Assembly: GCF_024498355.1 (NCBI RefSeq)
Contig: NZ_CP101833.1
Location: 1,345,001-1,409,000 of the forward strand
Source of the DNA: Bacillus pumilus
GTDB lineage: Bacteria; Bacillota; Bacilli; Bacillales; Bacillaceae
Reading direction: 5' to 3'
Length of the DNA: 64,000 bases
Position numbers and translations under genes: made by a program
Shown here: piece after piece, positions 1 to 64,000 of the stretch
Layout: every line of letters begins with the position of its first letter
Numbering within the stretch: position 1 is the stretch's first letter
Notes under the pieces: model-generated
Databases searched by the model: none
Told to the model about the DNA's origin: nothing
The model's input: only the letters and a program-made list of their open reading frames with translations

Positions 1-482
1 TTAAAAAGCAGCTATTGGATGGACAAACCATCATCATCAGTCATCCAGTGCTTCTGCCTTTTTTCGAAGCAAGAGGTGAACAAGCTGTCTGGTTAGATGA
101 TGAACAGATGCGCGGGTGCGGGCCGCTTGCCGGCATATATACCGCTATGCAAAAGCAAGATGCAGACTGGTATTTGGTGACTGCATGTGATATGCCTTTC
201 ATACGAAAAGAGACAGCCGAGGCATTATCGTCCTATTGCAACGAGCATACAGATGCCGTTGTCCCGCTTGTGCAGGGCAGGTTACAACCTTTGTTTGCGC
301 TTTATCACCGCCGCTGTCTTCCGTTTATTCACGCGTGTTTAAAAGAGAAACAATTAGCGATTAAAGACTTGCTTCATAAGCTTAAGGTGCGCGTTGTTCC
401 AGAGGACGAACTAAACGTGACATCAAACGAATTTCACAATATCAATAAAAGAAGCGATTTACCTGAAAACGGTATGATATGA
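1..482 (+). CDS. mobA: Molybdenum cofactor guanylyltransferase MobA, 5' end cut off by the window
   Basis: MobA transfers GMP from GTP to molybdopterin to make the MGD form of the cofactor. About 160 codons are visible, open from the window edge in the frame beginning at base 3, so roughly the first 40 residues with the GTP-binding N-terminal loop are missing. GPLAGI and CDMPF, the latter with the Mg-binding Asp, are typical of the family. The TTG near base 15 is internal, not a start. The stop TGA overlaps an ATG of the following reading frame. It is the first visible gene of a Moco operon continuing with moeB, moeA, mobB, moaE and moaD. Identification is from recognised motifs and gene order. 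Confidence 0.9.
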
Positions 483-511
483 TACATAAAAACGGTGAGG
501 AGAGAACAGCA

Positions 512-1528
512 TTGAAGGAGCGATATTCAAGACAAATTTTGTTCCCTCCGGTAGGGGAAAAAGGCCAGCAGGCATTGGCTGAAAGTCATGTCCTGATCGT
601 TGGAGCTGGTGCACTTGGAACGGCATCTGCTGAAGGGCTTGTCCGGTCTGGAATCGGCACTTTGACAATGATAGATCGTGATTATGTAGAGTTCTCAAAT
701 TTACAGCGTCAGCAGCTCTATACAGAACATGATGCAAAGGCGCATGTGCCAAAAGCGATTGCGTCAAAAAAACGTCTCCAAGAGATCAATCATGAAGTGA
801 CCATACACGCCCTTATTGAAGATGCTGGGGCCGAGCTGTTAAGACCATTATTTCAGAGAGCGGATATCGTCATTGATGCGACAGATAATTTTGAGACAAG
901 AATGGTGATGAATGATTTATCACTAGAAACGAAGACGCCGTGGATATATGGCGCCTGTGTGAGCAGTCAAGGGATGTATATGACCATACTGCCGAATAAA
1001 ACGCCTTGTTTATCATGTGTTTTCACAGCGATGCCTGTTGGTGGTCTGACGTGTGATACAGCGGGGATTATTTCACCTGCTGTTCAAATGGTCTCTGCTT
1101 ATCAGCAAACAGAAGCACTAAAATATTTAACTGGGCATGAAGATCAAATCGAGCGGAAGTTTGTCACATTTGATCTATGGCAGTCCACATCGTTTAAAAT
1201 GGATTTATCTCGTACTAAGCAGCAGGACTGTCCATCTTGCGGCACGAAAAGAACCTACCCATATTTACACGATCAGCGTAAAAAAGCGACGGTCCTTTGC
1301 GGGCGGGACACAGTTCAAATCGTGTCAAAGGATTTAACGAATCTATCATTTGAGCATTTAAAAGAACGTCTGTCCTCTATTTGTGAGGTGGAAGTGAATG
1401 ATTTTTTAATCCATGTACGCTATGAAACATACCGTATTGTCTGTTTCAAAGGAGGACGTGCATTAATCCATGGGACAAATGATGAAAAAGTAGCAAATTC
1501 ATTACTAGCAAGACTGCTAGGCGTATAG
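512..1528 (+). CDS. moeB: MoeB/ThiF-family adenylyltransferase (MPT synthase activating enzyme)
   Basis: It adenylates the C-terminal Gly-Gly of MoaD so that sulfur can be loaded for molybdopterin synthesis. The Rossmann loop GAGALG lies near residue 31, the DATDNF motif near 122, and two Cys pairs (CLSC and CPSC) form the usual zinc site. The frame is open from ATG 479, overlapping the mobA stop. I prefer TTG 512 because GGTGAGGAGA at 494-503 is correctly spaced and the resulting 338-residue protein begins KERYSRQ, as in homologues. The partner moaD lies in the same operon. ThiF for thiamine is the close paralogue, but the moa/mob context favours MoeB. Confidence 0.92.
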
Positions 1529-1540
1529 GAGTGAGACGTG

Positions 1541-2815
1541 ATGGAAAGACGACAGCCAATTCCAGTAGAAGAGGCCATGAAAAAAATCAACCAATATCAA
1601 AAGCATGGAGAAGTAGAATGGGTCCCTTTAAAGAATAGCCTTGGGAGGTTCATTGCAGAGGATATTGTGGCAGACCATGATGTTCCTGCCTTTGATCGAT
1701 CTCCGTATGATGGCTTTGCACTTCGGGCAGAAGATACAAAAGAAGCATCAAGCGAGCATCCGATTGAATTTGAGGTCATTGATCATATTGGGGCAGGAAT
1801 GGTCTCACCAAAAACCATTGGCCCATTTCAAGCCATTCGTATCATGACAGGTGCAAAGATTCCAGATGGAGCAAATGTCGTCATCATGATCGAACTCACA
1901 AAGACCTTCGAAAAAGACAGGAAACCTTTTATGTCGTTAAAAAGGCCGCTTCAAAAGGGACATAATATTTCTCGTCAAGGAGAAGAGACGCTCAAAGGGA
2001 AAGTGATGGTCAAAAAAGGAACAAAAGTGACCCCAGGCGTTACTGCCATCCTGGCGACGTTCGGATATGCAGTGGTGCCAGTTGTCAAAAAGCCGGTCAT
2101 CGGCATTATCTCAACAGGCACAGAGCTTCTACAGGTAAGTGATGCAATGATGGACGGCAAAATCAGAAACAGTAATCTCAGTATGGTCTTTGCGCAGATT
2201 TTTGAAGCCGGAGGAGAGCCGCTTGATTTAGGTGGTGTATCCGATGATTTCGATCAAAGCTATCATGCAGTAAAAGCAGCCTTGAGCAAGGTAGACATGC
2301 TCATCACAACAGGCGGTGTGTCAGTGGGTGATTTTGACTTTCTGCCTGCTATTTATGAAAAGCTAGGTGCAGAGGTTTTGTTTAATAAAGTGGCCATGAG
2401 ACCGGGCAGTGTGACGACCGTTGCTGCGTTGCCAAATGGTCAATTACTGTTTGGGCTGTCAGGAAATCCAGCTGCCTGTTTTGTTGGATTTGAATTATTT
2501 GTGAAACCGATCATCTATAGATGGTGCTTGAAAGAAAATCCATATCCTTCTTTTGCTTTGGCGGAGCTGACACATGATTTTCCAAAGGCCAATCCTTTTA
2601 CTCGATTTGTCAGAGCAGCACTTCAATTCACTGGCAGCCAGCTGAGTGTGACGCCAACTGGTCTTGATAAATCAAGTGCGGTGACTTCTATTGCTGATGC
2701 CAACTGTTTCATCGCTTTGCCTGGGGGAACAAGAGGTTTTCAAGCAGGTGATCAGGTCAATGTTCTGCTGTTTCAGCACGAAGGTGGTGGCTCTCCATGC
2801 TGGATGCCAAATTAA
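1541..2815 (+). CDS. moeA: Molybdopterin molybdenumtransferase MoeA
   Basis: MoeA inserts molybdate into adenylated molybdopterin. The 424-residue protein has the family layout: an N-terminal MoeA domain with DRSPYDGFALRA near residue 45, a central MPT-binding MogA-like domain with STGTELL and TTGGVSVGDFD, and a C-terminal domain. A GTG at 1538 directly precedes ATG 1541. The ATG is preferred because AGGAG at 1527-1531 is about nine bases upstream. The 3' end overlaps the start of mobB by 19 bases, which suggests translational coupling. The length matches the family. Confidence 0.93.
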   Translation: MERRQPIPVEEAMKKINQYQKHGEVEWVPLKNSLGRFIAEDIVADHDVPAFDRSPYDGFALRAEDTKEASSEHPIEFEVIDHIGAGMVSPKTIGPFQAIRIMTGAKIPDGANVVIMIELTKTFEKDRKPFMSLKRPLQKGHNISRQGEETLKGKVMVKKGTKVTPGVTAILATFGYAVVPVVKKPVIGIISTGTELLQVSDAMMDGKIRNSNLSMVFAQIFEAGGEPLDLGGVSDDFDQSYHAVKAALSKVDMLITTGGVSVGDFDFLPAIYEKLGAEVLFNKVAMRPGSVTTVAALPNGQLLFGLSGNPAACFVGFELFVKPIIYRWCLKENPYPSFALAELTHDFPKANPFTRFVRAALQFTGSQLSVTPTGLDKSSAVTSIADANCFIALPGGTRGFQAGDQVNVLLFQHEGGGSPCWMPN

Positions 2816-3321
2816 GCATATTACAGGTGGTTGGCTATCAAAATAGCGGCAAGACCACACTGATCGAAAAGTTATGTCAGCTGGCTGAACATGAGGGGCT
2901 TAAGCTAGGCTGCTTTAAACATCATGGACATGGAGGGAAACCAGATCGTCTTTTTAAAGAAAAAGATACCGATCGATATGTTCAAGCGGGTGCATTTGCC
3001 GCAGGTGTCGAAGGAGAAGGTGAATGTCACTTTTCAATGCAGCACATGACGTTAGAACAATTGCTCATTATGTGTGAACATCTCCCGTTAGACGCCGTCC
3101 TGATAGAGGGATACAAACAGGCGCCTTATCGCAAAATCGTTTGCGTAAAGAATGAACAGGAGCTTATCGATCTTTCAACACTCTCCAATATACAAGCAGC
3201 CATTTATTTTTCTCAAGCGTTTCAGCTAACCGAAAATTACTCGTTTCCTGTGTTTTCAGCCTTTGAAAAGCGCGGGGTGACATGTGCTTTTAACTTATTG
3301 AAGGGGGGCAGCCTTGGTTGA
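2797..3321 (+). CDS. mobB: Molybdopterin-guanine dinucleotide biosynthesis adapter MobB
   Basis: MobB is a P-loop GTP-binding protein that assists MobA in MGD formation. The Walker A motif GYQNSGKTTL lies at about residues 12-21, followed by the family signature CFKHHGHGG. The start ATG is inside the end of moeA and is preceded by AAGGTGGTGG at 2781-2790. The stop shares the TTGA of the moaE start. At 174 residues it has the normal length. Confidence 0.92.
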   Translation: MLDAKLSILQVVGYQNSGKTTLIEKLCQLAEHEGLKLGCFKHHGHGGKPDRLFKEKDTDRYVQAGAFAAGVEGEGECHFSMQHMTLEQLLIMCEHLPLDAVLIEGYKQAPYRKIVCVKNEQELIDLSTLSNIQAAIYFSQAFQLTENYSFPVFSAFEKRGVTCAFNLLKGGSLG

Positions 3322-3809
3322 ATGAACTTTTTAAAATAACAAAAGGGCCAATTGATGTGAATGAATTGATTCAGCATGTGACAAGACGAAAGGCAGGAGC
3401 TATTACGACGTTTATCGGGACGGTCAGAGAGTGGACAAATGGCAAAAAAACATTGCGTTTAACCTATGAAGCATACATACCAATGGCCGAAAGCATGCTA
3501 AGTCAAATTGGACAAGAAATCAAGAAGCAATGGCCTGATACTGAAGTCGCCATTATGCATCGTATTGGGACACTTGAGATATCTGACATTGCTGTCGCGA
3601 TAGCCGTTTCGTCTCCTCATAGGAAGGCCGCATACGAAGCCAATGAATATGCTATTGAACGAATCAAGGAAATCGTTCCAATTTGGAAAAAAGAATACTG
3701 GGAAGACGGAGAGGCCTGGATAGGTGATCAGCTTGAAACGGTTTCTTATCCAGAAGGAAAACCTAGCGATCTTCAACTGAACGAAAAAGAAGGTGATCGG
3801 CATGATTAA
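3318..3809 (+). CDS. moaE: Molybdopterin synthase large subunit MoaE
   Basis: MoaE is the catalytic subunit of MPT synthase. It converts cyclic pyranopterin monophosphate to molybdopterin using thiocarboxylated MoaD. It has the family motifs [11 protein letters not shown], the conserved SSPHRKAA segment, and IVPIWKKE carrying the active-site Lys. The TTG start at 3318 overlaps the mobB stop by four bases and has AGGGGGG at 3302-3308 as ribosome site; no in-frame ATG competes. The protein has 163 residues. It overlaps moaD by eight bases, consistent with coupled synthesis of the two subunits. Confidence 0.94.
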
Positions 3810-4035
3810 CGTATTATTGTTCGCCGGCCTTGCTGAGAAGGCCGGTAAACAACAAATCATCATTCAAAAAGATCAAACAACGGTTGATGAGATTAAATTA
3901 GAATTACAGGAGGTATATGGTGTTGATGCTGCACAAAACGTGATGGTTGCAGTCAACGAAATATATACGAGGGAAAATGCTGAAGTGCGTAGCGGGGACA
4001 CTGTTGCACTCATTCCTCCTGTAAGTGGTGGATAA
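3802..4035 (+). CDS. moaD: Molybdopterin synthase sulfur carrier MoaD
   Basis: This ubiquitin-like sulfur carrier is thiocarboxylated at its terminal Gly-Gly by MoeB and donates sulfur to MoaE. The protein ends PPVSGG, as required. The frame is open from GTG 3793, but ATG 3802 gives a 77-residue protein starting [12 protein letters not shown], the usual family N terminus, with AGGTG at 3791-3795 in front. It is the last gene of the Moco operon. I see no clear hairpin terminator after it. The next gene converges from the reverse strand. Confidence 0.93.
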
Positions 4036-4081
4036 TAGTTATTAGAGGATTTGGTTATGGCCAGCGGCTGTAACCAATTTT

Positions 4082-4459
4082 TTATGTGTGAAAAGCTTGT
4101 AGAGGTACTTGGGTATGATCTTCGTAAATAAAACATCCCCTTCGTGCTTTAGAAATGTGAGGGTCGAGCTGCTGGATGAGATCATACAATTCGCTGATTC
4201 GTCTCACATTAAAATCTGTTTGGGCTTGAAGCTGTTCTTTTAATTCTTTTGTGCTCACAATGCTTCCCTTTTTCTCTTTAATAATATCTACACATCTTGC
4301 AGCGTAGTATATTTTGTCATTAGAGGGTCTGCTTTCTTTCATATCAAGTAATTTGAGCTCATGATAAATCTGTTCCCTTTCCTTTCGAAAGTATTGCCAT
4401 GCTTCTTGTTCCTTTTCATAAAGTAAAATCAATTGCATTTTCAATTTTTCTCTTAACAT
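4082..4459 (-). CDS. Short Rok-like DNA-binding protein (sRok/Rok family)
   Basis: The 125-residue protein resembles the B. subtilis nucleoid-associated repressor Rok. Its N-terminal part (about 1-45) is a charged helix with KEREQIYHELKLLD, close to the Rok oligomerisation helix. The C-terminal part (about 65-120) matches the Rok winged helix, ending ISKARRGCFIYED. The long variable linker of Rok is mostly missing, as in the short paralogue sRok. ATG 4459 has GGAG eight bases upstream on the reverse strand. In B. subtilis, rok lies close to mobA, so this may be a relocated or second member of the family. The assignment rests on remembered sequence similarity, not a search. Confidence 0.65.
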   Translation of the reverse strand: MLREKLKMQLILLYEKEQEAWQYFRKEREQIYHELKLLDMKESRPSNDKIYYAARCVDIIKEKKGSIVSTKELKEQLQAQTDFNVRRISELYDLIQQLDPHISKARRGCFIYEDHTQVPLQAFHT

Positions 4460-4505
4460 TCACTTGACTCCATTTCCACTATCATTTAACCTACCTCTAT
4501 TTTAC

Positions 4506-4533
4506 ATTATATGAAAAAATAACGTTTGATCAA
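4506..4533 (-). promoter_or_regulatory. Sigma-A-type promoter for the Rok-like gene
   Basis: On the reverse strand TTGATC (4528-4533) and a perfect TATAAT (4506-4511) are separated by 16 bases, about 45 bases upstream of the ATG at 4459. The surrounding sequence is very AT-rich. Confidence 0.55.
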
Positions 4534-4976
4534 GTAAAATCCCTTTATTTTTATTTTTTTAATATGAAAGTATTGATACTAAAGTCTCTGTTGTTCTGTA
4601 AAAGAAACCAATCATAGTCCTATAAAGCCGAGATTTGTCGAAATTACTAGGATTATTTTAACAAAAAATTGGTGTGTCTACCTGTGACCATCCGAATCCA
4701 AAGGAAAAGGATATTTATTCCGATAGGCATGTTGTTTATTTGATAAAATGTTTTTAGGTAAGTAAAATCAGCGTTTTTTGATATGAATATCGTCTGGTCA
4801 TGGTGTCATTTGGAGGATGTCGTTCGTGAAAATAGAATAATAGAAATAGTCCTTCCTCTATGAAAATAAGAAAATCAAATGTTCTATTACTTATTGGCAA
4901 TCTTTTGATAAAATAGAAAGAACAAGAGCGTGAATGTGCATTTCATACTTGCCTGACATAGAGAGGATGACATTTG
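4534..4976. other. AT-rich intergenic region upstream of yknW
   Basis: About 440 bases without a credible gene. B. subtilis yknUV lie between moaD and yknW, but they are absent here. The yknW promoter should be in this stretch. The homologous operon is SigW-controlled in B. subtilis, but I could not find a convincing TGAAAC/CGTA pair. Two TTGATAAAAT runs occur near 4738 and 4903; I draw no conclusion from them. Confidence 0.4.
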
Positions 4977-5603
4977 ATGAAAGAAAAAAGGCAAAAGCCC
5001 ACGATCATAGGAGTGAGCACAAGACCAACAGAGCACCTGAAAAGAGTGTGGGAAAATCCGGTCGTTTGGCGGCCTTTATGCTGTGTGCTTGTTTTAACAG
5101 TCATTATCACTTATTTGTCTGAGCTGGTGAATGCAGGAATGTGGGCAGATTTAAGTTTGCCGATACCCGTTGTTTATGTGGTCACACTCATTGGTCTAAT
5201 ACTTGGGATTGTCATCAATGCTGCCATATATAGGTTCATCGTATTTTTAGCAAAAGGTGATGCTTCGTTTCAGCAGCTGTTTTCAGCGGTACTGTTTATT
5301 ACACCAATTACGATCATTGGAACGATTATTTCTCATTTGGCGGTCATCCTTTTCCATGTTCCAAAAGATATCACTGTTACATCATTAAACGCACTGATTC
5401 AAGTCTCTGGTCCATGGCATGCTGTGTTAGCCAATTTCGATCTATTTGTGATCTGGAATCTTGTTTTAACAGGCTTTTTATTGATCCAAGTCGGCCGTAT
5501 ATCGCCGAGAATTTCTTGGATGATGATAGGAGTCTTTTATGTACTATCTTTCATTTTTCAATATGTAGGAACCACAATCAACATGTCAGTAAGCTGGGGG
5601 TAG
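4977..5603 (+). CDS. yknW: YknW, Yip1-family membrane protein of the toxin-resistance exporter
   Basis: In B. subtilis YknW is needed for assembly of the YknXYZ transporter that protects against the SdpC killing peptide. The 208-residue protein has about five hydrophobic segments after a basic N-terminal region of some 30 residues, consistent with the Yip1 domain. ATG 4977 is preferred over the adjacent TTG 4974 because GAGAGGATG (4961-4969) is well spaced. It is followed within ten bases by yknX. Function is transferred from the homologue and gene order. Confidence 0.88.
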
Positions 5604-5612
5604 AATGTCTTT

Positions 5613-6722
5613 ATGAGAAAGAAAATCATCATCGGATCAATTTTTATCATTGTGATTGGTCTATTTATTGGATTTAACATTGCGAAAAATCAATCAAAGC
5701 CTGCTTCTACAGCAGCATTTAAAACAGTCAAACTCACGCCAAAAGAAATAACATCTACTGTGATGACACCTGGAACACTTTCATTCTCTGAAGAGCAATT
5801 CATTTATGTAGAAGAGGAAAAGGGAAAACTAAATGAAATTGCTGTTAAAGAAGGTGAAAAGGTAAAGGCTGGAACGCCGCTCCTTACATATGAAAATAAG
5901 GAACTGGAGCTTGAAGAGCAGCAGCAAGCACTAGCGGCTGAATCAAGTACACTAAAACGCGAACAACTGCAAAATAGGCTCAGTGAATTAGATAAAAAAC
6001 AAGCAGGTGAGTCTGGCTCCAATTCCAAAAACGAGCGAGATCAGCTTGAATTAGAACTGAAAGCAGCTGAATTAGAGCAAAAACAAGCTGAGCTTAACCA
6101 AGAAAAAGTAAAAGCACAGTTAGAAGATTTAACGATACATAGTAAAATTGAAGGAACAGTCATAACCATTGAGCAAGAGGCTGGAGCAGGGAAGCTAGAA
6201 GAGAGACAGCCGATCATCCATATTGGCAATGAGAAAAAAATGATCGTGCGAGGTTTGATCTCTGAGTATGATGCCATAAAAATTAAAAAGAAACAAAAAG
6301 TAAAGGTAACATCTGATGTCATTCGCGGAAAAAGCTGGCAAGGAGTCGTGAAAAAAGTAGGGGCTGTTCCTGCACGGGCAGCATCCGATACAACTGATGG
6401 CAATCAAACTGTTCAATATCCAGTTGAAATAGAAATAAAGGGAAAAAAACCTGAGGCAAAACCAGGTTTTAAAATGATCATGGAAATTGAAACAGACAAG
6501 CGCCAAGCGCAAACGATTCCTGAAACAGCAGTAAAAAAAGAAAATGATGGACAACAATACGTTTATGTTGTTGAGAAGAATGTACTGAAAAAAGTAAAAG
6601 TAGGCCTGGGGGAAACGTCAGGTCATGTTCTTGAAGTAACAAAAGGTTTAACAACAGCCGATCAAATCATTGCAAATCCATCTGATGACATGTATGACGG
6701 AATGGAAGTGAATGCTGAATGA
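5613..6722 (+). CDS. yknX: YknX, membrane fusion (periplasmic adapter-like) subunit of YknXYZ exporter
   Basis: This is an HlyD/RND-type adapter working with ABC subunits YknY and YknZ. An N-terminal membrane anchor (about residues 3-21) is followed by a barrel-sandwich half (EGEKVKAGTPLL), a long Glu/Lys/Gln-rich coiled coil at about 85-175, and the second half with a beta-barrel domain. Its 369 residues fit the family. The last four bases (ATGA) overlap the yknY start. No signal-peptidase site was seen, so it probably stays anchored facing outward. Confidence 0.9.
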   Translation: MRKKIIIGSIFIIVIGLFIGFNIAKNQSKPASTAAFKTVKLTPKEITSTVMTPGTLSFSEEQFIYVEEEKGKLNEIAVKEGEKVKAGTPLLTYENKELELEEQQQALAAESSTLKREQLQNRLSELDKKQAGESGSNSKNERDQLELELKAAELEQKQAELNQEKVKAQLEDLTIHSKIEGTVITIEQEAGAGKLEERQPIIHIGNEKKMIVRGLISEYDAIKIKKKQKVKVTSDVIRGKSWQGVVKKVGAVPARAASDTTDGNQTVQYPVEIEIKGKKPEAKPGFKMIMEIETDKRQAQTIPETAVKKENDGQQYVYVVEKNVLKKVKVGLGETSGHVLEVTKGLTTADQIIANPSDDMYDGMEVNAE

Positions 6723-7420
6723 TTCAGCTTTCAAACGTGACAAAAAGCTATGAGGTCGCACAAGAAACATTTGATGTATTAAGTGAGATTGACCTTGTCA
6801 TTGAAAAGGGCGAGTATATGTCGATTATGGGGCCGTCCGGCTCTGGGAAGTCGACGTTAATGAATATCATTGGCTGTTTAGACCGCCCAACCTCAGGGCA
6901 ATATCATTTTCAAGGAACAGAGCTGTCAGCAGCAAAGGATCAAGAGCTCGCAGTGATTCGAAATCAATCCATTGGGTTTGTTTTTCAGCTATTTCATTTG
7001 CTGCCTAGATTAAATGCGAGGAAAAATGTTGAACTCCCGATGATTTACGCTGGTATCGGTCAAAAGGAAAGAAAAGAACGTGCGGAAATTGCACTTCAAA
7101 AGGTTGGTTTGGCAGATCGAATGAAACATATGCCAAGTGAGTTGTCAGGAGGTCAAAAGCAAAGGGTGGCGATTGCACGTGCGATTGTCAATGAGCCTCA
7201 GCTTATCTTAGCGGATGAACCGACAGGCGCTCTTGACTCAAAAACAAGCTTCTCAATTATGGAACAGTTTACACAGCTGAATGAGGAAGGGACAACGATT
7301 GTGCTTGTGACTCATGAAGAAGAAATAGCTGCATATACAAACCGGACGGTCGTTGTGAGAGATGGCCGCCTTGTTGAAGATAGTTGGAAGCAAGGGGACG
7401 CTATGAATGAAACTCTTTGA
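6719..7420 (+). CDS. yknY: YknY, ATP-binding subunit of the exporter
   Basis: A MacB/LolD-type ATPase of 233 residues. Walker A GPSGSGKST is at 38-46, the signature LSGGQ at 143-147, and Walker B LILADE at 163-168, followed by the switch His in LVTHEE. All catalytic elements are intact. It overlaps yknX by four bases and yknZ by 14 bases, so the three subunits are likely translated together. Confidence 0.93.
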   Translation: MIQLSNVTKSYEVAQETFDVLSEIDLVIEKGEYMSIMGPSGSGKSTLMNIIGCLDRPTSGQYHFQGTELSAAKDQELAVIRNQSIGFVFQLFHLLPRLNARKNVELPMIYAGIGQKERKERAEIALQKVGLADRMKHMPSELSGGQKQRVAIARAIVNEPQLILADEPTGALDSKTSFSIMEQFTQLNEEGTTIVLVTHEEEIAAYTNRTVVVRDGRLVEDSWKQGDAMNETL

Positions 7421-8600
7421 AAATATCAAAATAGCGCTGAATTCTGTTTTAGCTCATAAATTACGTTCTATTTTAACGATGCTTGGGATTATTATTGGTG
7501 TTGGGTCGGTGATTGCAGTCGTTGCCATCGGTCAAGGCGGTGAGCAAATGTTGAAAGAATCGATTTCAGGGCCAAACAATACCATAGATATGACGTATAC
7601 GCCTTCTGATGAAGAGTTAAATGCGAATCCAAATGCCTTATTTGAAGCCGTATTTACTGAAGAAGACATACAAAGCATTAAGACAATCGATGGGGTGAAA
7701 CAGGTCGCCTCCTCGACTGCACAAGGAATGCAATTGAGATTTCAAGATACGACAGTTGATGCTACAGTTAATGGTATGAATGAAGGTTATATGAATGTGC
7801 ATTCACTTCAAATAGCAGAAGGACAGGATTTAAAAGATATTGACTTTAGAAGCGGCAGAAGAGCAGCTATCATCTCAGAAGGTGTAAAAAAAGAACTGTT
7901 TCATGGACAAAAGGCATTAGGCGAGATGATTTGGATGAACGGACAGCCTGTTGAAGTCATCGGTGTTTTAGCAAAACAGGAAGGAATGTTTTCATTTGAT
8001 ATGAATGAAATATATGTCCCATTTGCGATGCTCACCTCAACATTTGGTTTAAATGAATATGATAAGTTGTCTATTCAAGTAGCGCATGCTGACCAAATGA
8101 AGGAAGTAGGGAAAAACGCCGCTGCTTTATTAAATGAAAATCACCATACAGAAGACGCTTACGAAATGATCAATATGGAAGAAATAGCTGCAGGCATCGG
8201 CCAAATTACGTCTGTTATGACAACGATCATTGGCTCAATTGCCGGTATCTCCTTACTTGTCGGCGGCATCGGTGTCATGAATATTATGCTCGTTTCTGTG
8301 ACAGAGAGGACAAGGGAAATCGGTATTCGAAAGGCGCTTGGGGCAACCAGGGCTCAAATACTCGTTCAGTTTTTAATCGAGTCTGTTGTTTTAACACTCA
8401 TCGGCGGGTTGATGGGGATCGCACTTGGCTTAGGCGGTGCCTCGCTAGTGTCACTATTTGCCGGCTGGCCGTCTCTTGTGTCGTGGCAAGTGGTGTGTGG
8501 AGGTGTACTGTTTAGTATGCTCATTGGGATTATTTTTGGGTTAATCCCTGCGAATAAAGCAGCAAGACTTGATCCTATTGAATCGCTCAGGTATGAATAA
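7407..8600 (+). CDS. yknZ: YknZ, MacB-like permease of the exporter
   Basis: The 397-residue protein has a MacB/FtsX layout: one membrane helix near residues 19-40, a large extracytoplasmic domain (about 45-260), and three C-terminal helices, the first followed by the conserved TERTREIGIRKALGAT loop. It forms the membrane part of the YknXYZ system. CAAGGGGACG lies just upstream of ATG 7407. It is the last gene of the operon and is followed by a strong terminator. Confidence 0.93.
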   Translation: MKLFENIKIALNSVLAHKLRSILTMLGIIIGVGSVIAVVAIGQGGEQMLKESISGPNNTIDMTYTPSDEELNANPNALFEAVFTEEDIQSIKTIDGVKQVASSTAQGMQLRFQDTTVDATVNGMNEGYMNVHSLQIAEGQDLKDIDFRSGRRAAIISEGVKKELFHGQKALGEMIWMNGQPVEVIGVLAKQEGMFSFDMNEIYVPFAMLTSTFGLNEYDKLSIQVAHADQMKEVGKNAAALLNENHHTEDAYEMINMEEIAAGIGQITSVMTTIIGSIAGISLLVGGIGVMNIMLVSVTERTREIGIRKALGATRAQILVQFLIESVVLTLIGGLMGIALGLGGASLVSLFAGWPSLVSWQVVCGGVLFSMLIGIIFGLIPANKAARLDPIESLRYE

Positions 8601-8645
8601 TACTGAGAAGAAAAAGAGCAGCAAATAGTGTGACTTCACCATCAG

Positions 8646-8679
8646 AAGCTTTTATGCAAATCGCATAAAAGCTTTTTTT
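8646..8679 (+). terminator. Intrinsic terminator after yknWXYZ
   Basis: A perfect 12-bp inverted repeat (8646-8657 with 8663-8674), a five-base loop, then a T run. Confidence 0.9.
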
Positions 8680-8835
8680 AGTTCCATTGAATGAAATGAA
8701 AAATGATAGAAATGCTAATACCATGACTTTCATCTTAATGTCACATATTTTTCAGTTTACAAATGGTACATATAAAGGTAAGATGACCATGGTGAAAGAT
8801 TTTGATAGTTATTGAATGTATTTGATTGTTTTGTA

Positions 8836-8864
8836 TTGATAATGTTGAAAAAAGCGATTACAAT
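8836..8864 (+). promoter_or_regulatory. Sigma-A promoter of the fruRKA operon
   Basis: TTGATA (8836-8841), a 17-base spacer and TACAAT (8859-8864), 45 bases before the fruR ATG. The promoter spacing is ideal. FruR presumably binds nearby, but no operator could be defined. Confidence 0.65.
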
Positions 8865-8909
8865 AAAGGTGCGCGCAAAATGAATACGTTTTCAAAAGGG
8901 GGTGTTTTC

Positions 8910-9665
8910 ATGTTAACACCGGAAAGACATCAACTCATTATCGACTGTTTAGAAGAAAATGATGTCATCAAAATACAGGACTTAACGATTATGACGGATG
9001 CGTCGGAATCTACAATCAGAAGAGATTTATCAGCCCTTGAAGAAAAAGGATTCCTCAAAAGAGTTCATGGGGGAGCAGCCAAGATATCAAGTATCCGTCT
9101 TGAACCAGATGTATATGAGAAATCTGCCAAAAACCTTCAAGAAAAGTCATTGATTGCAGAGGCAGCTGCTTCACTTTTAAAACAAGGCGATTGTATTTAT
9201 TTAGATGCTGGTACGACAACACAGCAAATGATTGAATATATCGATCCAGATCAAGATATTGTTGTGGTGACAAACGGTGTTATGCACATTGAAGCACTCA
9301 TGAGAAAAGGGATTTCTTTTTACCTGATAGGCGGATCAGTAAAGCATCGAACAGGAGCCATGGTGGGGGCCGCAGCTTTGACAGCGATGGAAAATTACCG
9401 TTTTGACAAAAGTTTTGTTGGGACGAACGGCATTCATCCCGAGGCAGGGTTTACAACACCTGATCCAGAGGAAGCGCTCATGAAAAAAAGAGCCATGAAG
9501 CAGGCGAAAAAAACCTATATCTTATCAGATGCCTCAAAGTTTGGCGAAATATCGTTTTCAGCCTTTGCTAGTTTACAGGAAGCGACCATTATCACAAACG
9601 ATGCAAAAGAGGATTCATTCGATAATTACCATGAAAAAACGGTTATAAAGGTAGTGAAAACATGA
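8910..9665 (+). CDS. fruR: FruR, DeoR-family repressor of the fructose operon
   Basis: FruR is a sugar-phosphate-responsive repressor. The DeoR-type helix-turn-helix occupies about residues 1-57 (DASESTIRRDLSALEEKGFL), followed by a DeoRC effector domain with LDAGTTT and TNG motifs. ATG 8910 starts the 251-residue form and has AAAGGGGGTG (8895-8904) in front; the 28 in-frame codons upstream are not used. The ATGA overlap with fruK at the 3' end indicates one transcript fruR-fruK-fruA. Confidence 0.94.
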   Translation: MLTPERHQLIIDCLEENDVIKIQDLTIMTDASESTIRRDLSALEEKGFLKRVHGGAAKISSIRLEPDVYEKSAKNLQEKSLIAEAAASLLKQGDCIYLDAGTTTQQMIEYIDPDQDIVVVTNGVMHIEALMRKGISFYLIGGSVKHRTGAMVGAAALTAMENYRFDKSFVGTNGIHPEAGFTTPDPEEALMKKRAMKQAKKTYILSDASKFGEISFSAFASLQEATIITNDAKEDSFDNYHEKTVIKVVKT

Positions 9666-10573
9666 TTTATACAGTTACTTTAAACCCATCAGTTGATTAC
9701 ATCGTACACGTGGAGGATTTTGCTGTCGGCGATTTAAATCGTTCAACCTATGACAAAAAATATCCAGGTGGTAAAGGAATCAATGTCTCAAGGCTTTTAA
9801 AACGTCACGGTGTTGAATCAAAAGCACTTGGATTCATTGGCGGATTTACAGGCACATATATTCAAAACTTTTTACAAAATGAACAATTACAAACAGCCTT
9901 TCACGAGGTGTCAGAAGATACACGAATCAATGTGAAACTAAAAACTGGTGAAGAAACAGAAATCAACGGACTGGGTCCAACTATTACGGAAGTGCAATTT
10001 GAGTCGTTTCTATCCCAATTTACTTCATTGACTGAAGGAGATGTCGTTGTATTAGCTGGCAGCATTCCTTCTTCATTACCTCATAACACTTATGAGCGTA
10101 TTGCTGAAGTTTGTGAGCAGCAAGGTGTAAGAGTTGTCCTTGATATTTCTGGGGAAGCGTTAAAAAAAGCAGCACATATGAAACCGTTCTTAATGAAACC
10201 AAACCATCATGAGTTAGGTGAAATGTTTGAGACGAGTATTTCATCAGCGGCAGAAGCCATCCCTTATGGGAAAAAGCTGTTAGACCAAGGTGCTGAACAT
10301 GTCATCGTATCCATGGCAGGAGACGGAGCCCTTTTGTTCAGTAAAGAAGGGGTCTATCAGTCGAATGTTCCGAAGGGTACACTCATCAACTCAGTTGGTG
10401 CAGGAGATTCAGTCGTTGCAGGATTTTTAGCCGGCGTTTCTAAAGGTCTTTCCATTGAAGAGTCATTTAAGCTTGGTGTTACATCAGGAAGCGCTACAGC
10501 GTTTTCTGAGGAACTTGGAACAAAAGAGCTTGTCGACACACTACTACCACAAGTAAAAGTCACACGCATTTAA
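9662..10573 (+). CDS. fruK: 1-phosphofructokinase FruK
   Basis: FruK phosphorylates fructose 1-phosphate, made by FruA, to fructose 1,6-bisphosphate. It is a PfkB-fold kinase of 303 residues with substrate motif GGKGINVSR at 36-44 and the C-terminal anion-hole motif VGAGDSVVAGF with the catalytic Asp near 249. It overlaps fruR by four bases and lies 13 bases upstream of fruA. Confidence 0.95.
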   Translation: MIYTVTLNPSVDYIVHVEDFAVGDLNRSTYDKKYPGGKGINVSRLLKRHGVESKALGFIGGFTGTYIQNFLQNEQLQTAFHEVSEDTRINVKLKTGEETEINGLGPTITEVQFESFLSQFTSLTEGDVVVLAGSIPSSLPHNTYERIAEVCEQQGVRVVLDISGEALKKAAHMKPFLMKPNHHELGEMFETSISSAAEAIPYGKKLLDQGAEHVIVSMAGDGALLFSKEGVYQSNVPKGTLINSVGAGDSVVAGFLAGVSKGLSIEESFKLGVTSGSATAFSEELGTKELVDTLLPQVKVTRI

Positions 10574-10586
10574 AGGAGGAGTCATC

Positions 10587-12479
10587 ATGAAAATTACAGA
10601 ACTACTCACGAAGCATACGATTAAGCTTCAATTAGATAGCCAGCAGAAAGAAGCAGTGATTGAAGAGCTGGTGACTGTATTAGATACAGCAGGTAAATTA
10701 AATGATAAAGAAGGCTACAAAGAAGCTGTCATCAATCGTGAAAAACAGAGCTCTACTGGTATTGGCGAAGGAATTGCGATTCCGCACGCTAAAACATCAA
10801 GTGTGAAAGAACCTGCCATTGCATTTGGCCGCTCGACTGCTGGTGTAGACTATGAATCACTAGACGGACAGCCAAGTCATCTAGTCTTTATGATTGCAGC
10901 AACTGAAGGCGCAAACAACACGCATTTAGAAGCACTTTCTCGTTTATCAACACTTCTCATGCGCGAAGAAATCCGAAAGCAGCTGCTCGAAGCGGCTACT
11001 GAAGATGAAATCATCGACATCATCAATACGCATGATCAAGACGATGAAGAAGAAGAGGAAGTTATAGAAGAACCGGCAGCATCAGGAAAACCTGCTAAGA
11101 TCTTAGCGGTAACAGCTTGTCCAACGGGCATTGCGCATACATTTATGGCGGCAGATGCTTTGAAAGAAAAAGCAAAAGAAATGGGCGTTGACATTAAAGT
11201 TGAGACAAACGGCTCTAGTGGAATTAAACATGCCCTTACAGCAAAAGAAATTGAAGAAGCGCCAGCCATCATTGTGGCAGCGGATAAGCAAGTCGAAATG
11301 GAACGCTTTAAAGGCAAACATGTCATTGAAGTACCTGTGACAGCTGGAATTCGCCGCCCGCAGGAATTGATCGAAAAAGCAATCAATCAGGATGCACCGA
11401 TTTATAAAGGTTCAGGCGGAGGTTCTTCAAAAGACGAAAATGAATCATCAGGCAGCGGAAGAAGTGGATTTTATAAGCACTTAATGAGCGGCGTAAGCAA
11501 CATGCTTCCATTTGTTGTTGGAGGCGGTATCCTCGTTGCGATTTCATTCTTCTGGGGTATTAAGTCGGCGGATCCTAATGACCCTTCCTTCAATTCATTT
11601 GCAGCTGTATTAAAAGGAATTGGCGGAGATAATGCGCTTGCCTTAATCGTTGCTGTATTAGCTGGATTTATCGCCATGAGTATTGCAGACCGTCCAGGTT
11701 TTGCGCCAGGTATGGTCGGTGGATTTATGGCCTCTGCTGCAGGTGCTGGATTCTTAGGCGGACTAATTGCTGGTTTCCTTGCTGGTTACATCGTGGTGCT
11801 CTTGAAAAAAGTATTCACAATCGTACCGCAGTCGCTCGATGGCATTAAACCGGTTCTGCTGTATCCATTGTTCGGTATTTTCTTTACAGGCATTATCATG
11901 CATTATATTGTCAATACACCAGTTAAAATGGTGATGGACGGATTAACACACTGGCTTGAATCACTAGGTACTGGAAACCTTGTACTAATGGGCATTATTT
12001 TAGCTGGTATGATGGCGATTGATATGGGTGGCCCAATTAACAAAGCGGCTTACACATTTGGTCTTGCTATGATTGCTGCTGGCAACTATGCACCGCATGC
12101 TGCTATTATGGCAGGCGGAATGGTTCCACCACTAGGTATTGCTCTTGCGACAACGATCTTTAGAAATAAATTCTCAAAACGTGACCGTGAAGCAGGTATT
12201 ACATGCTACTTCATGGGGGCCGCTTTCATCACCGAAGGGGCGATCCCGTTTGCAGCGGCAGATCCTCTGCGCGTGATTCCTTCAGCCGTCGTTGGCGCAG
12301 CAGTTGCTGGCGGATTAACGGAATTCTTTAGAGTCACGCTTCCTGCACCACACGGCGGACTATTCGTTTTCTGGGTAACAAATCATCCGGTTCTTTATAT
12401 CATCAGCATCTTAATCGGTGCTGTTGTCACAGCGCTTTTACTTGGTATTTTGAAAAAACCAGTCAAACAAGAAGCGTAA
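10587..12479 (+). CDS. fruA: Fructose PTS transporter EIIABC FruA
   Basis: FruA imports fructose and phosphorylates it at C1. The domain order in the 630-residue protein is IIA (phosphorylated His67 in AIPHAK), a very acidic linker near 150-162, IIB (phosphorylated Cys178 in TACPTGIAHT), a Gly/Ser-rich linker near 275-295, then a multispan IIC domain from about 300 to the end. AAAGGAGGAG is directly upstream. The product feeds FruK. Confidence 0.95.
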   Translation: MKITELLTKHTIKLQLDSQQKEAVIEELVTVLDTAGKLNDKEGYKEAVINREKQSSTGIGEGIAIPHAKTSSVKEPAIAFGRSTAGVDYESLDGQPSHLVFMIAATEGANNTHLEALSRLSTLLMREEIRKQLLEAATEDEIIDIINTHDQDDEEEEEVIEEPAASGKPAKILAVTACPTGIAHTFMAADALKEKAKEMGVDIKVETNGSSGIKHALTAKEIEEAPAIIVAADKQVEMERFKGKHVIEVPVTAGIRRPQELIEKAINQDAPIYKGSGGGSSKDENESSGSGRSGFYKHLMSGVSNMLPFVVGGGILVAISFFWGIKSADPNDPSFNSFAAVLKGIGGDNALALIVAVLAGFIAMSIADRPGFAPGMVGGFMASAAGAGFLGGLIAGFLAGYIVVLLKKVFTIVPQSLDGIKPVLLYPLFGIFFTGIIMHYIVNTPVKMVMDGLTHWLESLGTGNLVLMGIILAGMMAIDMGGPINKAAYTFGLAMIAAGNYAPHAAIMAGGMVPPLGIALATTIFRNKFSKRDREAGITCYFMGAAFITEGAIPFAAADPLRVIPSAVVGAAVAGGLTEFFRVTLPAPHGGLFVFWVTNHPVLYIISILIGAVVTALLLGILKKPVKQEA

Positions 12480-12488
12480 TTCAGAAGA

Positions 12489-12518
12489 GAAGCATCGTGA
12501 AGAGCGGTGCTTCTTTTT
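12489..12518 (+). terminator. Terminator of the fructose operon
   Basis: A nine-bp stem (12489-12497 with 12505-12513, one G-U pair) followed by TTTTT. Confidence 0.85.
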
Positions 12519-12580
12519 GTTTAATGATCAACAAATTAGGAAAAAATAGCTAAATGGATGGTTGTCTTGTGAATTTTTAA

Positions 12581-12608
12581 TTGACATGTGATAAAGTAAA
12601 GTTATTCA
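12581..12608 (+). promoter_or_regulatory. Probable sipT promoter
   Basis: A perfect TTGACA at 12581-12586 with a weak TATTCA at 12603-12608 (16-base spacer), about 50 bases before the sipT start. Confidence 0.45.
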
Positions 12609-12657
12609 ATTCACGTTTCAAGTCTTTTAGCAGAAAGCCTTAGGAGGAAGCAGTATT

Positions 12658-13263
12658 TTGAACGAAGAAAACAAACAAAACGAAAATGACATTCAATCTG
12701 ATGCGAAGCAAGCCAAAACAGAGAAGAAAAGTTCACTGTTTGAATGGATCAAAGCCATTTTGATTGCACTTGCACTTGTCTTTCTCATCCGTACGTTCAT
12801 ATTTGAGCCGTATGTGGTGGAAGGAGAGTCAATGGACCCAACCCTTCATGACGGGGAAAAGCTGTTTGTAAACAAAACCATTAACTATCTCGGTGGTGTC
12901 AAACGCGGTGACATCGTCATTATAAATGGAAAAGATGGTCAGAAAATTCATTATGTAAAACGATTGATCGGCCTTCCAGGCGACACGATTGAAATGAAGG
13001 ATGATACCCTTTACATTAATGGCAAAAAAGTAAATGAGCCTTATTTAAAAGAGAACAAGGTGCATGCGAAAGAGTATGAGGTGCATTTGACAGGGGATTT
13101 TGGTCCGCTGAAAGTACCGAAAAACGATTACTTTGTGATGGGTGACAACAGACTTAATTCCATGGACAGCCGAAATGGACTTGGACTCATTGAAAAGGAT
13201 CGTATTGTCGGGACATCAGAATTTGTTTTCTTCCCATTTGGTGACATTCGACAAACACAATAA
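12658..13263 (+). CDS. sipT: Type I signal peptidase SipT-like
   Basis: It cleaves signal peptides of secreted proteins at the outer face of the membrane. The cytoplasmic N-terminal segment is charged (1-30), a single membrane helix spans about 31-48, and the catalytic dyad is Ser58 in GESMDP and Lys101 in HYVKRLIGLPGD; the GDNR box is also intact. The TTG start has AGGAGGA at about 12642. At 201 residues it is slightly longer than SipS/SipT because of the N-terminal extension. The position before ykoA and ykpA is that of sipT in B. subtilis. Confidence 0.92.
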   Translation: MNEENKQNENDIQSDAKQAKTEKKSSLFEWIKAILIALALVFLIRTFIFEPYVVEGESMDPTLHDGEKLFVNKTINYLGGVKRGDIVIINGKDGQKIHYVKRLIGLPGDTIEMKDDTLYINGKKVNEPYLKENKVHAKEYEVHLTGDFGPLKVPKNDYFVMGDNRLNSMDSRNGLGLIEKDRIVGTSEFVFFPFGDIRQTQ

Positions 13264-13265
13264 AA

Positions 13266-13294
13266 GCACCCTTCTCAAGGCGTGAGAAAGGTGC
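13266..13294 (+). terminator. Hairpin after sipT
   Basis: A 12-bp stem with one mismatch (13266-13277 with 13283-13294). The following T-run is poor, and the adjacent hairpin at 13303 probably completes termination. Confidence 0.6.
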
Positions 13295-13302
13295 TTGAAT
13301 GG

Positions 13303-13329
13303 ACGACCTTTAAAAGAAGGGTCGTTTTT
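13303..13329. terminator. Terminator between convergent sipT and ykoA
   Basis: ACGACCTT pairs with AAGGGTCGT (one bulged base), followed by TTTTT on the plus strand. It lies at the 3' ends of both genes. Confidence 0.65.
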
Positions 13330-13603
13330 AATTTGGCATGAGCATCGTGACAATGATCACAATGGCCAAAACAGAAGCGAACACAGACCCGGTGATGGCT
13401 AAAACGGATCGAAACAATCCGATCTTTTGATTTTCTTTTCCCCGCTTTTGTAAAAAGCGTTTGGAAAAGAGGTGGACCAGTGTGTAAATGAGAACAAGCC
13501 CAATATAAAGACCAAAGTCCTTCGCGTTAAATCCTGTTGCAGATAAATAAATGCCCATAAAGAAAATCAATAAACAGTATTCCATGAGTGTGAGTAATCT
13601 CAA
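13328..13603 (-). CDS. ykoA: Small membrane protein YkoA
   Basis: A 91-residue protein with three predicted membrane helices (about 5-23, 30-48 and 66-88) separated by a basic loop with FSKRFLQKRGKEN. The TTG start at 13603 has GGAG ten bases upstream. An ATG at 13610 on this strand is in another frame and leads only to a short dead-end peptide. Next to sipT, as ykoA is in B. subtilis. Function unknown. Confidence 0.75.
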   Translation of the reverse strand: MRLLTLMEYCLLIFFMGIYLSATGFNAKDFGLYIGLVLIYTLVHLFSKRFLQKRGKENQKIGLFRSVLAITGSVFASVLAIVIIVTMLMPN

Positions 13604-13706
13604 ATTGCATGAACTCCTTCAACAAATCATTCCAACTTATTATACCATAATGGACAAAAAGCCTTTGTTCTGAGAGAGAGACGTTTCTATCAAACGTTAT
13701 TCATGT

Positions 13707-13712
13707 TATACT
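13707..13712 (+). promoter_or_regulatory. Extended -10 element for ykpA
   Basis: TATACT preceded by TG (TGTTATACT), about 35 bases before the ykpA ATG. No good -35 is visible, as expected for an extended -10 promoter. Confidence 0.45.
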
Positions 13713-13746
13713 TCATAATGATGAATGAGTGATGGAGGATTAATAA

Positions 13747-15366
13747 ATGATTGCAGTAAATAATGTTAGTTTGCGCTTTGCTGATCGTAAACTATTTGAA
13801 GAAGTAAATATTAAGTTCACTCCTGGCAACTGCTACGGACTAATTGGTGCCAACGGAGCTGGTAAATCAACGTTCCTAAAGATTCTTTCTGGAGAAATTG
13901 ATGCTCAAACTGGCGATGTTCATATGAGCCCTGGTGAACGTTTAGCGATTTTAAAACAGAACCACTTTGAATACGAAGAGTTTGAAGTGTTAAAGGTCGT
14001 CATCATGGGTCATAAACGTCTATATGATGTGATGCAGGAAAAAGACGCGATCTATATGAAACCTGATTTCTCAGATGAAGACGGGATTCGTGCAGCGGAG
14101 CTTGAAGGTGAGTTCGCTGAGTTAAACGGTTGGGAAGCAGAAAGTGAAGCAGCGATCCTATTAAAAGGTCTTGGCATTCCAGAGAGCCTTCAATCAAAGA
14201 AAATGTCTGAGCTTGGCGGTTCTGAAAAGGTCAAAGTATTACTAGCCCAAGCTTTATTCGGTAAACCTGACGTTCTTCTTCTTGATGAGCCAACGAACCA
14301 CTTGGACTTACAAGCGATTCAGTGGCTGGAAGAATTCTTAATTAACTTTGAAAATACCGTTATCGTCGTATCGCATGATCGTCACTTCTTAAACAAAGTG
14401 TGTACTCATATTGCGGACCTTGACTTTGGAAAAATCCAAGTATATGTCGGTAACTATGATTTTTGGTATGAATCCAGCCAATTGGCACTCAAACTAAGCC
14501 AAGATGCAAATAAGAAAAAAGAAGAACAAATTAAGCAGCTTCAAGAGTTCGTTGCCCGGTTCAGTGCGAACGCTTCTAAATCGAAGCAAGCGACATCAAG
14601 AAAGAAATTGCTTGATAAGATCTCTCTAGATGACATTAAGCCATCGTCTCGTAAATATCCGTATGTTCATTTTGCGCCAGAGCGTGAAATTGGAAATGAT
14701 GTCCTTCAAGTAGAAGGTCTATCAAAAACGATTGACGGCGTGAAAGTACTTGATAACGTCAGCTTTATTATGAACCGCGAAGATAAAATTGCGTTCTTAA
14801 GCCGTAATGAGCTTGCTGTGTCCACTTTATTTAAAATCCTTGCTGGTGAGATGGAGCCAGACAGCGGGACGTTTAAATGGGGCGTAACAACGTCTCAAGC
14901 CTTTTTCCCGAAAGACAATAGTGAATACTTTGAAGGAAGCGACTTAGATCTTGTGGATTGGCTGCGTCAATATTCCCCTAATGATCAAAGTGAAAGCTTC
15001 TTACGAGGCTTCTTAGGACGTATGCTTTTCTCTGGAGAAGAAGTAAAGAAAAAAGCAAGTGTCTTATCAGGAGGAGAAAAGGTTCGTTGTATGTTATCAA
15101 AAATGATGCTGTCTGGAGCGAATATTCTGCTGTTAGATGAGCCGACGAACCATTTAGACCTAGAATCCATTACAGCGCTGAATAACGGCTTAATGAGCTT
15201 TAAAGGGGCTATGCTCTTCTCATCTCATGACCATCAGTTTGTTGAAACGGTTGCAAATCGTATGATCGAAGTGACGCCAAATGGCATTGTTGATAAACAA
15301 ACAACATATGATGAGTTTTTAGCAGATCAAGACATTCAAAAGAGACTCAACGAGCTTTATGCGTAA
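13747..15366 (+). CDS. ykpA: ABC-F family ATPase YkpA
   Basis: A soluble tandem-ATPase protein of 539 residues with no membrane segment. ABC-F proteins act on the ribosome in translation or antibiotic protection; the exact role of YkpA is not settled. NBD1 has an intact Walker A (GANGAGKST, 34-42) and Walker B LLLDEPTNHLD. The linker near 245-300 is rich in Lys and Gln. NBD2 has the signature LSGGEK and Walker B LLLDEPTNHLD, but its Walker A position reads LSRNELAVST without the Gly-Lys. The NBD1 signature is also altered (LGGSEK). One of the two composite ATP sites therefore looks degenerate. GATGGAGGA is the ribosome site. Confidence 0.92.
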   Translation: MIAVNNVSLRFADRKLFEEVNIKFTPGNCYGLIGANGAGKSTFLKILSGEIDAQTGDVHMSPGERLAILKQNHFEYEEFEVLKVVIMGHKRLYDVMQEKDAIYMKPDFSDEDGIRAAELEGEFAELNGWEAESEAAILLKGLGIPESLQSKKMSELGGSEKVKVLLAQALFGKPDVLLLDEPTNHLDLQAIQWLEEFLINFENTVIVVSHDRHFLNKVCTHIADLDFGKIQVYVGNYDFWYESSQLALKLSQDANKKKEEQIKQLQEFVARFSANASKSKQATSRKKLLDKISLDDIKPSSRKYPYVHFAPEREIGNDVLQVEGLSKTIDGVKVLDNVSFIMNREDKIAFLSRNELAVSTLFKILAGEMEPDSGTFKWGVTTSQAFFPKDNSEYFEGSDLDLVDWLRQYSPNDQSESFLRGFLGRMLFSGEEVKKKASVLSGGEKVRCMLSKMMLSGANILLLDEPTNHLDLESITALNNGLMSFKGAMLFSSHDHQFVETVANRMIEVTPNGIVDKQTTYDEFLADQDIQKRLNELYA

Positions 15367-15373
15367 ATAAGAA

Positions 15374-15401
15374 AAGACATCCACATGGATGTCTTTTTTT
15401 G
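15374..15401. terminator. Bidirectional terminator between ykpA and ampS
   Basis: A perfect nine-bp stem (15374-15382 with 15387-15395), a four-base loop, and T-runs in both directions. Confidence 0.85.
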
Positions 15402-15402
15402 A

Positions 15403-16635
15403 TTAAAAAGCCCAATTTCCATTACGGAAGATCGGTTCACGCTTCCCGTCTTTTGTGATTCCATCAATATTCATTTCTTTTGAACCAATCATGAAATCGA
15501 CGTGTGTAATGCTGCTGTTGACACCAGCTGCGTCTAATTCCTCTCGTTTCATCTCTTTTCCGCCTTCGATATTAAACGCATAACCGCTGCCGATGGCAAG
15601 GTGGTTCGATGCATTTTCATCGTAAAGTGTATTGTAATAGAGGATATCCGAGTTTGAAATCGGTGAATCATCTGGTACGAGGGCAACCTCGCCTAAATAA
15701 TGAGAACCTTCATCTGTTTCAACCAGTGATGTTAAGATATCTTCGCCTTCTTTAGCTTTGACATCCACAATCCGGCCATTTTCAAAGGTTAATGTGAATT
15801 CATCAATGATATTTCCGGCATAGCTGAGCGGCTTTGTACTTGAGACAATACCGTTCACACCATCTTTTTTAGGTACGGTAAATACTTCTTCTGTCGGCAT
15901 ATTGGCCATGAAAGATACACCGCGCTCACTCACGCTGCCAGCTCCTACCCAAATATGCTGCTCTGGGAGCTCGATCGTTAAATCTGTACCTGGTGCTGCA
16001 TAGTGCAGCTTATGGTAGTGACGCTCATTTAATACTTTTACTTTTTCATTGAGTGACTCATCATGCTTTTTCCACGCATCAACAGGATCTGCTTGATCAG
16101 CACGTGCGACTTTAAAGATTTGATCCCATAATAAAGCGACAGCCTCTTCATCTGTATGGTCAGGGAAAATCTTTTTCGCCCAGTCTTTTGATGCAGCACC
16201 TACGACCGTCCAAGCGACTTTGTCAGATTGGACGTATTGACGATATGTATGAAGTGCTGAACCAGCAGCCTTTTGCTGTGCAGCGATTTTTTTCGAGTCA
16301 ATGCCTCGCAGAAGGTCAGGGCTTTCCGACAAGATGGTAATAAAAGCGCCGCCGCGTTTTGCGATGGTTTCCATCATCTGTGCTTCCCATTCCGGAAATT
16401 GCTCAAAAACATCCTGTGGTGCATGTTCGTATTTTAAACGGGTGAGAACACCATCACTCCAGCGGATATGTACGTTTTTCGCCCCGCGCTCATACGCGTG
16501 TTTTGCCACAAGACGAACAAGGTCTGCAGATTCCGTAAACGCCGATACGACCACTTCCTGTCCTTTTTGAACATTCACACCGACTTCAACGATGGTCTTT
16601 GCATATTGATCTAGTTGTTTTTTGAATGAACTCAT
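15403..16635 (-). CDS. ampS: M29-family metal-dependent aminopeptidase AmpS
   Basis: A cytosolic broad-specificity aminopeptidase of 410 residues, the standard length. The frame is open 26 codons further upstream, but ATG 16635 is preceded by AAAGGAGGG and begins MSSFKKQLDQYAK, the usual N terminus. Conserved M29 segments include the metal-ligand region with DEFTLTFENGRI and EGSHYLGEVALVP. It converges on ykpA and shares its terminator. Confidence 0.92.
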   Translation of the reverse strand: MSSFKKQLDQYAKTIVEVGVNVQKGQEVVVSAFTESADLVRLVAKHAYERGAKNVHIRWSDGVLTRLKYEHAPQDVFEQFPEWEAQMMETIAKRGGAFITILSESPDLLRGIDSKKIAAQQKAAGSALHTYRQYVQSDKVAWTVVGAASKDWAKKIFPDHTDEEAVALLWDQIFKVARADQADPVDAWKKHDESLNEKVKVLNERHYHKLHYAAPGTDLTIELPEQHIWVGAGSVSERGVSFMANMPTEEVFTVPKKDGVNGIVSSTKPLSYAGNIIDEFTLTFENGRIVDVKAKEGEDILTSLVETDEGSHYLGEVALVPDDSPISNSDILYYNTLYDENASNHLAIGSGYAFNIEGGKEMKREELDAAGVNSSITHVDFMIGSKEMNIDGITKDGKREPIFRNGNWAF

Positions 16636-16716
16636 AAAAAACCCTCCTTTAGTCATGTTCATCATATCAGATTTATGACCGAAAAGGAAAATGGGGATCC
16701 GCTTTGAAGCCAAAAT

Positions 16717-16744
16717 AAAAAAGCCGCTTTCGTGCGGCTTTTTT
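16717..16744 (-). terminator. Terminator overlapping the ykpC stop codon
   Basis: A perfect 11-bp stem (16717-16727 with 16734-16744) with a reverse-strand T-run. Its upstream arm begins inside the ykpC stop codon. Confidence 0.85.
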
Positions 16745-16874
16745 AGCGGTTCAGTTGTTTCACAGGCTGTGCATTAGAAGGGGGCATATGTGAAAATGAC
16801 AGGCTCATTCCTCCTAAAATAATACCCGTTAAAATGACTGTGACAACGACCCGTTTACCTAAATCAAGCAACAT
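16743..16874 (-). CDS. ykpC: Small membrane protein YkpC (43 aa)
   Basis: A 43-codon gene. It begins MLLDLGKRVVV, has one hydrophobic helix (about 9-29, with GIILGGMSLSF), and ends in a short polar tail. AAGGAGGA lies six bases before the ATG. It follows mreBH on the same strand, as ykpC does in B. subtilis, and resembles that protein closely in its N-terminal half. Its role is unknown. Placement behind mreBH may indicate cotranscription. Confidence 0.85.
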   Translation of the reverse strand: MLLDLGKRVVVTVILTGIILGGMSLSFSHMPPSNAQPVKQLNR

Positions 16875-16948
16875 GTTTTTCCTCCTTCACGTTTATCCAT
16901 TTCTCACGATATGATCGAAATGAGGGAAAAAGAAGTAGAACAGGAAGA

Positions 16949-17956
16949 TTATTTTAATGTTTTTTGCAATTTGTCGATGACTTCTAATGAACGCCCTGTT
17001 CCAATCGCTACACATTCCAGCGGATTTGCCGCAATATGAACCGGAACGACAATCTCTTGAGAGAGCCATTCTTGAATGCCATTTAAAAGAGCACCACCGC
17101 CAGTTAAAATCACGCCGCGGTCTACAATATCACCACTTAGCTCTGGAGGGCTGTCCTCTAACGTGGCACGAATTGCTTCTAAAATATGAAGAAGTGATTC
17201 TCGCAGGGCGCCTTGAATTTCATGAGAATCAAGCGTGATCGTTTTTGGAAGACCTGTGACAAGATCGCGTCCGCGCACTTCTAATGACTCAGGCTCATGT
17301 TCAATGAGTCCATACCCAATTTCCATTTTCACCTGTTCGGCTGTCCGCTCTCCGATCAATAGATTGTATTTCTTTCTTACAAACGTAATGATATCCTCAT
17401 CCAGCTGATCTCCTCCAATTCGAATGGAATGACAAGAGACAACGCCGCCAAATGAAATGATCGCCACTTCGGTTGTTCCTCCGCCAATATCTACGACGAC
17501 GTTTGCAACAGGCTCGTCTACCGGTAGATCAGCGCCGATTGCAGCTGCGACAGGTTCTTCAATTAAATGCACATGCTTTGCCCCGCAATTCTTTACAGCA
17601 TCACTGATCGCGCGGCGCTCGACAGCTGTTGAACCAGAAGGTGTACATACAACGACGGTCGGCTTTCTAAAGGTAAATCCAATATTCTTTCCTGCTTTTT
17701 TCATAATTTGTTTTAGTAAATCTGTTGTCATATCATAATCAGCGATGACACCATCTTTCATCGGGCGGATCGCCACAATTTTCCCAGGGGTTTTCCCAAT
17801 CATTTCTTTTGCTTCTGATCCGACTGCAAGTACAGTCTTTGTTTCTGTATCTACTGCCACGACGGACGGTTCATTTAAAATAATTCCCTTGTTTTTACTA
17901 TAAACCAATATGTTAGCTGTTCCTAAATCAATTCCAATTTCGGCATTTTGAAACAT
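16949..17956 (-). CDS. mreBH: Actin-like cell-shape protein MreBH
   Basis: A cytoskeletal MreB paralogue that in B. subtilis directs the LytE endopeptidase to the lateral wall. The actin-fold motifs are intact: phosphate-1 [11 protein letters not shown] (10-20), phosphate-2 [10 protein letters not shown] near 160, and the adenosine motif GGGALLNG near 285. ATG 17956 gives 335 residues and starts MFQNAEIG, as in homologues; a TTG four codons upstream is less likely. Reverse strand, divergent from abh. Confidence 0.95.
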
Positions 17957-18008
17957 GTTTTCACCCAATCTCTATTTTTGCTGTTTTAAACAATTTTACA
18001 TTTAAAAG

Positions 18009-18037
18009 TTCAGAGGGCTGCTGTCATTTGTGGGGGT
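18009..18037 (-). promoter_or_regulatory. Candidate SigI-type promoter upstream of mreBH
   Basis: On the reverse strand ACCCCC (18032-18037) precedes TGAAC, whose TGAA lies 19 bases further on (18009-18012). B. subtilis mreBH is SigI-dependent with ACCCCC/CGAA elements. The -35 match is exact, but the -10 and spacing are imperfect, so this is a hypothesis. Confidence 0.3.
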
Positions 18038-18232
18038 TTGTGATGACCTTGAAATGAATCTGTAAAATTCAAGTCTCATTTTGACAAACACAATAAATTT
18101 TCCCTTTGTTTTTTCTTTTATGAAAAAAATTTTTAAGCAGGAGAAACCTTTCGTGAATCTCTTACGTCTACGATATATCAATTGGTGAATACCAGATTGA
18201 TCTTGAGCTAATGAAAGAAAGAGGGAACGAAA

Positions 18233-18511
18233 TTGAAATCTATCGGAGTCGTAAGAAAAGTAGATGAACTAGGGCGTATTGTTATGCCAATCGAATTGAG
18301 AAGAGCACTTGATATCGCAATTAAAGACAGTATGGAATTTTTTATAGATGGAGATAAAATCGTCTTGAAAAAATATCAGCCTCAAGGTGTTTGTCTCATG
18401 ACTGGTGAGATTACTTCTGAGAATCATGAATATGGAAATGGTCAAATTACATTAAGCGCTGAAGGAGCAGAACTACTGCTAAAAGAGCTGCAAGAAGCCC
18501 TTCAGCAGTAA
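18233..18511 (+). CDS. abh: Transition-state regulator Abh (AbrB paralogue)
   Basis: A 92-residue DNA-binding protein. Residues 1-50 form the AbrB-type swapped-hairpin domain (SIGVVRKVDELGRIVMPIELR), and the C-terminal half is the multimerisation domain. In B. subtilis Abh controls antibiotic and biofilm genes. The TTG start at 18233 has GAGGG seven bases upstream. Its position next to kinC and mreBH separates it from AbrB itself. Confidence 0.93.
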   Translation: MKSIGVVRKVDELGRIVMPIELRRALDIAIKDSMEFFIDGDKIVLKKYQPQGVCLMTGEITSENHEYGNGQITLSAEGAELLLKELQEALQQ

Positions 18512-18512
18512 A

Positions 18513-18559
18513 TAAAAATAGCCTGCTCTCTTGCTTCGTGCTGAGAACAGGCTATTTTT
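18513..18559 (+). terminator. Terminator after abh
   Basis: A perfect 12-bp outer stem (18513-18524 with 18547-18558) plus partial inner pairing, then a T-run. Confidence 0.88.
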
Positions 18560-18656
18560 TATGAAAAAAGTTCCTTAAAAATGCCCCATCTCCCTCAAAA
18601 AATAAGTGGAAAATGGTACAATTGACAAAGAATCTCAGGGCGGCAGGTGGAATCAT

Positions 18657-19949
18657 TTGAACAAAACATATCAAGTGCGGATCGTGTTATCTGTTCTTGC
18701 ATTTATATTAATCTTAAGCTGGGGTTTCTTTTATTATCTAGGCGGCTATCAAATTAATTGGCCGCTCGATCTAGCCTTTACAGTCGTTGTTTTAGCTGGT
18801 ATTTGGGTCGTCTCAGGCTATGTGGACCGGTTAAATTTACTTGTGTCAGATTTAAACAAGCGAGAAAAAGAAGCACACGAACTGACGGAGCGGCTGAATC
18901 GAATAACAGATAACTTGCAAGAAATCGTCTTTGAAACAAATGAAAAGGGTCAAATCATTTTTTTAAATCAAGCATGGAAACAAATGACGGGCTACGATAT
19001 AGATGAATGTCTAGGCACGATGTACAATCAGTACTTTGATCAAGAAGAGCGTGTTGTCAAGCATTTGTTATCTGTGATAAAAGAACATAAGGATGCGGGC
19101 CGAGTTGAACTGCAGCTCCTCCATAAAGAGGGAAAGAAGGTATGGGGAGACGTTCATTACAAGCTCTACTTTGATGAGCAGCACCAGTTTACTGGAGGTA
19201 TTGGAACGGTTGCCGATATCACGAAACAAAAGCAGGCAAAGCTCGAGCTTGAAAAATCCAATCAACAATTGCAAATGCAGGCGCAAAAGCTCGCCGTTGC
19301 AGGACAAATAGCCGCTGGAATTGCCCATGAAGTCAGAAATCCGCTGACATCAGTAAACGGCTTTTTACAGCTGATGAAAACACAATATCCCGAAAGAACC
19401 GATTATTTTGACATTATCTTTTCCGAAATTAAACGGATTGATTTTGTTTTAAGCGAGCTGCTTGTGTTAGCAAAGCCTCAATCGGTCAATTTTCAAGAAG
19501 TCCGGCTTCATGAGCTGTTAGAACAGGTGATTACCCTGCTAAAAACAAATGCAGTTCTTTCTAATATTGACCTCAAGCAGCCATTTAAAAAGCAGGATGC
19601 TGGGGCTATCTTAGCAGATGCCAACCAAATGAAGCAGCTGTTCATTAATTTAATCAAAAATGCCATTGAGGCGATGCCTGAAGGCGGTAGCATATACATA
19701 TCAACAGAGAAAGTGATGAATGAATGGAAAATCATCATTCAAGATGAAGGGAAAGGGATGTCTGAAGAGAATATTCAGAAAATATATGACCCTTTCTTCT
19801 CAACTAAAAAAGAAGGGACAGGGCTTGGTCTGACCATCTGTGCGACGATTTTAAAAGATCATCACGGAAGAATGGAAGTATCCAGTGAGCTGGGAAAAGG
19901 CACAGCTTTTCATATTTATTTACCTGTGTGTCAAAAGAGCAGACAGTAG
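18657..19949 (+). CDS. kinC: Sporulation/biofilm sensor histidine kinase KinC
   Basis: KinC feeds phosphate into the Spo0A phosphorelay. The 430-residue protein has two N-terminal membrane helices (about 7-26 and 33-52), a PAS domain (about 78-195, NRITDNLQEIVFETNEKG onward), the HisKA domain with phosphorylated His224 in IAHEVRNPLTS, and an HATPase domain with N, G1 and G2 boxes (NLIKNAIEAMPEGG, DEGKGMS, GTGLGL). TTG 18657 with AGGTGG upstream gives the N terminus MNKTYQVRIV seen in homologues; the 17 codons before it are probably untranslated. Followed closely by ykqA. Confidence 0.92.
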   Translation: MNKTYQVRIVLSVLAFILILSWGFFYYLGGYQINWPLDLAFTVVVLAGIWVVSGYVDRLNLLVSDLNKREKEAHELTERLNRITDNLQEIVFETNEKGQIIFLNQAWKQMTGYDIDECLGTMYNQYFDQEERVVKHLLSVIKEHKDAGRVELQLLHKEGKKVWGDVHYKLYFDEQHQFTGGIGTVADITKQKQAKLELEKSNQQLQMQAQKLAVAGQIAAGIAHEVRNPLTSVNGFLQLMKTQYPERTDYFDIIFSEIKRIDFVLSELLVLAKPQSVNFQEVRLHELLEQVITLLKTNAVLSNIDLKQPFKKQDAGAILADANQMKQLFINLIKNAIEAMPEGGSIYISTEKVMNEWKIIIQDEGKGMSEENIQKIYDPFFSTKKEGTGLGLTICATILKDHHGRMEVSSELGKGTAFHIYLPVCQKSRQ

Positions 19950-19971
19950 CAAGGTGAGAGGACGTGATTTC

Positions 19972-20808
19972 ATGACGAAGAAAACTTTATTTGTATATGG
20001 GGCGCTTCTAAAACATGAAGAGCACCATGAGGCGTATATGAAAGAAAACAGGCCATTAGCTAAATCAGCTTGGATAAATGGAAGGCTATACGATACTGGT
20101 GCAGGATACCCTGCGTGTATTCTCACGGGAAAAAGCACAGTATATGGGGAATTGTATGAGGTGACCGCTGAAACGTTGAATAAGTTAGACGCGCTAGAGG
20201 AATGGTATGACAAGCAGGAAATTGATGTCATGACGGATCAAGGACCAAAGGCAGCCATTGTATACACATTACCAGAGCAGATGGCATCAGGGCTGAAGGA
20301 AATTGAGAGCGGCAGCTGGAAAGAATATAGACTGTGGCAGCGTCAGCCGTCATCCTTCTATTATTTTGCCTATGGCTCCTGTATGGATGATGCAAGGTTT
20401 AAGCTAGCTAAAGTCGATCATTACTTCAAACGAATCGTCGGAGGCGGTGCACTTGACCGCTTTACAACTAGATTTACATTGGTGCGGCCTGATGGATCAA
20501 GAGCCGATATGGTAGAAGACGGCGGAGAAACAGAGGGCGTTTTATATGAGGTGCCTTTTGATGCCATTCGTTATTTGTACAAACGAGAGGGTGTATATGA
20601 GGGTACTTATCGTCCAGCTTTTGTCGATGTCAAAATGGGTGATCAAGTATATGAGGATTGTTTAACCTTTCTCGTCCTTCAAAAGAGCGAAGAAATCGCT
20701 CCGCCAGGTCATTATCGCAGTGAAATTGAAAAAGGAGCAGACCTTTACTTAAGTGAAGCGTTCCGCAAAAAAATTCGTTCGCATATGGATTCATTAACCA
20801 AATCGTAG
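19972..20808 (+). CDS. ykqA: YkqA, tandem gamma-glutamylcyclotransferase-like protein
   Basis: A 278-residue protein built from two AIG2/GGCT-like domains. The first begins TLFVYGALLKHEEHHE and the second FYYFAYGSCMDDARFK near residue 127, each with the YGS/YGA substrate loop. The reaction is not established for this family member. ATG 19972 has AGGTGAGAGG upstream. The frame is open 29 codons earlier within kinC, but that extension is not conserved in appearance. It lies between kinC and ktrC, as in B. subtilis. Confidence 0.85.
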   Translation: MTKKTLFVYGALLKHEEHHEAYMKENRPLAKSAWINGRLYDTGAGYPACILTGKSTVYGELYEVTAETLNKLDALEEWYDKQEIDVMTDQGPKAAIVYTLPEQMASGLKEIESGSWKEYRLWQRQPSSFYYFAYGSCMDDARFKLAKVDHYFKRIVGGGALDRFTTRFTLVRPDGSRADMVEDGGETEGVLYEVPFDAIRYLYKREGVYEGTYRPAFVDVKMGDQVYEDCLTFLVLQKSEEIAPPGHYRSEIEKGADLYLSEAFRKKIRSHMDSLTKS

Positions 20809-20845
20809 TAAAATGCATGGTAAGTGATATAAAAGGAGTCTGAAC

Positions 20846-21514
20846 ATGAAAAAAGAATATGCAGTCATTGGTCTTGGACGCTTTGGCGGAAGTATTTGCA
20901 AGGCGCTGAGCGAAGAAGGACTTGAAGTGATGGCCATGGATATGAATGAAGATCGAGTGAACGAATACGCTAAAATTGCGTCACATGCGGTGATTGGTGA
21001 TTCGACGGATGAATCTGTTTTAAAAAACCTCGGCATTCGCAACTTTGATCATGTCATCGTCGCGATTGGAGAAAACATTCAGGCAAGTATTTTAACAACG
21101 ATTATGCTGAAAGAGCTTGGCGTCAAAATGGTCACAGTGAAAGCGCAAAATGACTACCATGAAAAGGTACTCAACAAAATTGGAGCGGATCGCATCGTTC
21201 ATCCAGAGCGAGACATGGGCAGGCGGATTGCGCATAAAATCATTTCCAACAACGTGCTGGATTATCTCGAGCTGTCAGATGAGTATAGCCTCATTGAAAT
21301 CGTTGCAAACAGCAGACTTGCCGGGCATTCTCTTTTAGATCTTGATATTAGAGCAAGATATGGCATCAATATTGTAGCGATTAAGCGCGGGAAAGAAGTC
21401 ATTGTTTCCCCGCTGGCAGATGAAATGATCCAAAAAGAAGATATCCTCATTGTTATTGGGGCAGTAGCAGATATTGGACGCTTTGAAAAACGAGAAATGC
21501 AGAACGACTATTAA
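20846..21514 (+). CDS. ktrC: Potassium uptake regulatory subunit KtrC
   Basis: A cytosolic RCK protein gating the KtrD channel for K+ uptake. Residues 1-135 form the RCK_N Rossmann domain (VIGLGRFGGS at 7-16, acidic end of strand 2 at MDMNE), and residues 140-220 the RCK_C domain, which binds c-di-AMP in the family. At 222 residues it has normal length. AAAGGAGTC is the ribosome site. No KtrD gene is adjacent, as is usual for ktrC. Confidence 0.93.
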   Translation: MKKEYAVIGLGRFGGSICKALSEEGLEVMAMDMNEDRVNEYAKIASHAVIGDSTDESVLKNLGIRNFDHVIVAIGENIQASILTTIMLKELGVKMVTVKAQNDYHEKVLNKIGADRIVHPERDMGRRIAHKIISNNVLDYLELSDEYSLIEIVANSRLAGHSLLDLDIRARYGINIVAIKRGKEVIVSPLADEMIQKEDILIVIGAVADIGRFEKREMQNDY

Positions 21515-21541
21515 ACACTCCGAGGGCGGGGTGTTTTTTTA
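21514..21541 (+). terminator. Terminator after ktrC
   Basis: An eight-bp stem (21514-21521 with 21528-21535, one G-U pair) and a long T-run, starting at the stop codon. Confidence 0.85.
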
Positions 21542-21707
21542 TGATTGTGTACACGACAGACGGACAGTGAAGAGGGGGAAGCAAATTGAAATAGGCTCAT
21601 TTTGTTATGAATAACAGCAAAAGTGATCCCCAATATTTTTCATGCAATTATCACTATTCAGAAATAAAAATCAGTCCTTTTATATGGTTGATTTTCTCTA
21701 AATGTCA

Positions 21708-21736
21708 TTGACTGGGCAAACAGATTCGTTTACGAT
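21708..21736 (+). promoter_or_regulatory. adeC: Sigma-A promoter of adeC
   Basis: TTGACT (21708-21713), a 17-base spacer and TACGAT (21731-21736), 40 bases before the start. No purine riboswitch fold was recognised between promoter and gene. Confidence 0.6.
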
Positions 21737-21775
21737 AAGAAACATTATATTGTTTACTTGGAGGAGGCAGTGTCG

Positions 21776-23506
21776 TTGGATAAGGAGCTTTTCAGACATC
21801 AAATTGAGGTAGCTGCAAAGAGAAAAAAAGCAGCCCTAGTGATTAAACATGCGAAGGTTATGGACGTGTTTAACCAGGAATGGATAGACGCTGATGTCGC
21901 TGTTGAAAATGGAAAAATAGTAGGGATTGGAGAATACGAGGGAGAGCAGGAGCTGGATGCAGCCGGTCAAATGCTTATACCTGGCTTTATTGATGGGCAC
22001 GTTCATATCGAGTCCTCCATGGTGACCCCTGCTGAATTCTCCAAAGCTGTCGTTCCCCGCGGTGTGACAAGTGTCGTAACAGACCCGCATGAAATTGCCA
22101 ACGTTTCAGGTATAACAGGCATCCGTTTTATGCTGGAAGAAGCGAGAAAAGCTACCTTAAATATATATTTTATGCTGCCATCCTGTGTGCCGGCTGTCAG
22201 CTTTGAACGATCAGGTGCTACGCTAAAAGCGAAAGATTTAAAGCCTCTTTATCAAGAGAAAGAGGTTCTTGGTCTTGCTGAGGTGATGGACTATGTCGGT
22301 GTAGAGCAGGCAGAAGAAGATATGCTTCAAAAACTGCTCGATGCTCAAAACGAGAACAAATTAATTGATGGCCACCTAGCAGGCTTAACAGACCGATTAA
22401 TAAACGTCTACCGGACAGCAAATGTCCAAACAGATCATGAGGTGACAACAGCTCAGGAAGCCCTTGAACGTGTAAAACGAGGCATGTATGTCATGCTGAG
22501 AGAAGGATCTGTTGCCAAAAACGTGAAAAATGTTTTACCAGCTGTCAATGAGAAAAATGCGAGACGCTTTTTCTTTTGTACCGATGATAAACATTTAGAT
22601 GATCTCATGGCGCAAGGAAGTATTGATGAGCAGGTGCGTATGTCCATCAAAGAAGGATTGGATCCCTTTTTAGCGTATCAAATGGGGAGTTTAAATGCAG
22701 CAGAGTGTTTTGGTCTTAGCACAAAGGGAGCGATTGCGCCAGGCTTTGATGCGGATTTTATGCTCATTTCTGACCTTCATCAAGTAGACATCACAAGCGT
22801 ATTTATTGCAGGCGAATTGGTTTCACAGCATGGAGATTACCAGCCAAGTGTTGAAAAGATATCACCGAGTCCTGCATTATTACAATCTGTCCATGCAGTG
22901 GATGTTCAAGATAAAGATCTTACACTGCCTATCACAGATGATCAAAAGATGAATGTCATTCGCATCATTCCGAATCAGCTTGAAACGAAATTAGAACAAG
23001 TATCTCCTTCAGAAATCAATGGACAATTTACTAGTGATACAGAAAGAGATGTATTAAAAATGGTGCTTGTCGAACGTCATCAAGGTTTATCTGAGATTGG
23101 GGTAGGGATTGTCAGTGGCTTTGGCTTAAAAGAGGGAGCCATTGCAACAACTGTGGCGCATGATTCTCATAACTTAATTGCTGTTGGCACAAATGATGCC
23201 GATATGATCAAAGCCATTGAGACGTTAAAAGAAGCAGGCGGCGGATTGACTGTTGTGAGGGACGGCCAGCCTCTTCATACACTTCCATTACCGATCTCTG
23301 GTTTATTATCAGATCAACCAGCACATCTAGTAAATGAAAGTCTTCATGCACTCCATGAAGCGTTAAAAGAAACAGGTTTTGCCTTAGATTTCAATCCATT
23401 TTTGACGCTATCTTTCTTGGCACTCCCAGTCATTCCTGATGTAAAAATGACGACAAAGGGATTGTTTGATGTCAGAAGCTTTCAGCATCTCCCAATTCAA
23501 TCATAA
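21776..23506 (+). CDS. adeC: Adenine deaminase AdeC
   Basis: A metal-dependent amidohydrolase converting adenine to hypoxanthine in purine salvage. Metal-ligand motif DGHVHIESS is near residue 74, a conserved DPHEIANV segment follows, and the second half holds GTNDADM and GGLTVV near the C terminus. The frame is open from TTG 21758, but that codon lies before GGAGGAGG, which is the likely ribosome site. TTG 21776 is eight bases after it and gives 576 residues starting MDKELFRHQ. Monocistronic, with its own promoter and terminator. Confidence 0.93.
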   Translation: MDKELFRHQIEVAAKRKKAALVIKHAKVMDVFNQEWIDADVAVENGKIVGIGEYEGEQELDAAGQMLIPGFIDGHVHIESSMVTPAEFSKAVVPRGVTSVVTDPHEIANVSGITGIRFMLEEARKATLNIYFMLPSCVPAVSFERSGATLKAKDLKPLYQEKEVLGLAEVMDYVGVEQAEEDMLQKLLDAQNENKLIDGHLAGLTDRLINVYRTANVQTDHEVTTAQEALERVKRGMYVMLREGSVAKNVKNVLPAVNEKNARRFFFCTDDKHLDDLMAQGSIDEQVRMSIKEGLDPFLAYQMGSLNAAECFGLSTKGAIAPGFDADFMLISDLHQVDITSVFIAGELVSQHGDYQPSVEKISPSPALLQSVHAVDVQDKDLTLPITDDQKMNVIRIIPNQLETKLEQVSPSEINGQFTSDTERDVLKMVLVERHQGLSEIGVGIVSGFGLKEGAIATTVAHDSHNLIAVGTNDADMIKAIETLKEAGGGLTVVRDGQPLHTLPLPISGLLSDQPAHLVNESLHALHEALKETGFALDFNPFLTLSFLALPVIPDVKMTTKGLFDVRSFQHLPIQS

Positions 23507-23520
23507 AAGAATGAATGAGA

Positions 23521-23554
23521 AACCGCATGTATATTTGTATATATGCGGTTTTTT
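23521..23554 (+). terminator. Terminator after adeC
   Basis: An eight-bp stem AACCGCAT/ATGCGGTT (23521-23528 with 23543-23550) extended by AT pairs, then TTTT. Confidence 0.8.
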
Positions 23555-23571
23555 AATGCTGGACGAAAAAA

Positions 23572-23599
23572 AGAGACACAGCCAATGGCTTGTGTCTCT
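23572..23599. terminator. Second hairpin at the edge of repeat copy 1
   Basis: AGAGACACAGCC (23572-23583) pairs with 23587-23599 with one bulged T. It directly abuts the dispersed repeat element and has no T-run on the plus strand. Confidence 0.5.
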
Positions 23600-23766
23600 C
23601 AGCGTGAAGACAAACCCTCGCATTCGGTGTCAGTTCTGCGTGCTGGTGCTCACGAATGTCACATTCGCTCCGCGCCAGTACTCGACCTTTCTAGACTTCA
23701 AAGGTTTTCATATCACGCTGAAAAGAAGACAAAGGGCTAAAATAAAGATCATTTTAGCCCTTTGTC
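23599..23766. repeat. Dispersed structured intergenic repeat, copy 1
   Basis: A 168-bp element nearly identical to 39033-39199. The ends CAGCGTGA and TCACGCTG pair (23600-23607 with 23713-23720), AAACC pairs with GGTTT, and a ten-bp internal stem (23640-23649 with 23672-23681) encloses a hairpin CGAATG/CATTCG. It closes with a perfect 16-bp hairpin (23728-23743 with 23751-23766). Differences from copy 2 preserve the internal stem by paired changes. It lies between convergent adeC and rnjA, and its last hairpin can terminate rnjA. Reading frames across it look spurious. Confidence 0.85.
23728..23766 (-). terminator. Terminator of rnjA, formed by the end of repeat copy 1
   Basis: A perfect 16-bp stem, seven-base loop, and T-rich tail (TTCTTTTC) in the reverse direction, four bases after the rnjA stop. 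Confidence 0.75.
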
Positions 23767-23769
23767 TGA

Positions 23770-25437
23770 TTACACTTCCATAATGATCGGTAAGATCATT
23801 GGGCGGCGTCTTGTTTTTTCATAAAGGAAAGGTGCAAGTGTGTCAGTAATTTCGTTCTTAATTTCTGACCATTGTGTTGTCTTGCGTTCCATCACTTTTT
23901 CAAGATGCTTTGAAATCAAATCCTGTGCGTCATTGATGAGGTCTCCAGATTCTCTCATGTAGACAAAGCCTCTTGAGATCAAATCAGGACCAGCAGAGAT
24001 TTTGAATTCGTTCATGTCCATGCTGACGACAACAATGACAAGACCTTCTTCTGAAAGAATGCGGCGGTCTCTTAATACGATGTTTCCGATATCACCAATG
24101 CCGCTTCCGTCGATATACACGTTACCTGATGGAATTTTGCCAGCGACACTTGCTTCGTCACCTTTCAGTGCAAGAACTTCACCATTATCCATGATAAAGC
24201 AGTTTTCCTCAGGAATTCCGCAATCATTCGCAAGTTTAATATGCGTTTTTTGCATGCGGTATTCACCGTGAATCGGCATGAAGAATTTAGGTTTAATTAA
24301 ACGGAGCATTAGTTTTTGTTCTTCTTGTCCGCCGTGACCAGATGTGTGAATATTATTTAGTGAGCCATGAATGACCTCAGCGCCAGCACGATAAAGCTGG
24401 TTGATGGTACGGCTTACGCTAATATTGTTACCTGGGATCGGTGAAGATGAGAAGACAACTGTGTCTCCAGGATTAATGGAAATCTGGCGGTGAGTACCGT
24501 TTGCAATACGAGAAAGAGCTGCCATCGGTTCACCCTGGCTGCCAGTACAAAGAATGGTGACTTTGTTTGCTGGAAGACGGTTGATTTCATTATGTTCAAT
24601 GAACGTGTTTTTTGGACATTTAATATAGCCAAGATCTTGTCCAATATCAATTGCGGACTCCATACTACGCCCAAACACAGCGACTTTTCGGCCGTTGGCA
24701 ACAGCGGACTCAATGACTTGCTGTAGTCTGTGAATGTTTGAAGCAAACGTTGCAAAGATAATACGTCCATCTACTTTTCTAAAGATGTCATCAATGCTTT
24801 CACCTACGCGTCTTTCAGACATCGTAAATTCTGGGATTTCACTGTTTGTACTGTCAGATAGAAGACAAAGGACGCCTTCTTTACCAATCTCAGCCATTTT
24901 CGTTAAATTGGCAGGCTCGCCAACAGGGGTAAAGTCAAACTTGAAATCACCTGTATGTACGATGTTGCCAGGAGGTGTCTTCACGACAATTCCGTAAGAA
25001 TCTGGAATGCTGTGCGTTGTTCTAAAGAAAGACACCGCTGTTTTTCTAAATTTAATGGTATCTTCTTCTTCATAAATGTGAAGTTTCGTCTGTCTCAAGA
25101 GACCGTGCTCTTCCAATTTATTACGAAGTAGGCCGATTGCGAGTTTGCCTCCGTAAACTGGAATATTCACTTGCTTGAGAAGGTAAGGGATACCGCCGAT
25201 GTGGTCTTCATGTCCGTGAGTGATGAATAGACCTTTGATTTTATCTTCGTTTTTAACTAAGTACGTATAGTCAGGGATGACGTAATCAATTCCGAGAAGC
25301 TCATCTTCAGGGAACTTAATACCAGCATCAATTAAAATGATTTCATCTTGAAATTGAACGCCATACGTGTTTTTACCGATCTCACCTAATCCGCCGAGCG
25401 CAAAAACTGCCGCCTGATCGTTTTTAACAAATTTCAT
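23770..25437 (-). CDS. rnjA: Ribonuclease J1
   Basis: RNase J1 is the essential 5'-3' exonuclease and endonuclease of RNA decay and maturation. It has a metallo-beta-lactamase core with HGHEDH at residues 74-79 (two Zn ions), the beta-CASP insertion ([16 protein letters not shown]), a second metal motif [10 protein letters not shown], and a C-terminal dimer domain. ATG 25437 gives 555 residues; three in-frame codons upstream are not used. It follows rpoY with five bases between them, matching the B. subtilis rpoY-rnjA operon. Confidence 0.97.
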
Positions 25438-25442
25438 TCCTC

Positions 25443-25652
25443 TCATAGCTCCAATACTTTAAAATTTTCACTTTCTCGTTCATAGTCTAAAAAAGCACCG
25501 TCTACAGCCTGAATGAATTCAATATTGTAGTTATGTTTTTTCAACTTATCGCGTACGTCTCTTTCAGAAACCGCTTCAACGTATAGTGAATCTGTGTGTT
25601 CTCTTACAGGTACCTCAGTAGTACTTGCCTGAAAAAATACCTTATATATCAT
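25443..25652 (-). CDS. rpoY: RNA polymerase epsilon subunit RpoY
   Basis: A 69-residue small subunit found in Firmicute RNA polymerase, structurally like the phage protein Gp2. It begins [20 protein letters not shown] and ends FKVLEL, as the family does. GGAGAG precedes the ATG. A TATAAT on the reverse strand near 25695 may belong to its promoter. Cotranscribed with rnjA. Confidence 0.94.
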
Positions 25653-25733
25653 CCAAATCTCTCCTTAAATACCGTATGTTACACTCGCTTATTCTATTAT
25701 ATTAAAAAAACGCGCATAAGAAAAGGCTCTGAG

Positions 25734-25771
25734 AAAAAAGGACCTTCAGCAAATGTGCGGAAGATCCTTTT
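25734..25771 (-). terminator. Terminator of the 23-codon basic peptide gene
   Basis: AAAAGGATCTTC pairs with GAAGGTCCTTTT on the reverse strand (25736-25747 with 25760-25771, one G-U), followed by T's. The proximal arm overlaps the peptide's stop codon. Confidence 0.8.
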
Positions 25772-25841
25772 AAGCAATCGATTTTTTACGAAGCATGTCC
25801 TTCCATTGTCTTCGAATTTTCTTACGCAGACGACGAAGCAT
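25770..25841 (-). CDS. Tiny highly basic peptide (23 aa), unidentified
   Basis: A 23-codon frame on the reverse strand. It begins MLRRLRKKIRRQW, continues KDMLRKKSIA and then stops. Ten of 23 residues are Arg or Lys, and the peptide could be an amphipathic RNA- or membrane-binding helix. AAAGGAGGCG is spaced about seven bases from the ATG, a terminator overlaps the stop codon, and a TATAAT sits about 70 bases upstream. This complete set of signals makes an expressed gene likely. I do not recognise the family. It lies between rpoY and ykrA. It could instead be the readable part of a small RNA. Confidence 0.6.
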   Translation of the reverse strand: MLRRLRKKIRRQWKDMLRKKSIA

Positions 25842-25908
25842 CGCGGATCGCCTCCTTTCGGGATGATGTCATTTTAGGGCAGCAAGTCCGTTCTCTCTTT
25901 ATACTTGT

Positions 25909-25914
25909 ATTATA
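25909..25914 (-). promoter_or_regulatory. Candidate -10 box for the 23-aa peptide gene
   Basis: A perfect TATAAT on the reverse strand, 68 bases upstream of the ATG. No good -35 is seen at 17 bases. Confidence 0.35.
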
Positions 25915-26047
25915 TGATGTTTCCATTGAATGTTACATGGTTATATGTGGGAAATGGGCGTTTTAAAAGGAATTGGTTTCGAAAGCGGAAATCTTTCTGT
26001 ATGATGAAGGGGAGAGTGTGTACATAACGAGAGACAGGAGACGAGAT

Positions 26048-26827
26048 ATGAATAAAAAAGTCATCTTTTTTGATATCGACGGTACTTTATATGATCATGA
26101 TAAAAAAATACCTGAATCAACGAAGCGAGCAGTTCGTTTATTAAAAGAAAAAGGGCATCATCTTTTTATTGCATCTGGGCGTTCGCCTTTTTTGATTCAA
26201 CCTATCTTACAAGAATTAGCACTTGACTCCTTTATTGCGTATAACGGTCAGTATGTCATGTATGAGGGAGAGGTCATTTACGGTAATCCGCTTAAACTGG
26301 AGCTGATGGAGCAAATTTATGAGACGGCGGATCGTCATGATCATCCGCTTGTTTTCATGGGGGAAAAAACGATGAAGGCTTCTGTGCCGAATCATCCGTT
26401 TATCCATGAAGGGATTGGGACTTTAAAAACAGAGCATCCTGAGCATGATTTGTCTTTCTTTAAAGAAAACGAGATTTTTCAAATGCTGCTATTTTGTAAG
26501 GCAGAAGAGGAAGTCCAATACGAGGCGTTCTGCGAAGAAATTGATCTTGTCAGATGGCACGAGCTGTCAACAGATGTCCTGCCAAAGGGCGGGTCGAAAG
26601 CTGAAGGCATCAAACGAGTTATCGAAAGACTGCCTTACGATCAAAAGGATACCGTTGCCTTTGGAGACGGTCTGAACGATAGAGAAATGATTTCATTTGT
26701 TGGAACAGGTGTTGCCATGGGAAATGCTGTGAGTGAATTAAAAACATTGGCTGATTTTGTGACAAAACCAGTAGATGAGGACGGCATATTCCATGCAGTG
26801 ACCCATTTAGGCCTCATTGAAGAATAA
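26048..26827 (+). CDS. ykrA: HAD-superfamily Cof-type phosphatase YkrA
   Basis: A 259-residue cytosolic hydrolase. The catalytic Asp9 and Asp11 lie in FFDIDGTLYD, motif II in FIASGRS, a Cof-type cap domain in the middle, and motif IV in VAFGDGLNDREM. The substrate is unknown; family members dephosphorylate sugar phosphates or flavin cofactors. ATG 26048 has GGAGACG in front; 25 upstream in-frame codons are probably not translated. It converges on defB. Confidence 0.88.
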   Translation: MNKKVIFFDIDGTLYDHDKKIPESTKRAVRLLKEKGHHLFIASGRSPFLIQPILQELALDSFIAYNGQYVMYEGEVIYGNPLKLELMEQIYETADRHDHPLVFMGEKTMKASVPNHPFIHEGIGTLKTEHPEHDLSFFKENEIFQMLLFCKAEEEVQYEAFCEEIDLVRWHELSTDVLPKGGSKAEGIKRVIERLPYDQKDTVAFGDGLNDREMISFVGTGVAMGNAVSELKTLADFVTKPVDEDGIFHAVTHLGLIEE

Positions 26828-26829
26828 AA

Positions 26830-26860
26830 AAGAAGACCCTGGCTAATGGGTCTTCTTTTT
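26830..26860. terminator. Bidirectional terminator between ykrA and defB
   Basis: A nine-bp perfect stem AGAAGACCC/GGGTCTTCT (26831-26839 with 26848-26856), with A's before and T's after it. Confidence 0.88.
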
Positions 26861-26863
26861 ATT

Positions 26864-27421
26864 TTATGATCTGCCGATCGCAACAGAGTTGTCTGGCTCG
26901 GCGAATGGCTGATCCTTTTGAATATGATCATAAAACATAATGCCATTCAGGTGGTCAATTTCATGCTGAAAGACGATGGCAGGGAACCCTTTTAAGCGGA
27001 TATCAATGTCCTCCCCTTCAACCGTTGTTGCCTTGACCCTGATTTTTTCATAACGCGGGACGAATCCAGGGATGGCTTCATCAACAGATAAGCAGCCTTC
27101 TCCAGTAGCCAAATAAGCTCTTTTGACTGAATGACTGACAATACGAGGATTGAACAGGGCATAGCTGTATTGCTGCCCATCCTCATCCTCACAGTGAACA
27201 GCGATCATACGTTTACTAATATTGATTTGCGGAGCTGCTAGTCCTACGCCGGGTCTCAGTCCATATTTTTCAGCAATGTCTTCATCCTGACTATTTTTAA
27301 CGAATTCGATCATGTCAGCTAATTGCTGTTTTTCTTCTTCTGTTGGCGGGAGTTCGACCGCTTCAGCTGTTTGCCTCAAGACGGGATGCCCGTCCCTTAC
27401 GATATCATCCATGGTAATCAC
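26864..27421 (-). CDS. defB: Peptide deformylase (DefB/YkrB type)
   Basis: It removes the formyl group from nascent proteins. Motif 1 GVGLAAPQ is at 58-65, motif 2 EGCLS carries metal ligand Cys110, and motif 3 QHEIDHLNG supplies His153, Glu154 and His157. At 185 residues with the insertion before motif 1 it is a Gram-positive type 2 enzyme. GTG 27421 with AGGAG nine bases upstream is preferred; ATG 27412 is an alternative. Confidence 0.95.
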
Positions 27422-27494
27422 AAAACTTCACTCCTATTTCCTTTGTATGTAAAGTATATAAAATGATACACAACATATGCAATGAAATAAAGAA

Positions 27495-27520
27495 GACCGG
27501 CCCTATGAGACCGGTCAAAG
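27495..27520 (-). terminator. Terminator of the YjcZ-like gene
   Basis: GACCGG pairs with CCGGTC (27495-27500 with 27511-27516), followed by TTCTTTATTT on the reverse strand. Confidence 0.6.
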
Positions 27521-27533
27521 GCTTAGACAGCCA

Positions 27534-27740
27534 TTAGCAGCAGCCGCCGCCACCGCCGCCTAAGAATGCTGCGCCTACAATGATCAATAGGATGAAAAGG
27601 ACGACGATTAAAGCGAATGTACGTCCACCACCGTATCCGTATCCACCACCATAACTTGGATAACAGCAGCCACCACCGTATCCATATCCGCCGTATCCAC
27701 CATATCCACCATACATACTTCCATGACTATAATTAGACAT
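27534..27740 (-). CDS. YjcZ-family small sporulation-type membrane protein
   Basis: A 68-residue protein. The first 40 residues are Gly/Tyr-rich with repeated GGYG units and a CCYP motif, followed by one membrane helix (about 42-59, [14 protein letters not shown]) and a terminal Gly-rich tail ending GGCC. This is the pattern of the tiny YjcZ family of Bacillus, many of which are sporulation-linked. AAAGGAGG precedes ATG 27740; 32 upstream codons are open but unlikely. The gene is absent between defB and ykyA in B. subtilis. Confidence 0.8.
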
Positions 27741-27949
27741 ATTTTTGACCTCCTTTGGAAATACACTCGGCCTCTCAGAAGTGAAGGCGAAGCGTGTAAT
27801 ATAAACTATGTATGAATGCACTATTTGTATAGTCATGAGCCTATAGCTTGAAAAAAATCTTCTTCACCTAAAAAGGCTAACCTCTTTCCTTGTCACAAAC
27901 GCCTATAAAAATTATAGTGGTATGTGGAGATATAAAGGGGGACCTTTTG

Positions 27950-28618
27950 ATGAAACAGAGGAAAAGAAGCATCAAAGCAGGTGCTGCTTTAGCGGGGATA
28001 TGTACCCTCTTGCTTGCGGGCTGCGGAGGTCAAAGTCCGTTCAATGAGATGCAAGATGCGATGACGAAAATGAGCGAAAAAGAGGCGACCTTTGAAAAAG
28101 AGCAAGGCGCACTGCAAAACTATGAGAAAAAAGAGCAGAAGCTGTATACGAAAATGATTCAAACGACAAAGGACCATACAAAAACAGTGTCAAGCCTTTC
28201 TGATCAGGCGTTAGCATCAGCTACGAAGCGAGAAGAACATTTAAAAACAGAAAAAGACAGCATGGATCAATCGAAAAAAGAATTGCAAACTGTAAAGGAA
28301 TCTGCCGGGCGGATACAAGATGCGGCATTAAAGGATAAAGCAGATCAAACGGTGAAATCAATCGAGAAGAGATTTACGTCGTACGATCAGCTTTACCGTG
28401 AGTATCAAAAGGCGTTGAAACAAGATCAGCATTTGTATCAATCTTTAAAGAAAAAAGACTTAGGATACGAGGAACTGAAATCCAAACTGAAGACAGTGAA
28501 TCGTTCTTACAGCAAGGTCAGAAAAGAAAGCAAGAAGTTCAATCAATATACAGACCAATTGAATGAGCATAAACAGGCTTTGTACAAAGCTGCAGATAAA
28601 GAGTCAAAAAAGAGCTGA
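27950..28618 (+). CDS. ykyA: YkyA, helical lipoprotein
   Basis: A 222-residue exported lipoprotein. A basic start (MKQRKRSIK) and hydrophobic core lead to the lipobox LLAGC with Cys25; the rest is charged, Lys/Glu/Gln-rich and almost wholly helical, with likely coiled coils. It matches the YkyA family, which is described as a putative cell-wall-binding lipoprotein, but its function is unproven. AAAGGGGGACC is the ribosome site for ATG 27950. It lies upstream of pdhA, as in B. subtilis. Confidence 0.85.
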   Translation: MKQRKRSIKAGAALAGICTLLLAGCGGQSPFNEMQDAMTKMSEKEATFEKEQGALQNYEKKEQKLYTKMIQTTKDHTKTVSSLSDQALASATKREEHLKTEKDSMDQSKKELQTVKESAGRIQDAALKDKADQTVKSIEKRFTSYDQLYREYQKALKQDQHLYQSLKKKDLGYEELKSKLKTVNRSYSKVRKESKKFNQYTDQLNEHKQALYKAADKESKKS

Positions 28619-28639
28619 AAAAAACAGCTCTTTTCTTAT
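28608..28639 (+). terminator. Terminator after ykyA
   Basis: A ten-bp stem AAAAGAGCTG/CAGCTCTTTT (28608-28617 with 28625-28634), overlapping the stop codon. Confidence 0.82.
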
Positions 28640-30145
<1,506 letters not shown>

Positions 30146-30148
30146 GCC

Positions 30149-31126
30149 ATGGCGCAAATGACAATGATTCAAGCGATCACTGATGCGTTACGCACAGAAC
30201 TGAAAAATGACGAAAACGTTCTCGTTTTCGGAGAAGACGTTGGTAAAAACGGCGGCGTATTCCGTGCGACTGAAGGATTGCAAAAAGAGTTTGGTGAGGA
30301 TCGTGTATTCGATACTCCACTTGCTGAATCTGGTATTGGCGGTCTTGCAATTGGCCTTGGACTACAAGAATTCCGCCCAGTAATGGAAATTCAATTCTTC
30401 GGATTCGTTTACGAAGTATTAGATTCTGTTTCTGGACAAATGGCTCGTATGCGTTACCGTTCTGGCGGACGCTGGCATTCTCCAGTGACAATCCGTTCAC
30501 CATTCGGCGGAGGGGTTCATACTCCTGAGCTTCACGCTGACAGCTTAGAAGGTCTTATCGCACAACAGCCTGGTATCAAGGTTGTCATTCCTTCAACACC
30601 TTACGATGCAAAAGGACTATTAATTTCTGCAATCCGTGACAACGATCCGGTTGTGTTCCTTGAGCATATGAAACTTTATCGCTCTTTCCGTCAGGAAGTT
30701 CCTGAAGAAGAGTACACAATTGAAATCGGTAAAGCTGACGTGAAACGTGAAGGTTCTGACCTTTCAATCATCACTTACGGTGCAATGGTTCACGAATCAC
30801 TTAAAGCTGCTGAAGAACTTGAAAAAGAAGGCGTTTCTGCTGAAGTGATCGACCTTCGTACAGTAAGCCCGCTTGATATTGAAACAATCATCGCTTCTGT
30901 TGAAAAAACAGGTCGTGCGATCGTTGTTCAAGAAGCACAAAAACAAGCTGGTATTGCTGCAAACGTAGTAGCTGAAATCAATGACAGAGCAATTCTTAGC
31001 CTAGAAGCACCAGTACTTCGTGTAGCTGCACCTGATACTGTATTTGCTTTCTCTCAAGCTGAGAGCGTATGGCTTCCAAACCATAAAGACGTGCTTGAAA
31101 CAGCTAAGAAAGTTCTTGAATTTTAA
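30149..31126 (+). CDS. pdhB: Pyruvate dehydrogenase E1 beta
   Basis: The 325-residue transketolase-type subunit completes the E1 heterotetramer. The catalytic Glu lies in [15 protein letters not shown], and the FGFVYEVLD and [16 protein letters not shown] segments are conserved. AGAAGGAGT upstream lies at the end of pdhA. A 107-base gap with a hairpin separates it from pdhC. Confidence 0.97.
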
Positions 31127-31137
31127 TTAAATGACAG

Positions 31138-31168
31138 AGGGGAAAAGAATTTATTTCTCTTCCCCTTT
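31138..31168 (+). terminator. Weak hairpin between pdhB and pdhC (possible attenuator)
   Basis: AGGGGAA pairs with TTCCCCT (31138-31144 with 31160-31166), extended inward with one mismatch. It is followed by TTAT only, so partial termination or mRNA processing is more likely than full stop. B. subtilis also separates E1 from E2-E3 expression here. Confidence 0.45.
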
Positions 31169-31233
31169 ATCAATTACAAGACCGTGTAAACATACACAAC
31201 AAGGATTCAACAAAATCTAGGAGGCGAAAAACA

Positions 31234-32574
31234 GTGGCATTTGAATTTAAACTTCCGGACATCGGAGAAGGTATCCACGAAGGTGAGATCGTTAAGTGGT
31301 TTGTAAAACCAAACGACGAAATCAATGAAGATGACGTTTTAGCAGAGGTACAAAACGATAAAGCAGTTGTAGAAATTCCTTCACCTGTTAAAGGAAAAGT
31401 ATTAGAATTAAAAGTTGAAGAGGGAACAGTTGCAACTGTAGGACAAACAATCATTACGTTCGATGCACCTGGTTACGAAAATCTTCAATTTAAAGGCAAC
31501 GAAGAAGAAGGCGAAGCAAAAACTGAAGCTCAAGTACAAGGTACTGCTGAAGCTGGTAACGAGCCAGAGAAGAAAGAAGTAGCACAAGAAGAAGCGGCAG
31601 CAGCAACTGGCGCAGGCGCACAAGAGCAAGTAGATGCTGATCCAAACAAGCGCGTAATTGCTATGCCATCTGTACGTAAATATGCTCGTGAAAAAGGCGT
31701 TGAAATTTACAAAGTTGCAGGTACTGGTAAAAACGGCCGCGTGCTAAAAGAAGATATCGACAGCTTCGTTAATGGTGGTTCTGCAACTCAAGAAGCAGCA
31801 CCTCAAGCAGCTGAAAGTGCGAAAGAAGAAGCGGCTCCAAAAGCGGCAGCAGCTCCAGTTCTAGAAGGAGAATTCCCAGAAACTCGCGAGAAAATGAGCG
31901 GAATCCGCAAAGCGATCGCGAAAGCAATGGTGAACTCTAAGCATACAGCTCCTCACGTAACATTAATGGATGAAGTTGATGTAACAAACCTTGTTGCACA
32001 TCGTAAACAATTCAAACAAGTTGCAGCTGATCAAGGAATCAAGTTAACTTACTTGCCTTACGTTGTAAAAGCTCTAACTTCTGCTTTGAAAAAGTACCCA
32101 GTACTTAACACTTCTATCGATGATAAAACAGATGAAGTTGTTCAAAAGCATTACTACAATATCGGAATTGCAGCTGACACTGAAAAAGGCCTGCTTGTTC
32201 CAGTTGTGAAAAATGCAGATCGCAAAGCGATTTTCGAAGTGTCTAACGAAATCAATGAGCTTGCAACAAAAGCACGTGATGGTAAATTGGCTCCAGCTGA
32301 AATGAAAGGTGCATCTTGCACAATCACAAACATCGGTTCTGCTGGTGGACAATGGTTTACTCCAGTCATCAACCACCCAGAAGTAGCGATCCTTGGTATT
32401 GGCCGTATCGCTGAAAAAGCGGTTGTTCGTGATGGCGAAATCGTTGCAGCTCCAGTCTTAGCTCTTTCCCTAAGCTTTGACCACCGTATGATTGACGGAG
32501 CTACTGCGCAAAATGCCCTTAACCACATCAAGCGTTTATTGAATGATCCACAATTAATTTTAATGGAGGCGTAA
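31234..32574 (+). CDS. pdhC: Dihydrolipoamide acetyltransferase E2
   Basis: The core of the complex. Lipoyl domain 1-80 with Lys43 in NDKAVVEI, an Ala/Glu/Gln-rich linker, the peripheral subunit-binding domain around 130-167 ([13 protein letters not shown]), a second Ala/Pro linker, and the catalytic domain from about 210 with FDHRMIDG (His417). GTG start with AGGAGGC upstream. 446 residues, typical of Bacillus. Confidence 0.97.
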
Positions 32575-32578
32575 TATC

Positions 32579-33991
32579 ATGGTAGTAGGAGATTTCCCAA
32601 TCGAAACAGATACTCTTATCATCGGTGCAGGTCCTGGTGGATATGTAGCTGCTATTCGTGCTGCACAGCTTGGACAAAAAGTAACAATCGTTGAAAAAGG
32701 AACGCTTGGCGGCGTATGCTTAAACGTCGGCTGTATCCCTTCAAAAGCATTAATCAATGCTGGTCATCGTTTCGAGAATGCAAAGCATTCTGAAGACATG
32801 GGTATCAAAGCTGAAAACGTAACAGTTGATTTCACAAAAGTTCAAGAGTGGAAAGCTTCTGTTGTGAGCAAATTAACAGGTGGAGTTCAAGGTCTTCTAA
32901 AAGGAAATAAAGTAGACATCGTCAAAGGTGAAGCTTATTTCGTAGACAGCAACTCTGTACGTGTAATGGATGAAAATTCAGCACAGACTTACACTTTCAA
33001 AAACGCAATTCTTGCAACTGGATCTCGTCCAATTGAATTGCCTACATTTAAATACACGGACCGCGTGATCAACTCAACTGGTGCTTTAGCGCTTAAAGAA
33101 GTACCTAAAAAGTTAGTTGTTATCGGTGGTGGATACATCGGTACCGAGCTTGGAACTGCTTATGCAAACTTTGGAACAGAAGTTGTCATCCTTGAAGGTG
33201 GAGACGAAATCCTTCCAGGTTTCGAAAAGCAAATGAGCTCTTTGGTTAAACGTAACCTGAAGAAAAAAGGAAACGTTGAAATCCATACAAACGCTCTTGC
33301 AAAAGGCGTTAAAGAAACATCTGATGGTGTCACTGTTACTTTCGAAGTAAAAGGTGAAGAAAAAACAGTTGATGCTGATTACGTACTTGTAACGGTTGGT
33401 CGTCGTCCAAACACTGATGAGCTTGGTCTTGAACAAGTTGGTGTTGAATTGACAGACCGTGGAGTTGTCAAAACTGACAAACAATGCCGTACAAGCGTAT
33501 CTAACATCTATGCAATTGGTGACATCGTTGATGGACCACCACTTGCACACAAAGCTTCTTACGAAGGTAAAATTGCAGCTGAAGCCATCGCTGGAGAGCC
33601 AGCTGAAATTGATTACCTTGGTATTCCTGCTGTTGTATTCTCTGAGCCAGAACTTGCAACTGTTGGATACACTGAAGCAGAAGCGAAAGAAGAAGGAATC
33701 GAAATCGTTGCAGCGAAATTCCCATTTGCAGCTAACGGACGTGCACTTTCTCTTGACGCAACTGATGGCTTCATGAAAATGATCACTCGTAAAGAGGATG
33801 GTCTAGTCATCGGTGCACAAATTGCAGGTGTTGGCGCTTCTGATATGATTTCAGAGCTTAGCCTTGCAATTGAAGCTGGAGTGACTGCTGAAGATATCGC
33901 AATGACAATTCATGCTCACCCAACATTAGGTGAAATCACAATGGAAACGGCTGAAGTAGCAATTGGAAGCCCAATCCATATCGTGAAATAA
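32579..33991 (+). CDS. pdhD: Dihydrolipoamide dehydrogenase E3
   Basis: The flavoprotein reoxidising lipoyl groups. The N-terminal FAD motif is [10 protein letters not shown], redox disulfide Cys47 and Cys52 lie in GGVCLNVGC, the NAD motif is [10 protein letters not shown] near 180, and the C-terminal base is His in HAHPTLGE. 470 residues. TGGAGGCG is the ribosome site. Last gene of the operon. Confidence 0.97.
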
Positions 33992-34000
33992 CGAACCTAT

Positions 34001-34031
34001 AAAACCCTCTCCAAAAAGGAGAGGGTTTTTT
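34001..34031 (+). terminator. Terminator of the pdh operon
   Basis: A perfect stem of about 12 bp (34001-34012 with 34018-34029), five-base loop, T-run. Confidence 0.92.
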
Positions 34032-34063
34032 AAACCGTTTAAAGAAAGGCTGCTCAAATGTCT

Positions 34064-34107
34064 CCATATGAAAAACCCCTCATGAGGTGAGGGGTTTTTT
34101 CATATGG
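34064..34107. terminator. Long bidirectional hairpin after pdhD, facing slp
   Basis: A 19-bp stem with one bulge (34064-34082 with 34088-34107) containing an A/T run within the arms, so it can terminate slp from the reverse strand and readthrough from pdhD. Confidence 0.8.
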
Positions 34108-34133
34108 TTATCTATAAGTGCAAGGTCGAATCG

Positions 34134-34523
34134 TTAATTTGTATTCACGCGGTCTAATGCATGACATAAGGGTGATAAGATATCCTCTTTACTGCGGACA
34201 TTTCCTTCAATCTTTACAATGACTTTTTCATCATTGACAAGTAAAATAGCCGGTAATTCCTCTACTTCATTTTTCCAGCCTTTACGATCTTCTTTTACAA
34301 TCATCTTTGACATTTCCTTTGGGTACTCATTTTTTAAATCGAGTACTGCATCATAATATGGACTTTCTTTATCAAGATTTTCTGCATCAGTAAAAAAGAG
34401 AATTCTTGGTTTTTGAATATGACTGACTTGGTCTGTCTGATTCGGTATGATATAAGCAAAAGAGCATGAACTAAGTACAAAGAGCATGGGGAATATAATG
34501 AGAAGTGTCCTCATAAAATTCAA
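34134..34523 (-). CDS. slp: Slp, small lipoprotein with a thioredoxin-like look
   Basis: A 129-residue lipoprotein. The signal peptide ends in the lipobox VLSSC with Cys20. The mature part reads like a degenerate thioredoxin fold (RILFFTDAENLD, then EELPAILLVNDEKVIVKIEG with the cis-Pro position), but has no CxxC pair, so redox activity is unlikely. TTG 34523 is preferred because GAGGTG is six bases upstream; ATG 34514 is too far from it. The gene lies between pdhD and SR1, where slp lies in B. subtilis. Confidence 0.75.
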   Translation of the reverse strand: MNFMRTLLIIFPMLFVLSSCSFAYIIPNQTDQVSHIQKPRILFFTDAENLDKESPYYDAVLDLKNEYPKEMSKMIVKEDRKGWKNEVEELPAILLVNDEKVIVKIEGNVRSKEDILSPLCHALDRVNTN

Positions 34524-34743
34524 TCTATTCACCTCAAAATCCTTTGGGGTTATACCAACATTTTTAGGAGCCGATTCCCTGTTAGTCACTCTAGTGTATC
34601 ATGTCCTTTTTGACAATTTTCGATTGTTACTCAATTGTTACAGAATTGATATGAAGCAAAATACAATTGAAACGTTCCCTCAATATGATGAGGAAAAAGC
34701 ATATATTGATAAAAAATGATTAAATGTGTCATACAATTAACCG

Positions 34744-34772
34744 TTGACAACTTAAATGTGACATCATATTAT
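34744..34772 (+). promoter_or_regulatory. SR1 promoter
   Basis: A consensus TTGACA (34744-34749), a 17-base spacer and TATTAT (34767-34772). Start of transcription is expected near 34779. In B. subtilis the SR1 promoter is repressed by CcpN and CcpA. Confidence 0.8.
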
Positions 34773-34787
34773 AGAGATAAGAAATAG

Positions 34788-34801
34788 ATTAAACGCTTTC
34801 A
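34788..34801 (+). promoter_or_regulatory. Candidate cre (CcpA) site inside the SR1 leader
   Basis: On the reverse strand TGAAAGCGTTTAAT matches the cre consensus TGWAARCGYTWNCW at 13 of 14 positions. It begins about ten bases after the predicted start site, a place where CcpA would act as a roadblock. Confidence 0.55.
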
Positions 34802-34830
34802 AACTATAAGTGAAGAAAAGGGGAATGTAC

Positions 34831-34950
34831 GTGGGTACAATTATTTGTCAAGATTGCAATGAAACCATTGATCAATTTGAGAATGAAAAAGTGACAACGC
34901 TATATGGAACGTGTGGTCACTGTCATTGCGGTGATGAAGCCTCTGAATAA
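34831..34950 (+). CDS. sr1P: SR1P, GapA-binding peptide encoded by SR1 (39 aa)
   Basis: In B. subtilis SR1P binds GapA, stabilises the gapA operon mRNA and promotes GapA-RNase J1 interaction. The 39-codon frame begins MGTIICQDCNETID and has Cys pairs CQDC and CGHCHC, suggesting metal binding. GTG 34831 with AGGGGA six bases upstream is the start; the in-frame ATG 34825 is too close to that site. The length equals that of the B. subtilis peptide. Confidence 0.88.
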   Translation: MGTIICQDCNETIDQFENEKVTTLYGTCGHCHCGDEASE

Positions 34951-34958
34951 ATAAAAAA

Positions 34959-34992
34959 GCATGCAGCTCCATTTGGGGCTGCATGTTTCTTT
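34959..34992 (+). terminator. SR1 terminator
   Basis: CATGCAGCTCC pairs with GGGGCTGCATG (11 bp, one G-U), loop of four to five bases, then TTTCTTTTTT. Confidence 0.9.
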
Positions 34993-34993
34993 T

Positions 34994-36466
34994 TTATAAA
35001 ATTGGTTTTTGTTCCTTAATGACACGGATCATCTCTAGTGTTGAATCTTCAGGTCCTTGGACAGGGAGACCAATTTCAATATTTTTAAAGATATACGAGA
35101 CATTTTCTTCTGTGATAATTTCGCCTGGGATAAAAATCGGAATGCCTGGCGGGTATACCATGACAAACTCTGCAATGATGCGGCCAGCCGCTTCTTTAAA
35201 TGGAATCACTTCTGTTGTGGCGTAAAAGGCGTCACGCGGCGTCATTGCTAGCGATGGGATCTCAGGCAGTAACACTTCCGTCACGGCTTGTTTGCCTCCC
35301 TCACATGTTGAAGTTGCGGCAATTTCCTTCATAGCCGTTACAAGCGTATCAATCGTCTCATCAGAATCGCCAGGGGTCACGATACATAAAATGTTGTAAA
35401 GGTCAGAGAGTTCCACTTCAATTCGGTAGCTTTCTCTCAGCCATTTTTCGACATCATGGCCATTTAGCCCCAGGTCTTTAATCGAGATAATTAATTTCGT
35501 TGGGTCATAATCGTAAGTAGAAGCTGAACCGAGTATTTCCTGACCAATACAGGTAATGCCGTCAATTTGATTCAGACGGTTTCTCGCTAATTCAGACAAA
35601 CGAATCGCTTCATCTGCGAGCGCCTTTCCTTCAGTGGCTAAACGCTTTCTAGCGACATCTAGTGACGCTAAGAGCAAATAAGAAGTGGATGTTGTCGTCA
35701 GCATGCTCAAAATCGATTGCACGCGGTCCTTTGAAACAAGTCCTTCCTTCATATTTAAAATAGAGCTTTGGGTGAGTGAGCCGCCGAGTTTATGGACGCT
35801 TGTTGCCGCCATGTCGGCACCTGCCTGCATCGCAGACAGCGGAAGCTCATCGTGAAAGTGAATATGCACACCGTGCGCTTCGTCCACAAGGACAGGTACA
35901 TTAAATGAATGGGCAATCTCTACGATCGTTTTTAAGTCAGCAGAAATGCCAAAATATGTTGGGTTAATCACAAGTAAGCCTTTTGCATCTGGGTGCTCAG
36001 TCAGTGCTTTTTTGGCTGAGTCTGGTGTAATGCCGTGTGAGATACCAAGCTCTTTATCGATTTCTGGGTGAATAAAAACAGGAACTGCGCCAGAAAATAC
36101 AATAGCGGACATAATTGATTTATGGACGTTACGAGGAACAATGATTTTATCTCCAGGTCCACAGACCGTCATCACCATTGTCATGATCGCGCCGCTTGTT
36201 CCTTGAATGGAGAAAAACGTATGATCAGCACCGAATGCTTCAGCAGCTAGCTCTTGTGCTTCTTTTATCATCCCTCGAGGCGAATGTAAATCATCGAGAG
36301 GTTCTATATTAATGAGATCAATGCTTAATGCACTATCACCAATGAATGCTCTAAATTCAGGATCCATTCCGGCTCCTTTTTTATGGCCTGGAATGTGAAA
36401 TTGGACTGGATTGGTTGCAGCGTGTTTTTTTAGTCCAGTGTATAAGGGTGTATCATGTTGTGACAA
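34994..36466 (-). CDS. speA: Arginine decarboxylase SpeA (lysine/ornithine/arginine decarboxylase fold)
   Basis: The first step of polyamine synthesis, arginine to agmatine. A PLP enzyme of the Orn/Lys/Arg decarboxylase group 1: PLP Lys226 in SVHKLGGSLTQ, PLP-pyridine Asp in DEAHG, C-terminal domain ending PVQGPEDSTLEMIRVIKEQ. TTG 36466 with AAGGTGGG upstream gives 490 residues beginning MSQHDTPLYTGL, the same as the B. subtilis protein; the frame is open 24 codons further. The older name cad reflects similarity to lysine decarboxylases. Confidence 0.92.
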   Translation of the reverse strand: MSQHDTPLYTGLKKHAATNPVQFHIPGHKKGAGMDPEFRAFIGDSALSIDLINIEPLDDLHSPRGMIKEAQELAAEAFGADHTFFSIQGTSGAIMTMVMTVCGPGDKIIVPRNVHKSIMSAIVFSGAVPVFIHPEIDKELGISHGITPDSAKKALTEHPDAKGLLVINPTYFGISADLKTIVEIAHSFNVPVLVDEAHGVHIHFHDELPLSAMQAGADMAATSVHKLGGSLTQSSILNMKEGLVSKDRVQSILSMLTTTSTSYLLLASLDVARKRLATEGKALADEAIRLSELARNRLNQIDGITCIGQEILGSASTYDYDPTKLIISIKDLGLNGHDVEKWLRESYRIEVELSDLYNILCIVTPGDSDETIDTLVTAMKEIAATSTCEGGKQAVTEVLLPEIPSLAMTPRDAFYATTEVIPFKEAAGRIIAEFVMVYPPGIPIFIPGEIITEENVSYIFKNIEIGLPVQGPEDSTLEMIRVIKEQKPIL

Positions 36467-36606
36467 TTGCTTTCCCACCTTCATCGAAATACCTGCTATT
36501 ATTGTGCCAATAACGGCAGATTTCATTGCATAAAACAAAAGAATTATATTATGAACTGATCGGAATGTAAAGCATAAAATCGATCGGTTTCTGATAGATC
36601 AAGTGC

Positions 36607-36612
36607 TATAAT
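36607..36612 (+). promoter_or_regulatory. Extended -10 promoter for yktA
   Basis: TATAAT preceded by TGC (TGCTATAAT), 44 bases before the yktA ATG. No strong -35. Confidence 0.55.
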
Positions 36613-36656
36613 GAAAGTTCAAATAAGAAATGAGTGTTAAAGTGAGGGATAAGTAA

Positions 36657-36926
36657 ATGGAATATCAATATCCAATGGATGTCGACTGGACAACAGAGGA
36701 AAAGATTGCGGTCATTTCGTTTTTTCAAGCCGTTGAAAAAGCGTATGAAAAAGGAATTGCCAAGCAGGAATTATTAAATGCTTATAAACGATTTAAAGAG
36801 GTTGTGCCATCGAAAGCAGAGGAAAAGACGCACTCTGCGGCGTTTGAAAAAGGAAGCGGGTATTCTCCTTATCGCACAGTGAAAAGGGCTAGAGAGGCAG
36901 AAGAAGCAGCGATTATACGCATGTAA
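36657..36926 (+). CDS. yktA: UPF0223 protein YktA
   Basis: An 89-residue soluble, mostly helical protein starting MEYQYPMDVDWTTEEKIAVI. This matches UPF0223, a family of unknown function. Single gene with its own extended -10 promoter and a shared terminator against yktB. Confidence 0.9.
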   Translation: MEYQYPMDVDWTTEEKIAVISFFQAVEKAYEKGIAKQELLNAYKRFKEVVPSKAEEKTHSAAFEKGSGYSPYRTVKRAREAEEAAIIRM

Positions 36927-36953
36927 AAAAACGAGCCGTGATAGGCTCGTTTT
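36924..36953. terminator. Bidirectional terminator between yktA and yktB
   Basis: A perfect ten-bp stem AAAACGAGCC/GGCTCGTTTT (36926-36935 with 36942-36951), flanked by A- and T-runs. Confidence 0.88.
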
Positions 36954-37589
36954 TTATACAGATTCTTTCTGTGTAAAGCGGTATAGATAAGTCAACGTGC
37001 GGAAGGCTTCTTCGATTTTCGATAAAAACTCTTCATTATTCATTTGAACGACTTCTTCTCTAGGCATTTGAATGCCGCAAAGGAGTTCGGCTTTCTTTAC
37101 CGTTTGAACACGTTCAAATAGTGTTTTCAGCTGTTCAGCATCAAGCTCACTGTGACGCAGTACGTCTGGTTTCATATGATCTTTAGACCAAACGAAATCT
37201 TGCGGTATTTTCTGCTGGATGGTGTCTAGCTCTTTTTCGAATAATTGTCCATACTCACCTTTAACCGGAGATTCATAAATAAGCGCAAACCATACAAATA
37301 CATGAGTTTTCCAAAGCCCAATTTGAAAATGAGGGAGCTTTTTATACCCGCGCTTACTGTTTGCAAAAGCAACCCACGTATCATTTGGCGGGTTGACTGA
37401 TCTTCTCGCATGCTTTGCTACGTGTACAAACATCTCATCTCCTGTAATAGAAGAAAGAAGCGGTGCAAAATGATCGCCAAGTGCCTCAAGCTTTGGACGG
37501 ACTCTTTCTTTTAATACGGTCATTCGTTCATCTAAACCGTCAACTGTGAATGTCTCAAAATCTTCATCTCTAAAACGCATCTCACTCAT
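36954..37589 (-). CDS. yktB: UPF0637 protein YktB
   Basis: A 211-residue cytosolic protein of unknown function. It has the UPF0637 features: N-terminal [18 protein letters not shown], the central [19 protein letters not shown] segment and a helical C terminus. AGGAGG six bases before ATG 37589. Confidence 0.9.
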
Positions 37590-37874
37590 GTTATGCCTCC
37601 TGTATCTTTTCGCTGTTCATATTTTATCATAGCTTTGGTCAAGCTCAAAAAAAGATGCACCATGAGGAGAAAGATTGCAGAACATGATGCAGCGTTTAAA
37701 AACATCGAATTTGTGGTACATAACAAATAGGTAAAAACACAATTTTCAGAATGTCGTTGCGGTTATGCGATCGCTTCATACGATATAAGCAAGAACCAAT
37801 TCTCCTATCGATTGTATTTTTTATCAATGAAAACTGACAAGGAATGAATCATTCTCTGGAAGGGGCGTTGACCA

Positions 37875-38063
37875 ATGAAGCAAATCGTGAAGCAGGGGTA
37901 TAGACAAGAGAAGAAGAATCGCATCGCTGTGTGGAGATTAGAGGTTGATTATGAGCTTTCTACGCTTCATGAAGCCATCGAGCAAAAAGATGATATCCAA
38001 ATTGAACGCAGCAAACGAAAGCTTGAGCGCCTAAGAAAAGAATGGGAGCAGCTTCAAGGGTAA
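37875..38063 (+). CDS. ykzI: Small charged helical protein YkzI
   Basis: A 62-residue protein rich in Lys, Glu and Arg, predicted as a helical hairpin (ELSTLHEAIEQKDDIQIERSKRKLERLRKEW, given here only as its two helices around residues 26-37 and 40-60). Unknown function. GGAAGGGGCG is upstream of the ATG. Between yktB and suhB, as in B. subtilis. Confidence 0.82.
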   Translation: MKQIVKQGYRQEKKNRIAVWRLEVDYELSTLHEAIEQKDDIQIERSKRKLERLRKEWEQLQG

Positions 38064-38076
38064 AACAAGGTGAGGT

Positions 38077-38108
38077 AAAAACGAACCAATTCATCGGTTC
38101 GTTTTTGT
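38077..38108 (+). terminator. Terminator after ykzI
   Basis: A ten-bp stem AAAACGAACC/GGTTCGTTTT (38077-38086 with 38096-38105), then T's. Confidence 0.85.
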
Positions 38109-38196
38109 ATGAAGCTGCTTTTTTCTTGCTTTTACGTACATAATATCAGTATGCTAATACAAATAGGTACTACATAGAAAAGAGGTTTACAGTCTG

Positions 38197-39003
38197 ATGA
38201 CAAACTGGGTGGAAATTGACCGTCTTGCAAAGCTTTGGGTAAAAGAAGCAGGAAGCCGCATTAAAGCGTCCATGCAGGAAGGTCTATCAATTGAAACAAA
38301 ATCAAATCCAAATGATCTTGTCACAAATATCGATAAAGAAACAGAGCGTTTTTTCATTGAAAAGATTCAGTCGACATTTTCAGATCATCATATTTTAGGA
38401 GAAGAGGGACAAGGGGAAGAGGTGACCTCACTGGGTGGGATTGTGTGGATCATTGATCCGATTGATGGCACAATGAACTTTATCCATCAAAAACGCAACT
38501 TTGCCATTTCAATTGGGATATTTGAAAATGGTGTTGGAAAAATCGGACTGATTTATGACGTGATTCATGACGAGCTATACCATGCAGTCAAAGGAAAAGG
38601 CGCCTATATGAACGATACCTTACTCCCGCCTTTAAAAGATGTAGCGATTGAAAAAGCCGTTGTTGGCATAAACCCGACATGGGCGATTGAAAGCCCGCAT
38701 TTTGACGCCAAACCATTTGCCCGTCTCGTACGTGATGTGAGGGGGACACGAACCATAGGGTCAGCTGCGCTTGAGCTCGCTTATATTGCAAGTGGCAGAA
38801 GTGACGCATACGTCACGTTAAGGCTTGCGCCATGGGATTATGCAGCAGGCTGCGTGCTGCTTGATGAAGTAGGGGCTGTTTACTCAAATATTCACGGAGA
38901 CCGGCTTACGTTCCTAGAGAAAAATAGCATTGTTGCCGGAAATCGATCCATTTGTGAAAAGATCTTGCACGATTACATAAAAGGAAGCGAAAATAATAGA
39001 TAA
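38197..39003 (+). CDS. suhB: Inositol-1-monophosphatase family protein (SuhB/YktC)
   Basis: A Mg-dependent phosphatase of 268 residues. Metal-binding residues are present: Glu70 in LGEEG, Asp87 and Asp90 in IDPIDGTMNF, and the C-terminal motif APWDYAAGCVLLDEVGA. The family hydrolyses inositol monophosphates and related phosphates; the in vivo substrate is not known here. The ribosome site AAAGAGG lies about 12 bases from the ATG, somewhat distant. Confidence 0.9.
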   Translation: MTNWVEIDRLAKLWVKEAGSRIKASMQEGLSIETKSNPNDLVTNIDKETERFFIEKIQSTFSDHHILGEEGQGEEVTSLGGIVWIIDPIDGTMNFIHQKRNFAISIGIFENGVGKIGLIYDVIHDELYHAVKGKGAYMNDTLLPPLKDVAIEKAVVGINPTWAIESPHFDAKPFARLVRDVRGTRTIGSAALELAYIASGRSDAYVTLRLAPWDYAAGCVLLDEVGAVYSNIHGDRLTFLEKNSIVAGNRSICEKILHDYIKGSENNR

Positions 39004-39007
39004 GCAC

Positions 39008-39033
39008 CATCACTTCATGAGAATGAAGTGATT
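39008..39033 (+). repeat. 26-bp direct repeat flanking repeat copy 2, left
   Basis: CATCACTTCATGAGAATGAA (continuing GTGATT) is repeated exactly at 39209-39234. Each unit is itself a ten-bp hairpin (39009-39018 with 39023-39032). Here it follows the suhB stop but lacks a T-run. Confidence 0.85.
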
Positions 39034-39199
39034 CAGTGTGTAGACAAACCATCGCATTCGGTGTCAGTCTTGCGCGCCGGTGCTCACGAATGTCAAATTC
39101 GCTCTGCGCCGGTGCTCGTCCTTCCTAGACTGCAAAGGTTTTCTATCACGCTGAAAAGAAGACAAAGGGCTAAAATAAAGATCATTTTAGCCCTTTGTC
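39033..39199. repeat. Dispersed structured intergenic repeat, copy 2
   Basis: A 167-bp element matching 23599-23766. The ten-bp internal stem is 39074-39083 with 39106-39115; the outer arms CAGTGTG and CACGCTG pair with one wobble; the final perfect 16-bp hairpin is 39161-39176 with 39184-39199. Relative to copy 1, two base pairs of the internal stem have changed from T-A to C-G on both sides. It is bracketed by a 26-bp direct repeat, as if inserted within the suhB terminator. Confidence 0.85.
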
Positions 39200-39208
39200 A
39201 ACAATCTG

Positions 39209-39238
39209 CATCACTTCATGAGAATGAAGTGATTTTTT
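39209..39238 (+). terminator. suhB terminator (right copy of the 26-bp repeat)
   Basis: A ten-bp stem ATCACTTCAT/ATGAAGTGAT (39210-39219 with 39224-39233) followed by TTTTTT. It has the T-run that the left copy lacks, so this is probably the native terminator, displaced by the repeat element. Confidence 0.75.
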
Positions 39239-39314
39239 GTGTTTTATGAAACTTTTAGGTAAGCAAATGTCTATACGAACGAGGCCTTAATTTGATGTAA
39301 AGGATTGTGTATCG

Positions 39315-40004
39315 ATGTTTGATTTGTTTAGTGATGTATCCCTCCACTTTGAAAGGTATTTGATTTTAAATGAATACAGCATCAAGATCATTCAATGGTG
39401 TGTTTTTGGACTGTTTGTTCTCTTTGTCACGCTTCCCCTGTGGAAAGGAAAAAAAAGCGGCTATTTATTTTATGCAGGTGTCGTATTGCGTGTGGTTCTG
39501 CTAGGCGGAATGACAATTGAAATGGTTCACCAAGTCATGGCGAGACAATATACGATTGAAACATTTGAAGTACTGACCGATTTTATGCAATTTCTCATCT
39601 ATGGTTATGTATTGCTTGCATCCGTTTATTATGTGATTTCTCTTCCTTATTTAAAAAATAAAGGCGTGTTTTTTGCTTTTGATTTATCTGTGTTACTTCT
39701 GCCTTTATGTCAAACTGTGTTTATTATTTTTGCTGAAAGCAAAATGTTCTTTATCGATGGAGATACTGGGCTTGTGTGGAGAGATCTTATCACCGCTGCG
39801 CTCATGGTTGGCTTTGCCGCATCTCTTTTGTATTTTTTCTTCCGCTCGTTTTGGCATCAGAAGTGGAAGGAATTGCTTTTGTTCTATGGCCTGATTTTCG
39901 CTGCACTGCTTTATATATTTTATCCTTCTCTCTCGAGGTATGGGCTTCAATCTTCATTTAAATCAATTGTGATTTTAGCGACAGCAGCAGGAAGCTCTTT
40001 ATGA
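39315..40004 (+). CDS. Multispan membrane protein at the ylaA position
   Basis: A 229-residue protein with about six or seven hydrophobic helices and no recognisable domain. It opens an operon with a broken extracytoplasmic gene, ylaB, the ECF sigma factor ylaC and anti-sigma ylaD. The stop shares ATGA with the next start, which has GGAAG as ribosome site, so coupling is likely. It may correspond to the N-terminal part of B. subtilis YlaA or to a separate gene; I cannot decide. A possible role is in the signal controlling the sigma factor, by context only. Confidence 0.65.
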   Translation: MFDLFSDVSLHFERYLILNEYSIKIIQWCVFGLFVLFVTLPLWKGKKSGYLFYAGVVLRVVLLGGMTIEMVHQVMARQYTIETFEVLTDFMQFLIYGYVLLASVYYVISLPYLKNKGVFFAFDLSVLLLPLCQTVFIIFAESKMFFIDGDTGLVWRDLITAALMVGFAASLLYFFFRSFWHQKWKELLLFYGLIFAALLYIFYPSLSRYGLQSSFKSIVILATAAGSSL

Positions 40005-41248
40005 CGATTTATTTGTTAAGTGCTTTATTACAAGACAAGATGAGGTTGAGACAGTGGTGCACAGGGAGTATAGCCGTCTTTTTTCTGCTATTACTCAATC
40101 CGATCGTAAATGTCCCTCATACAATGTTCCAATTCACCAAAACGGAACTGGTAGATACTTTCTCAGAAGAATATCGCCCTTTATCTGCAACAAGTGCAAA
40201 AGAATTCGCCTCAAAGTTTGTACCAGCGGATCAGTCGTTATATTTAAAATCTAGTCACCAGCCTATCCCTTATCTCTACGTGTTTGCAGGTGATCAGTAT
40301 GAAGTGAATATTTCTGCGTTTACAGGCGAATTAAGCGGCTATTCCTACCGGGGTCGTATCGTGGGTAAGGATTTGACCGATAAAGAATATAGGGAAAAAA
40401 CCATTGAATTTTTCGAAAGAAGCGGACGATCAATAGATCTAGATCGCATTCATGTAGCGATAAAAAAAGAAGGCGGAGAGACAAACGTTCTTCTTCTGCC
40501 AAAAATGTCTCAGAATGAAAATGAGAGCTTAGCATTCGCCACCTGGAAAAAAGGGACGCTTCGACAAGCGCAATACGGGAACGCCATCTTTCAATTGAAG
40601 GATATAGACGGAATCAATTTAACAGAAACTGAGATGAAAAACACGATAAACAGCATTTATAAAAACTTAAATCTACAGCCACCTGCTTATCAAATCACAG
40701 GCCATTGATGATTTTTATTTTGATTGGCAGCATCAAGTGAAAGTGACAACAAAAGATCAATCGGAGTTTCTGTTTAATGGTTCAACAAAAGAATTCATCA
40801 GAATCGAGCTGTCAAAAGAAAAGCGATTCTTCATCAGAAAAAAGGAAAAATCAGCGATGAAGATTTGTTAAAGATCATAGGGGAAAACCCAAAAGACGTG
40901 AGGAGAAAAACAGGGTCTGGTGAACACAAACAGTATACATTTGACCGAGCTTCTCAGTTACTGAATATTTATAGAGATACTGATGGAATTGAGTTGAATT
41001 GGCAATCAGCTTCTTCTTTGCCTCATACGGTATCTAATCAAGAACGTGATGAAGTCTATCAGCAAGTACTAAAAAAGTATAAACCATATACGATCTATAA
41101 AAAACAAATAAAACCAGTGAGAATGATCAACCAAGAAGGAGAAATGAACATTTCATGGCTTGTCATCATTCAAACATTCGGACTAAATGAGCGTAAAATC
41201 TATGAAGTAAATGGACGAACAAAAGAGGTGCACCGTTTTGACAGATAA
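40001..41248 (+). pseudogene. ylaA: ylaA-like extracytoplasmic protein gene broken by two compensating frameshifts
   Basis: The frame from ATG 40001 codes 235 residues: an N-terminal membrane helix (about 19-36), then a soluble, probably external part. It hits TGA at 40706. Reading continues in another frame (IDDFYFDWQHQVKVTT onward) from about 40692 to about 40845, then returns to the first frame (KISDEDLLKIIGENPKDV onward) to the TAA at 41248. One extra A in the AAA run at 40692-40694 and one missing A in the A-rich run near 40840-40850 would restore about 416 codons. Real inactivation or base-calling errors in A-runs are both possible. The symbol is by position only. Confidence 0.6.
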
Positions 41249-41501
41249 AGAAAAGCAAGCCATCTTTCAAGACTTATTTGAATTATATCAAGAAGGGGAG
41301 CTGGGAGAAGAGGCAGCCAGCTGGATGAAGAGACATGAACAGCAATTTCAGCATTCTTTCATAGGAAATGATCAGTCTTCAGCACTGACTGAGGATCAGA
41401 ATGACGATAACGAGTTAAAACGTATGAAGGGGTTTATTTACTCGTTATATCTCTTTTTTATCGTCTTATCTATTTGGATGACTGTGTGGTTTTATTTTTA
41501 A
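41238..41501 (+). CDS. ylaB: YlaB, small membrane-anchored protein
   Basis: An 87-residue protein with an acidic, polar N-terminal part and one C-terminal membrane helix (about 65-86, SLYLFFIVLSIWMTVWFYF). TTG 41238 has AGAGGTG seven bases upstream and overlaps the 3' end of the ylaA-like frame. The TAATG junction couples it to ylaC. In B. subtilis ylaB belongs to the ylaABCD operon; its role is not known. Confidence 0.75.
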   Translation: MTDKEKQAIFQDLFELYQEGELGEEAASWMKRHEQQFQHSFIGNDQSSALTEDQNDDNELKRMKGFIYSLYLFFIVLSIWMTVWFYF

Positions 41502-42019
41502 TGTCTAGACCAGCCGATCAAATTGAAAAAATATATGAAGAGTATTTTCAGGAAATCACCAAATATTTATATCGCCGGACAGGAAATATGGAAACGGCCA
41601 AGGATCTAGCGCAGGATGTATTTATGAAGGCGCTACATGGATTATCCTCTTTTAAAGGACATTCTAGTATTAAAACATGGCTTTATACCATTGCTTATCA
41701 CACTTTTGTCAATGACTATCGCCGAAAAGTAAAACAGTCATTTACAGATGTAGAGGATGTTGATTACTTAGAGCAGCAGACTTTCATCACACCAGAAGAC
41801 CACATAGAAACACAAGCTGACATTCAAAGGCTGTGGCATCATATCAATCAACTGAAGGATTCTTACAGGGAAGTCCTCATTTTAAGAGATATTCAGGAAT
41901 TGTCATATGAAGAAGTAGCTGAAATTTTGAATTGGACTTTATCTAAAGTCAAAACAACCCTTCATCGAGCCAGATTAGAGCTGAAGCGAATGCTACATTG
42001 TGAGGAGTTCAATAAATGA
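41501..42019 (+). CDS. ylaC: ECF sigma factor YlaC
   Basis: A 172-residue group IV sigma factor. Region 2 spans about 10-75 (ETAKDLAQDVFMKALHGL, TWLYTIAYHTFVNDYRRK) and region 4 about 110-165 (LKDSYREVLILRDIQELS with helix-turn-helix YEEVAEILNWTLSKVKTTLHRAR). ATG 41501 overlaps the ylaB stop; the nine codons upstream in the same frame are within ylaB. In B. subtilis YlaC is linked to oxidative stress response and is autoregulated. Confidence 0.92.
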   Translation: MSRPADQIEKIYEEYFQEITKYLYRRTGNMETAKDLAQDVFMKALHGLSSFKGHSSIKTWLYTIAYHTFVNDYRRKVKQSFTDVEDVDYLEQQTFITPEDHIETQADIQRLWHHINQLKDSYREVLILRDIQELSYEEVAEILNWTLSKVKTTLHRARLELKRMLHCEEFNK

Positions 42020-42312
42020 GCTGTTATTTGATCGAAGAATTGTTACCACTTTATATAGAGGGGGACACGAGTACAGAAACAAATAAAATAGTAGCCGAGC
42101 ACTTACATTCCTGCGAGAGTTGCCGTCATCTTTATCAAGAAATGAAAGAGCCAATTTCTCTCATGAAGACACCGGACCCCATCCCATATTTAAATGAAAA
42201 GGAAGAAAAAAGAAAATTCGAGAAGCGCTACTATGGAAAGCTCTTATGTCGAGCGAGTATCGTGTTTAGTGTAGTGTATGTCATCATGATCATTCTATAT
42301 TGGCTGAAATAA
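42016..42312 (+). CDS. ylaD: Anti-sigma factor YlaD
   Basis: A 98-residue membrane anti-sigma factor for YlaC. The zinc-binding anti-sigma motif is EHLHSCESC (His-x3-Cys-x2-Cys, about 30-38), with Cys3 in the N-terminal CYLIEELLPLY segment as likely further ligand, and a single C-terminal membrane helix (about 76-97). It overlaps ylaC by ATGA, the usual arrangement for such pairs. Confidence 0.92.
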   Translation: MSCYLIEELLPLYIEGDTSTETNKIVAEHLHSCESCRHLYQEMKEPISLMKTPDPIPYLNEKEEKRKFEKRYYGKLLCRASIVFSVVYVIMIILYWLK

Positions 42313-42346
42313 AAACCCCCATCTGGACGAACCAGGTGGGGGTTTT
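42312..42346. terminator. Terminator between ylaD and ylaE
   Basis: A 15-bp stem with one G-U pair (42312-42326 with 42332-42346), with A's before and T's within the distal arm. Works in both directions. Confidence 0.88.
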
Positions 42347-42351
42347 CGAGC

Positions 42352-42987
42352 TTAGTTTAATTTTTCTTTTGCAAGTTGAACTGCATCATAGAAAGTTTTT
42401 AATTGCTCTTGAGGAATTTTCTTAAGCAATTGGTTGAAAATAAGTAATTCAGTAGATTTGAATCCAAGACCTTTTGCGATTTTTGAATCAATTACAACGT
42501 TTCCTTTTTTGTCTAGAACAAGTGCATCACCAGCAAGATCAGCAATTCTGATCACTGATTTGAAAAGCTTTTCGAATTTAGTTGCTTCTTCTTTAGTAAG
42601 ACCAAGTTCAATCGCTTTTTCTGCATCAAAAACTAATTTTCCTTTTTCGTTTTTAGTGATGCTTTCACTGAAAACGATTGTAAGAACAGCTGCGCGATCT
42701 AAGAATTTCTCAGCAGTCGCCGCTTCTTCTTCAGTCAAACCGAGCTCAATCGCTTTTTTCACATCGAATGTGTAGCTGTTGTCTTCCTCAACAAATGAAT
42801 TGATGAGAATGTTGATGACACGCTCGTTTTTCTCCAATAAATCTTTAATAATTTGTTGCTGCTCAAAAGGAATCCCTTTGAAAGTTGCAGCGCTTGCTTG
42901 CCCAGGAGCTACTGTTGTGAAAGTAAGAATGATAGCTAAAGCGAAAAATACAACAGAGCTGAGCGATTTGCTCAAAAACTTCTTCAT
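42352..42987 (-). CDS. ylaE: YlaE, secreted protein with internal repeats
   Basis: A 211-residue secreted protein. A Sec signal peptide (MKKFLSKSLSSVV then a hydrophobic core) ends at APGQASA, cleavage likely after Ala. The mature part contains three related units of roughly 45 residues with the core KAIELGLTEEEA: near residues 75-90, 122-137 and a diverged IAKGLGFKSTE near 170. This arrangement is recalled for B. subtilis YlaE, also on the opposite strand from ylaD. ATG 42987 has GGGAGAG upstream; 16 further codons are open. Function unknown. Confidence 0.78.
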   Translation of the reverse strand: MKKFLSKSLSSVVFFALAIILTFTTVAPGQASAATFKGIPFEQQQIIKDLLEKNERVINILINSFVEEDNSYTFDVKKAIELGLTEEEAATAEKFLDRAAVLTIVFSESITKNEKGKLVFDAEKAIELGLTKEEATKFEKLFKSVIRIADLAGDALVLDKKGNVVIDSKIAKGLGFKSTELLIFNQLLKKIPQEQLKTFYDAVQLAKEKLN

Positions 42988-43218
42988 GCTTCTTTTCTCT
43001 CCCTTTTCTGTTAAATTTTGTTGCAAGAACAGCATACCATGAGAAAGTTTGTGGAAGAATAGGAAAAATGTAACTTTGTGTTTGATTTTGGAGAACTATA
43101 AAAGTTCTTGTCGAAAAATAGAGAGGTTCAGATTGCTTATATTTGCCAAGTCTATATGCTATTTTCAGTCTGATTACTCGGTTTTTCATGGGTGGTTGGT
43201 CTTGTTTTTGCTCAAAAT

Positions 43219-43256
43219 AAAAAGCCTTCTACATGTAGAATGTAAAAGGCTTTTGA
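43219..43256 (-). terminator. Terminator after ylaF
   Basis: AAAAGCCTT pairs with AAGGCTTTT (43220-43228 with 43246-43254) enclosing the perfect palindrome TCTACATGTAGA; T-rich tail on the reverse strand. Confidence 0.75.
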
Positions 43257-43262
43257 AAAAAT

Positions 43263-43442
43263 TTATGATTGCACGTTTAATTTTCTTTTTAATGTAAATC
43301 CTGTACCCATGAAAATTAAGGCGAACACGATACTAAGGCATGTTCCCAGTATGCTTTTTTCTGCAACAGATACCCCAATAAACGCCATACTGACGACTGC
43401 AAGTAATGCACATAATAATAGAAGCCATTTGATTTGTTTCAT
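43263..43442 (-). CDS. ylaF: Small membrane protein YlaF (59 aa)
   Basis: A 59-codon gene on the reverse strand. It starts MKQIKWLLLLCALLAVVSM and has two membrane helices (about 5-23 and 31-50) with the intervening VSVAEKS, ending in a basic tail. GGATGGAG precedes ATG 43442. It lies between ylaE and typA, as ylaF does in B. subtilis. Function unknown. Confidence 0.82.
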   Translation of the reverse strand: MKQIKWLLLLCALLAVVSMAFIGVSVAEKSILGTCLSIVFALIFMGTGFTLKRKLNVQS

Positions 43443-43511
43443 TTGTCTCCATCCCTTTTTTTAGAGTTAATATAAGTTTACAGAAAAACGATCGGATTTT
43501 AAAGGGGATTG

Positions 43512-43520
43512 TGATATAAT
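43512..43520 (+). promoter_or_regulatory. Extended -10 promoter of typA
   Basis: TGATATAAT: a perfect -10 (43515-43520) with the TG extension and no -35 of note, 35 bases before the start codon. Confidence 0.65.
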
Positions 43521-43555
43521 ATGAAAGTTATCTAATTATTTTAGGAGATGAAAAT

Positions 43556-45394
43556 GTGAAACTTCGAAAAGATCTTCGCAACATCGCAATTATTGCCCAC
43601 GTTGACCATGGTAAAACGACGCTTGTTGACCAATTGCTCCATCAAGCTGGTACTTTCCGTGCGAATGAAAATATCGCTGAGAGAGCCATGGATTCAAATG
43701 ATTTAGAGCGAGAGCGTGGTATTACGATTTTAGCTAAAAATACTGCGATCCATTATAAAGATACACGCATTAATATTTTAGATACACCAGGACACGCCGA
43801 TTTCGGTGGTGAGGTTGAGCGTATCATGAAAATGGTAGATGGTGTACTTCTCGTGGTGGACGCTTATGAAGGCTGTATGCCTCAAACACGATTTGTGCTG
43901 AAAAAAGCACTTGAGCAAAACTTAACACCAATTGTTGTTGTCAATAAAATTGACCGCGACTTTGCTCGTCCGGCTGAAGTAGTCGATGAAGTCATTGACT
44001 TGTTCATTGAATTGGATGCAACAGAAGAACAGCTTGAATTCCCAGTTGTGTATGCATCAGCAATCAATGGTACGGCAAGTAATGATGCGAGCAAGCAAGA
44101 TGAAAACATGGAATCTTTGTTTGAAGCAATTGTCAACCATATTCCAAGCCCAATTGATAACCATGAAGAGCCGCTTCAATTCCAAGTGGCGCTACTTGAT
44201 TACAATGATTATGTTGGAAGAATTGGAATCGGCCGTGTATTCAGAGGAACAATGCAAGTAGGACAGCAAGTGGCCCTGATGAAAGTTGATGGCAGTGTGA
44301 AACAATTCCGTGTGACAAAGATTTTTGGTTTCCAAGGGTTAAAACGAGTGGAAATCAATGAAGCGAAAGCTGGAGATCTTGTCGCTGTATCTGGTATGGA
44401 AGACATCAACGTAGGTGAAACAGTTTGTCCGGTAGAACACCAAGAGGCACTGCCAATCCTTCGTATTGATGAGCCGACACTTCAAATGACGTTTGTTGTC
44501 AATAACAGCCCATTTGCAGGCCGTGAAGGGAAATACGTGACTTCACGTAAAATAGAAGAGCGTTTAGAGCAGCAGCTTCAAACAGACGTAAGTCTTCGCG
44601 TGGATCCAACTGATTCACCTGATGCTTGGGTTGTATCTGGACGCGGGGAGCTTCACTTATCGATTCTGATTGAGAATATGAGACGTGAAGGGTTTGAATT
44701 ACAAGTATCGAAGCCAGAAGTTATTGTAAAAGAAGTGGATGGTGTTCGATGTGAGCCTGTAGAACGCGTTCAAATTGATGTACCAGAAGAGCACACTGGC
44801 TCTATCATGGAATCAATGGGCGCAAGAAAAGGTGACATGATTGACATGATCAACAATGGTAACGGTCAAGTTCGCCTGATCTTTACAGTACCATCACGTG
44901 GTTTAATCGGATATACAACTGAATTTCTTTCATTAACTCGTGGTTTTGGTATTCTGAACCATACGTTTGACAGCTATCAGCCGATGCAGTCTGGTCAAGT
45001 TGGCGGACGCCGTCAAGGTGTACTTGTTTCAATGGAAACAGGCAAAGCAACTTCTTACGGAATCCAAGGCGTTGAAGAGCGCGGTGTGATTTTTGTTGAG
45101 CCGGGTACTGAAGTGTATCAAGGAATGATTGTTGGTGAGCATAACCGTGAGAACGACCTTGTTGTCAACGTTAGCCGTATGAAACAACAAACGAACGTAC
45201 GTTCAGCGACAAAAGATCAAACGGTTAGTATGAAAAAACCACGTATTATGTCACTTGAGGAATCTCTTGAGTACCTTAATGAAGACGAATACTGTGAGGT
45301 TACACCAGAATCCATTCGTCTAAGAAAGAAAATTTTAGATAAAAACGAACGTGAGAAAGCGGCGAAGAAGAAAAAGCTAGCAGGATTATCATAA
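43556..45394 (+). CDS. typA: Ribosome-associated GTPase TypA/BipA
   Basis: An EF-G-like translational GTPase important for growth at low temperature and for ribosome assembly. The G motifs are intact: [10 protein letters not shown] at about 14-23, DTPGHADF near 76, NKIDRD near 130. Domain II, two EF-G-like domains and the BipA-specific C-terminal part ([17 protein letters not shown]) follow. GTG 43556 with AGGAGATG upstream gives 612 residues, the normal length; ATG 43554 is out of frame. Confidence 0.96.
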
Positions 45395-45449
45395 TTCCAT
45401 GAAGAATTAACAAAGATAGAACCCTGAAAGATAAGGGGAGGGAATCTTT

Positions 45450-45773
45450 TTGAATGATCAGGAAGTAAGTGAGAATCTATCCTTTTTCGCGATGCTGTTT
45501 CGTGTCGATGAAAATCCGCAAACAGGGATGTGGCTCCTATATGGCACCATCCTTGTTTTAGCGATTATTGTTTTTAAGCTCGGCTTTGCTAGACGTTTAC
45601 CGATTTTAAAAGCGCTCGTGATTTATTTGTTTTTGATTTTTGGCTGTACGTTTCTCACATTTCTAGGAATCTTCTTGCCAGTAGCGGAAGGCCTGGTCGT
45701 GGCAGCTGCCATTTTGATTATTTATAAAATACGGCTGCATCGTGCGAAAAAAGAAGGAACAGTAAATACGTAA
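45450..45773 (+). CDS. ylaH: Membrane protein YlaH
   Basis: A 107-residue protein with three predicted helices (about 27-44, 51-73 and 76-97) after a hydrophilic N terminus [13 protein letters not shown], and a basic C-terminal tail. TTG 45450 has GGGGAGGG eight bases upstream. It follows typA, as ylaH does in B. subtilis. Function unknown. Confidence 0.88.
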
Positions 45774-45805
45774 AAAAGACCTGAACATGTGTCAGGTCTT
45801 TTTTT
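45772..45805. terminator. Bidirectional terminator between ylaH and ylaI
   Basis: A ten-bp stem (45775-45784 with 45792-45801) flanked by A and T runs. Confidence 0.88.
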
Positions 45806-46034
45806 ATGTTTTTTGTTCTTTTTTTCCTTTTTTCTTCTTTTTCTCTTTCGTCGCAGGATCTTGATAAAGAGAGAATCTGCCAGTTTTGATGCGTGCTTCT
45901 GTCTTTACTTTAATTCTTTCTTGGCAGTCATCGCACATATATGTATGAATCGGTCGATTTCTTAACCGCTTAGCAACGAGTGTATCATCATCAATGGTTT
46001 CAAGCTTTTCACATAATGAGCACTTCACTCTCAT
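45804..46034 (-). CDS. ylaI: Zinc-ribbon protein YlaI
   Basis: A 76-residue protein with two CxxC pairs (CSLC near residue 5, CDDC near 34) forming a likely zinc ribbon, and a very Lys-rich C-terminal tail. ATG 46034, which starts MRVKCSLC, is seven bases after GAGGTG; two codons further upstream are possible. Function unknown. Confidence 0.85.
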   Translation of the reverse strand: MRVKCSLCEKLETIDDDTLVAKRLRNRPIHTYMCDDCQERIKVKTEARIKTGRFSLYQDPATKEKKKKKGKKEQKT

Positions 46035-46101
46035 CATTTTCACCTCACTTTATTACATTCATTATAGCATGTTTTCTGGACCACTTGAAAGCAGCGTAGT
46101 A

Positions 46102-46133
46102 AAAGGCTTATATCACAGGAGATATAAGCCTTT
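46102..46133 (-). terminator. Hairpin after ylaJ
   Basis: A perfect 13-bp stem (46102-46114 with 46121-46133), five bases from the ylaJ stop; T's follow on the reverse strand. Confidence 0.85.
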
Positions 46134-46137
46134 CTCA

Positions 46138-46755
46138 TTATTTCTTCTGATTCATATGATGGTTTGATTGATCGTTTTGATTTTTGTCTAACTGCTTTTG
46201 ATCGTTTTGTTTGAGCTGATCATTCGGATCATTTGTCGGGTCCTTTTCGCTACGATCGATTTCATTTCGCGGCATCTCTGGCATCACACGTCCGACAATG
46301 GCAGCTAGTTCATCCATAATACCACTTACAGGACGGCCTGCTTGAATTTCTTTGCCCATTTCTTTTAAACGGCTGACTGTATCTGGGTCAGCGACCACAA
46401 CAGCATTCGCACCCTCTGGGTCATTTTTCAGCGCTTTTGCGACTGAATATTTAATGGTTTCGACTTTGCTTCTATCTAAATCATCTTTTACATCAATGCC
46501 AACAACAGCATAGCGGCCGATAACGATAGCCGTTGCATCATTTACATCTGCTACGTGCTCGGTCACATTGACAAGATGCTGCGCAACATCTGTTGATGGG
46601 CGGGCTTGATCGGTATTTTTCTTGGTTGAGTCTGACACCCGTACTAAATGCTGGCGTCCATCTTGCTTGTCCAAAGCCTCTGGCTTTTCCTGCTGCTGGC
46701 AAGCGCCCAACAGAAAAATGGTATGAATCATGAATAATGTAACAAATAGTCGCAT
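46138..46755 (-). CDS. ylaJ: YhcN/YlaJ-family sporulation lipoprotein
   Basis: A 205-residue lipoprotein with a signal peptide ending in the lipobox LLGAC. The central YhcN/YlaJ domain (about 55-150, VADVNDATAIVIGRYAVVGIDV) is typical of spore inner-membrane lipoproteins, and the last 40 residues are an Asn/Asp/Gln-rich, low-complexity tail. ATG 46755 has AAGGAGGG upstream. Sporulation-specific expression is inferred from the family. Confidence 0.88.
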   Translation of the reverse strand: MRLFVTLFMIHTIFLLGACQQQEKPEALDKQDGRQHLVRVSDSTKKNTDQARPSTDVAQHLVNVTEHVADVNDATAIVIGRYAVVGIDVKDDLDRSKVETIKYSVAKALKNDPEGANAVVVADPDTVSRLKEMGKEIQAGRPVSGIMDELAAIVGRVMPEMPRNEIDRSEKDPTNDPNDQLKQNDQKQLDKNQNDQSNHHMNQKK

Positions 46756-46895
46756 GTGTATTCCCTCCTTCACAAACTGCATGATTTATTTTATTGTTGA
46801 ATTAACCTTCTAACTTTATTCATGAAAACATATATTTTAACAATCGTTTTGGGAAAGACAAGGATGAATGAAACCCCGATCAGGAGGCGAAGGAC

Positions 46896-48218
46896 CTGAG
46901 TAAAATTTATGTATTAGACACGAATGTGTTATTACAGGATCCGAATTCAATCTTTTCATTTGAAGACAACGAGGTCGTCATTCCGGCCGTTGTGTTAGAA
47001 GAAGTAGACTCTAAAAAGAGATATATGGACGAGGTTGGGCAAAATGCTCGGCGCGTTTCACGTTTAATCGACGGTTTGAGATCGAAAGGGAAACTGCATG
47101 AAAAAATTACGCTAGAGTCAAAAGGGACGCTGCGCATTGAACTGAATCACCGCTCTTTCCATGAGCTTCAAGAAATTTTCATTGAAAAAACGAACGATAA
47201 TCGGATTTTGGCTGTCGCGAAGAATTTGAGCTTAGAGGAAGAAACAAAGCCTCATGGGCGGCCTGTCATTTTAGTCAGCAAGGATGTCTTAGTGCGAGTG
47301 AAGGCAGATGCTATTGGGCTGCAAGCAGAGGATTTCTTAAGTGATCGTGTGCTGCAAAATGAAGACATTGATAATGGCTACCACGAGCTCTATATTCCGA
47401 CTGAGCAGTTGAATGCATTTTATAAGCAAAATCAGCTACACGTAAAAGACGTCACCAATGCCTCGTTAAACCCTCATCAATTCGTCATTATGAAGGGAAA
47501 TGAAGGGGGGTCTGCTATAGGAATGCTTGATCAAAAAGGAGAGCTCGTCAAGCGTCTTATTTATGATCAAGAACATATTTGGGGAATCCGCCCGAAAAAT
47601 GTCCAGCAGACAATGGCGCTAGAGCTACTTTTACGGCGTGATATCCCGCTCGTGACGCTCATCGGAAAAGCGGGGACAGGCAAAACATTGCTTGCACTTG
47701 CTGCTGGATTGATGCAAACAGAGGATTTCGGCATGTTTAAAAAGCTCATCGTGGCCCGCTCAATTGTGCCTGTTGGTAAGGATTTAGGCTACTTGCCAGG
47801 CGAGAAGGAAGAAAAGCTCAGGCCGTGGATGCAGCCGATCTATGACAATTTAGAATTTTTATTTAATACAAAAAAACCTGGAGAACTTGATGCGATCTTA
47901 GCGGGTATTGGTTCGATTCAAGTGGAAGCTTTAACGTATATCCGTGGAAGAAGTATACCTGATCAATTTATCATCATTGATGAGGCGCAAAATTTAACAA
48001 AACACGAAGTGAAAACATTATTAACGCGAGTTGGAGAGGGAAGTAAAATTGTGCTGATGGGGGATCCAGAGCAGATTGATCATCCTTATTTAGATAGCTT
48101 AAATAATGGGCTTACGTATGTCATTGAGCGTTTCAAAGGGCAACAAATATCTGGACATGTCAAGCTTGTCAAAGGAGAAAGATCTGGACTTGCACAGCTT
48201 GCAGCTGATTTATTATAG
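46896..48218 (+). CDS. ylaK: PhoH-family PIN-domain ATPase YlaK, apparently starting with CTG
   Basis: A PhoH2-type protein: N-terminal PIN ribonuclease domain (KIYVLDTNVLLQDP, acidic Asp9; EEVDSKKRY) and C-terminal PhoH ATPase with Walker A GKAGTGKTLL near residue 250 and Walker B FIIIDEAQN. Members act as RNA helicase/nuclease or toxin-like factors. The conserved N terminus is preceded in frame by no ATG, GTG or TTG: an in-frame TGA lies at 46869. CTG 46896 stands eight bases after AGGAGG and gives 440 residues, the expected length. Starting at GTG 46926 would delete the PIN catalytic Asp. Confidence 0.88.
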   Translation: MSKIYVLDTNVLLQDPNSIFSFEDNEVVIPAVVLEEVDSKKRYMDEVGQNARRVSRLIDGLRSKGKLHEKITLESKGTLRIELNHRSFHELQEIFIEKTNDNRILAVAKNLSLEEETKPHGRPVILVSKDVLVRVKADAIGLQAEDFLSDRVLQNEDIDNGYHELYIPTEQLNAFYKQNQLHVKDVTNASLNPHQFVIMKGNEGGSAIGMLDQKGELVKRLIYDQEHIWGIRPKNVQQTMALELLLRRDIPLVTLIGKAGTGKTLLALAAGLMQTEDFGMFKKLIVARSIVPVGKDLGYLPGEKEEKLRPWMQPIYDNLEFLFNTKKPGELDAILAGIGSIQVEALTYIRGRSIPDQFIIIDEAQNLTKHEVKTLLTRVGEGSKIVLMGDPEQIDHPYLDSLNNGLTYVIERFKGQQISGHVKLVKGERSGLAQLAADLL

Positions 48219-48233
48219 TCCAGATCCTCTATC

Positions 48234-48716
48234 TTATGTAATGATTAGCTCTTTTACACCTTTAATCGGCCGAGTTAAGTTGGACTGATCCTCGAAATAA
48301 ACGTGGATTGGTCCTTCTTCTGTAATAGGCTTTCCATTTTGGCTGAAATGAGCAATGCTTTCCATTGCCTTAGAAAGCGGCACAGCAATTGTTTCCGTTT
48401 CTGTGACAAATTCACACGTTGCCGCCGCATCAAGCGGTTCTGCATTTTTCAGCATGTCGCCAAGCTTCATACCGAAGCTGCCTGTGACGAGTCTTTCTTT
48501 TTCGTACTTCTTCTCTGTTTTTAAAGTGGGTGGAAGTGTTTGACCTTCTCTTATGACCCGCTCTTGGTCAAGCTCCTGATCAAGCTGATTCTCTTCACTT
48601 GCTGCGCTTTTCTCAAAAAATGAATCCATTAAAAATTTGCGGTCATCAAAAATCCACACACTTGGATCAATGGTGATCTTGTACCGTACGTTCCCCTTAA
48701 TTTGAATAATGCTCAT
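48234..48716 (-). CDS. ylaL: YlaL, unknown protein
   Basis: A 160-residue protein without membrane segments. N-terminal part MSIIQIKGNVRYKITIDP and WIFDDRKFLMDSFF are the recognisable YlaL features, followed by a Glu/Gln-rich stretch and a C-terminal beta-rich part. ATG 48716 is favoured by similarity; TTG 48722 two codons upstream is closer to AAAGGGG. It converges on ylaK. Function unknown. Confidence 0.82.
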   Translation of the reverse strand: MSIIQIKGNVRYKITIDPSVWIFDDRKFLMDSFFEKSAASEENQLDQELDQERVIREGQTLPPTLKTEKKYEKERLVTGSFGMKLGDMLKNAEPLDAAATCEFVTETETIAVPLSKAMESIAHFSQNGKPITEEGPIHVYFEDQSNLTRPIKGVKELIIT

Positions 48717-48836
48717 GTTCAAGACAACCCCTTTCCATCATAAATTATAGAAGTTTTCGCCCGCTTTGTCACTTTCATAAACATGCTTCTTTTTGTACAC
48801 ACTAACCTTACATGAAAGATAGGGAGGATTTTGGGT

Positions 48837-49766
48837 ATGGCGTGTCGTGACAATGAAGAGCTTCAGCGAATTGTAGAAGAAGCAAAAAAAGTCGCCAAAA
48901 ATGGCAAAGTAGCATCCTATATTCCCGCTCTCGGTAAAGCGGATCAGACAGATTTATCTGTGGCTGTTTATCATGTGAGTAATACATGCCACTCGGCGGG
49001 AGATGTAGATAAACGCTTTACCCTTCAAAGTATTTCAAAAGTATTAGCACTTGCGCTCGTGCTTTCAGAAGAAGGGCCAAAAAAAGTATTTCAATTTGTT
49101 GGGCAGGAACCAACAGGCGATCCATTTAATTCGATGATTAAACTTGAAACAGCAAGCCCGAATAAGCCGCTGAATCCAATGATTAATGCAGGAGCGCTCG
49201 CAGTCACAAGTTTAATAAAAGGTGCGACGCCGCAAGATCAGCTCAACCGACTACTTGCTTTTATTAGAGAGCTTGCAAATGACACAAGCATTACATACTG
49301 CAAAGACACAGCTGCTTCCGAATTTGAGACATCGATGATTAACCGCGCCATGTGCTATTACATGAAGCAATATCATATTATTAGAGGGAATGTAGAAGAG
49401 GTCATGGACGTCTATACGAAACAATGTGCCATCATGATGAACAGCTTGGATTTGGCGAAAATCGCTTGTGTTTTTTCATTAGACGGCAGGCATCCAGAGA
49501 CGGGGAAGCAGATCCTTTCAAAAGATGTCGCTAGAATTTGTAAAACCTTTATGGTGACTTGCGGAATGTACAATGCAAGCGGAGAATTTGCCATTAATAT
49601 CGGGATTCCTGCCAAAAGCGGTGTCTCCGGCGGGATTATGGGGGCAGCGCCATATGATTTTGGGATTGGCATCTTCGGGCCTGCGCTGGATGAGAAAGGG
49701 AATAGTATTGCTGGTATTAAGCTGCTTGAGCTCATGAGTGAAAAATATGAAATGAGTATCTTTTAA
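48837..49766 (+). CDS. glsA: Glutaminase (GlsA2/YlaM type)
   Basis: A serine-dependent glutaminase that releases ammonia from glutamine; 309 residues. The catalytic dyad is Ser65 and Lys68 in LQSISKV, and conserved segments include PNKPLNPMINAGAL, CYYMKQY and SGVSGGIMG. ATG 48837 is nine bases after GGAGG and gives the usual N terminus; TTG 48831 is too close to that site. The ylaM position identifies it as the second glutaminase of the group. Confidence 0.93.
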   Translation: MACRDNEELQRIVEEAKKVAKNGKVASYIPALGKADQTDLSVAVYHVSNTCHSAGDVDKRFTLQSISKVLALALVLSEEGPKKVFQFVGQEPTGDPFNSMIKLETASPNKPLNPMINAGALAVTSLIKGATPQDQLNRLLAFIRELANDTSITYCKDTAASEFETSMINRAMCYYMKQYHIIRGNVEEVMDVYTKQCAIMMNSLDLAKIACVFSLDGRHPETGKQILSKDVARICKTFMVTCGMYNASGEFAINIGIPAKSGVSGGIMGAAPYDFGIGIFGPALDEKGNSIAGIKLLELMSEKYEMSIF

Positions 49767-49888
49767 CAACTCATGCCTTCTTTTTATTTTTACAAAGCGA
49801 ACTGTACAAATCTGCTTGCAATTTTGGGCGTTTCGCTTTATGATAAATAGAAGAATTAGGTACTCGCCTGGGGAACGGAGGGATACTT

Positions 49889-50170
49889 TTGGCGTCAGAA
49901 ATTTTAGTCGATCATCGGCAAAAAGCACTGTCTTTATTAAAATTGGATGCAGATAAAATTTTAAAATTGATCCAAGTGCAAATGGACAACTTAACGATGC
50001 CGCAATGTCCTCTTTATGAAGAGGTTTTAGATACTCAAATGTTCGGATTATCGAGAGAAATTGATTTTGCTGTCCGACTTGGATTAGTTGATCAACATGA
50101 AGGCAAGAAACTACTCGATAAACTTGAGAGAGAGCTTTCCGCACTTCATGATGCGTTCACAAAAAAATAA
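49889..50170 (+). CDS. ylaN: YlaN, UPF0358 protein
   Basis: A 93-residue helical protein. In B. subtilis and Staphylococcus YlaN binds Fe(II) and affects Fur activity, and is needed under low iron. It begins [18 protein letters not shown] and contains [20 protein letters not shown] 49889 with GGAGGG seven bases upstream. Monocistronic with a strong terminator; ftsW follows. Confidence 0.92.
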
Positions 50171-50176
50171 TGATTG

Positions 50177-50214
50177 AAAACTCAAACTTCCACAACATAA
50201 GTTTGAGTTTTTTT
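50177..50214 (+). terminator. Terminator after ylaN
   Basis: A perfect 13-bp stem (50177-50189 with 50199-50211) followed by T's. Confidence 0.9.
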
Positions 50215-50379
50215 GTCCTCCATTTCTTTTGATTGTTTGAGAAGAAACGGACTTGATTCTTTCATGAATGACGAACAATATAAAAGAGGTAAAACGGGAT
50301 CAAACGGAGAAAATGTAGTAGAATAAGAACAGCTAAGAGGATATCAAGCAGAAGAAACAGACGTTAGGAAGAGGATTAT

Positions 50380-51591
50380 ATGTTAAAGAGAATGCTAAAA
50401 TCGTATGACTACTCATTATTGTTCGCCATTATATTCATTAGCGCATTCGGTTTGGTGATGGTGTATAGCTCAAGTATGATAACATCTGTCATCAGATATG
50501 ATGCCGCGCCAGATAATTTTTTTAAGAAACAGCTTTTATTTATGATTGTTGGGGCGGTCATCTTGATCTTTGCAGCCCTGGTTCCGTATCAGCTGTTTTC
50601 AAATAAAAAATTCCAGATCGGTATGCTGCTGCTTTCTGTTTTTTCACTCATCTATGTGTACTTTGGCGGTCACATTGCAGGGAATGCTAGAAGCTGGATT
50701 AAATTAGGACCTTTTAGTCTTCAGCCAGCAGAATTTGTGAAGATTGTCGTCATCATCTATCTTGCTGCTGTGTATGCAAAAAAGCAGCATTATATTGATC
50801 ATATTTTAAGAGGAGTCACTCCTCCAATCGTGATTGTCTCCATCTTATGCGGCTTCATCATTTTGCAGCCAGACTATGGGACAGCCTTTATCATAGGCAT
50901 GATTGCCCTTGCGATGATTTTATGCTCAGGCTTTAGCGGTAAAACGCTTGCGAAGCTGTTAGCACTATTTAGTGCGGTGATGGTTATCGTGACACCGTTT
51001 ATTATGCTGTTTTGGGATAAAATTTTCACACAAAATCGTCTCGGACGTTTTGAAAGTTTCCAAGATCCATTTAAAGATGCAGGCGCCACTGGGCATCAAT
51101 TGATTAATTCATATTATGCGATTGGATCAGGTGGTTTTTTTGGTCTTGGACTTGGAGAGAGTGTCCAAAAGTATGGGTATCTTCCAGAGCCGCATACAGA
51201 TTTTATCATGGCGATCATCTCGGAAGAGCTTGGCTTTTTCGGTGTATTTTTTGTTCTAGCTCTGCTTGGCTTCATCGTCGTGAAAGGTTTTTATATTGCG
51301 AGAAAGTGTGAGGATCCGTTTGGAAGTTTGCTTGCAATAGGAATTTCCTCGATGATTGCGATCCAAACATGTATCAATTTGGGTGGTGTTTCAGGTCTTA
51401 TTCCAATCACTGGGGTGACACTTCCGTTTATCAGCTACGGGGGATCGTCCATCATTTTATTAAGCGGATGTATGGGAATACTGCTGAATATCAGTATGTT
51501 CACTGAATATAAAGAGCGTTATAAAAAGAAAAAATCAATCAGTAAACCATCGCTTCAAAAAAATGGATTGCAGAAAACTTTGAATCTTTAG
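50380..51591 (+). CDS. ftsW: Septal peptidoglycan polymerase FtsW
   Basis: A SEDS glycosyltransferase working with PBP2B at the septum. The 403-residue protein has about ten membrane helices. SEDS hallmarks include GNARSWIKLGPFSLQPAEFVK (split here as the Asp-lacking GNARSW loop and LQPAE), the LQPDYGTA motif, PEPHTDFIMAIISEELG with the catalytic-loop residues, and PFISYGGSS near the end. The C-terminal tail is basic. GGAAGAGGA is upstream of the ATG. Confidence 0.94.
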   Translation: MLKRMLKSYDYSLLFAIIFISAFGLVMVYSSSMITSVIRYDAAPDNFFKKQLLFMIVGAVILIFAALVPYQLFSNKKFQIGMLLLSVFSLIYVYFGGHIAGNARSWIKLGPFSLQPAEFVKIVVIIYLAAVYAKKQHYIDHILRGVTPPIVIVSILCGFIILQPDYGTAFIIGMIALAMILCSGFSGKTLAKLLALFSAVMVIVTPFIMLFWDKIFTQNRLGRFESFQDPFKDAGATGHQLINSYYAIGSGGFFGLGLGESVQKYGYLPEPHTDFIMAIISEELGFFGVFFVLALLGFIVVKGFYIARKCEDPFGSLLAIGISSMIAIQTCINLGGVSGLIPITGVTLPFISYGGSSIILLSGCMGILLNISMFTEYKERYKKKKSISKPSLQKNGLQKTLNL

Positions 51592-51670
51592 AAAACAAAA
51601 GTGTACAGTTTTCATTTCTTCCTTTATTATAGAGTACATATAAAATTTTAAGGGATATGGAGGAGTGAGA

Positions 51671-54600
51671 ATGTCACAGAGAACAATTCAAAAGGTTCTA
51701 GTTGCAAACAGAGGGGAAATTGCTATCAGAGTCTTCAGGGCCTGTACAGAGCTTAATTTACGTACAGTGGCCATTTACTCCAAAGAAGACTCGGGCTCTT
51801 ATCATCGCTATAAAGCAGATGAAGCATATCTAGTTGGAGAAGGGAAAAAACCGATTGATGCCTACCTTGATATCGAGGGGATCATCGAAATTGCAAAACG
51901 AAATGAAGTGGATGCGATTCATCCAGGGTACGGATTTTTATCCGAAAACATTCATTTTGCAAGACGATGCGAAGAGGAAGGCATTCAATTTATCGGTCCA
52001 ACTTCTCAGCATTTAGATATGTTTGGAGATAAAGTAAAGGCGAGAGATGAAGCGAAAAAAGCTGGAATTCCAGTCATTCCAGGAAGTGACGGGCCAGTTG
52101 ATTCGGTCAAAGAAGTCGAAAAATTCGGTGAAGAATACGGTTACCCGTTTATTATTAAAGCTTCACTTGGCGGCGGCGGCCGAGGTATGCGGATTGTCAG
52201 ATCAAAAGAGGAGCTGAATGAAGGCTATGACCGTGCAAAGTCAGAGGCGAAAGCTGCTTTTGGAAATGACGAAGTATACGTTGAGAAACTGATTGAAAAT
52301 CCGAAACATATTGAAGTGCAGGTGATTGGTGACAATCACGGCAATATCATTCATTTATATGAGCGTGACTGCTCTGTCCAAAGGCGTCACCAAAAGGTCA
52401 TAGAAGTTGCGCCAAGTGTGTCTCTTACAGATCAATTACGTGAAGACATCTGCGAAGCGGCTGTTAAGCTGGCTCGAAATGTGTCGTATATTAACGCTGG
52501 GACTGTAGAATTTCTAGTCGCAAATGGTGAGTTTTATTTTATTGAAGTCAATCCTAGGGTACAGGTGGAACACACGATCACAGAAATGATCACAGGTGTC
52601 GATATCGTACAAACCCAAATTCTTGTCGCAAAGGGTCATGATCTCCATAGCAATGAAGTCGGAATACCAAAGCAAGAAGGCATCTTCACACATGGATTTG
52701 CCATTCAATCAAGGGTCACGACAGAAGATCCTTTGAATAACTTTATGCCGGACACAGGAAAAATTATGGCCTACCGTTCAGGCGGGGGATTTGGTGTACG
52801 CTTAGATGCTGGGAACAGCTTCCAAGGTGCGGTCATTACATCTTATTACGATTCATTATTGGTCAAGCTGTCCACATGGGCGCTCACATTTGATCAGGCT
52901 GCTGCTAAAATGGTCCGTAATTTACAAGAATTCAGGATTCGCGGCATTAAAACGAATATCCCATTTCTTGAAAACGTGGCAAAGCATGAGAAGTTTCTAA
53001 AAGGGGAATACGATACGTCGTTTATCGATTCATCACCAGAGCTATTTAATTTCCCTAAACAAAAAGACCGCGGAACAAAGATGTTGACTTATATTGGTAA
53101 CGTGACCATTAATGGGTTCCCTGGTATCGCTGAGAAAAAGAAGCCTCATTTTGATAGACCAAATGTACCGAAGCTTCCTGTCCATGAAGAGGTTCCGGCT
53201 GGGACAAAACAGTTGTTAGATATGCATGGACCTGAGGGGCTCGCCAATTGGGTAAAAGAACAAAGCGATGTTCTTTTAACAGATACAACCTTTAGAGATG
53301 CGCATCAGTCTTTGCTTGCGACACGCTTCAGAACAAATGACTTGAAGAAAATTGCCCAGCCAACAGCAGGGTTATGGCCAGAGCTATTCAGTATGGAAAT
53401 GTGGGGCGGCGCTACATTTGATGTTGCGTATCGTTTCTTAAAAGAAGATCCTTGGGAAAGACTGAAAGAGCTTCGTCAAGAAGTTCCGAACACGCTGTTC
53501 CAAATGCTTTTAAGATCATCAAACGCTGTCGGCTATACAAACTATGCGGATAATGTGATTAAAGCATTTGTCAAGGAATCGGCTGAGGCGGGCATTGACG
53601 TGTTCCGTATTTTTGATAGCTTAAACTGGGTCAAAGGCATGACGCTTGCCATTGATTCTGTTCGCGAATCAGGCAAAGTGGCTGAGGCAGCCATTTGTTA
53701 TACGGGGGATATTCTTGATCCATCTCGTCCGAAATATGACCTTAAATACTATGTATCTCTTGCGAAGGAACTTGAATTCGCAGGCGCTCATATTTTAGGC
53801 ATTAAAGATATGGCGGGATTATTAAAACCGCAGGCAGCTTACGAGCTTGTATCTGCTTTAAAAGATGAGCTGACCATCCCAATTCATCTTCATACGCATG
53901 ACACGAGTGGAAATGGACTGTTCACCTATGCAAGAGCGATCGATGCAGGTGTTGATATTGTTGATGTTGCCGTCAGCTCTATGGCGGGGCTCACATCGCA
54001 GCCAAGTGCGAGCTCATTATACTATGCTTTAGATGGTCATGAAAGAAAGCCAGAAATGAACGTCAAAGCTTTAGAACGTCTTTCTCAATACTGGGATTCC
54101 GTCAGAAAATACTATCATGAGTTCGAAAGCGGCATGAATTCGCCGCATACAGAAATTTATGAGCATGAAATGCCTGGCGGTCAGTATAGTAACTTACAGC
54201 AGCAGGCCAAAGGTGTAGGTCTTGACGACCGCTGGAATGAAGTAAAGGAAATGTACAGACGTGTGAATGACATGTTTGGTGATATTGTAAAGGTTACACC
54301 ATCCTCTAAAGTGGTCGGAGATATGGCACTTTATATGGTGCAAAATGATCTAACAGAAGAGGATGTCTATGAAAAAGGAGCAACACTGGACTTCCCGGAT
54401 TCTGTTGTTGAATTATTTAAAGGCTACTTAGGTCAGCCGCATGGCGGATTCCCAGAAAAACTGCAAAAGCTGATTTTAAAAGGGGAAGAACCGCTGACTG
54501 TCAGACCAGGTGAGAAGTTAGAGCCAGTGGACTTTGAAGAAATTAAAAAACAATTCAAAGAATCACATGACCTGACGTTGACAGAACAAGATGCGATTGC

Positions 54601-55114
54601 GTATGCCTTATATCCGAAAGTCTTTTCTGAATTTGTCCAAACAGCAGAAAGCTATGGTGACATCTCTGTTCTTGACACACCGACGTTTTTCTATGGGATG
54701 AGACTTGGTGAAGAGATTGAGGTGGAAATTGAAAAAGGAAAAACCCTCATTGTTAAACTCGTGTCAATTGGAGAACCGAATCCAGATGCCACAAGAGTTC
54801 TTTACTTTGAGCTAAATGGTCAGCCGCGTGAAGTAGTGATTAAGGATGAAAGCATCAAATCCTCCGTTCAAGAAAAAATGAAGGCGGATCGCTCAAATCC
54901 AAATCACATTGCCGCATCGATGCCAGGCACCGTAATCAAAGTGCTTGTTGAAAAAGGGCAGAAAATCTCGCAAGGTGAGCATTTGATGATCAATGAAGCC
55001 ATGAAAATGGAAACAACCGTTCAAGCACCATTTTCTGCGGTCGTAGATGAAATTCATGTTACGAATGGAGAACCGATTCAAACCGGTGATCTGCTGATTG
55101 TCTTAAAGCCTGAA
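51671..55114 (+). CDS. pycA: Pyruvate carboxylase PycA
   Basis: A biotin enzyme forming oxaloacetate from pyruvate and bicarbonate. The 1147-1148-residue chain has biotin carboxylase (about 1-455, GGGGRGMR, EVNPRVQVEH), the carboxyltransferase barrel (about 530-800, DTTFRDAHQSL, LHTHDTSG), the allosteric tetramerisation region, and C-terminal BCCP with biotinyl Lys in NEAMKMETT. ATG 51671 is seven bases after GGAGG; GTG 51665 lies inside the ribosome site. The stop codon ends at 55117. No partner gene needed. Confidence 0.97.
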
Positions 55115-55123
55115 TAATAAGGG

Positions 55124-55152
55124 AGACACATCCATCGTGATGTGTCTTTTTT
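55124..55152 (+). terminator. Terminator after pycA
   Basis: A nine-bp stem AGACACATC/GATGTGTCT (55124-55132 with 55139-55147) and a T-run. Confidence 0.88.
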
Positions 55153-55215
55153 GAGCGCATTAAAATGTGCAGCAGCCTGCGAGAGTGATTACACTATAGA
55201 GTGAGGTGAAGAAAG

Positions 55216-56649
55216 TTGGAAATTGTCGTGATTTGGTTTCGCCGAGATATGCGATTGGATGATCATATCGCCTTATCAAAAGCGATTACATATGCAAAAA
55301 AACACGAGTATAAATTATTGGCTCTTTATCATCTAGATCCATTTTTTACTGAAATGGAACTGGATATAAACAACGAACATTTCTTTCAAAACTTGGCGCA
55401 TTTCGTCAAGGAAGCGAGAGAATCTCAAATGTATGTTCACCTTCTCCATGATGATGTCCTGCGCGCCTTTCAGCAGGTCATGGATGTGTATGACATCAAA
55501 GCCGTCTTTTTTAATGAAGATGAAGTGGGTATCGGCCAAAGGCGTGACCAGCAAGTAACCGATTTTTTAGAAAAGAAGGGCATTCATGTATCAAAGTGGC
55601 AAGATACACACCTTCATGGGGCGAGAGACATTTTAAAAGCGGATGGGTCTCATTATCAAGTGTTCACTCCATACTATCAATCATGGCGGAAGCAAGAGAA
55701 GCAGCCTGTGATAAAAGTTGACAAATCATTTTTCAGTAGTGAGCATACGATTTGTGACGAGTCACTTTCGCAAAAAGGGGATAAAAAGCTACGAGGCATC
55801 ATCAAGGGATCCTCAAGGAAATTTGATCAAATTGGTTCAGACAAAGCAATAAACACTCTGCACACCTTTATCCAAAAAAGACTGACGCGTTATCATGAGA
55901 AACGGGATATTCCGTCTGTTTTTGGAACGAGTAAACTATCGCGGTTCTTAAAAACAGGAACCATTTCTATCCGGACGATCTTTCATGCTATCAATGAAGA
56001 AACACTTTATGAAGACGAGGGCCGGGAAACCTTTATCAAAGAGCTGGCGTGGCGTGATTTTTATCATATGATTTTTGCGCACTATCCAGAGATGAAAGAA
56101 AAGGAAATCAATTCTGCATTTCAAGGGATGAAATGGAATGAAGATGAGATGCTTTTTGAAGCTTGGTGTAAAGGTGAAACAGGGTTTCCGCTCGTTGATG
56201 CAGGGATGAGGCAATTAAATGAAGAAGGCTGGATGCATAACCGCTTGCGAATGGTGACTGCTTCATTTTTAACAAAGGATTATTTGATTGATTGGAGAAA
56301 AGGCGAAGCGTATTTCGCAAAAAAACTCGTGGATTATGATGAGGCTTCAAATATCGGGGGATTTCAGTGGGCAGCCTCTGTCGGAACGGATGCTGTTCCT
56401 TACTTTCGTATTTTTAATCCAACGACCCAATCGAAACGGTTTGATCCAACCGGGGAATTTATCAGAAGATATGTACCTGAACTAAAACATGTCGAAGAAA
56501 AATGGATTCATGAACCAAGTAAAATGCCGATTGATGAACAAATGAAATCGGGATGTGTGCTAGGGGATGCATACCCACTGCCAACAGTCGATCATCAAGA
56601 AAGACGCAAAAAAGCCATTTCGCTATTTGAAAAAGCAAAACAACAATAA
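55216..56649 (+). CDS. phr: Deoxyribodipyrimidine photolyase (class I CPD type)
   Basis: A 477-residue cryptochrome/photolyase-family enzyme repairing UV-induced pyrimidine dimers with blue light. The N-terminal alpha/beta antenna domain (VVIWFRRDMRLDDH) is followed by a helical FAD domain with SRFLKTGTIS, ELAWRDFYHMI, WCKGETGFPLVDAGMRQL, WMHNRLRM, and IFNPTTQSKRFDP. FAD-binding and DNA-contact motifs look complete. TTG 55216 with GAGGTG nine bases upstream. B. subtilis 168 has no photolyase at this site, so this is an accessory insertion between pycA and ctaA. (6-4) or DASH types are less likely from the motifs. Confidence 0.9.
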   Translation: MEIVVIWFRRDMRLDDHIALSKAITYAKKHEYKLLALYHLDPFFTEMELDINNEHFFQNLAHFVKEARESQMYVHLLHDDVLRAFQQVMDVYDIKAVFFNEDEVGIGQRRDQQVTDFLEKKGIHVSKWQDTHLHGARDILKADGSHYQVFTPYYQSWRKQEKQPVIKVDKSFFSSEHTICDESLSQKGDKKLRGIIKGSSRKFDQIGSDKAINTLHTFIQKRLTRYHEKRDIPSVFGTSKLSRFLKTGTISIRTIFHAINEETLYEDEGRETFIKELAWRDFYHMIFAHYPEMKEKEINSAFQGMKWNEDEMLFEAWCKGETGFPLVDAGMRQLNEEGWMHNRLRMVTASFLTKDYLIDWRKGEAYFAKKLVDYDEASNIGGFQWAASVGTDAVPYFRIFNPTTQSKRFDPTGEFIRRYVPELKHVEEKWIHEPSKMPIDEQMKSGCVLGDAYPLPTVDHQERRKKAISLFEKAKQQ

Positions 56650-56654
56650 AAGAA

Positions 56655-56682
56655 ATCCCCTTTCCGCATGGAAAGGGGATAC
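56655..56682. terminator. Bidirectional hairpin between phr and ctaA
   Basis: A perfect 11-bp stem ATCCCCTTTCC/GGAAAGGGGAT (56655-56665 with 56670-56680), loop GCAT. T-runs are weak on both sides. Confidence 0.75.
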
Positions 56683-56688
56683 AAACTT

Positions 56689-57612
56689 TTATCTAAATGG
56701 CTCTTTGCTTTCATATTTAAACCGTGCAATGAGTAAGCAGAAGTAGCATAGTACTCCAAACAAACAAGAAATAAAGAATGAATGAGCAAGCGCATAACCA
56801 AGTGCAAGGTGAGAATAAACAGACATCACACCTGAAATCGCTTGAAGTGTAATCAGAATGGCTGAAATGATCCATCCGTAATACAACTGCTTCTGATCTT
56901 TATAATGTTTAATGGCATGGAACATAGCGACAAATATCCATACGAATAAAAGAAGTGCTGCTGCTCGGTGAGACATTTGGACCCACTGATTAAAGTACGC
57001 TGGAAGTGCGCCGTCTTTTGAACAAAATGGGAAGACAGAACAAGCAAGGCTTGATTTTGTATGTCTCACATAAGCACCCGTATACACCACGATATACGTA
57101 TATGTGATCAGGCCATAAATATGGAACTGCATTCTTTTTCCGATATGAAGCGGCTTCACAAGCTTTGTTTCAGATCTGGTTGCCTCAAACACAAGAAGGG
57201 CAAGCAGTAAGATTGAAGCAAAAGAAATCAGTGAAATACCGAAGTGCAGTGCCATGACAAGTGCGTTCGAACCAAACACAACAGCGAGTGCCCCTAACAG
57301 CGCTTGAAGCAGTAAAAATATAATGGACATGATGACCAAGAATTTGGTTTCACGGAATACTGGACTAATTTTTTTCCAGCATAAGATCGCCAGTGCCAGT
57401 ACAAGAATCGTGGAAACCCCTGTTGACATGCGGTGACTCCATTCGATGATGGAAGCAGGGTTCATTTCAGGAAAGAAACGACCGTGGCAAAGGGGCCACT
57501 GCCGGCCGCAGCCAAGACCCGAGCCGGTTTTTGTAACGAGCGCACCGCCAATCAGAACGATCAGCATCACAAACGTTGTGACAACGCTCAATAGCCTTAA
57601 AGCAAATTTCAT
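56689..57612 (-). CDS. ctaA: Heme A synthase CtaA
   Basis: It oxidises the C8 methyl of heme O to heme A for the caa3/aa3 oxidases. The 307-residue protein has eight helices in two four-helix halves. The conserved Cys pair is in [14 protein letters not shown] (near 35-42), and heme-ligand His residues occur in IIEWSHR, ALHFGIS, QMSHRAA and ALAHSFF. ATG 57612 is used; TTG 57615 directly before it is nearer GAAGGTG. Divergent from ctaB, as in B. subtilis. Confidence 0.95.
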
Positions 57613-58005
57613 CAAATTATTTCACCTTCTCTAAAAAACTTCTGATACAAATGAAAACCTCACATGCTCTCAAGTTTAAGCCAAATGCGTGTTCTGTTGC
57701 AATTCATAATCATCAAAGTTCACAAAAAAATGATATGTTAGTTCACAAAGTTTACAGATTTAGAGTGCTTGATCTTTCTTTGACAGTCTGATAGAAATAG
57801 AGGAGAGAATATTTCATTTTGCACCGCCTTCTGAAACACACATCTATCCTAATAAATTCACGAAAAGTTCACAAATAACTTCAAGTTTGTCGTTTATTAT
57901 TTAATAGGATGTTTTTTTACAGCTGTTTATCTTGTATGATAGAGTTGTAACGATTTTACGTTTCATTTGTTCGTTTGAAGGTTTGGGCAAGGGAGGTTAT
58001 ACACA
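57613..58005. promoter_or_regulatory. ctaA-ctaB divergent control region with ResD-like boxes
   Basis: About 390 bases without a gene. The ten-base AGTTCACAAA occurs three times in the same orientation (57717-57726, 57740-57749, 57866-57875), with a near copy ATTCACGAAA ten bases before the third. On the reverse strand this reads TTTGTGAACT, close to the ResD box TTTGTGAAT recalled for B. subtilis. ResD activates ctaA there. The ctaB promoter was not firmly placed. Confidence 0.6.
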
Positions 58006-58923
58006 TTGGCAAATTCCAAAACAGCCGCGGAAGCAGCTATTCATGGACAAATAGAAGAAACAACAGCTTGGAAAGATTTTCTTGCGCTTATTAAAATGGG
58101 CATCGTCAATTCCAACTTCATTACAACATTTACTGGAATGTGGCTTGCTTTTTATTTTACAGGTATGAGTTTCCTTGGGAATCTTGATATTGTGCTGTTA
58201 ACAATGATTGGTTCTTCACTTATTATTGCCGGTTCATGCGCCATTAATAATGCGTTTGACCGTGATATTGATATATTAATGGAAAGAACAAAAACAAGAC
58301 CGACGGTTACAGGAAAAATTCAGCCGGGGCAAGCGTATGCATTTGGCATATTGCTTGTTGTACTTGGACTCATTATGCTTCTGATGACAACTGTTACATC
58401 AGCAGTGATTGGATTTATCGGTGTCTTTACTTATGCCGTCCTTTACACGATGTGGTCTAAACGCCATTACACCATCAATACTGTTATTGGAAGTGTATCT
58501 GGTGCGGTTCCGCCATTAATCGGCTGGACAGCTGTCACAGGCACAATCGACACTACGGCTTGGGTTTTGTTTATGATTATGTTTATCTGGCAAATCCCGC
58601 ACTTCCTGTCACTTGCGATTAAGAAAACAGAAGATTACCGCAAGGCAGGCATTCCAATGCTTCCAGTTGTCTATGGCTTTGAAGTTACAAAACGCCAAAT
58701 TATCATTTGGACAGCATGTCTTCTTCCACTTCCATTTTTCTTAGGTGGATTAGGTTGGCCGATTGTGGCACTTGGCACATTGCTAAACATTGGATGGCTC
58801 GTCATTGGCCTCATGGGCTTTAAAATGAAAGACGTCATGAAGTGGTCTACACTGATGTTCGTTTATTCATTAAACTACTTAACCATCTTTTTCGTTGCGA
58901 TGATTATTATTACACTATTCTAG
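58006..58923 (+). CDS. ctaB: Protoheme IX farnesyltransferase CtaB
   Basis: It converts heme B to heme O, the substrate of CtaA. UbiA-fold protein of 305 residues with about nine helices; the prenyl-diphosphate motif is [16 protein letters not shown] and the second acidic loop is [18 protein letters not shown] 58006 with GGGAGG eight bases upstream. A hydrophilic N-terminal extension of about 30 residues precedes helix 1. Confidence 0.95.
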
Positions 58924-58991
58924 AGTGAAATACACTTTGATCACATCAAAACAATGGCTATATCTTATAACACAACATTTTCTTACAACTA

Positions 58992-59035
58992 TGAAAGCCG
59001 CCTGATATTCAGTTCTATTTAGGCGGCTTTCTGTT
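58992..59035 (+). terminator. Terminator between ctaB and ctaC
   Basis: An 11-bp stem GAAAGCCGCCT/AGGCGGCTTTC (58993-59003 with 59021-59031), a 17-base loop, and TGTTTAT. The weak T-run suggests partial readthrough into ctaCDEFG. Confidence 0.7.
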
Positions 59036-59052
59036 TATACATAGATGGTATT

Positions 59053-59103
59053 TTGAGTAAAAACATCATTTTTTTATGAAAAGAGGAAATGTAAGTGCTT
59101 TTA
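59053..59103 (+). promoter_or_regulatory. Candidate ctaC promoter with overlapping cre-like site
   Basis: TTGAGT (from 59054) and TATGAA are about 16 bases apart; TGTAAGTGCTTTTA at 59090-59103 matches the cre consensus at 12 of 14 positions and lies near the predicted start. CcpA control of the cta cluster is known in B. subtilis. Both elements are weak matches. Confidence 0.3.
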
Positions 59104-59202
59104 TAAGGGGCGGGGGTTATTGATGGGTGAAAAGTGATTTTATAAATAAGAGGTAAAAAGCGAAAGGCAAAGGAGATCAAGCAAAAGGGGTTGGGACAAA
59201 TT

Positions 59203-60270
59203 ATGATAAGAAAATGGCGTGTTTATTCACTGTTTCTCTTACTGACGCTCGTTTTAGCGGGCTGTGGTGAACCATACTTATCAACACTCAAGCCAGTTGG
59301 GGAAGTAGCAGATAAACAGTTTTTCCTAACGGTACTGAGTACACTCATTATGGTTCTTGTCGTCATTGTTGTATCGATCATTTTCTTTTACGTCATCATT
59401 AAATTCAAACGTTCTAAAGTGGGAGAAGATACGATTCCAAAACAGGTGGAAGGGAACCGTAACCTAGAAATTACGTGGACAGCGATTCCAATTCTTCTAC
59501 TCATTATTCTCGTTGTACCTGTTGTGGCATACACGCTTGAGCTAGGGGATACAAGCGCTATGGATAAGAAAAAACGAGATCCTGAAAAGACACTTGTTGT
59601 GAATGTTAGAGCCAGCTTATATTGGTGGGAATTTGAATACCCTGATTATGGGATTGTCACAAGTCAGGAATTGATTGTACCGACAGATCAAAAGGTGTAC
59701 TTTAAGCTGAAAGCATCCGATGTTAAGCACTCTTTCTGGGTTCCAGCGGCTGGCGGTAAAATCGATACTAATACTGACAATGAGAACAAATTTTATTTGA
59801 AATTTGATTCGAAACGAACGAAAGATGCAGGAGAATATTTCTACGGGAAATGTGCGGAGCTTTGTGGTCCATCACATGCTTTAATGGACTTTAAAGTTAA
59901 AACGCTTTCTCAAGATGAGTTTTTAGGGTGGACCAAAAAAATGGCAGATTACAAGAAGCCTACATCCACGTCAGACCTAGCCCTAGAGGGTGAAAAACTA
60001 TTTAAAGAGAAAAACTGCTTGAGCTGTCACGCAGTAGAGCCTGGGGACGAACGGCCTGAAGCGGCAAGGACTGCTCCAAACCTTGCGACCTTCGGAGAGC
60101 GAACGAAAGTTGCTGGAATTAAAGACATGAACAAAGAAAATGTGAAAGCATGGCTGAAAGATCCAGAAAGCTTTAAACCAGGTAATAAGATGACAGGGAC
60201 GTATCCTCAATTAAATGACTCAGAAGCAGATGCACTCTACGAGTATTTAAAAGGTCTTAAAATAGAGTAA
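59203..60270 (+). CDS. ctaC: Cytochrome caa3 oxidase subunit II CtaC
   Basis: Subunit II with fused cytochrome c. The lipoprotein signal ends at VLAGC, two membrane helices follow (about 35-60, 80-105), then the CuA domain with CAELCGPSHALM, and a C-terminal cytochrome c domain with CLSCH and the distal Met in GNKMTGTYP. ATG 59203 gives 355 residues; TTG 59191 is an alternative four codons upstream. AAAGGAGAT is distant (about 25 bases) and AAAAGGGG lies 12 bases before the ATG. Confidence 0.95.
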   Translation: MIRKWRVYSLFLLLTLVLAGCGEPYLSTLKPVGEVADKQFFLTVLSTLIMVLVVIVVSIIFFYVIIKFKRSKVGEDTIPKQVEGNRNLEITWTAIPILLLIILVVPVVAYTLELGDTSAMDKKKRDPEKTLVVNVRASLYWWEFEYPDYGIVTSQELIVPTDQKVYFKLKASDVKHSFWVPAAGGKIDTNTDNENKFYLKFDSKRTKDAGEYFYGKCAELCGPSHALMDFKVKTLSQDEFLGWTKKMADYKKPTSTSDLALEGEKLFKEKNCLSCHAVEPGDERPEAARTAPNLATFGERTKVAGIKDMNKENVKAWLKDPESFKPGNKMTGTYPQLNDSEADALYEYLKGLKIE

Positions 60271-60445
60271 TATCTAGAGCGTATGTTCAAATGGATATGT
60301 GATCTATGTGAAGTTTTTGTTAAGAGCTCCCGAATATGTCTCTACAACCGAGAAGTAGTCACCTGTCAGACGCAGTCTGTTTGAAAGATCGTTAAGATAG
60401 ACATCTATATGAAAAGGGGCAAATGGGAGATAAGAGGGGGATTTC

Positions 60446-62317
60446 ATGGTGAGTACAATAGCTAAAAAGCGGGGGTTTGGCGCTGTCTTATGGGATTACT
60501 TGACGACGGTTGACCACAAAAAAATTGCCGTACTATATTTAGTGGCAGGGGGATTTTTCTTTTTGGTTGGCGGCCTAGAAGCGATGTTTATCCGTATTCA
60601 GCTAGCCATCCCTGAAAATGATTTTGTTAGTGCAGGGGTTTACAATGAAATCATGACGATGCATGGAACGACAATGATTTTCCTTGCAGCAATGCCGCTT
60701 TTATTTGCATTAATGAATGCGGTTGTACCAATTCAAATTGGTGCACGTGACGTAGCATTTCCGTTTGTAAATTCACTTGGTTTTTGGCTATTCTTTTTCG
60801 GAGGAATTTTCTTAAACCTTGGCTGGTTCTTAGGCGGATCACCTGATGCAGGCTGGACTGCATACGCTTCGCTCACGTTGAATTCAGAAGGGCATGGCAT
60901 GGATTTCTATATTTTAGGTTTGCAGATAGCGGGGATTGGTACGCTGATTGCAGGTATCAACTTTCTTGTGACGATCATTAATATGAGAGCGCCTGGTATG
61001 ACGTATATGAGAATGCCGCTCTTCACTTGGACGACATTTGTCGCATCTGCACTCATTTTATTCGCATTCCCGCCACTCACAGCAGGGCTTGCGATGCTGA
61101 TGCTTGATAGAATGTTTGATACGAGCTTTTTCAATCCAGAGCTTGGAGGGAATACGATCATCTGGGAGCATTTGTTCTGGATTTTCGGACACCCGGAAGT
61201 ATATATCTTGATCCTGCCAGCATTCGGAATTTTCTCTGAGATCATTCCAGTGTTTGCAAGAAAAAGATTGTTCGGCTACTCGTCAATGGTGTTCGCCACT
61301 GTATTGATTGGTTTCCTAGGGTTCATGGTGTGGGCGCATCACATGTTCACAACGGGGCTTGGACCTATTGCAAATGCGATCTTTGCCGTAGCCACTATGG
61401 CGATTGCGGTGCCAACAGGAATTAAAGTATTTAACTGGCTGCTCACCATATGGGGCGGTAACGTGAAGTTTACGACAGCGATGCTGTATTCCGTTGCATT
61501 CATTCCGTCATTCTTACTTGGCGGGGTAACCGGTGTCATGCTTGCAGCAGCTGCAGCTGATTATCAGTTCCATGATACGTACTTTGTTGTGGCGCATTTC
61601 CACTACGTGATTATCGGTGGTGTGGTATTCGGTATATTAGCAGGTGTGCATTACTGGTGGCCTAAAATGTTTGGAAAAATACTCAATGAGAAGCTTGGGA
61701 AAATTGGCTTTGTGCTCTTTTTCATCGGTTTCCATTTAACCTTCTTTATCCAGCATTTCTTGGGGTTATGGGGCATGCCGCGCCGTGTCTTTACGTTCCT
61801 GCCAGGTCAGGGCCTTGAGCTTGGGAACTTGATCAGTACAATAGGTGCTTTGTTTATGTTTGTAGCAGTTGTCATCATGCTGATTAACGTCATTTGGACA
61901 ACAGCAAAAGGGGAGCGTGTATCGAGCGATCCTTGGGGAGATGGAAGAACGCTTGAATGGGCAGTGTCTTCACCTCCGCCAGAATATAACTTTAAACAGC
62001 TTCCACTAGTTAGAGGACTTGATCCATTATGGATTGAGAAAATGGATGGTAAAAAAGGAATGACAGCATCTGAACCGCTCGATGATATACACATGCCGAA
62101 TAATTCCATCTTACCTGTTATTATCTCATTCGGTCTATTTGTGTCAGCGTTTGGCTTCATGTATCGTCAAGAGCACAGCTGGGGGCTTCCGGTGATCTTC
62201 ATTGGTCTTGGCATTACGTTTGCGACCATGCTGGTCAGGTCTCTTAAAGATGATCATGGATATCATATTCACAAAGAAGATTTGACCGATGATGATGATA
62301 AAGGGGTGAAAGCATAA
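60446..62317 (+). CDS. ctaD: Cytochrome caa3 oxidase subunit I CtaD
   Basis: The heme-copper subunit of 623 residues with 12 core plus two C-terminal helices. Heme A ligands are in EIMTMHGTTM and VVAHFHYVI; the CuB His-Tyr pair is in WIFGHPEVYIL, with a further His pair in VWAHHMFTTG. The C-terminal tail is rich in Asp (LTDDDDKG). The stop codon TAATG overlaps the ctaE start. A 175-base gap precedes it. Confidence 0.97.
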   Translation: MVSTIAKKRGFGAVLWDYLTTVDHKKIAVLYLVAGGFFFLVGGLEAMFIRIQLAIPENDFVSAGVYNEIMTMHGTTMIFLAAMPLLFALMNAVVPIQIGARDVAFPFVNSLGFWLFFFGGIFLNLGWFLGGSPDAGWTAYASLTLNSEGHGMDFYILGLQIAGIGTLIAGINFLVTIINMRAPGMTYMRMPLFTWTTFVASALILFAFPPLTAGLAMLMLDRMFDTSFFNPELGGNTIIWEHLFWIFGHPEVYILILPAFGIFSEIIPVFARKRLFGYSSMVFATVLIGFLGFMVWAHHMFTTGLGPIANAIFAVATMAIAVPTGIKVFNWLLTIWGGNVKFTTAMLYSVAFIPSFLLGGVTGVMLAAAAADYQFHDTYFVVAHFHYVIIGGVVFGILAGVHYWWPKMFGKILNEKLGKIGFVLFFIGFHLTFFIQHFLGLWGMPRRVFTFLPGQGLELGNLISTIGALFMFVAVVIMLINVIWTTAKGERVSSDPWGDGRTLEWAVSSPPPEYNFKQLPLVRGLDPLWIEKMDGKKGMTASEPLDDIHMPNNSILPVIISFGLFVSAFGFMYRQEHSWGLPVIFIGLGITFATMLVRSLKDDHGYHIHKEDLTDDDDKGVKA

Positions 62318-62937
62318 TGGAACCACAAAAAATGACAGCGGAAACCTTTCCGGCTTCGCCTGAGAAAGCCACGTTAGAAGGAAAGAATAAGTTCGTCGGG
62401 TTCTGGTTGTTTCTTGGGGGAGAAACTGTTCTGTTTGCATCTTTGTTTGCCACTTACTTGGCGCTGAAAAACTCAAATGCAGGCGGAGCAAAAACCACTG
62501 ATATGTTTGACATCACAATTGTCTTTATTGCCACAATGCTCCTGTTAACGAGCAGTTTAACGAGTGTGTATGCAATGTATCATATGAAAAACTTTAACTT
62601 TAAAAAAATGCAGCTTTGGCTCGGCGTGACCGTTCTATTAGGTGCTGGATTTTTAGGGGTCGAGATTTATGAGTTTTATCACTATGTGCATGCGTACGAA
62701 TTTACGATTACCAGCTCTGCACTTGGCTCTGCCTTCTATACACTTGTAGGAACTCACGGAGCTCACGTCGCCTTCGGACTTTGCTGGATTACCGCTCTTA
62801 TGATTCGAAATATGAGACGCGGACTGGATTTATACAATGCGCCAAAATATTATGTGGCAAGTCTTTATTGGCACTTCATTGATGTTGTGTGGGTCTTCAT
62901 CTTTACCGTTGTATATTTAATGGGAATGGTGGGATAA
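62317..62937 (+). CDS. ctaE: Cytochrome caa3 oxidase subunit III CtaE
   Basis: A 206-residue, five-helix subunit III. Conserved segments FVGFWLFLGGETVLFASL, VGTHGAHVAFGL and LYWHFIDVVWVFIF are all present. The ATG overlaps the ctaD stop by one base, so translation is coupled. It supports proton uptake and stability of subunit I. Confidence 0.96.
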   Translation: MEPQKMTAETFPASPEKATLEGKNKFVGFWLFLGGETVLFASLFATYLALKNSNAGGAKTTDMFDITIVFIATMLLLTSSLTSVYAMYHMKNFNFKKMQLWLGVTVLLGAGFLGVEIYEFYHYVHAYEFTITSSALGSAFYTLVGTHGAHVAFGLCWITALMIRNMRRGLDLYNAPKYYVASLYWHFIDVVWVFIFTVVYLMGMVG

Positions 62938-62939
62938 GA

Positions 62940-63269
62940 ATGGGAAATAAAAACACAAATCAGTCCAAAGTCGATCTTGTATACCGTAAAAAGAAAAATG
63001 CCGAAGAAATGAAGCATCAGCTCATTTCTTTCGGCTTGATGATTGGATTAACATTTGTTGCATTTTTAACGATCGCCTCTGAAGACGTCGGAAATTGGTT
63101 CGCAGTACCATTTATTTTACTGCTTGCAGGTATTCAGGTGGCCTTTCAGCTTTATTATTTTATGCACATGAACCAAAAAGGGCATGAAACACCCGCGTTG
63201 TTTCTTTACTCAGGTGTGTTTGTCGCGTTTATTACCGTTTTAGCCTTTTTGACCATTATTTGGTGGTAA
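62940..63269 (+). CDS. ctaF: Cytochrome caa3 oxidase subunit IV CtaF
   Basis: A 109-residue subunit with a polar N terminus (MGNKNTNQSKVDL) and three helices (about 29-47, 51-70 and 84-107), including YYFMHMNQKG. ATG 62940 follows GGTGGGAT by six bases and lies three bases after the ctaE stop. An open stretch of 17 codons upstream is inside ctaE. Confidence 0.93.
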   Translation: MGNKNTNQSKVDLVYRKKKNAEEMKHQLISFGLMIGLTFVAFLTIASEDVGNWFAVPFILLLAGIQVAFQLYYFMHMNQKGHETPALFLYSGVFVAFITVLAFLTIIWW

Positions 63270-63300
63270 GCCCGCTTTGCCCTTGAAGGAGGCGCAGCAA

Positions 63301-64000
63301 TGGAGAACTTAGAGATATTCGGATTTCGAGCATTATGGAGTCCCTACTATTTGATTTGTATTGTATTAGCAGCTGCTTTTTATCTACTTCTCGTTACAAA
63401 GGGAAAGCACCGTGCGACGGTGAAAGAGAAAACGCTATTTCTGACTGGGCTTGTTCTGTTATATGCCGTGAAAGGCAGCCCAATTGATTTAATGGGGCAT
63501 ATTATGTTCAGCGCACATATGGCGCAAATGGCGGTACTATATTTAGTCATCCCGCCACTCCTGATCACAGGTTTACCTGCGGCCATTTGGGAGCGGATCA
63601 TTCAAACACGAGGCATTCAGGCTATTTTCCGTTTGTTTTCCAAGCCTTTGATTGCTCTGCTTGGGTTTAACGGGTTGTTTTCGCTTTATCACATCCCGCT
63701 TGTGTTTGATTTTGTGAAAACAGATCCGTTTTATCATGCGTTGATGACGGTTGTTATTTTTATCGCTGCCTTTTTCATGTGGTGGCCGCTTGTCCATAAA
63801 GTCCAAAGTCAGCCGCAGATCACAGGCATTTTAAAGCTTGGTTATATCATGGCAGATGGTATATTGATGACACCTGCCTGCGCACTCATCATGTTTAGTG
63901 ATGCACCGATCTATGCGACCTATTCAGATGCCGGCGCGTGGATACAAGCTCTGCATCTATGTGTGCCAAGCGATATGCTTGCAGGTCTTGCACTAACTGG
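63301..64000 (+). CDS. ctaG: CtaG, cytochrome oxidase assembly factor, cut by the window end
   Basis: An integral membrane protein required for caa3 oxidase formation in Bacillus, probably in CuB/CuA copper handling. The frame is open from ATG 63301 to the window end (233 codons), with several helices and the conserved [18 protein letters not shown] segment. GAAGGAGGCG precedes the ATG. About 60 C-terminal residues are expected beyond the window. It ends the ctaCDEFG cluster as in B. subtilis. Confidence 0.92.

Follow-up and report, generated by a model that had tools for sequence, protein, structure and literature searches.

A probable non-autonomous IS1182-type element of Bacillus pumilus, inserted at transcription terminators with duplication of the terminator hairpin

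IS1272 and TnSha1 of Staphylococcus, both in the IS1182 family, target hairpins that are partly terminators and have no sequence consensus (PMC5678879, PMC4923244), and a palindromic target is reported for some IS1182 members (PMC4923244). IS1272 and TnSha1 are reported there to delete the target hairpin wholly or partly and to make no target duplication, whereas the element described below duplicates the entire hairpin; a duplication outcome was drawn by Wan et al. as hypothetical pathway b (PMC5678879, PMC4923244). IS1182-like elements, including ISBpu1, have been reported in B. pumilus, with their ends and targets not given in the available extracts of that report (PMC7820076). ISBpu1-type elements are probably of the same kind as type A or type B below, and ISfinder may record hairpin duplication for them. 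The archaeon Methanosarcina acetivorans carries multi-copy, non-autonomous IS1182 MITEs of 160 and 169 bp with ISMac2 as partner, whose direct repeats, by our reading of the published table, measure 4 and 0 bp and do not comprise a whole hairpin (PMC3852290); a Paracoccus IS1182 element has a 4-bp duplication, again according to a table (PMC3281130). The SPRITE repeat of Streptococcus pneumoniae is described as enriched at gene 3' ends and as resembling a Rho-independent terminator (PMC3049150). There the repeat itself is terminator-like, whereas in the present case a foreign insert lies between two copies of a terminator of the host. With B. pumilus IS1182-like elements and archaeal IS1182 MITEs both in print, neither is new in itself. 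By description, the bcr1 repeat of the Bacillus cereus group is, like the present element, short, structured, intergenic, high-copy and mobile-looking; we know of no terminator duplication at bcr1.

Extent and parts of the element in the window

The window, i.e. the whole stretch of 64,000 nucleotides of B. pumilus DNA that was analysed, includes two copies of an intergenic element that the original prediction had described from their shared sequence and fold. Both were found at the places given there. Their alignment of 168 columns has 14 mismatches and a single gap (~91% identity), and the predicted outer arms, AAACC/GGTTT pairing, ten-pair internal stem and final 16-bp hairpin are present in each. 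The start predicted at 23599 is one base early, as the element opens at the C of CAG in both copies (Table 1). Copy 2 continues beyond the extent first assigned to it, and copy 1 lacks that right end. The complete element is 175 bp long (CAGYGTG...AACAATCTG), and its ends, CAGCGTGTAGACAAACCC and CAGATTGTTGACAAAGGG, agree at 12 of 18 bases and thus form imperfect terminal inverted repeats.

What had been overlooked is the duplicated terminator hairpin on either side of copy 2. An identical 26-bp sequence, CATCACTTCATGAGAATGAAGTGATT, abuts this copy on both sides, and only the right one of the two hairpins has a T-run and a terminator score. Copy 1 has a terminator hairpin on its left side only, the right side apparently having been lost by deletion between two CTTTGTC repeats. 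Own copy 1 and the copy at the same locus of genome G013 have the hairpin in common and both stop at ...CTTTGTC. Given that TTTGTCT follows the hairpin in loci L197 and L198, a deletion between the CTTTGTC of the element and the same letters past the terminator would fit. The SR1 sRNA (Rfam RF02376, 189 bits) also lies in the window, at 34778-34992.

Table 1. Features of the two element copies (window coordinates).
Feature	Position	Strand	Remarks
Left target terminator hairpin at copy 1 (AGAGACACAGCC...TTGTGTCTCT)	23572..23599	+	T-run no longer after hairpin
Element copy 1	23600..23766	+	lacks right terminus (AACAATCTG) and right terminator copy
Right-end palindrome, copy 1	23728..23766	.	minus strand terminator-like
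Left target-site duplication, copy 2	39008..39033	+	26 bp, the whole terminator stem-loop
Element copy 2, complete (CAGTGTG...AACAATCTG)	39034..39208	+	175 bp
Internal stem and apical hairpin, copy 2 (GCGCCGGTGC ... GCGCCGGTGC)	39074..39115	+	
Right-end palindrome, copy 2	39161..39199	.	perfect 16-bp stem; minus strand terminator-like
Right target-site duplication, copy 2	39209..39234	+	T-run still behind; still scored as terminator

Duplicated terminator hairpins and empty sites

The search of the whole genome and its relatives that the original prediction had proposed gave many more than two copies. As judged by the end hairpin with up to 3 mismatches, there are at least 83 places in the 3.74-Mb genome, a lower bound because copies without the hairpin are not counted. 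Seventy-eight places (77 oriented from one listing and 1 other) were read with their flanks. Both termini were recognised at the set thresholds in 57 of them, and the other 21, copy 1 included, fall below threshold at one or both ends.

An ungapped repeat of the flanks, with at least 15 matches and abutting the element, was found in 45 of the 57 copies (24 of these exact, 20-30 bp) and in 0 of 11203 exchanged-flank controls. When gaps were permitted, the flanks repeat each other in 51 of 57 copies, as compared with 4 of 1113 controls; 6 of the 57 own copies failed this test, and 34 of 37 copies of other genomes showed a target duplication. The occurrence of two terminators by chance is excluded by the exchanged-flank controls. 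A stem of at least 6 pairs is present in 43 of the 45 ungapped duplications, against 177 of 2250 sets of shuffled letters, in keeping with a palindromic target. Among the same 45, a T-rich stretch lies past the right copy in 32 and an A-rich stretch before the left copy in 25, with both in 18. In 39 clean cases, the duplication edges are located at, or within ~2 bases of, the palindrome edge, as pairing is 0.82-0.90 inside at positions 1-6, 0.67-0.69 from the edge to two bases past it, and 0.31 and 0.49 at three and four bases outside, respectively. The last base of the left flank is T in 48 and the first base of the right flank A in 46 of the 57 copies. The gene context of the 57 copies, taken from flanking open reading frames by a simple longest-ORF call, is convergent in 33 cases, plus-plus in 13 and minus-minus in 11, and divergent in none, as terminators would give.

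Related loci in other strains include many empty sites. For the copy 2 locus, 17 loci including our own were aligned, of which 15 lack the element and show a single hairpin; the remaining two (own and G004) have the element and two hairpins. For the copy 1 locus, the element is present in three of 20 loci (own, L196 of G013 and L212 of G011) and absent from 17; 15 of the latter were displayed with the hairpin, L197 has it too, and L213 is the 17th. In the empty sites of relatives at this locus, T's stand directly after the hairpin. Insertion is thus polymorphic at both window loci, as in a MITE, and its boundaries can be read from the aligned letters. Given that the empty sites of relatives have one hairpin, the 20-30 bp hairpin represents the target-site duplication. 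Replacement of the stem-loop as by IS1272 was not seen, the hairpin at the element being kept twice. The copy 1 insertion is found in the distant G013 (84%), and G042, which is 97% alike there, is empty, hence the insertion is either old, with losses, or has occurred repeatedly in the same terminator. The copy 1 terminator region is occupied too in a second distant relative, at L212 / L161 (G011:C3:567898-568074), and empty in closer relatives.

Variant copies were also found. A longer subfamily of ~230-234 bp has an extra GC-rich hairpin inside the apical loop of the internal stem (L223, L230, L351-L354). The right-end palindrome has been lost at L340 and at L335:1019-1152, and a duplicated terminator still flanks both; L335 is a B. 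subtilis plasmid. In the variant set, 13 of 21 loci scripted for duplication gave one and 8 gave none. At L252:2860-3019, two element heads are separated by 139 bp and a copy of the terminator precedes each of them, which is a tandem partial duplication.

IS1182 relatives, spread and orientation

A search with NF033551 (IS1182 transposase) identified four intact elements in the own genome, all of type A. Of 44 genus genomes, 13 had matches above the cut-off. Type A is ~1550 bp long, and its ends in the own genome are CAGGCTGTCGAGAAAA and CAGATTGTAGAGAAAC. Hairpins followed by T-runs lie close inside the termini of type A, and the sequences on its two sides are duplicated terminators. Type B (1503-1505 bp; ends CAGCTTGTAGACAAAG / CAGACCGTAGACAAACCC) has a 451-aa product with the Pfam domains DDE_Tnp_1_6 and DUF772, and shows 45-47% amino-acid identity to type A. 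At the type-B locus L171, NF033551 scores above the cut-off and a 20-29 bp duplication is present; five of six further type-B copies likewise have a 20-29 bp duplication, and L357 has none. The sole type-B trace in the own genome is a degraded fragment with a type-B-like end at 1970117 (L100). CAG...CTG ends with flanking direct repeats were detected in 14 of 34 IS loci scanned, counting two weak cases with only 14-15 exact bases (L099 and L166) and L169, at which the best end pair spans a neighbouring small-element copy; no paired ends were found at the other 20, which are partial or degraded. L169 itself (G018:C1:1970878-1972507) has a small element beside a type-A IS1182 element, apparently nested in one terminator. 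Genome G004 has many element copies, yet gave no IS1182 transposase match.

The left end of the element matches the two type-B ends at 15 and 15 of 18 bases and its right end matches them at 14 and 12, while the corresponding values for the two type-A ends are 12 and 14 (left) and 11 and 13 (right). By comparison, among the 1944 CAG-started 18-mers in the window, the element's copies included, 14 or more matches are reached by 2 for the left end and 3 for the right end. No internal sequence is common to the element and type A or B. A simple deletion derivative of either type is therefore ruled out, only the ends being common to the element and type B.

These common ends and targets, together with the empty sites and target duplications, strongly support a MITE, and the mobile palindrome that was one option of the original prediction has thus gained the most. 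With a probability of about 0.87, the element is a non-autonomous IS1182-type mobile element that inserts at terminators and duplicates the hairpin. We infer that it was transposed as follows. An IS1182-family DDE transposase, most likely that of type B, would recognise the CAG..TGT.GACAAA ends and insert the element at an intrinsic-terminator hairpin, at the two feet of its stem, leaving a left hairpin without and a right hairpin with the T-run. The element may have been moved in trans by an autonomous IS1182 element, with which it has ends and targets in common. Since the right hairpin retains its T-run, the host gene should still terminate, and its transcript would end beyond a ~200-nt structured 3' extension.

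The same element could also be moved by type-A or any other IS1182 enzyme in the cell, with no special type-B partner. No intact type other than A was detected in the own genome, and type A goes to the same kind of target and bears CAG..TGT.GASAAA ends. The right end of type A agrees with the two ends of the element in 14 and 13 of 18 bases. However, the GACAAA of the element ends is that of type B, whereas type-A ends read GAGAAA, except in L167, and the ends of the element fit type B slightly better, by a difference of a few bases. Movement without a special type-B partner is considered rather unlikely.

The element has a match in 38 of the 44 genus genomes, with first-look candidates, which are not confirmed copies, numbering 60-158 in many genomes of 3.3-3.9 Mb and fewer in larger ones. 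The species among the matches listed are B. pumilus, altitudinis, safensis, zhangzhouensis, australimaris, xiamenensis, stratosphericus, haynesii, swezeyi, paralicheniformis, glycinifermentans, inaquosorum and spizizenii, and further Bacillus species. As each insertion regenerates the terminator that it entered, ~80 or more copies may be reachable with little harm. No identical pair was found among 50 own copies compared (best 98.9%), hence there is no sign of recent activity. Carriage as phage or plasmid cargo was rejected, with no phage match and 4 plasmid records. Three records labelled as Stutzerimonas and Klebsiella plasmids (NZ_CP078511.1, NZ_CP078512.1 and CP063894.1) include the element at 81-94% identity, possibly as Bacillus contamination or mislabelled contigs.

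Genome G035, which we take to be B. subtilis 168, gave 10 element matches, and the 8 listed are mostly co-oriented with the replication fork, with one at 737371 reversed. One of the 190-bp repeats of B. subtilis, near 737 kb, is reportedly the wrong way round. The number of matches and the orientation pattern in G035 point to this repeat, and the element is presumably the same as the '190-bp repeat' of Kunst et al. 1997, matched by genome, number and orientation. We know of no link made there to IS1182 or to terminators.

In the own genome, 56 of 78 copies point with the replication fork (p = 1.5e-4, with coordinate 0 assumed as the origin and a terminus assumed near 1.8 Mb). In ten other genomes, 86 of 119 copies among the matches listed are co-oriented (p = 1.3e-6, with arms split at 48% of the approximate genome size), a p-value made optimistic by common insertions. 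Between co-directional genes the element is plus in 13 cases and minus in 11, and the fork bias is therefore not due to transcription direction. A replication-biased orientation, along with a palindromic, intergenic nature and high copy number, is shared with REP/RAYT-like or IS200/IS605-like palindromes moved as single strands by HUH enzymes. To our knowledge such elements make no target duplication, whereas one accompanies most copies here, and the terminal inverted repeats are common with DDE elements, so that an origin of this kind is highly improbable.

A tentative extension of the IS1182 reading, which we hold as possible but short of even odds, is that IS1182-type elements recognise the shape of DNA and not its sequence. 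They would act on the feet of a terminator hairpin that is extruded at the fork, duplicate the whole stem-loop, and in this way spread through gene ends with termination left intact. Extrusion at the replication fork, as a single strand or cruciform, would give the fork-co-oriented bias.

Conservation of the fold and significance of the element

The four differences between copies 1 and 2 in the internal stem form two compensatory pairs (T-A to C-G), as originally noted. The fold was assessed in an alignment of 90 distinct copies, comprising 50 own (49 complete and copy 1) and 40 from other genomes; the structure was drawn from copy 2, itself a member of the alignment, and so has an advantage over slid versions, and the counts are raised by relatedness among the copies. 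Paired cells amount to 95.5% (91.5 in shuffles), pairs changed on both sides to 12 (8.0 +- 0.9) and double-change cells to 171 (50 +- 9), and the covariation score is 0.122 (0.057), each of these values being reached in 0 of 500 shuffles. Further pair types are not unusually numerous (127/500 shuffles), and slid structures have at most 5 pairs and 30 cells with double changes. Double changes are found in 7 of 16 pairs of the right-end palindrome, where 98.7% of cells are paired, in 4 of 10 pairs of the internal stem, in 1 of 16 of the outer helix, in which one pair fails in 30 of 89 copies, and in 0 of 5 of the apical helix. Uncompensated changes in the internal stem, which had been named as counting against the fold, do occur, with pair 45-78 unpaired in 16 of 89 copies and a T.T mismatch at 48-75 in 76 of 90. 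The signal lies in the right-end palindrome and the internal stem. On the question of which strand's RNA folds, the C-A and the G-T mismatches listed for the pairs give conflicting indications.

The covariation is real, but compensation alone, from which selection on a folded molecule had been deduced, is no proof of selection. Template-switch correction of quasi-palindromes can generate compensatory changes, and the covariation would fit selection on RNA, selection on transposition DNA or such correction alike. That mutation by template switching between the arms, and not selection, produced the changes agrees with the location of the strongest covariation in the short-loop right-end palindrome, an ideal substrate. 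Against this, the internal stem, with arms ~22 bases apart around an apical hairpin, covaries too, and 15 changes from one paired state to another are required for one of its pairs on a tree constructed with that pair left out, a figure that can be inflated by recombination between copies. Mutation as the whole cause is thus rather doubtful.

Retention of the element for an RNA function (3'-UTR RNA, sRNA or bidirectional terminator), with mobility only in the past, would account for a fold and compensation conserved over 90 copies and for the right-end hairpin that scores as a minus-strand terminator. However, no Rfam family was found at gathering score at the element, which leaves the stand-alone small RNA of the original prediction without support; the three sub-threshold matches in 38980-39260 are all far below cut-off (best PyrR, 27.4 vs 54). 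Moreover, at 21 of the 78 places one terminus or both could not be recognised, orthologous sites are mostly empty, and the covariation may stem from selection for mobility or from quasi-palindrome correction. Such a function is accordingly improbable as the reason for retention. What stands of the transcription punctuation unit also proposed is that the element sits inside terminators and bears a minus-strand terminator-like hairpin, and nothing beyond that.

Nothing on the repeat or on whole-terminator duplication was found among the literature matches listed, which covered titles, abstract openings and passages, with most subscription papers and ISfinder outside; this silence is weak evidence of novelty. 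What looks new is that a whole stem-loop is duplicated, that this holds consistently at dozens of sites, and that an abundant Bacillus repeat is tied to it. On this reading, what is probably a long-known and unexplained Bacillus repeat would turn out to be mobile and to have a definite target, and one transposase family would be shown to be able either to delete or to duplicate a whole target hairpin. The many natural insertions, for some of which empty sites are described above, would also be material for testing how a DDE transposase recognises hairpin structure. If the shape reading is true, the stem-loop-duplicating pathway, so far no more than a drawing for IS1272, would be realised in nature by this element, and a structure-selected family of MITEs would be rewiring 3' untranslated regions in the B. 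pumilus and B. subtilis groups.
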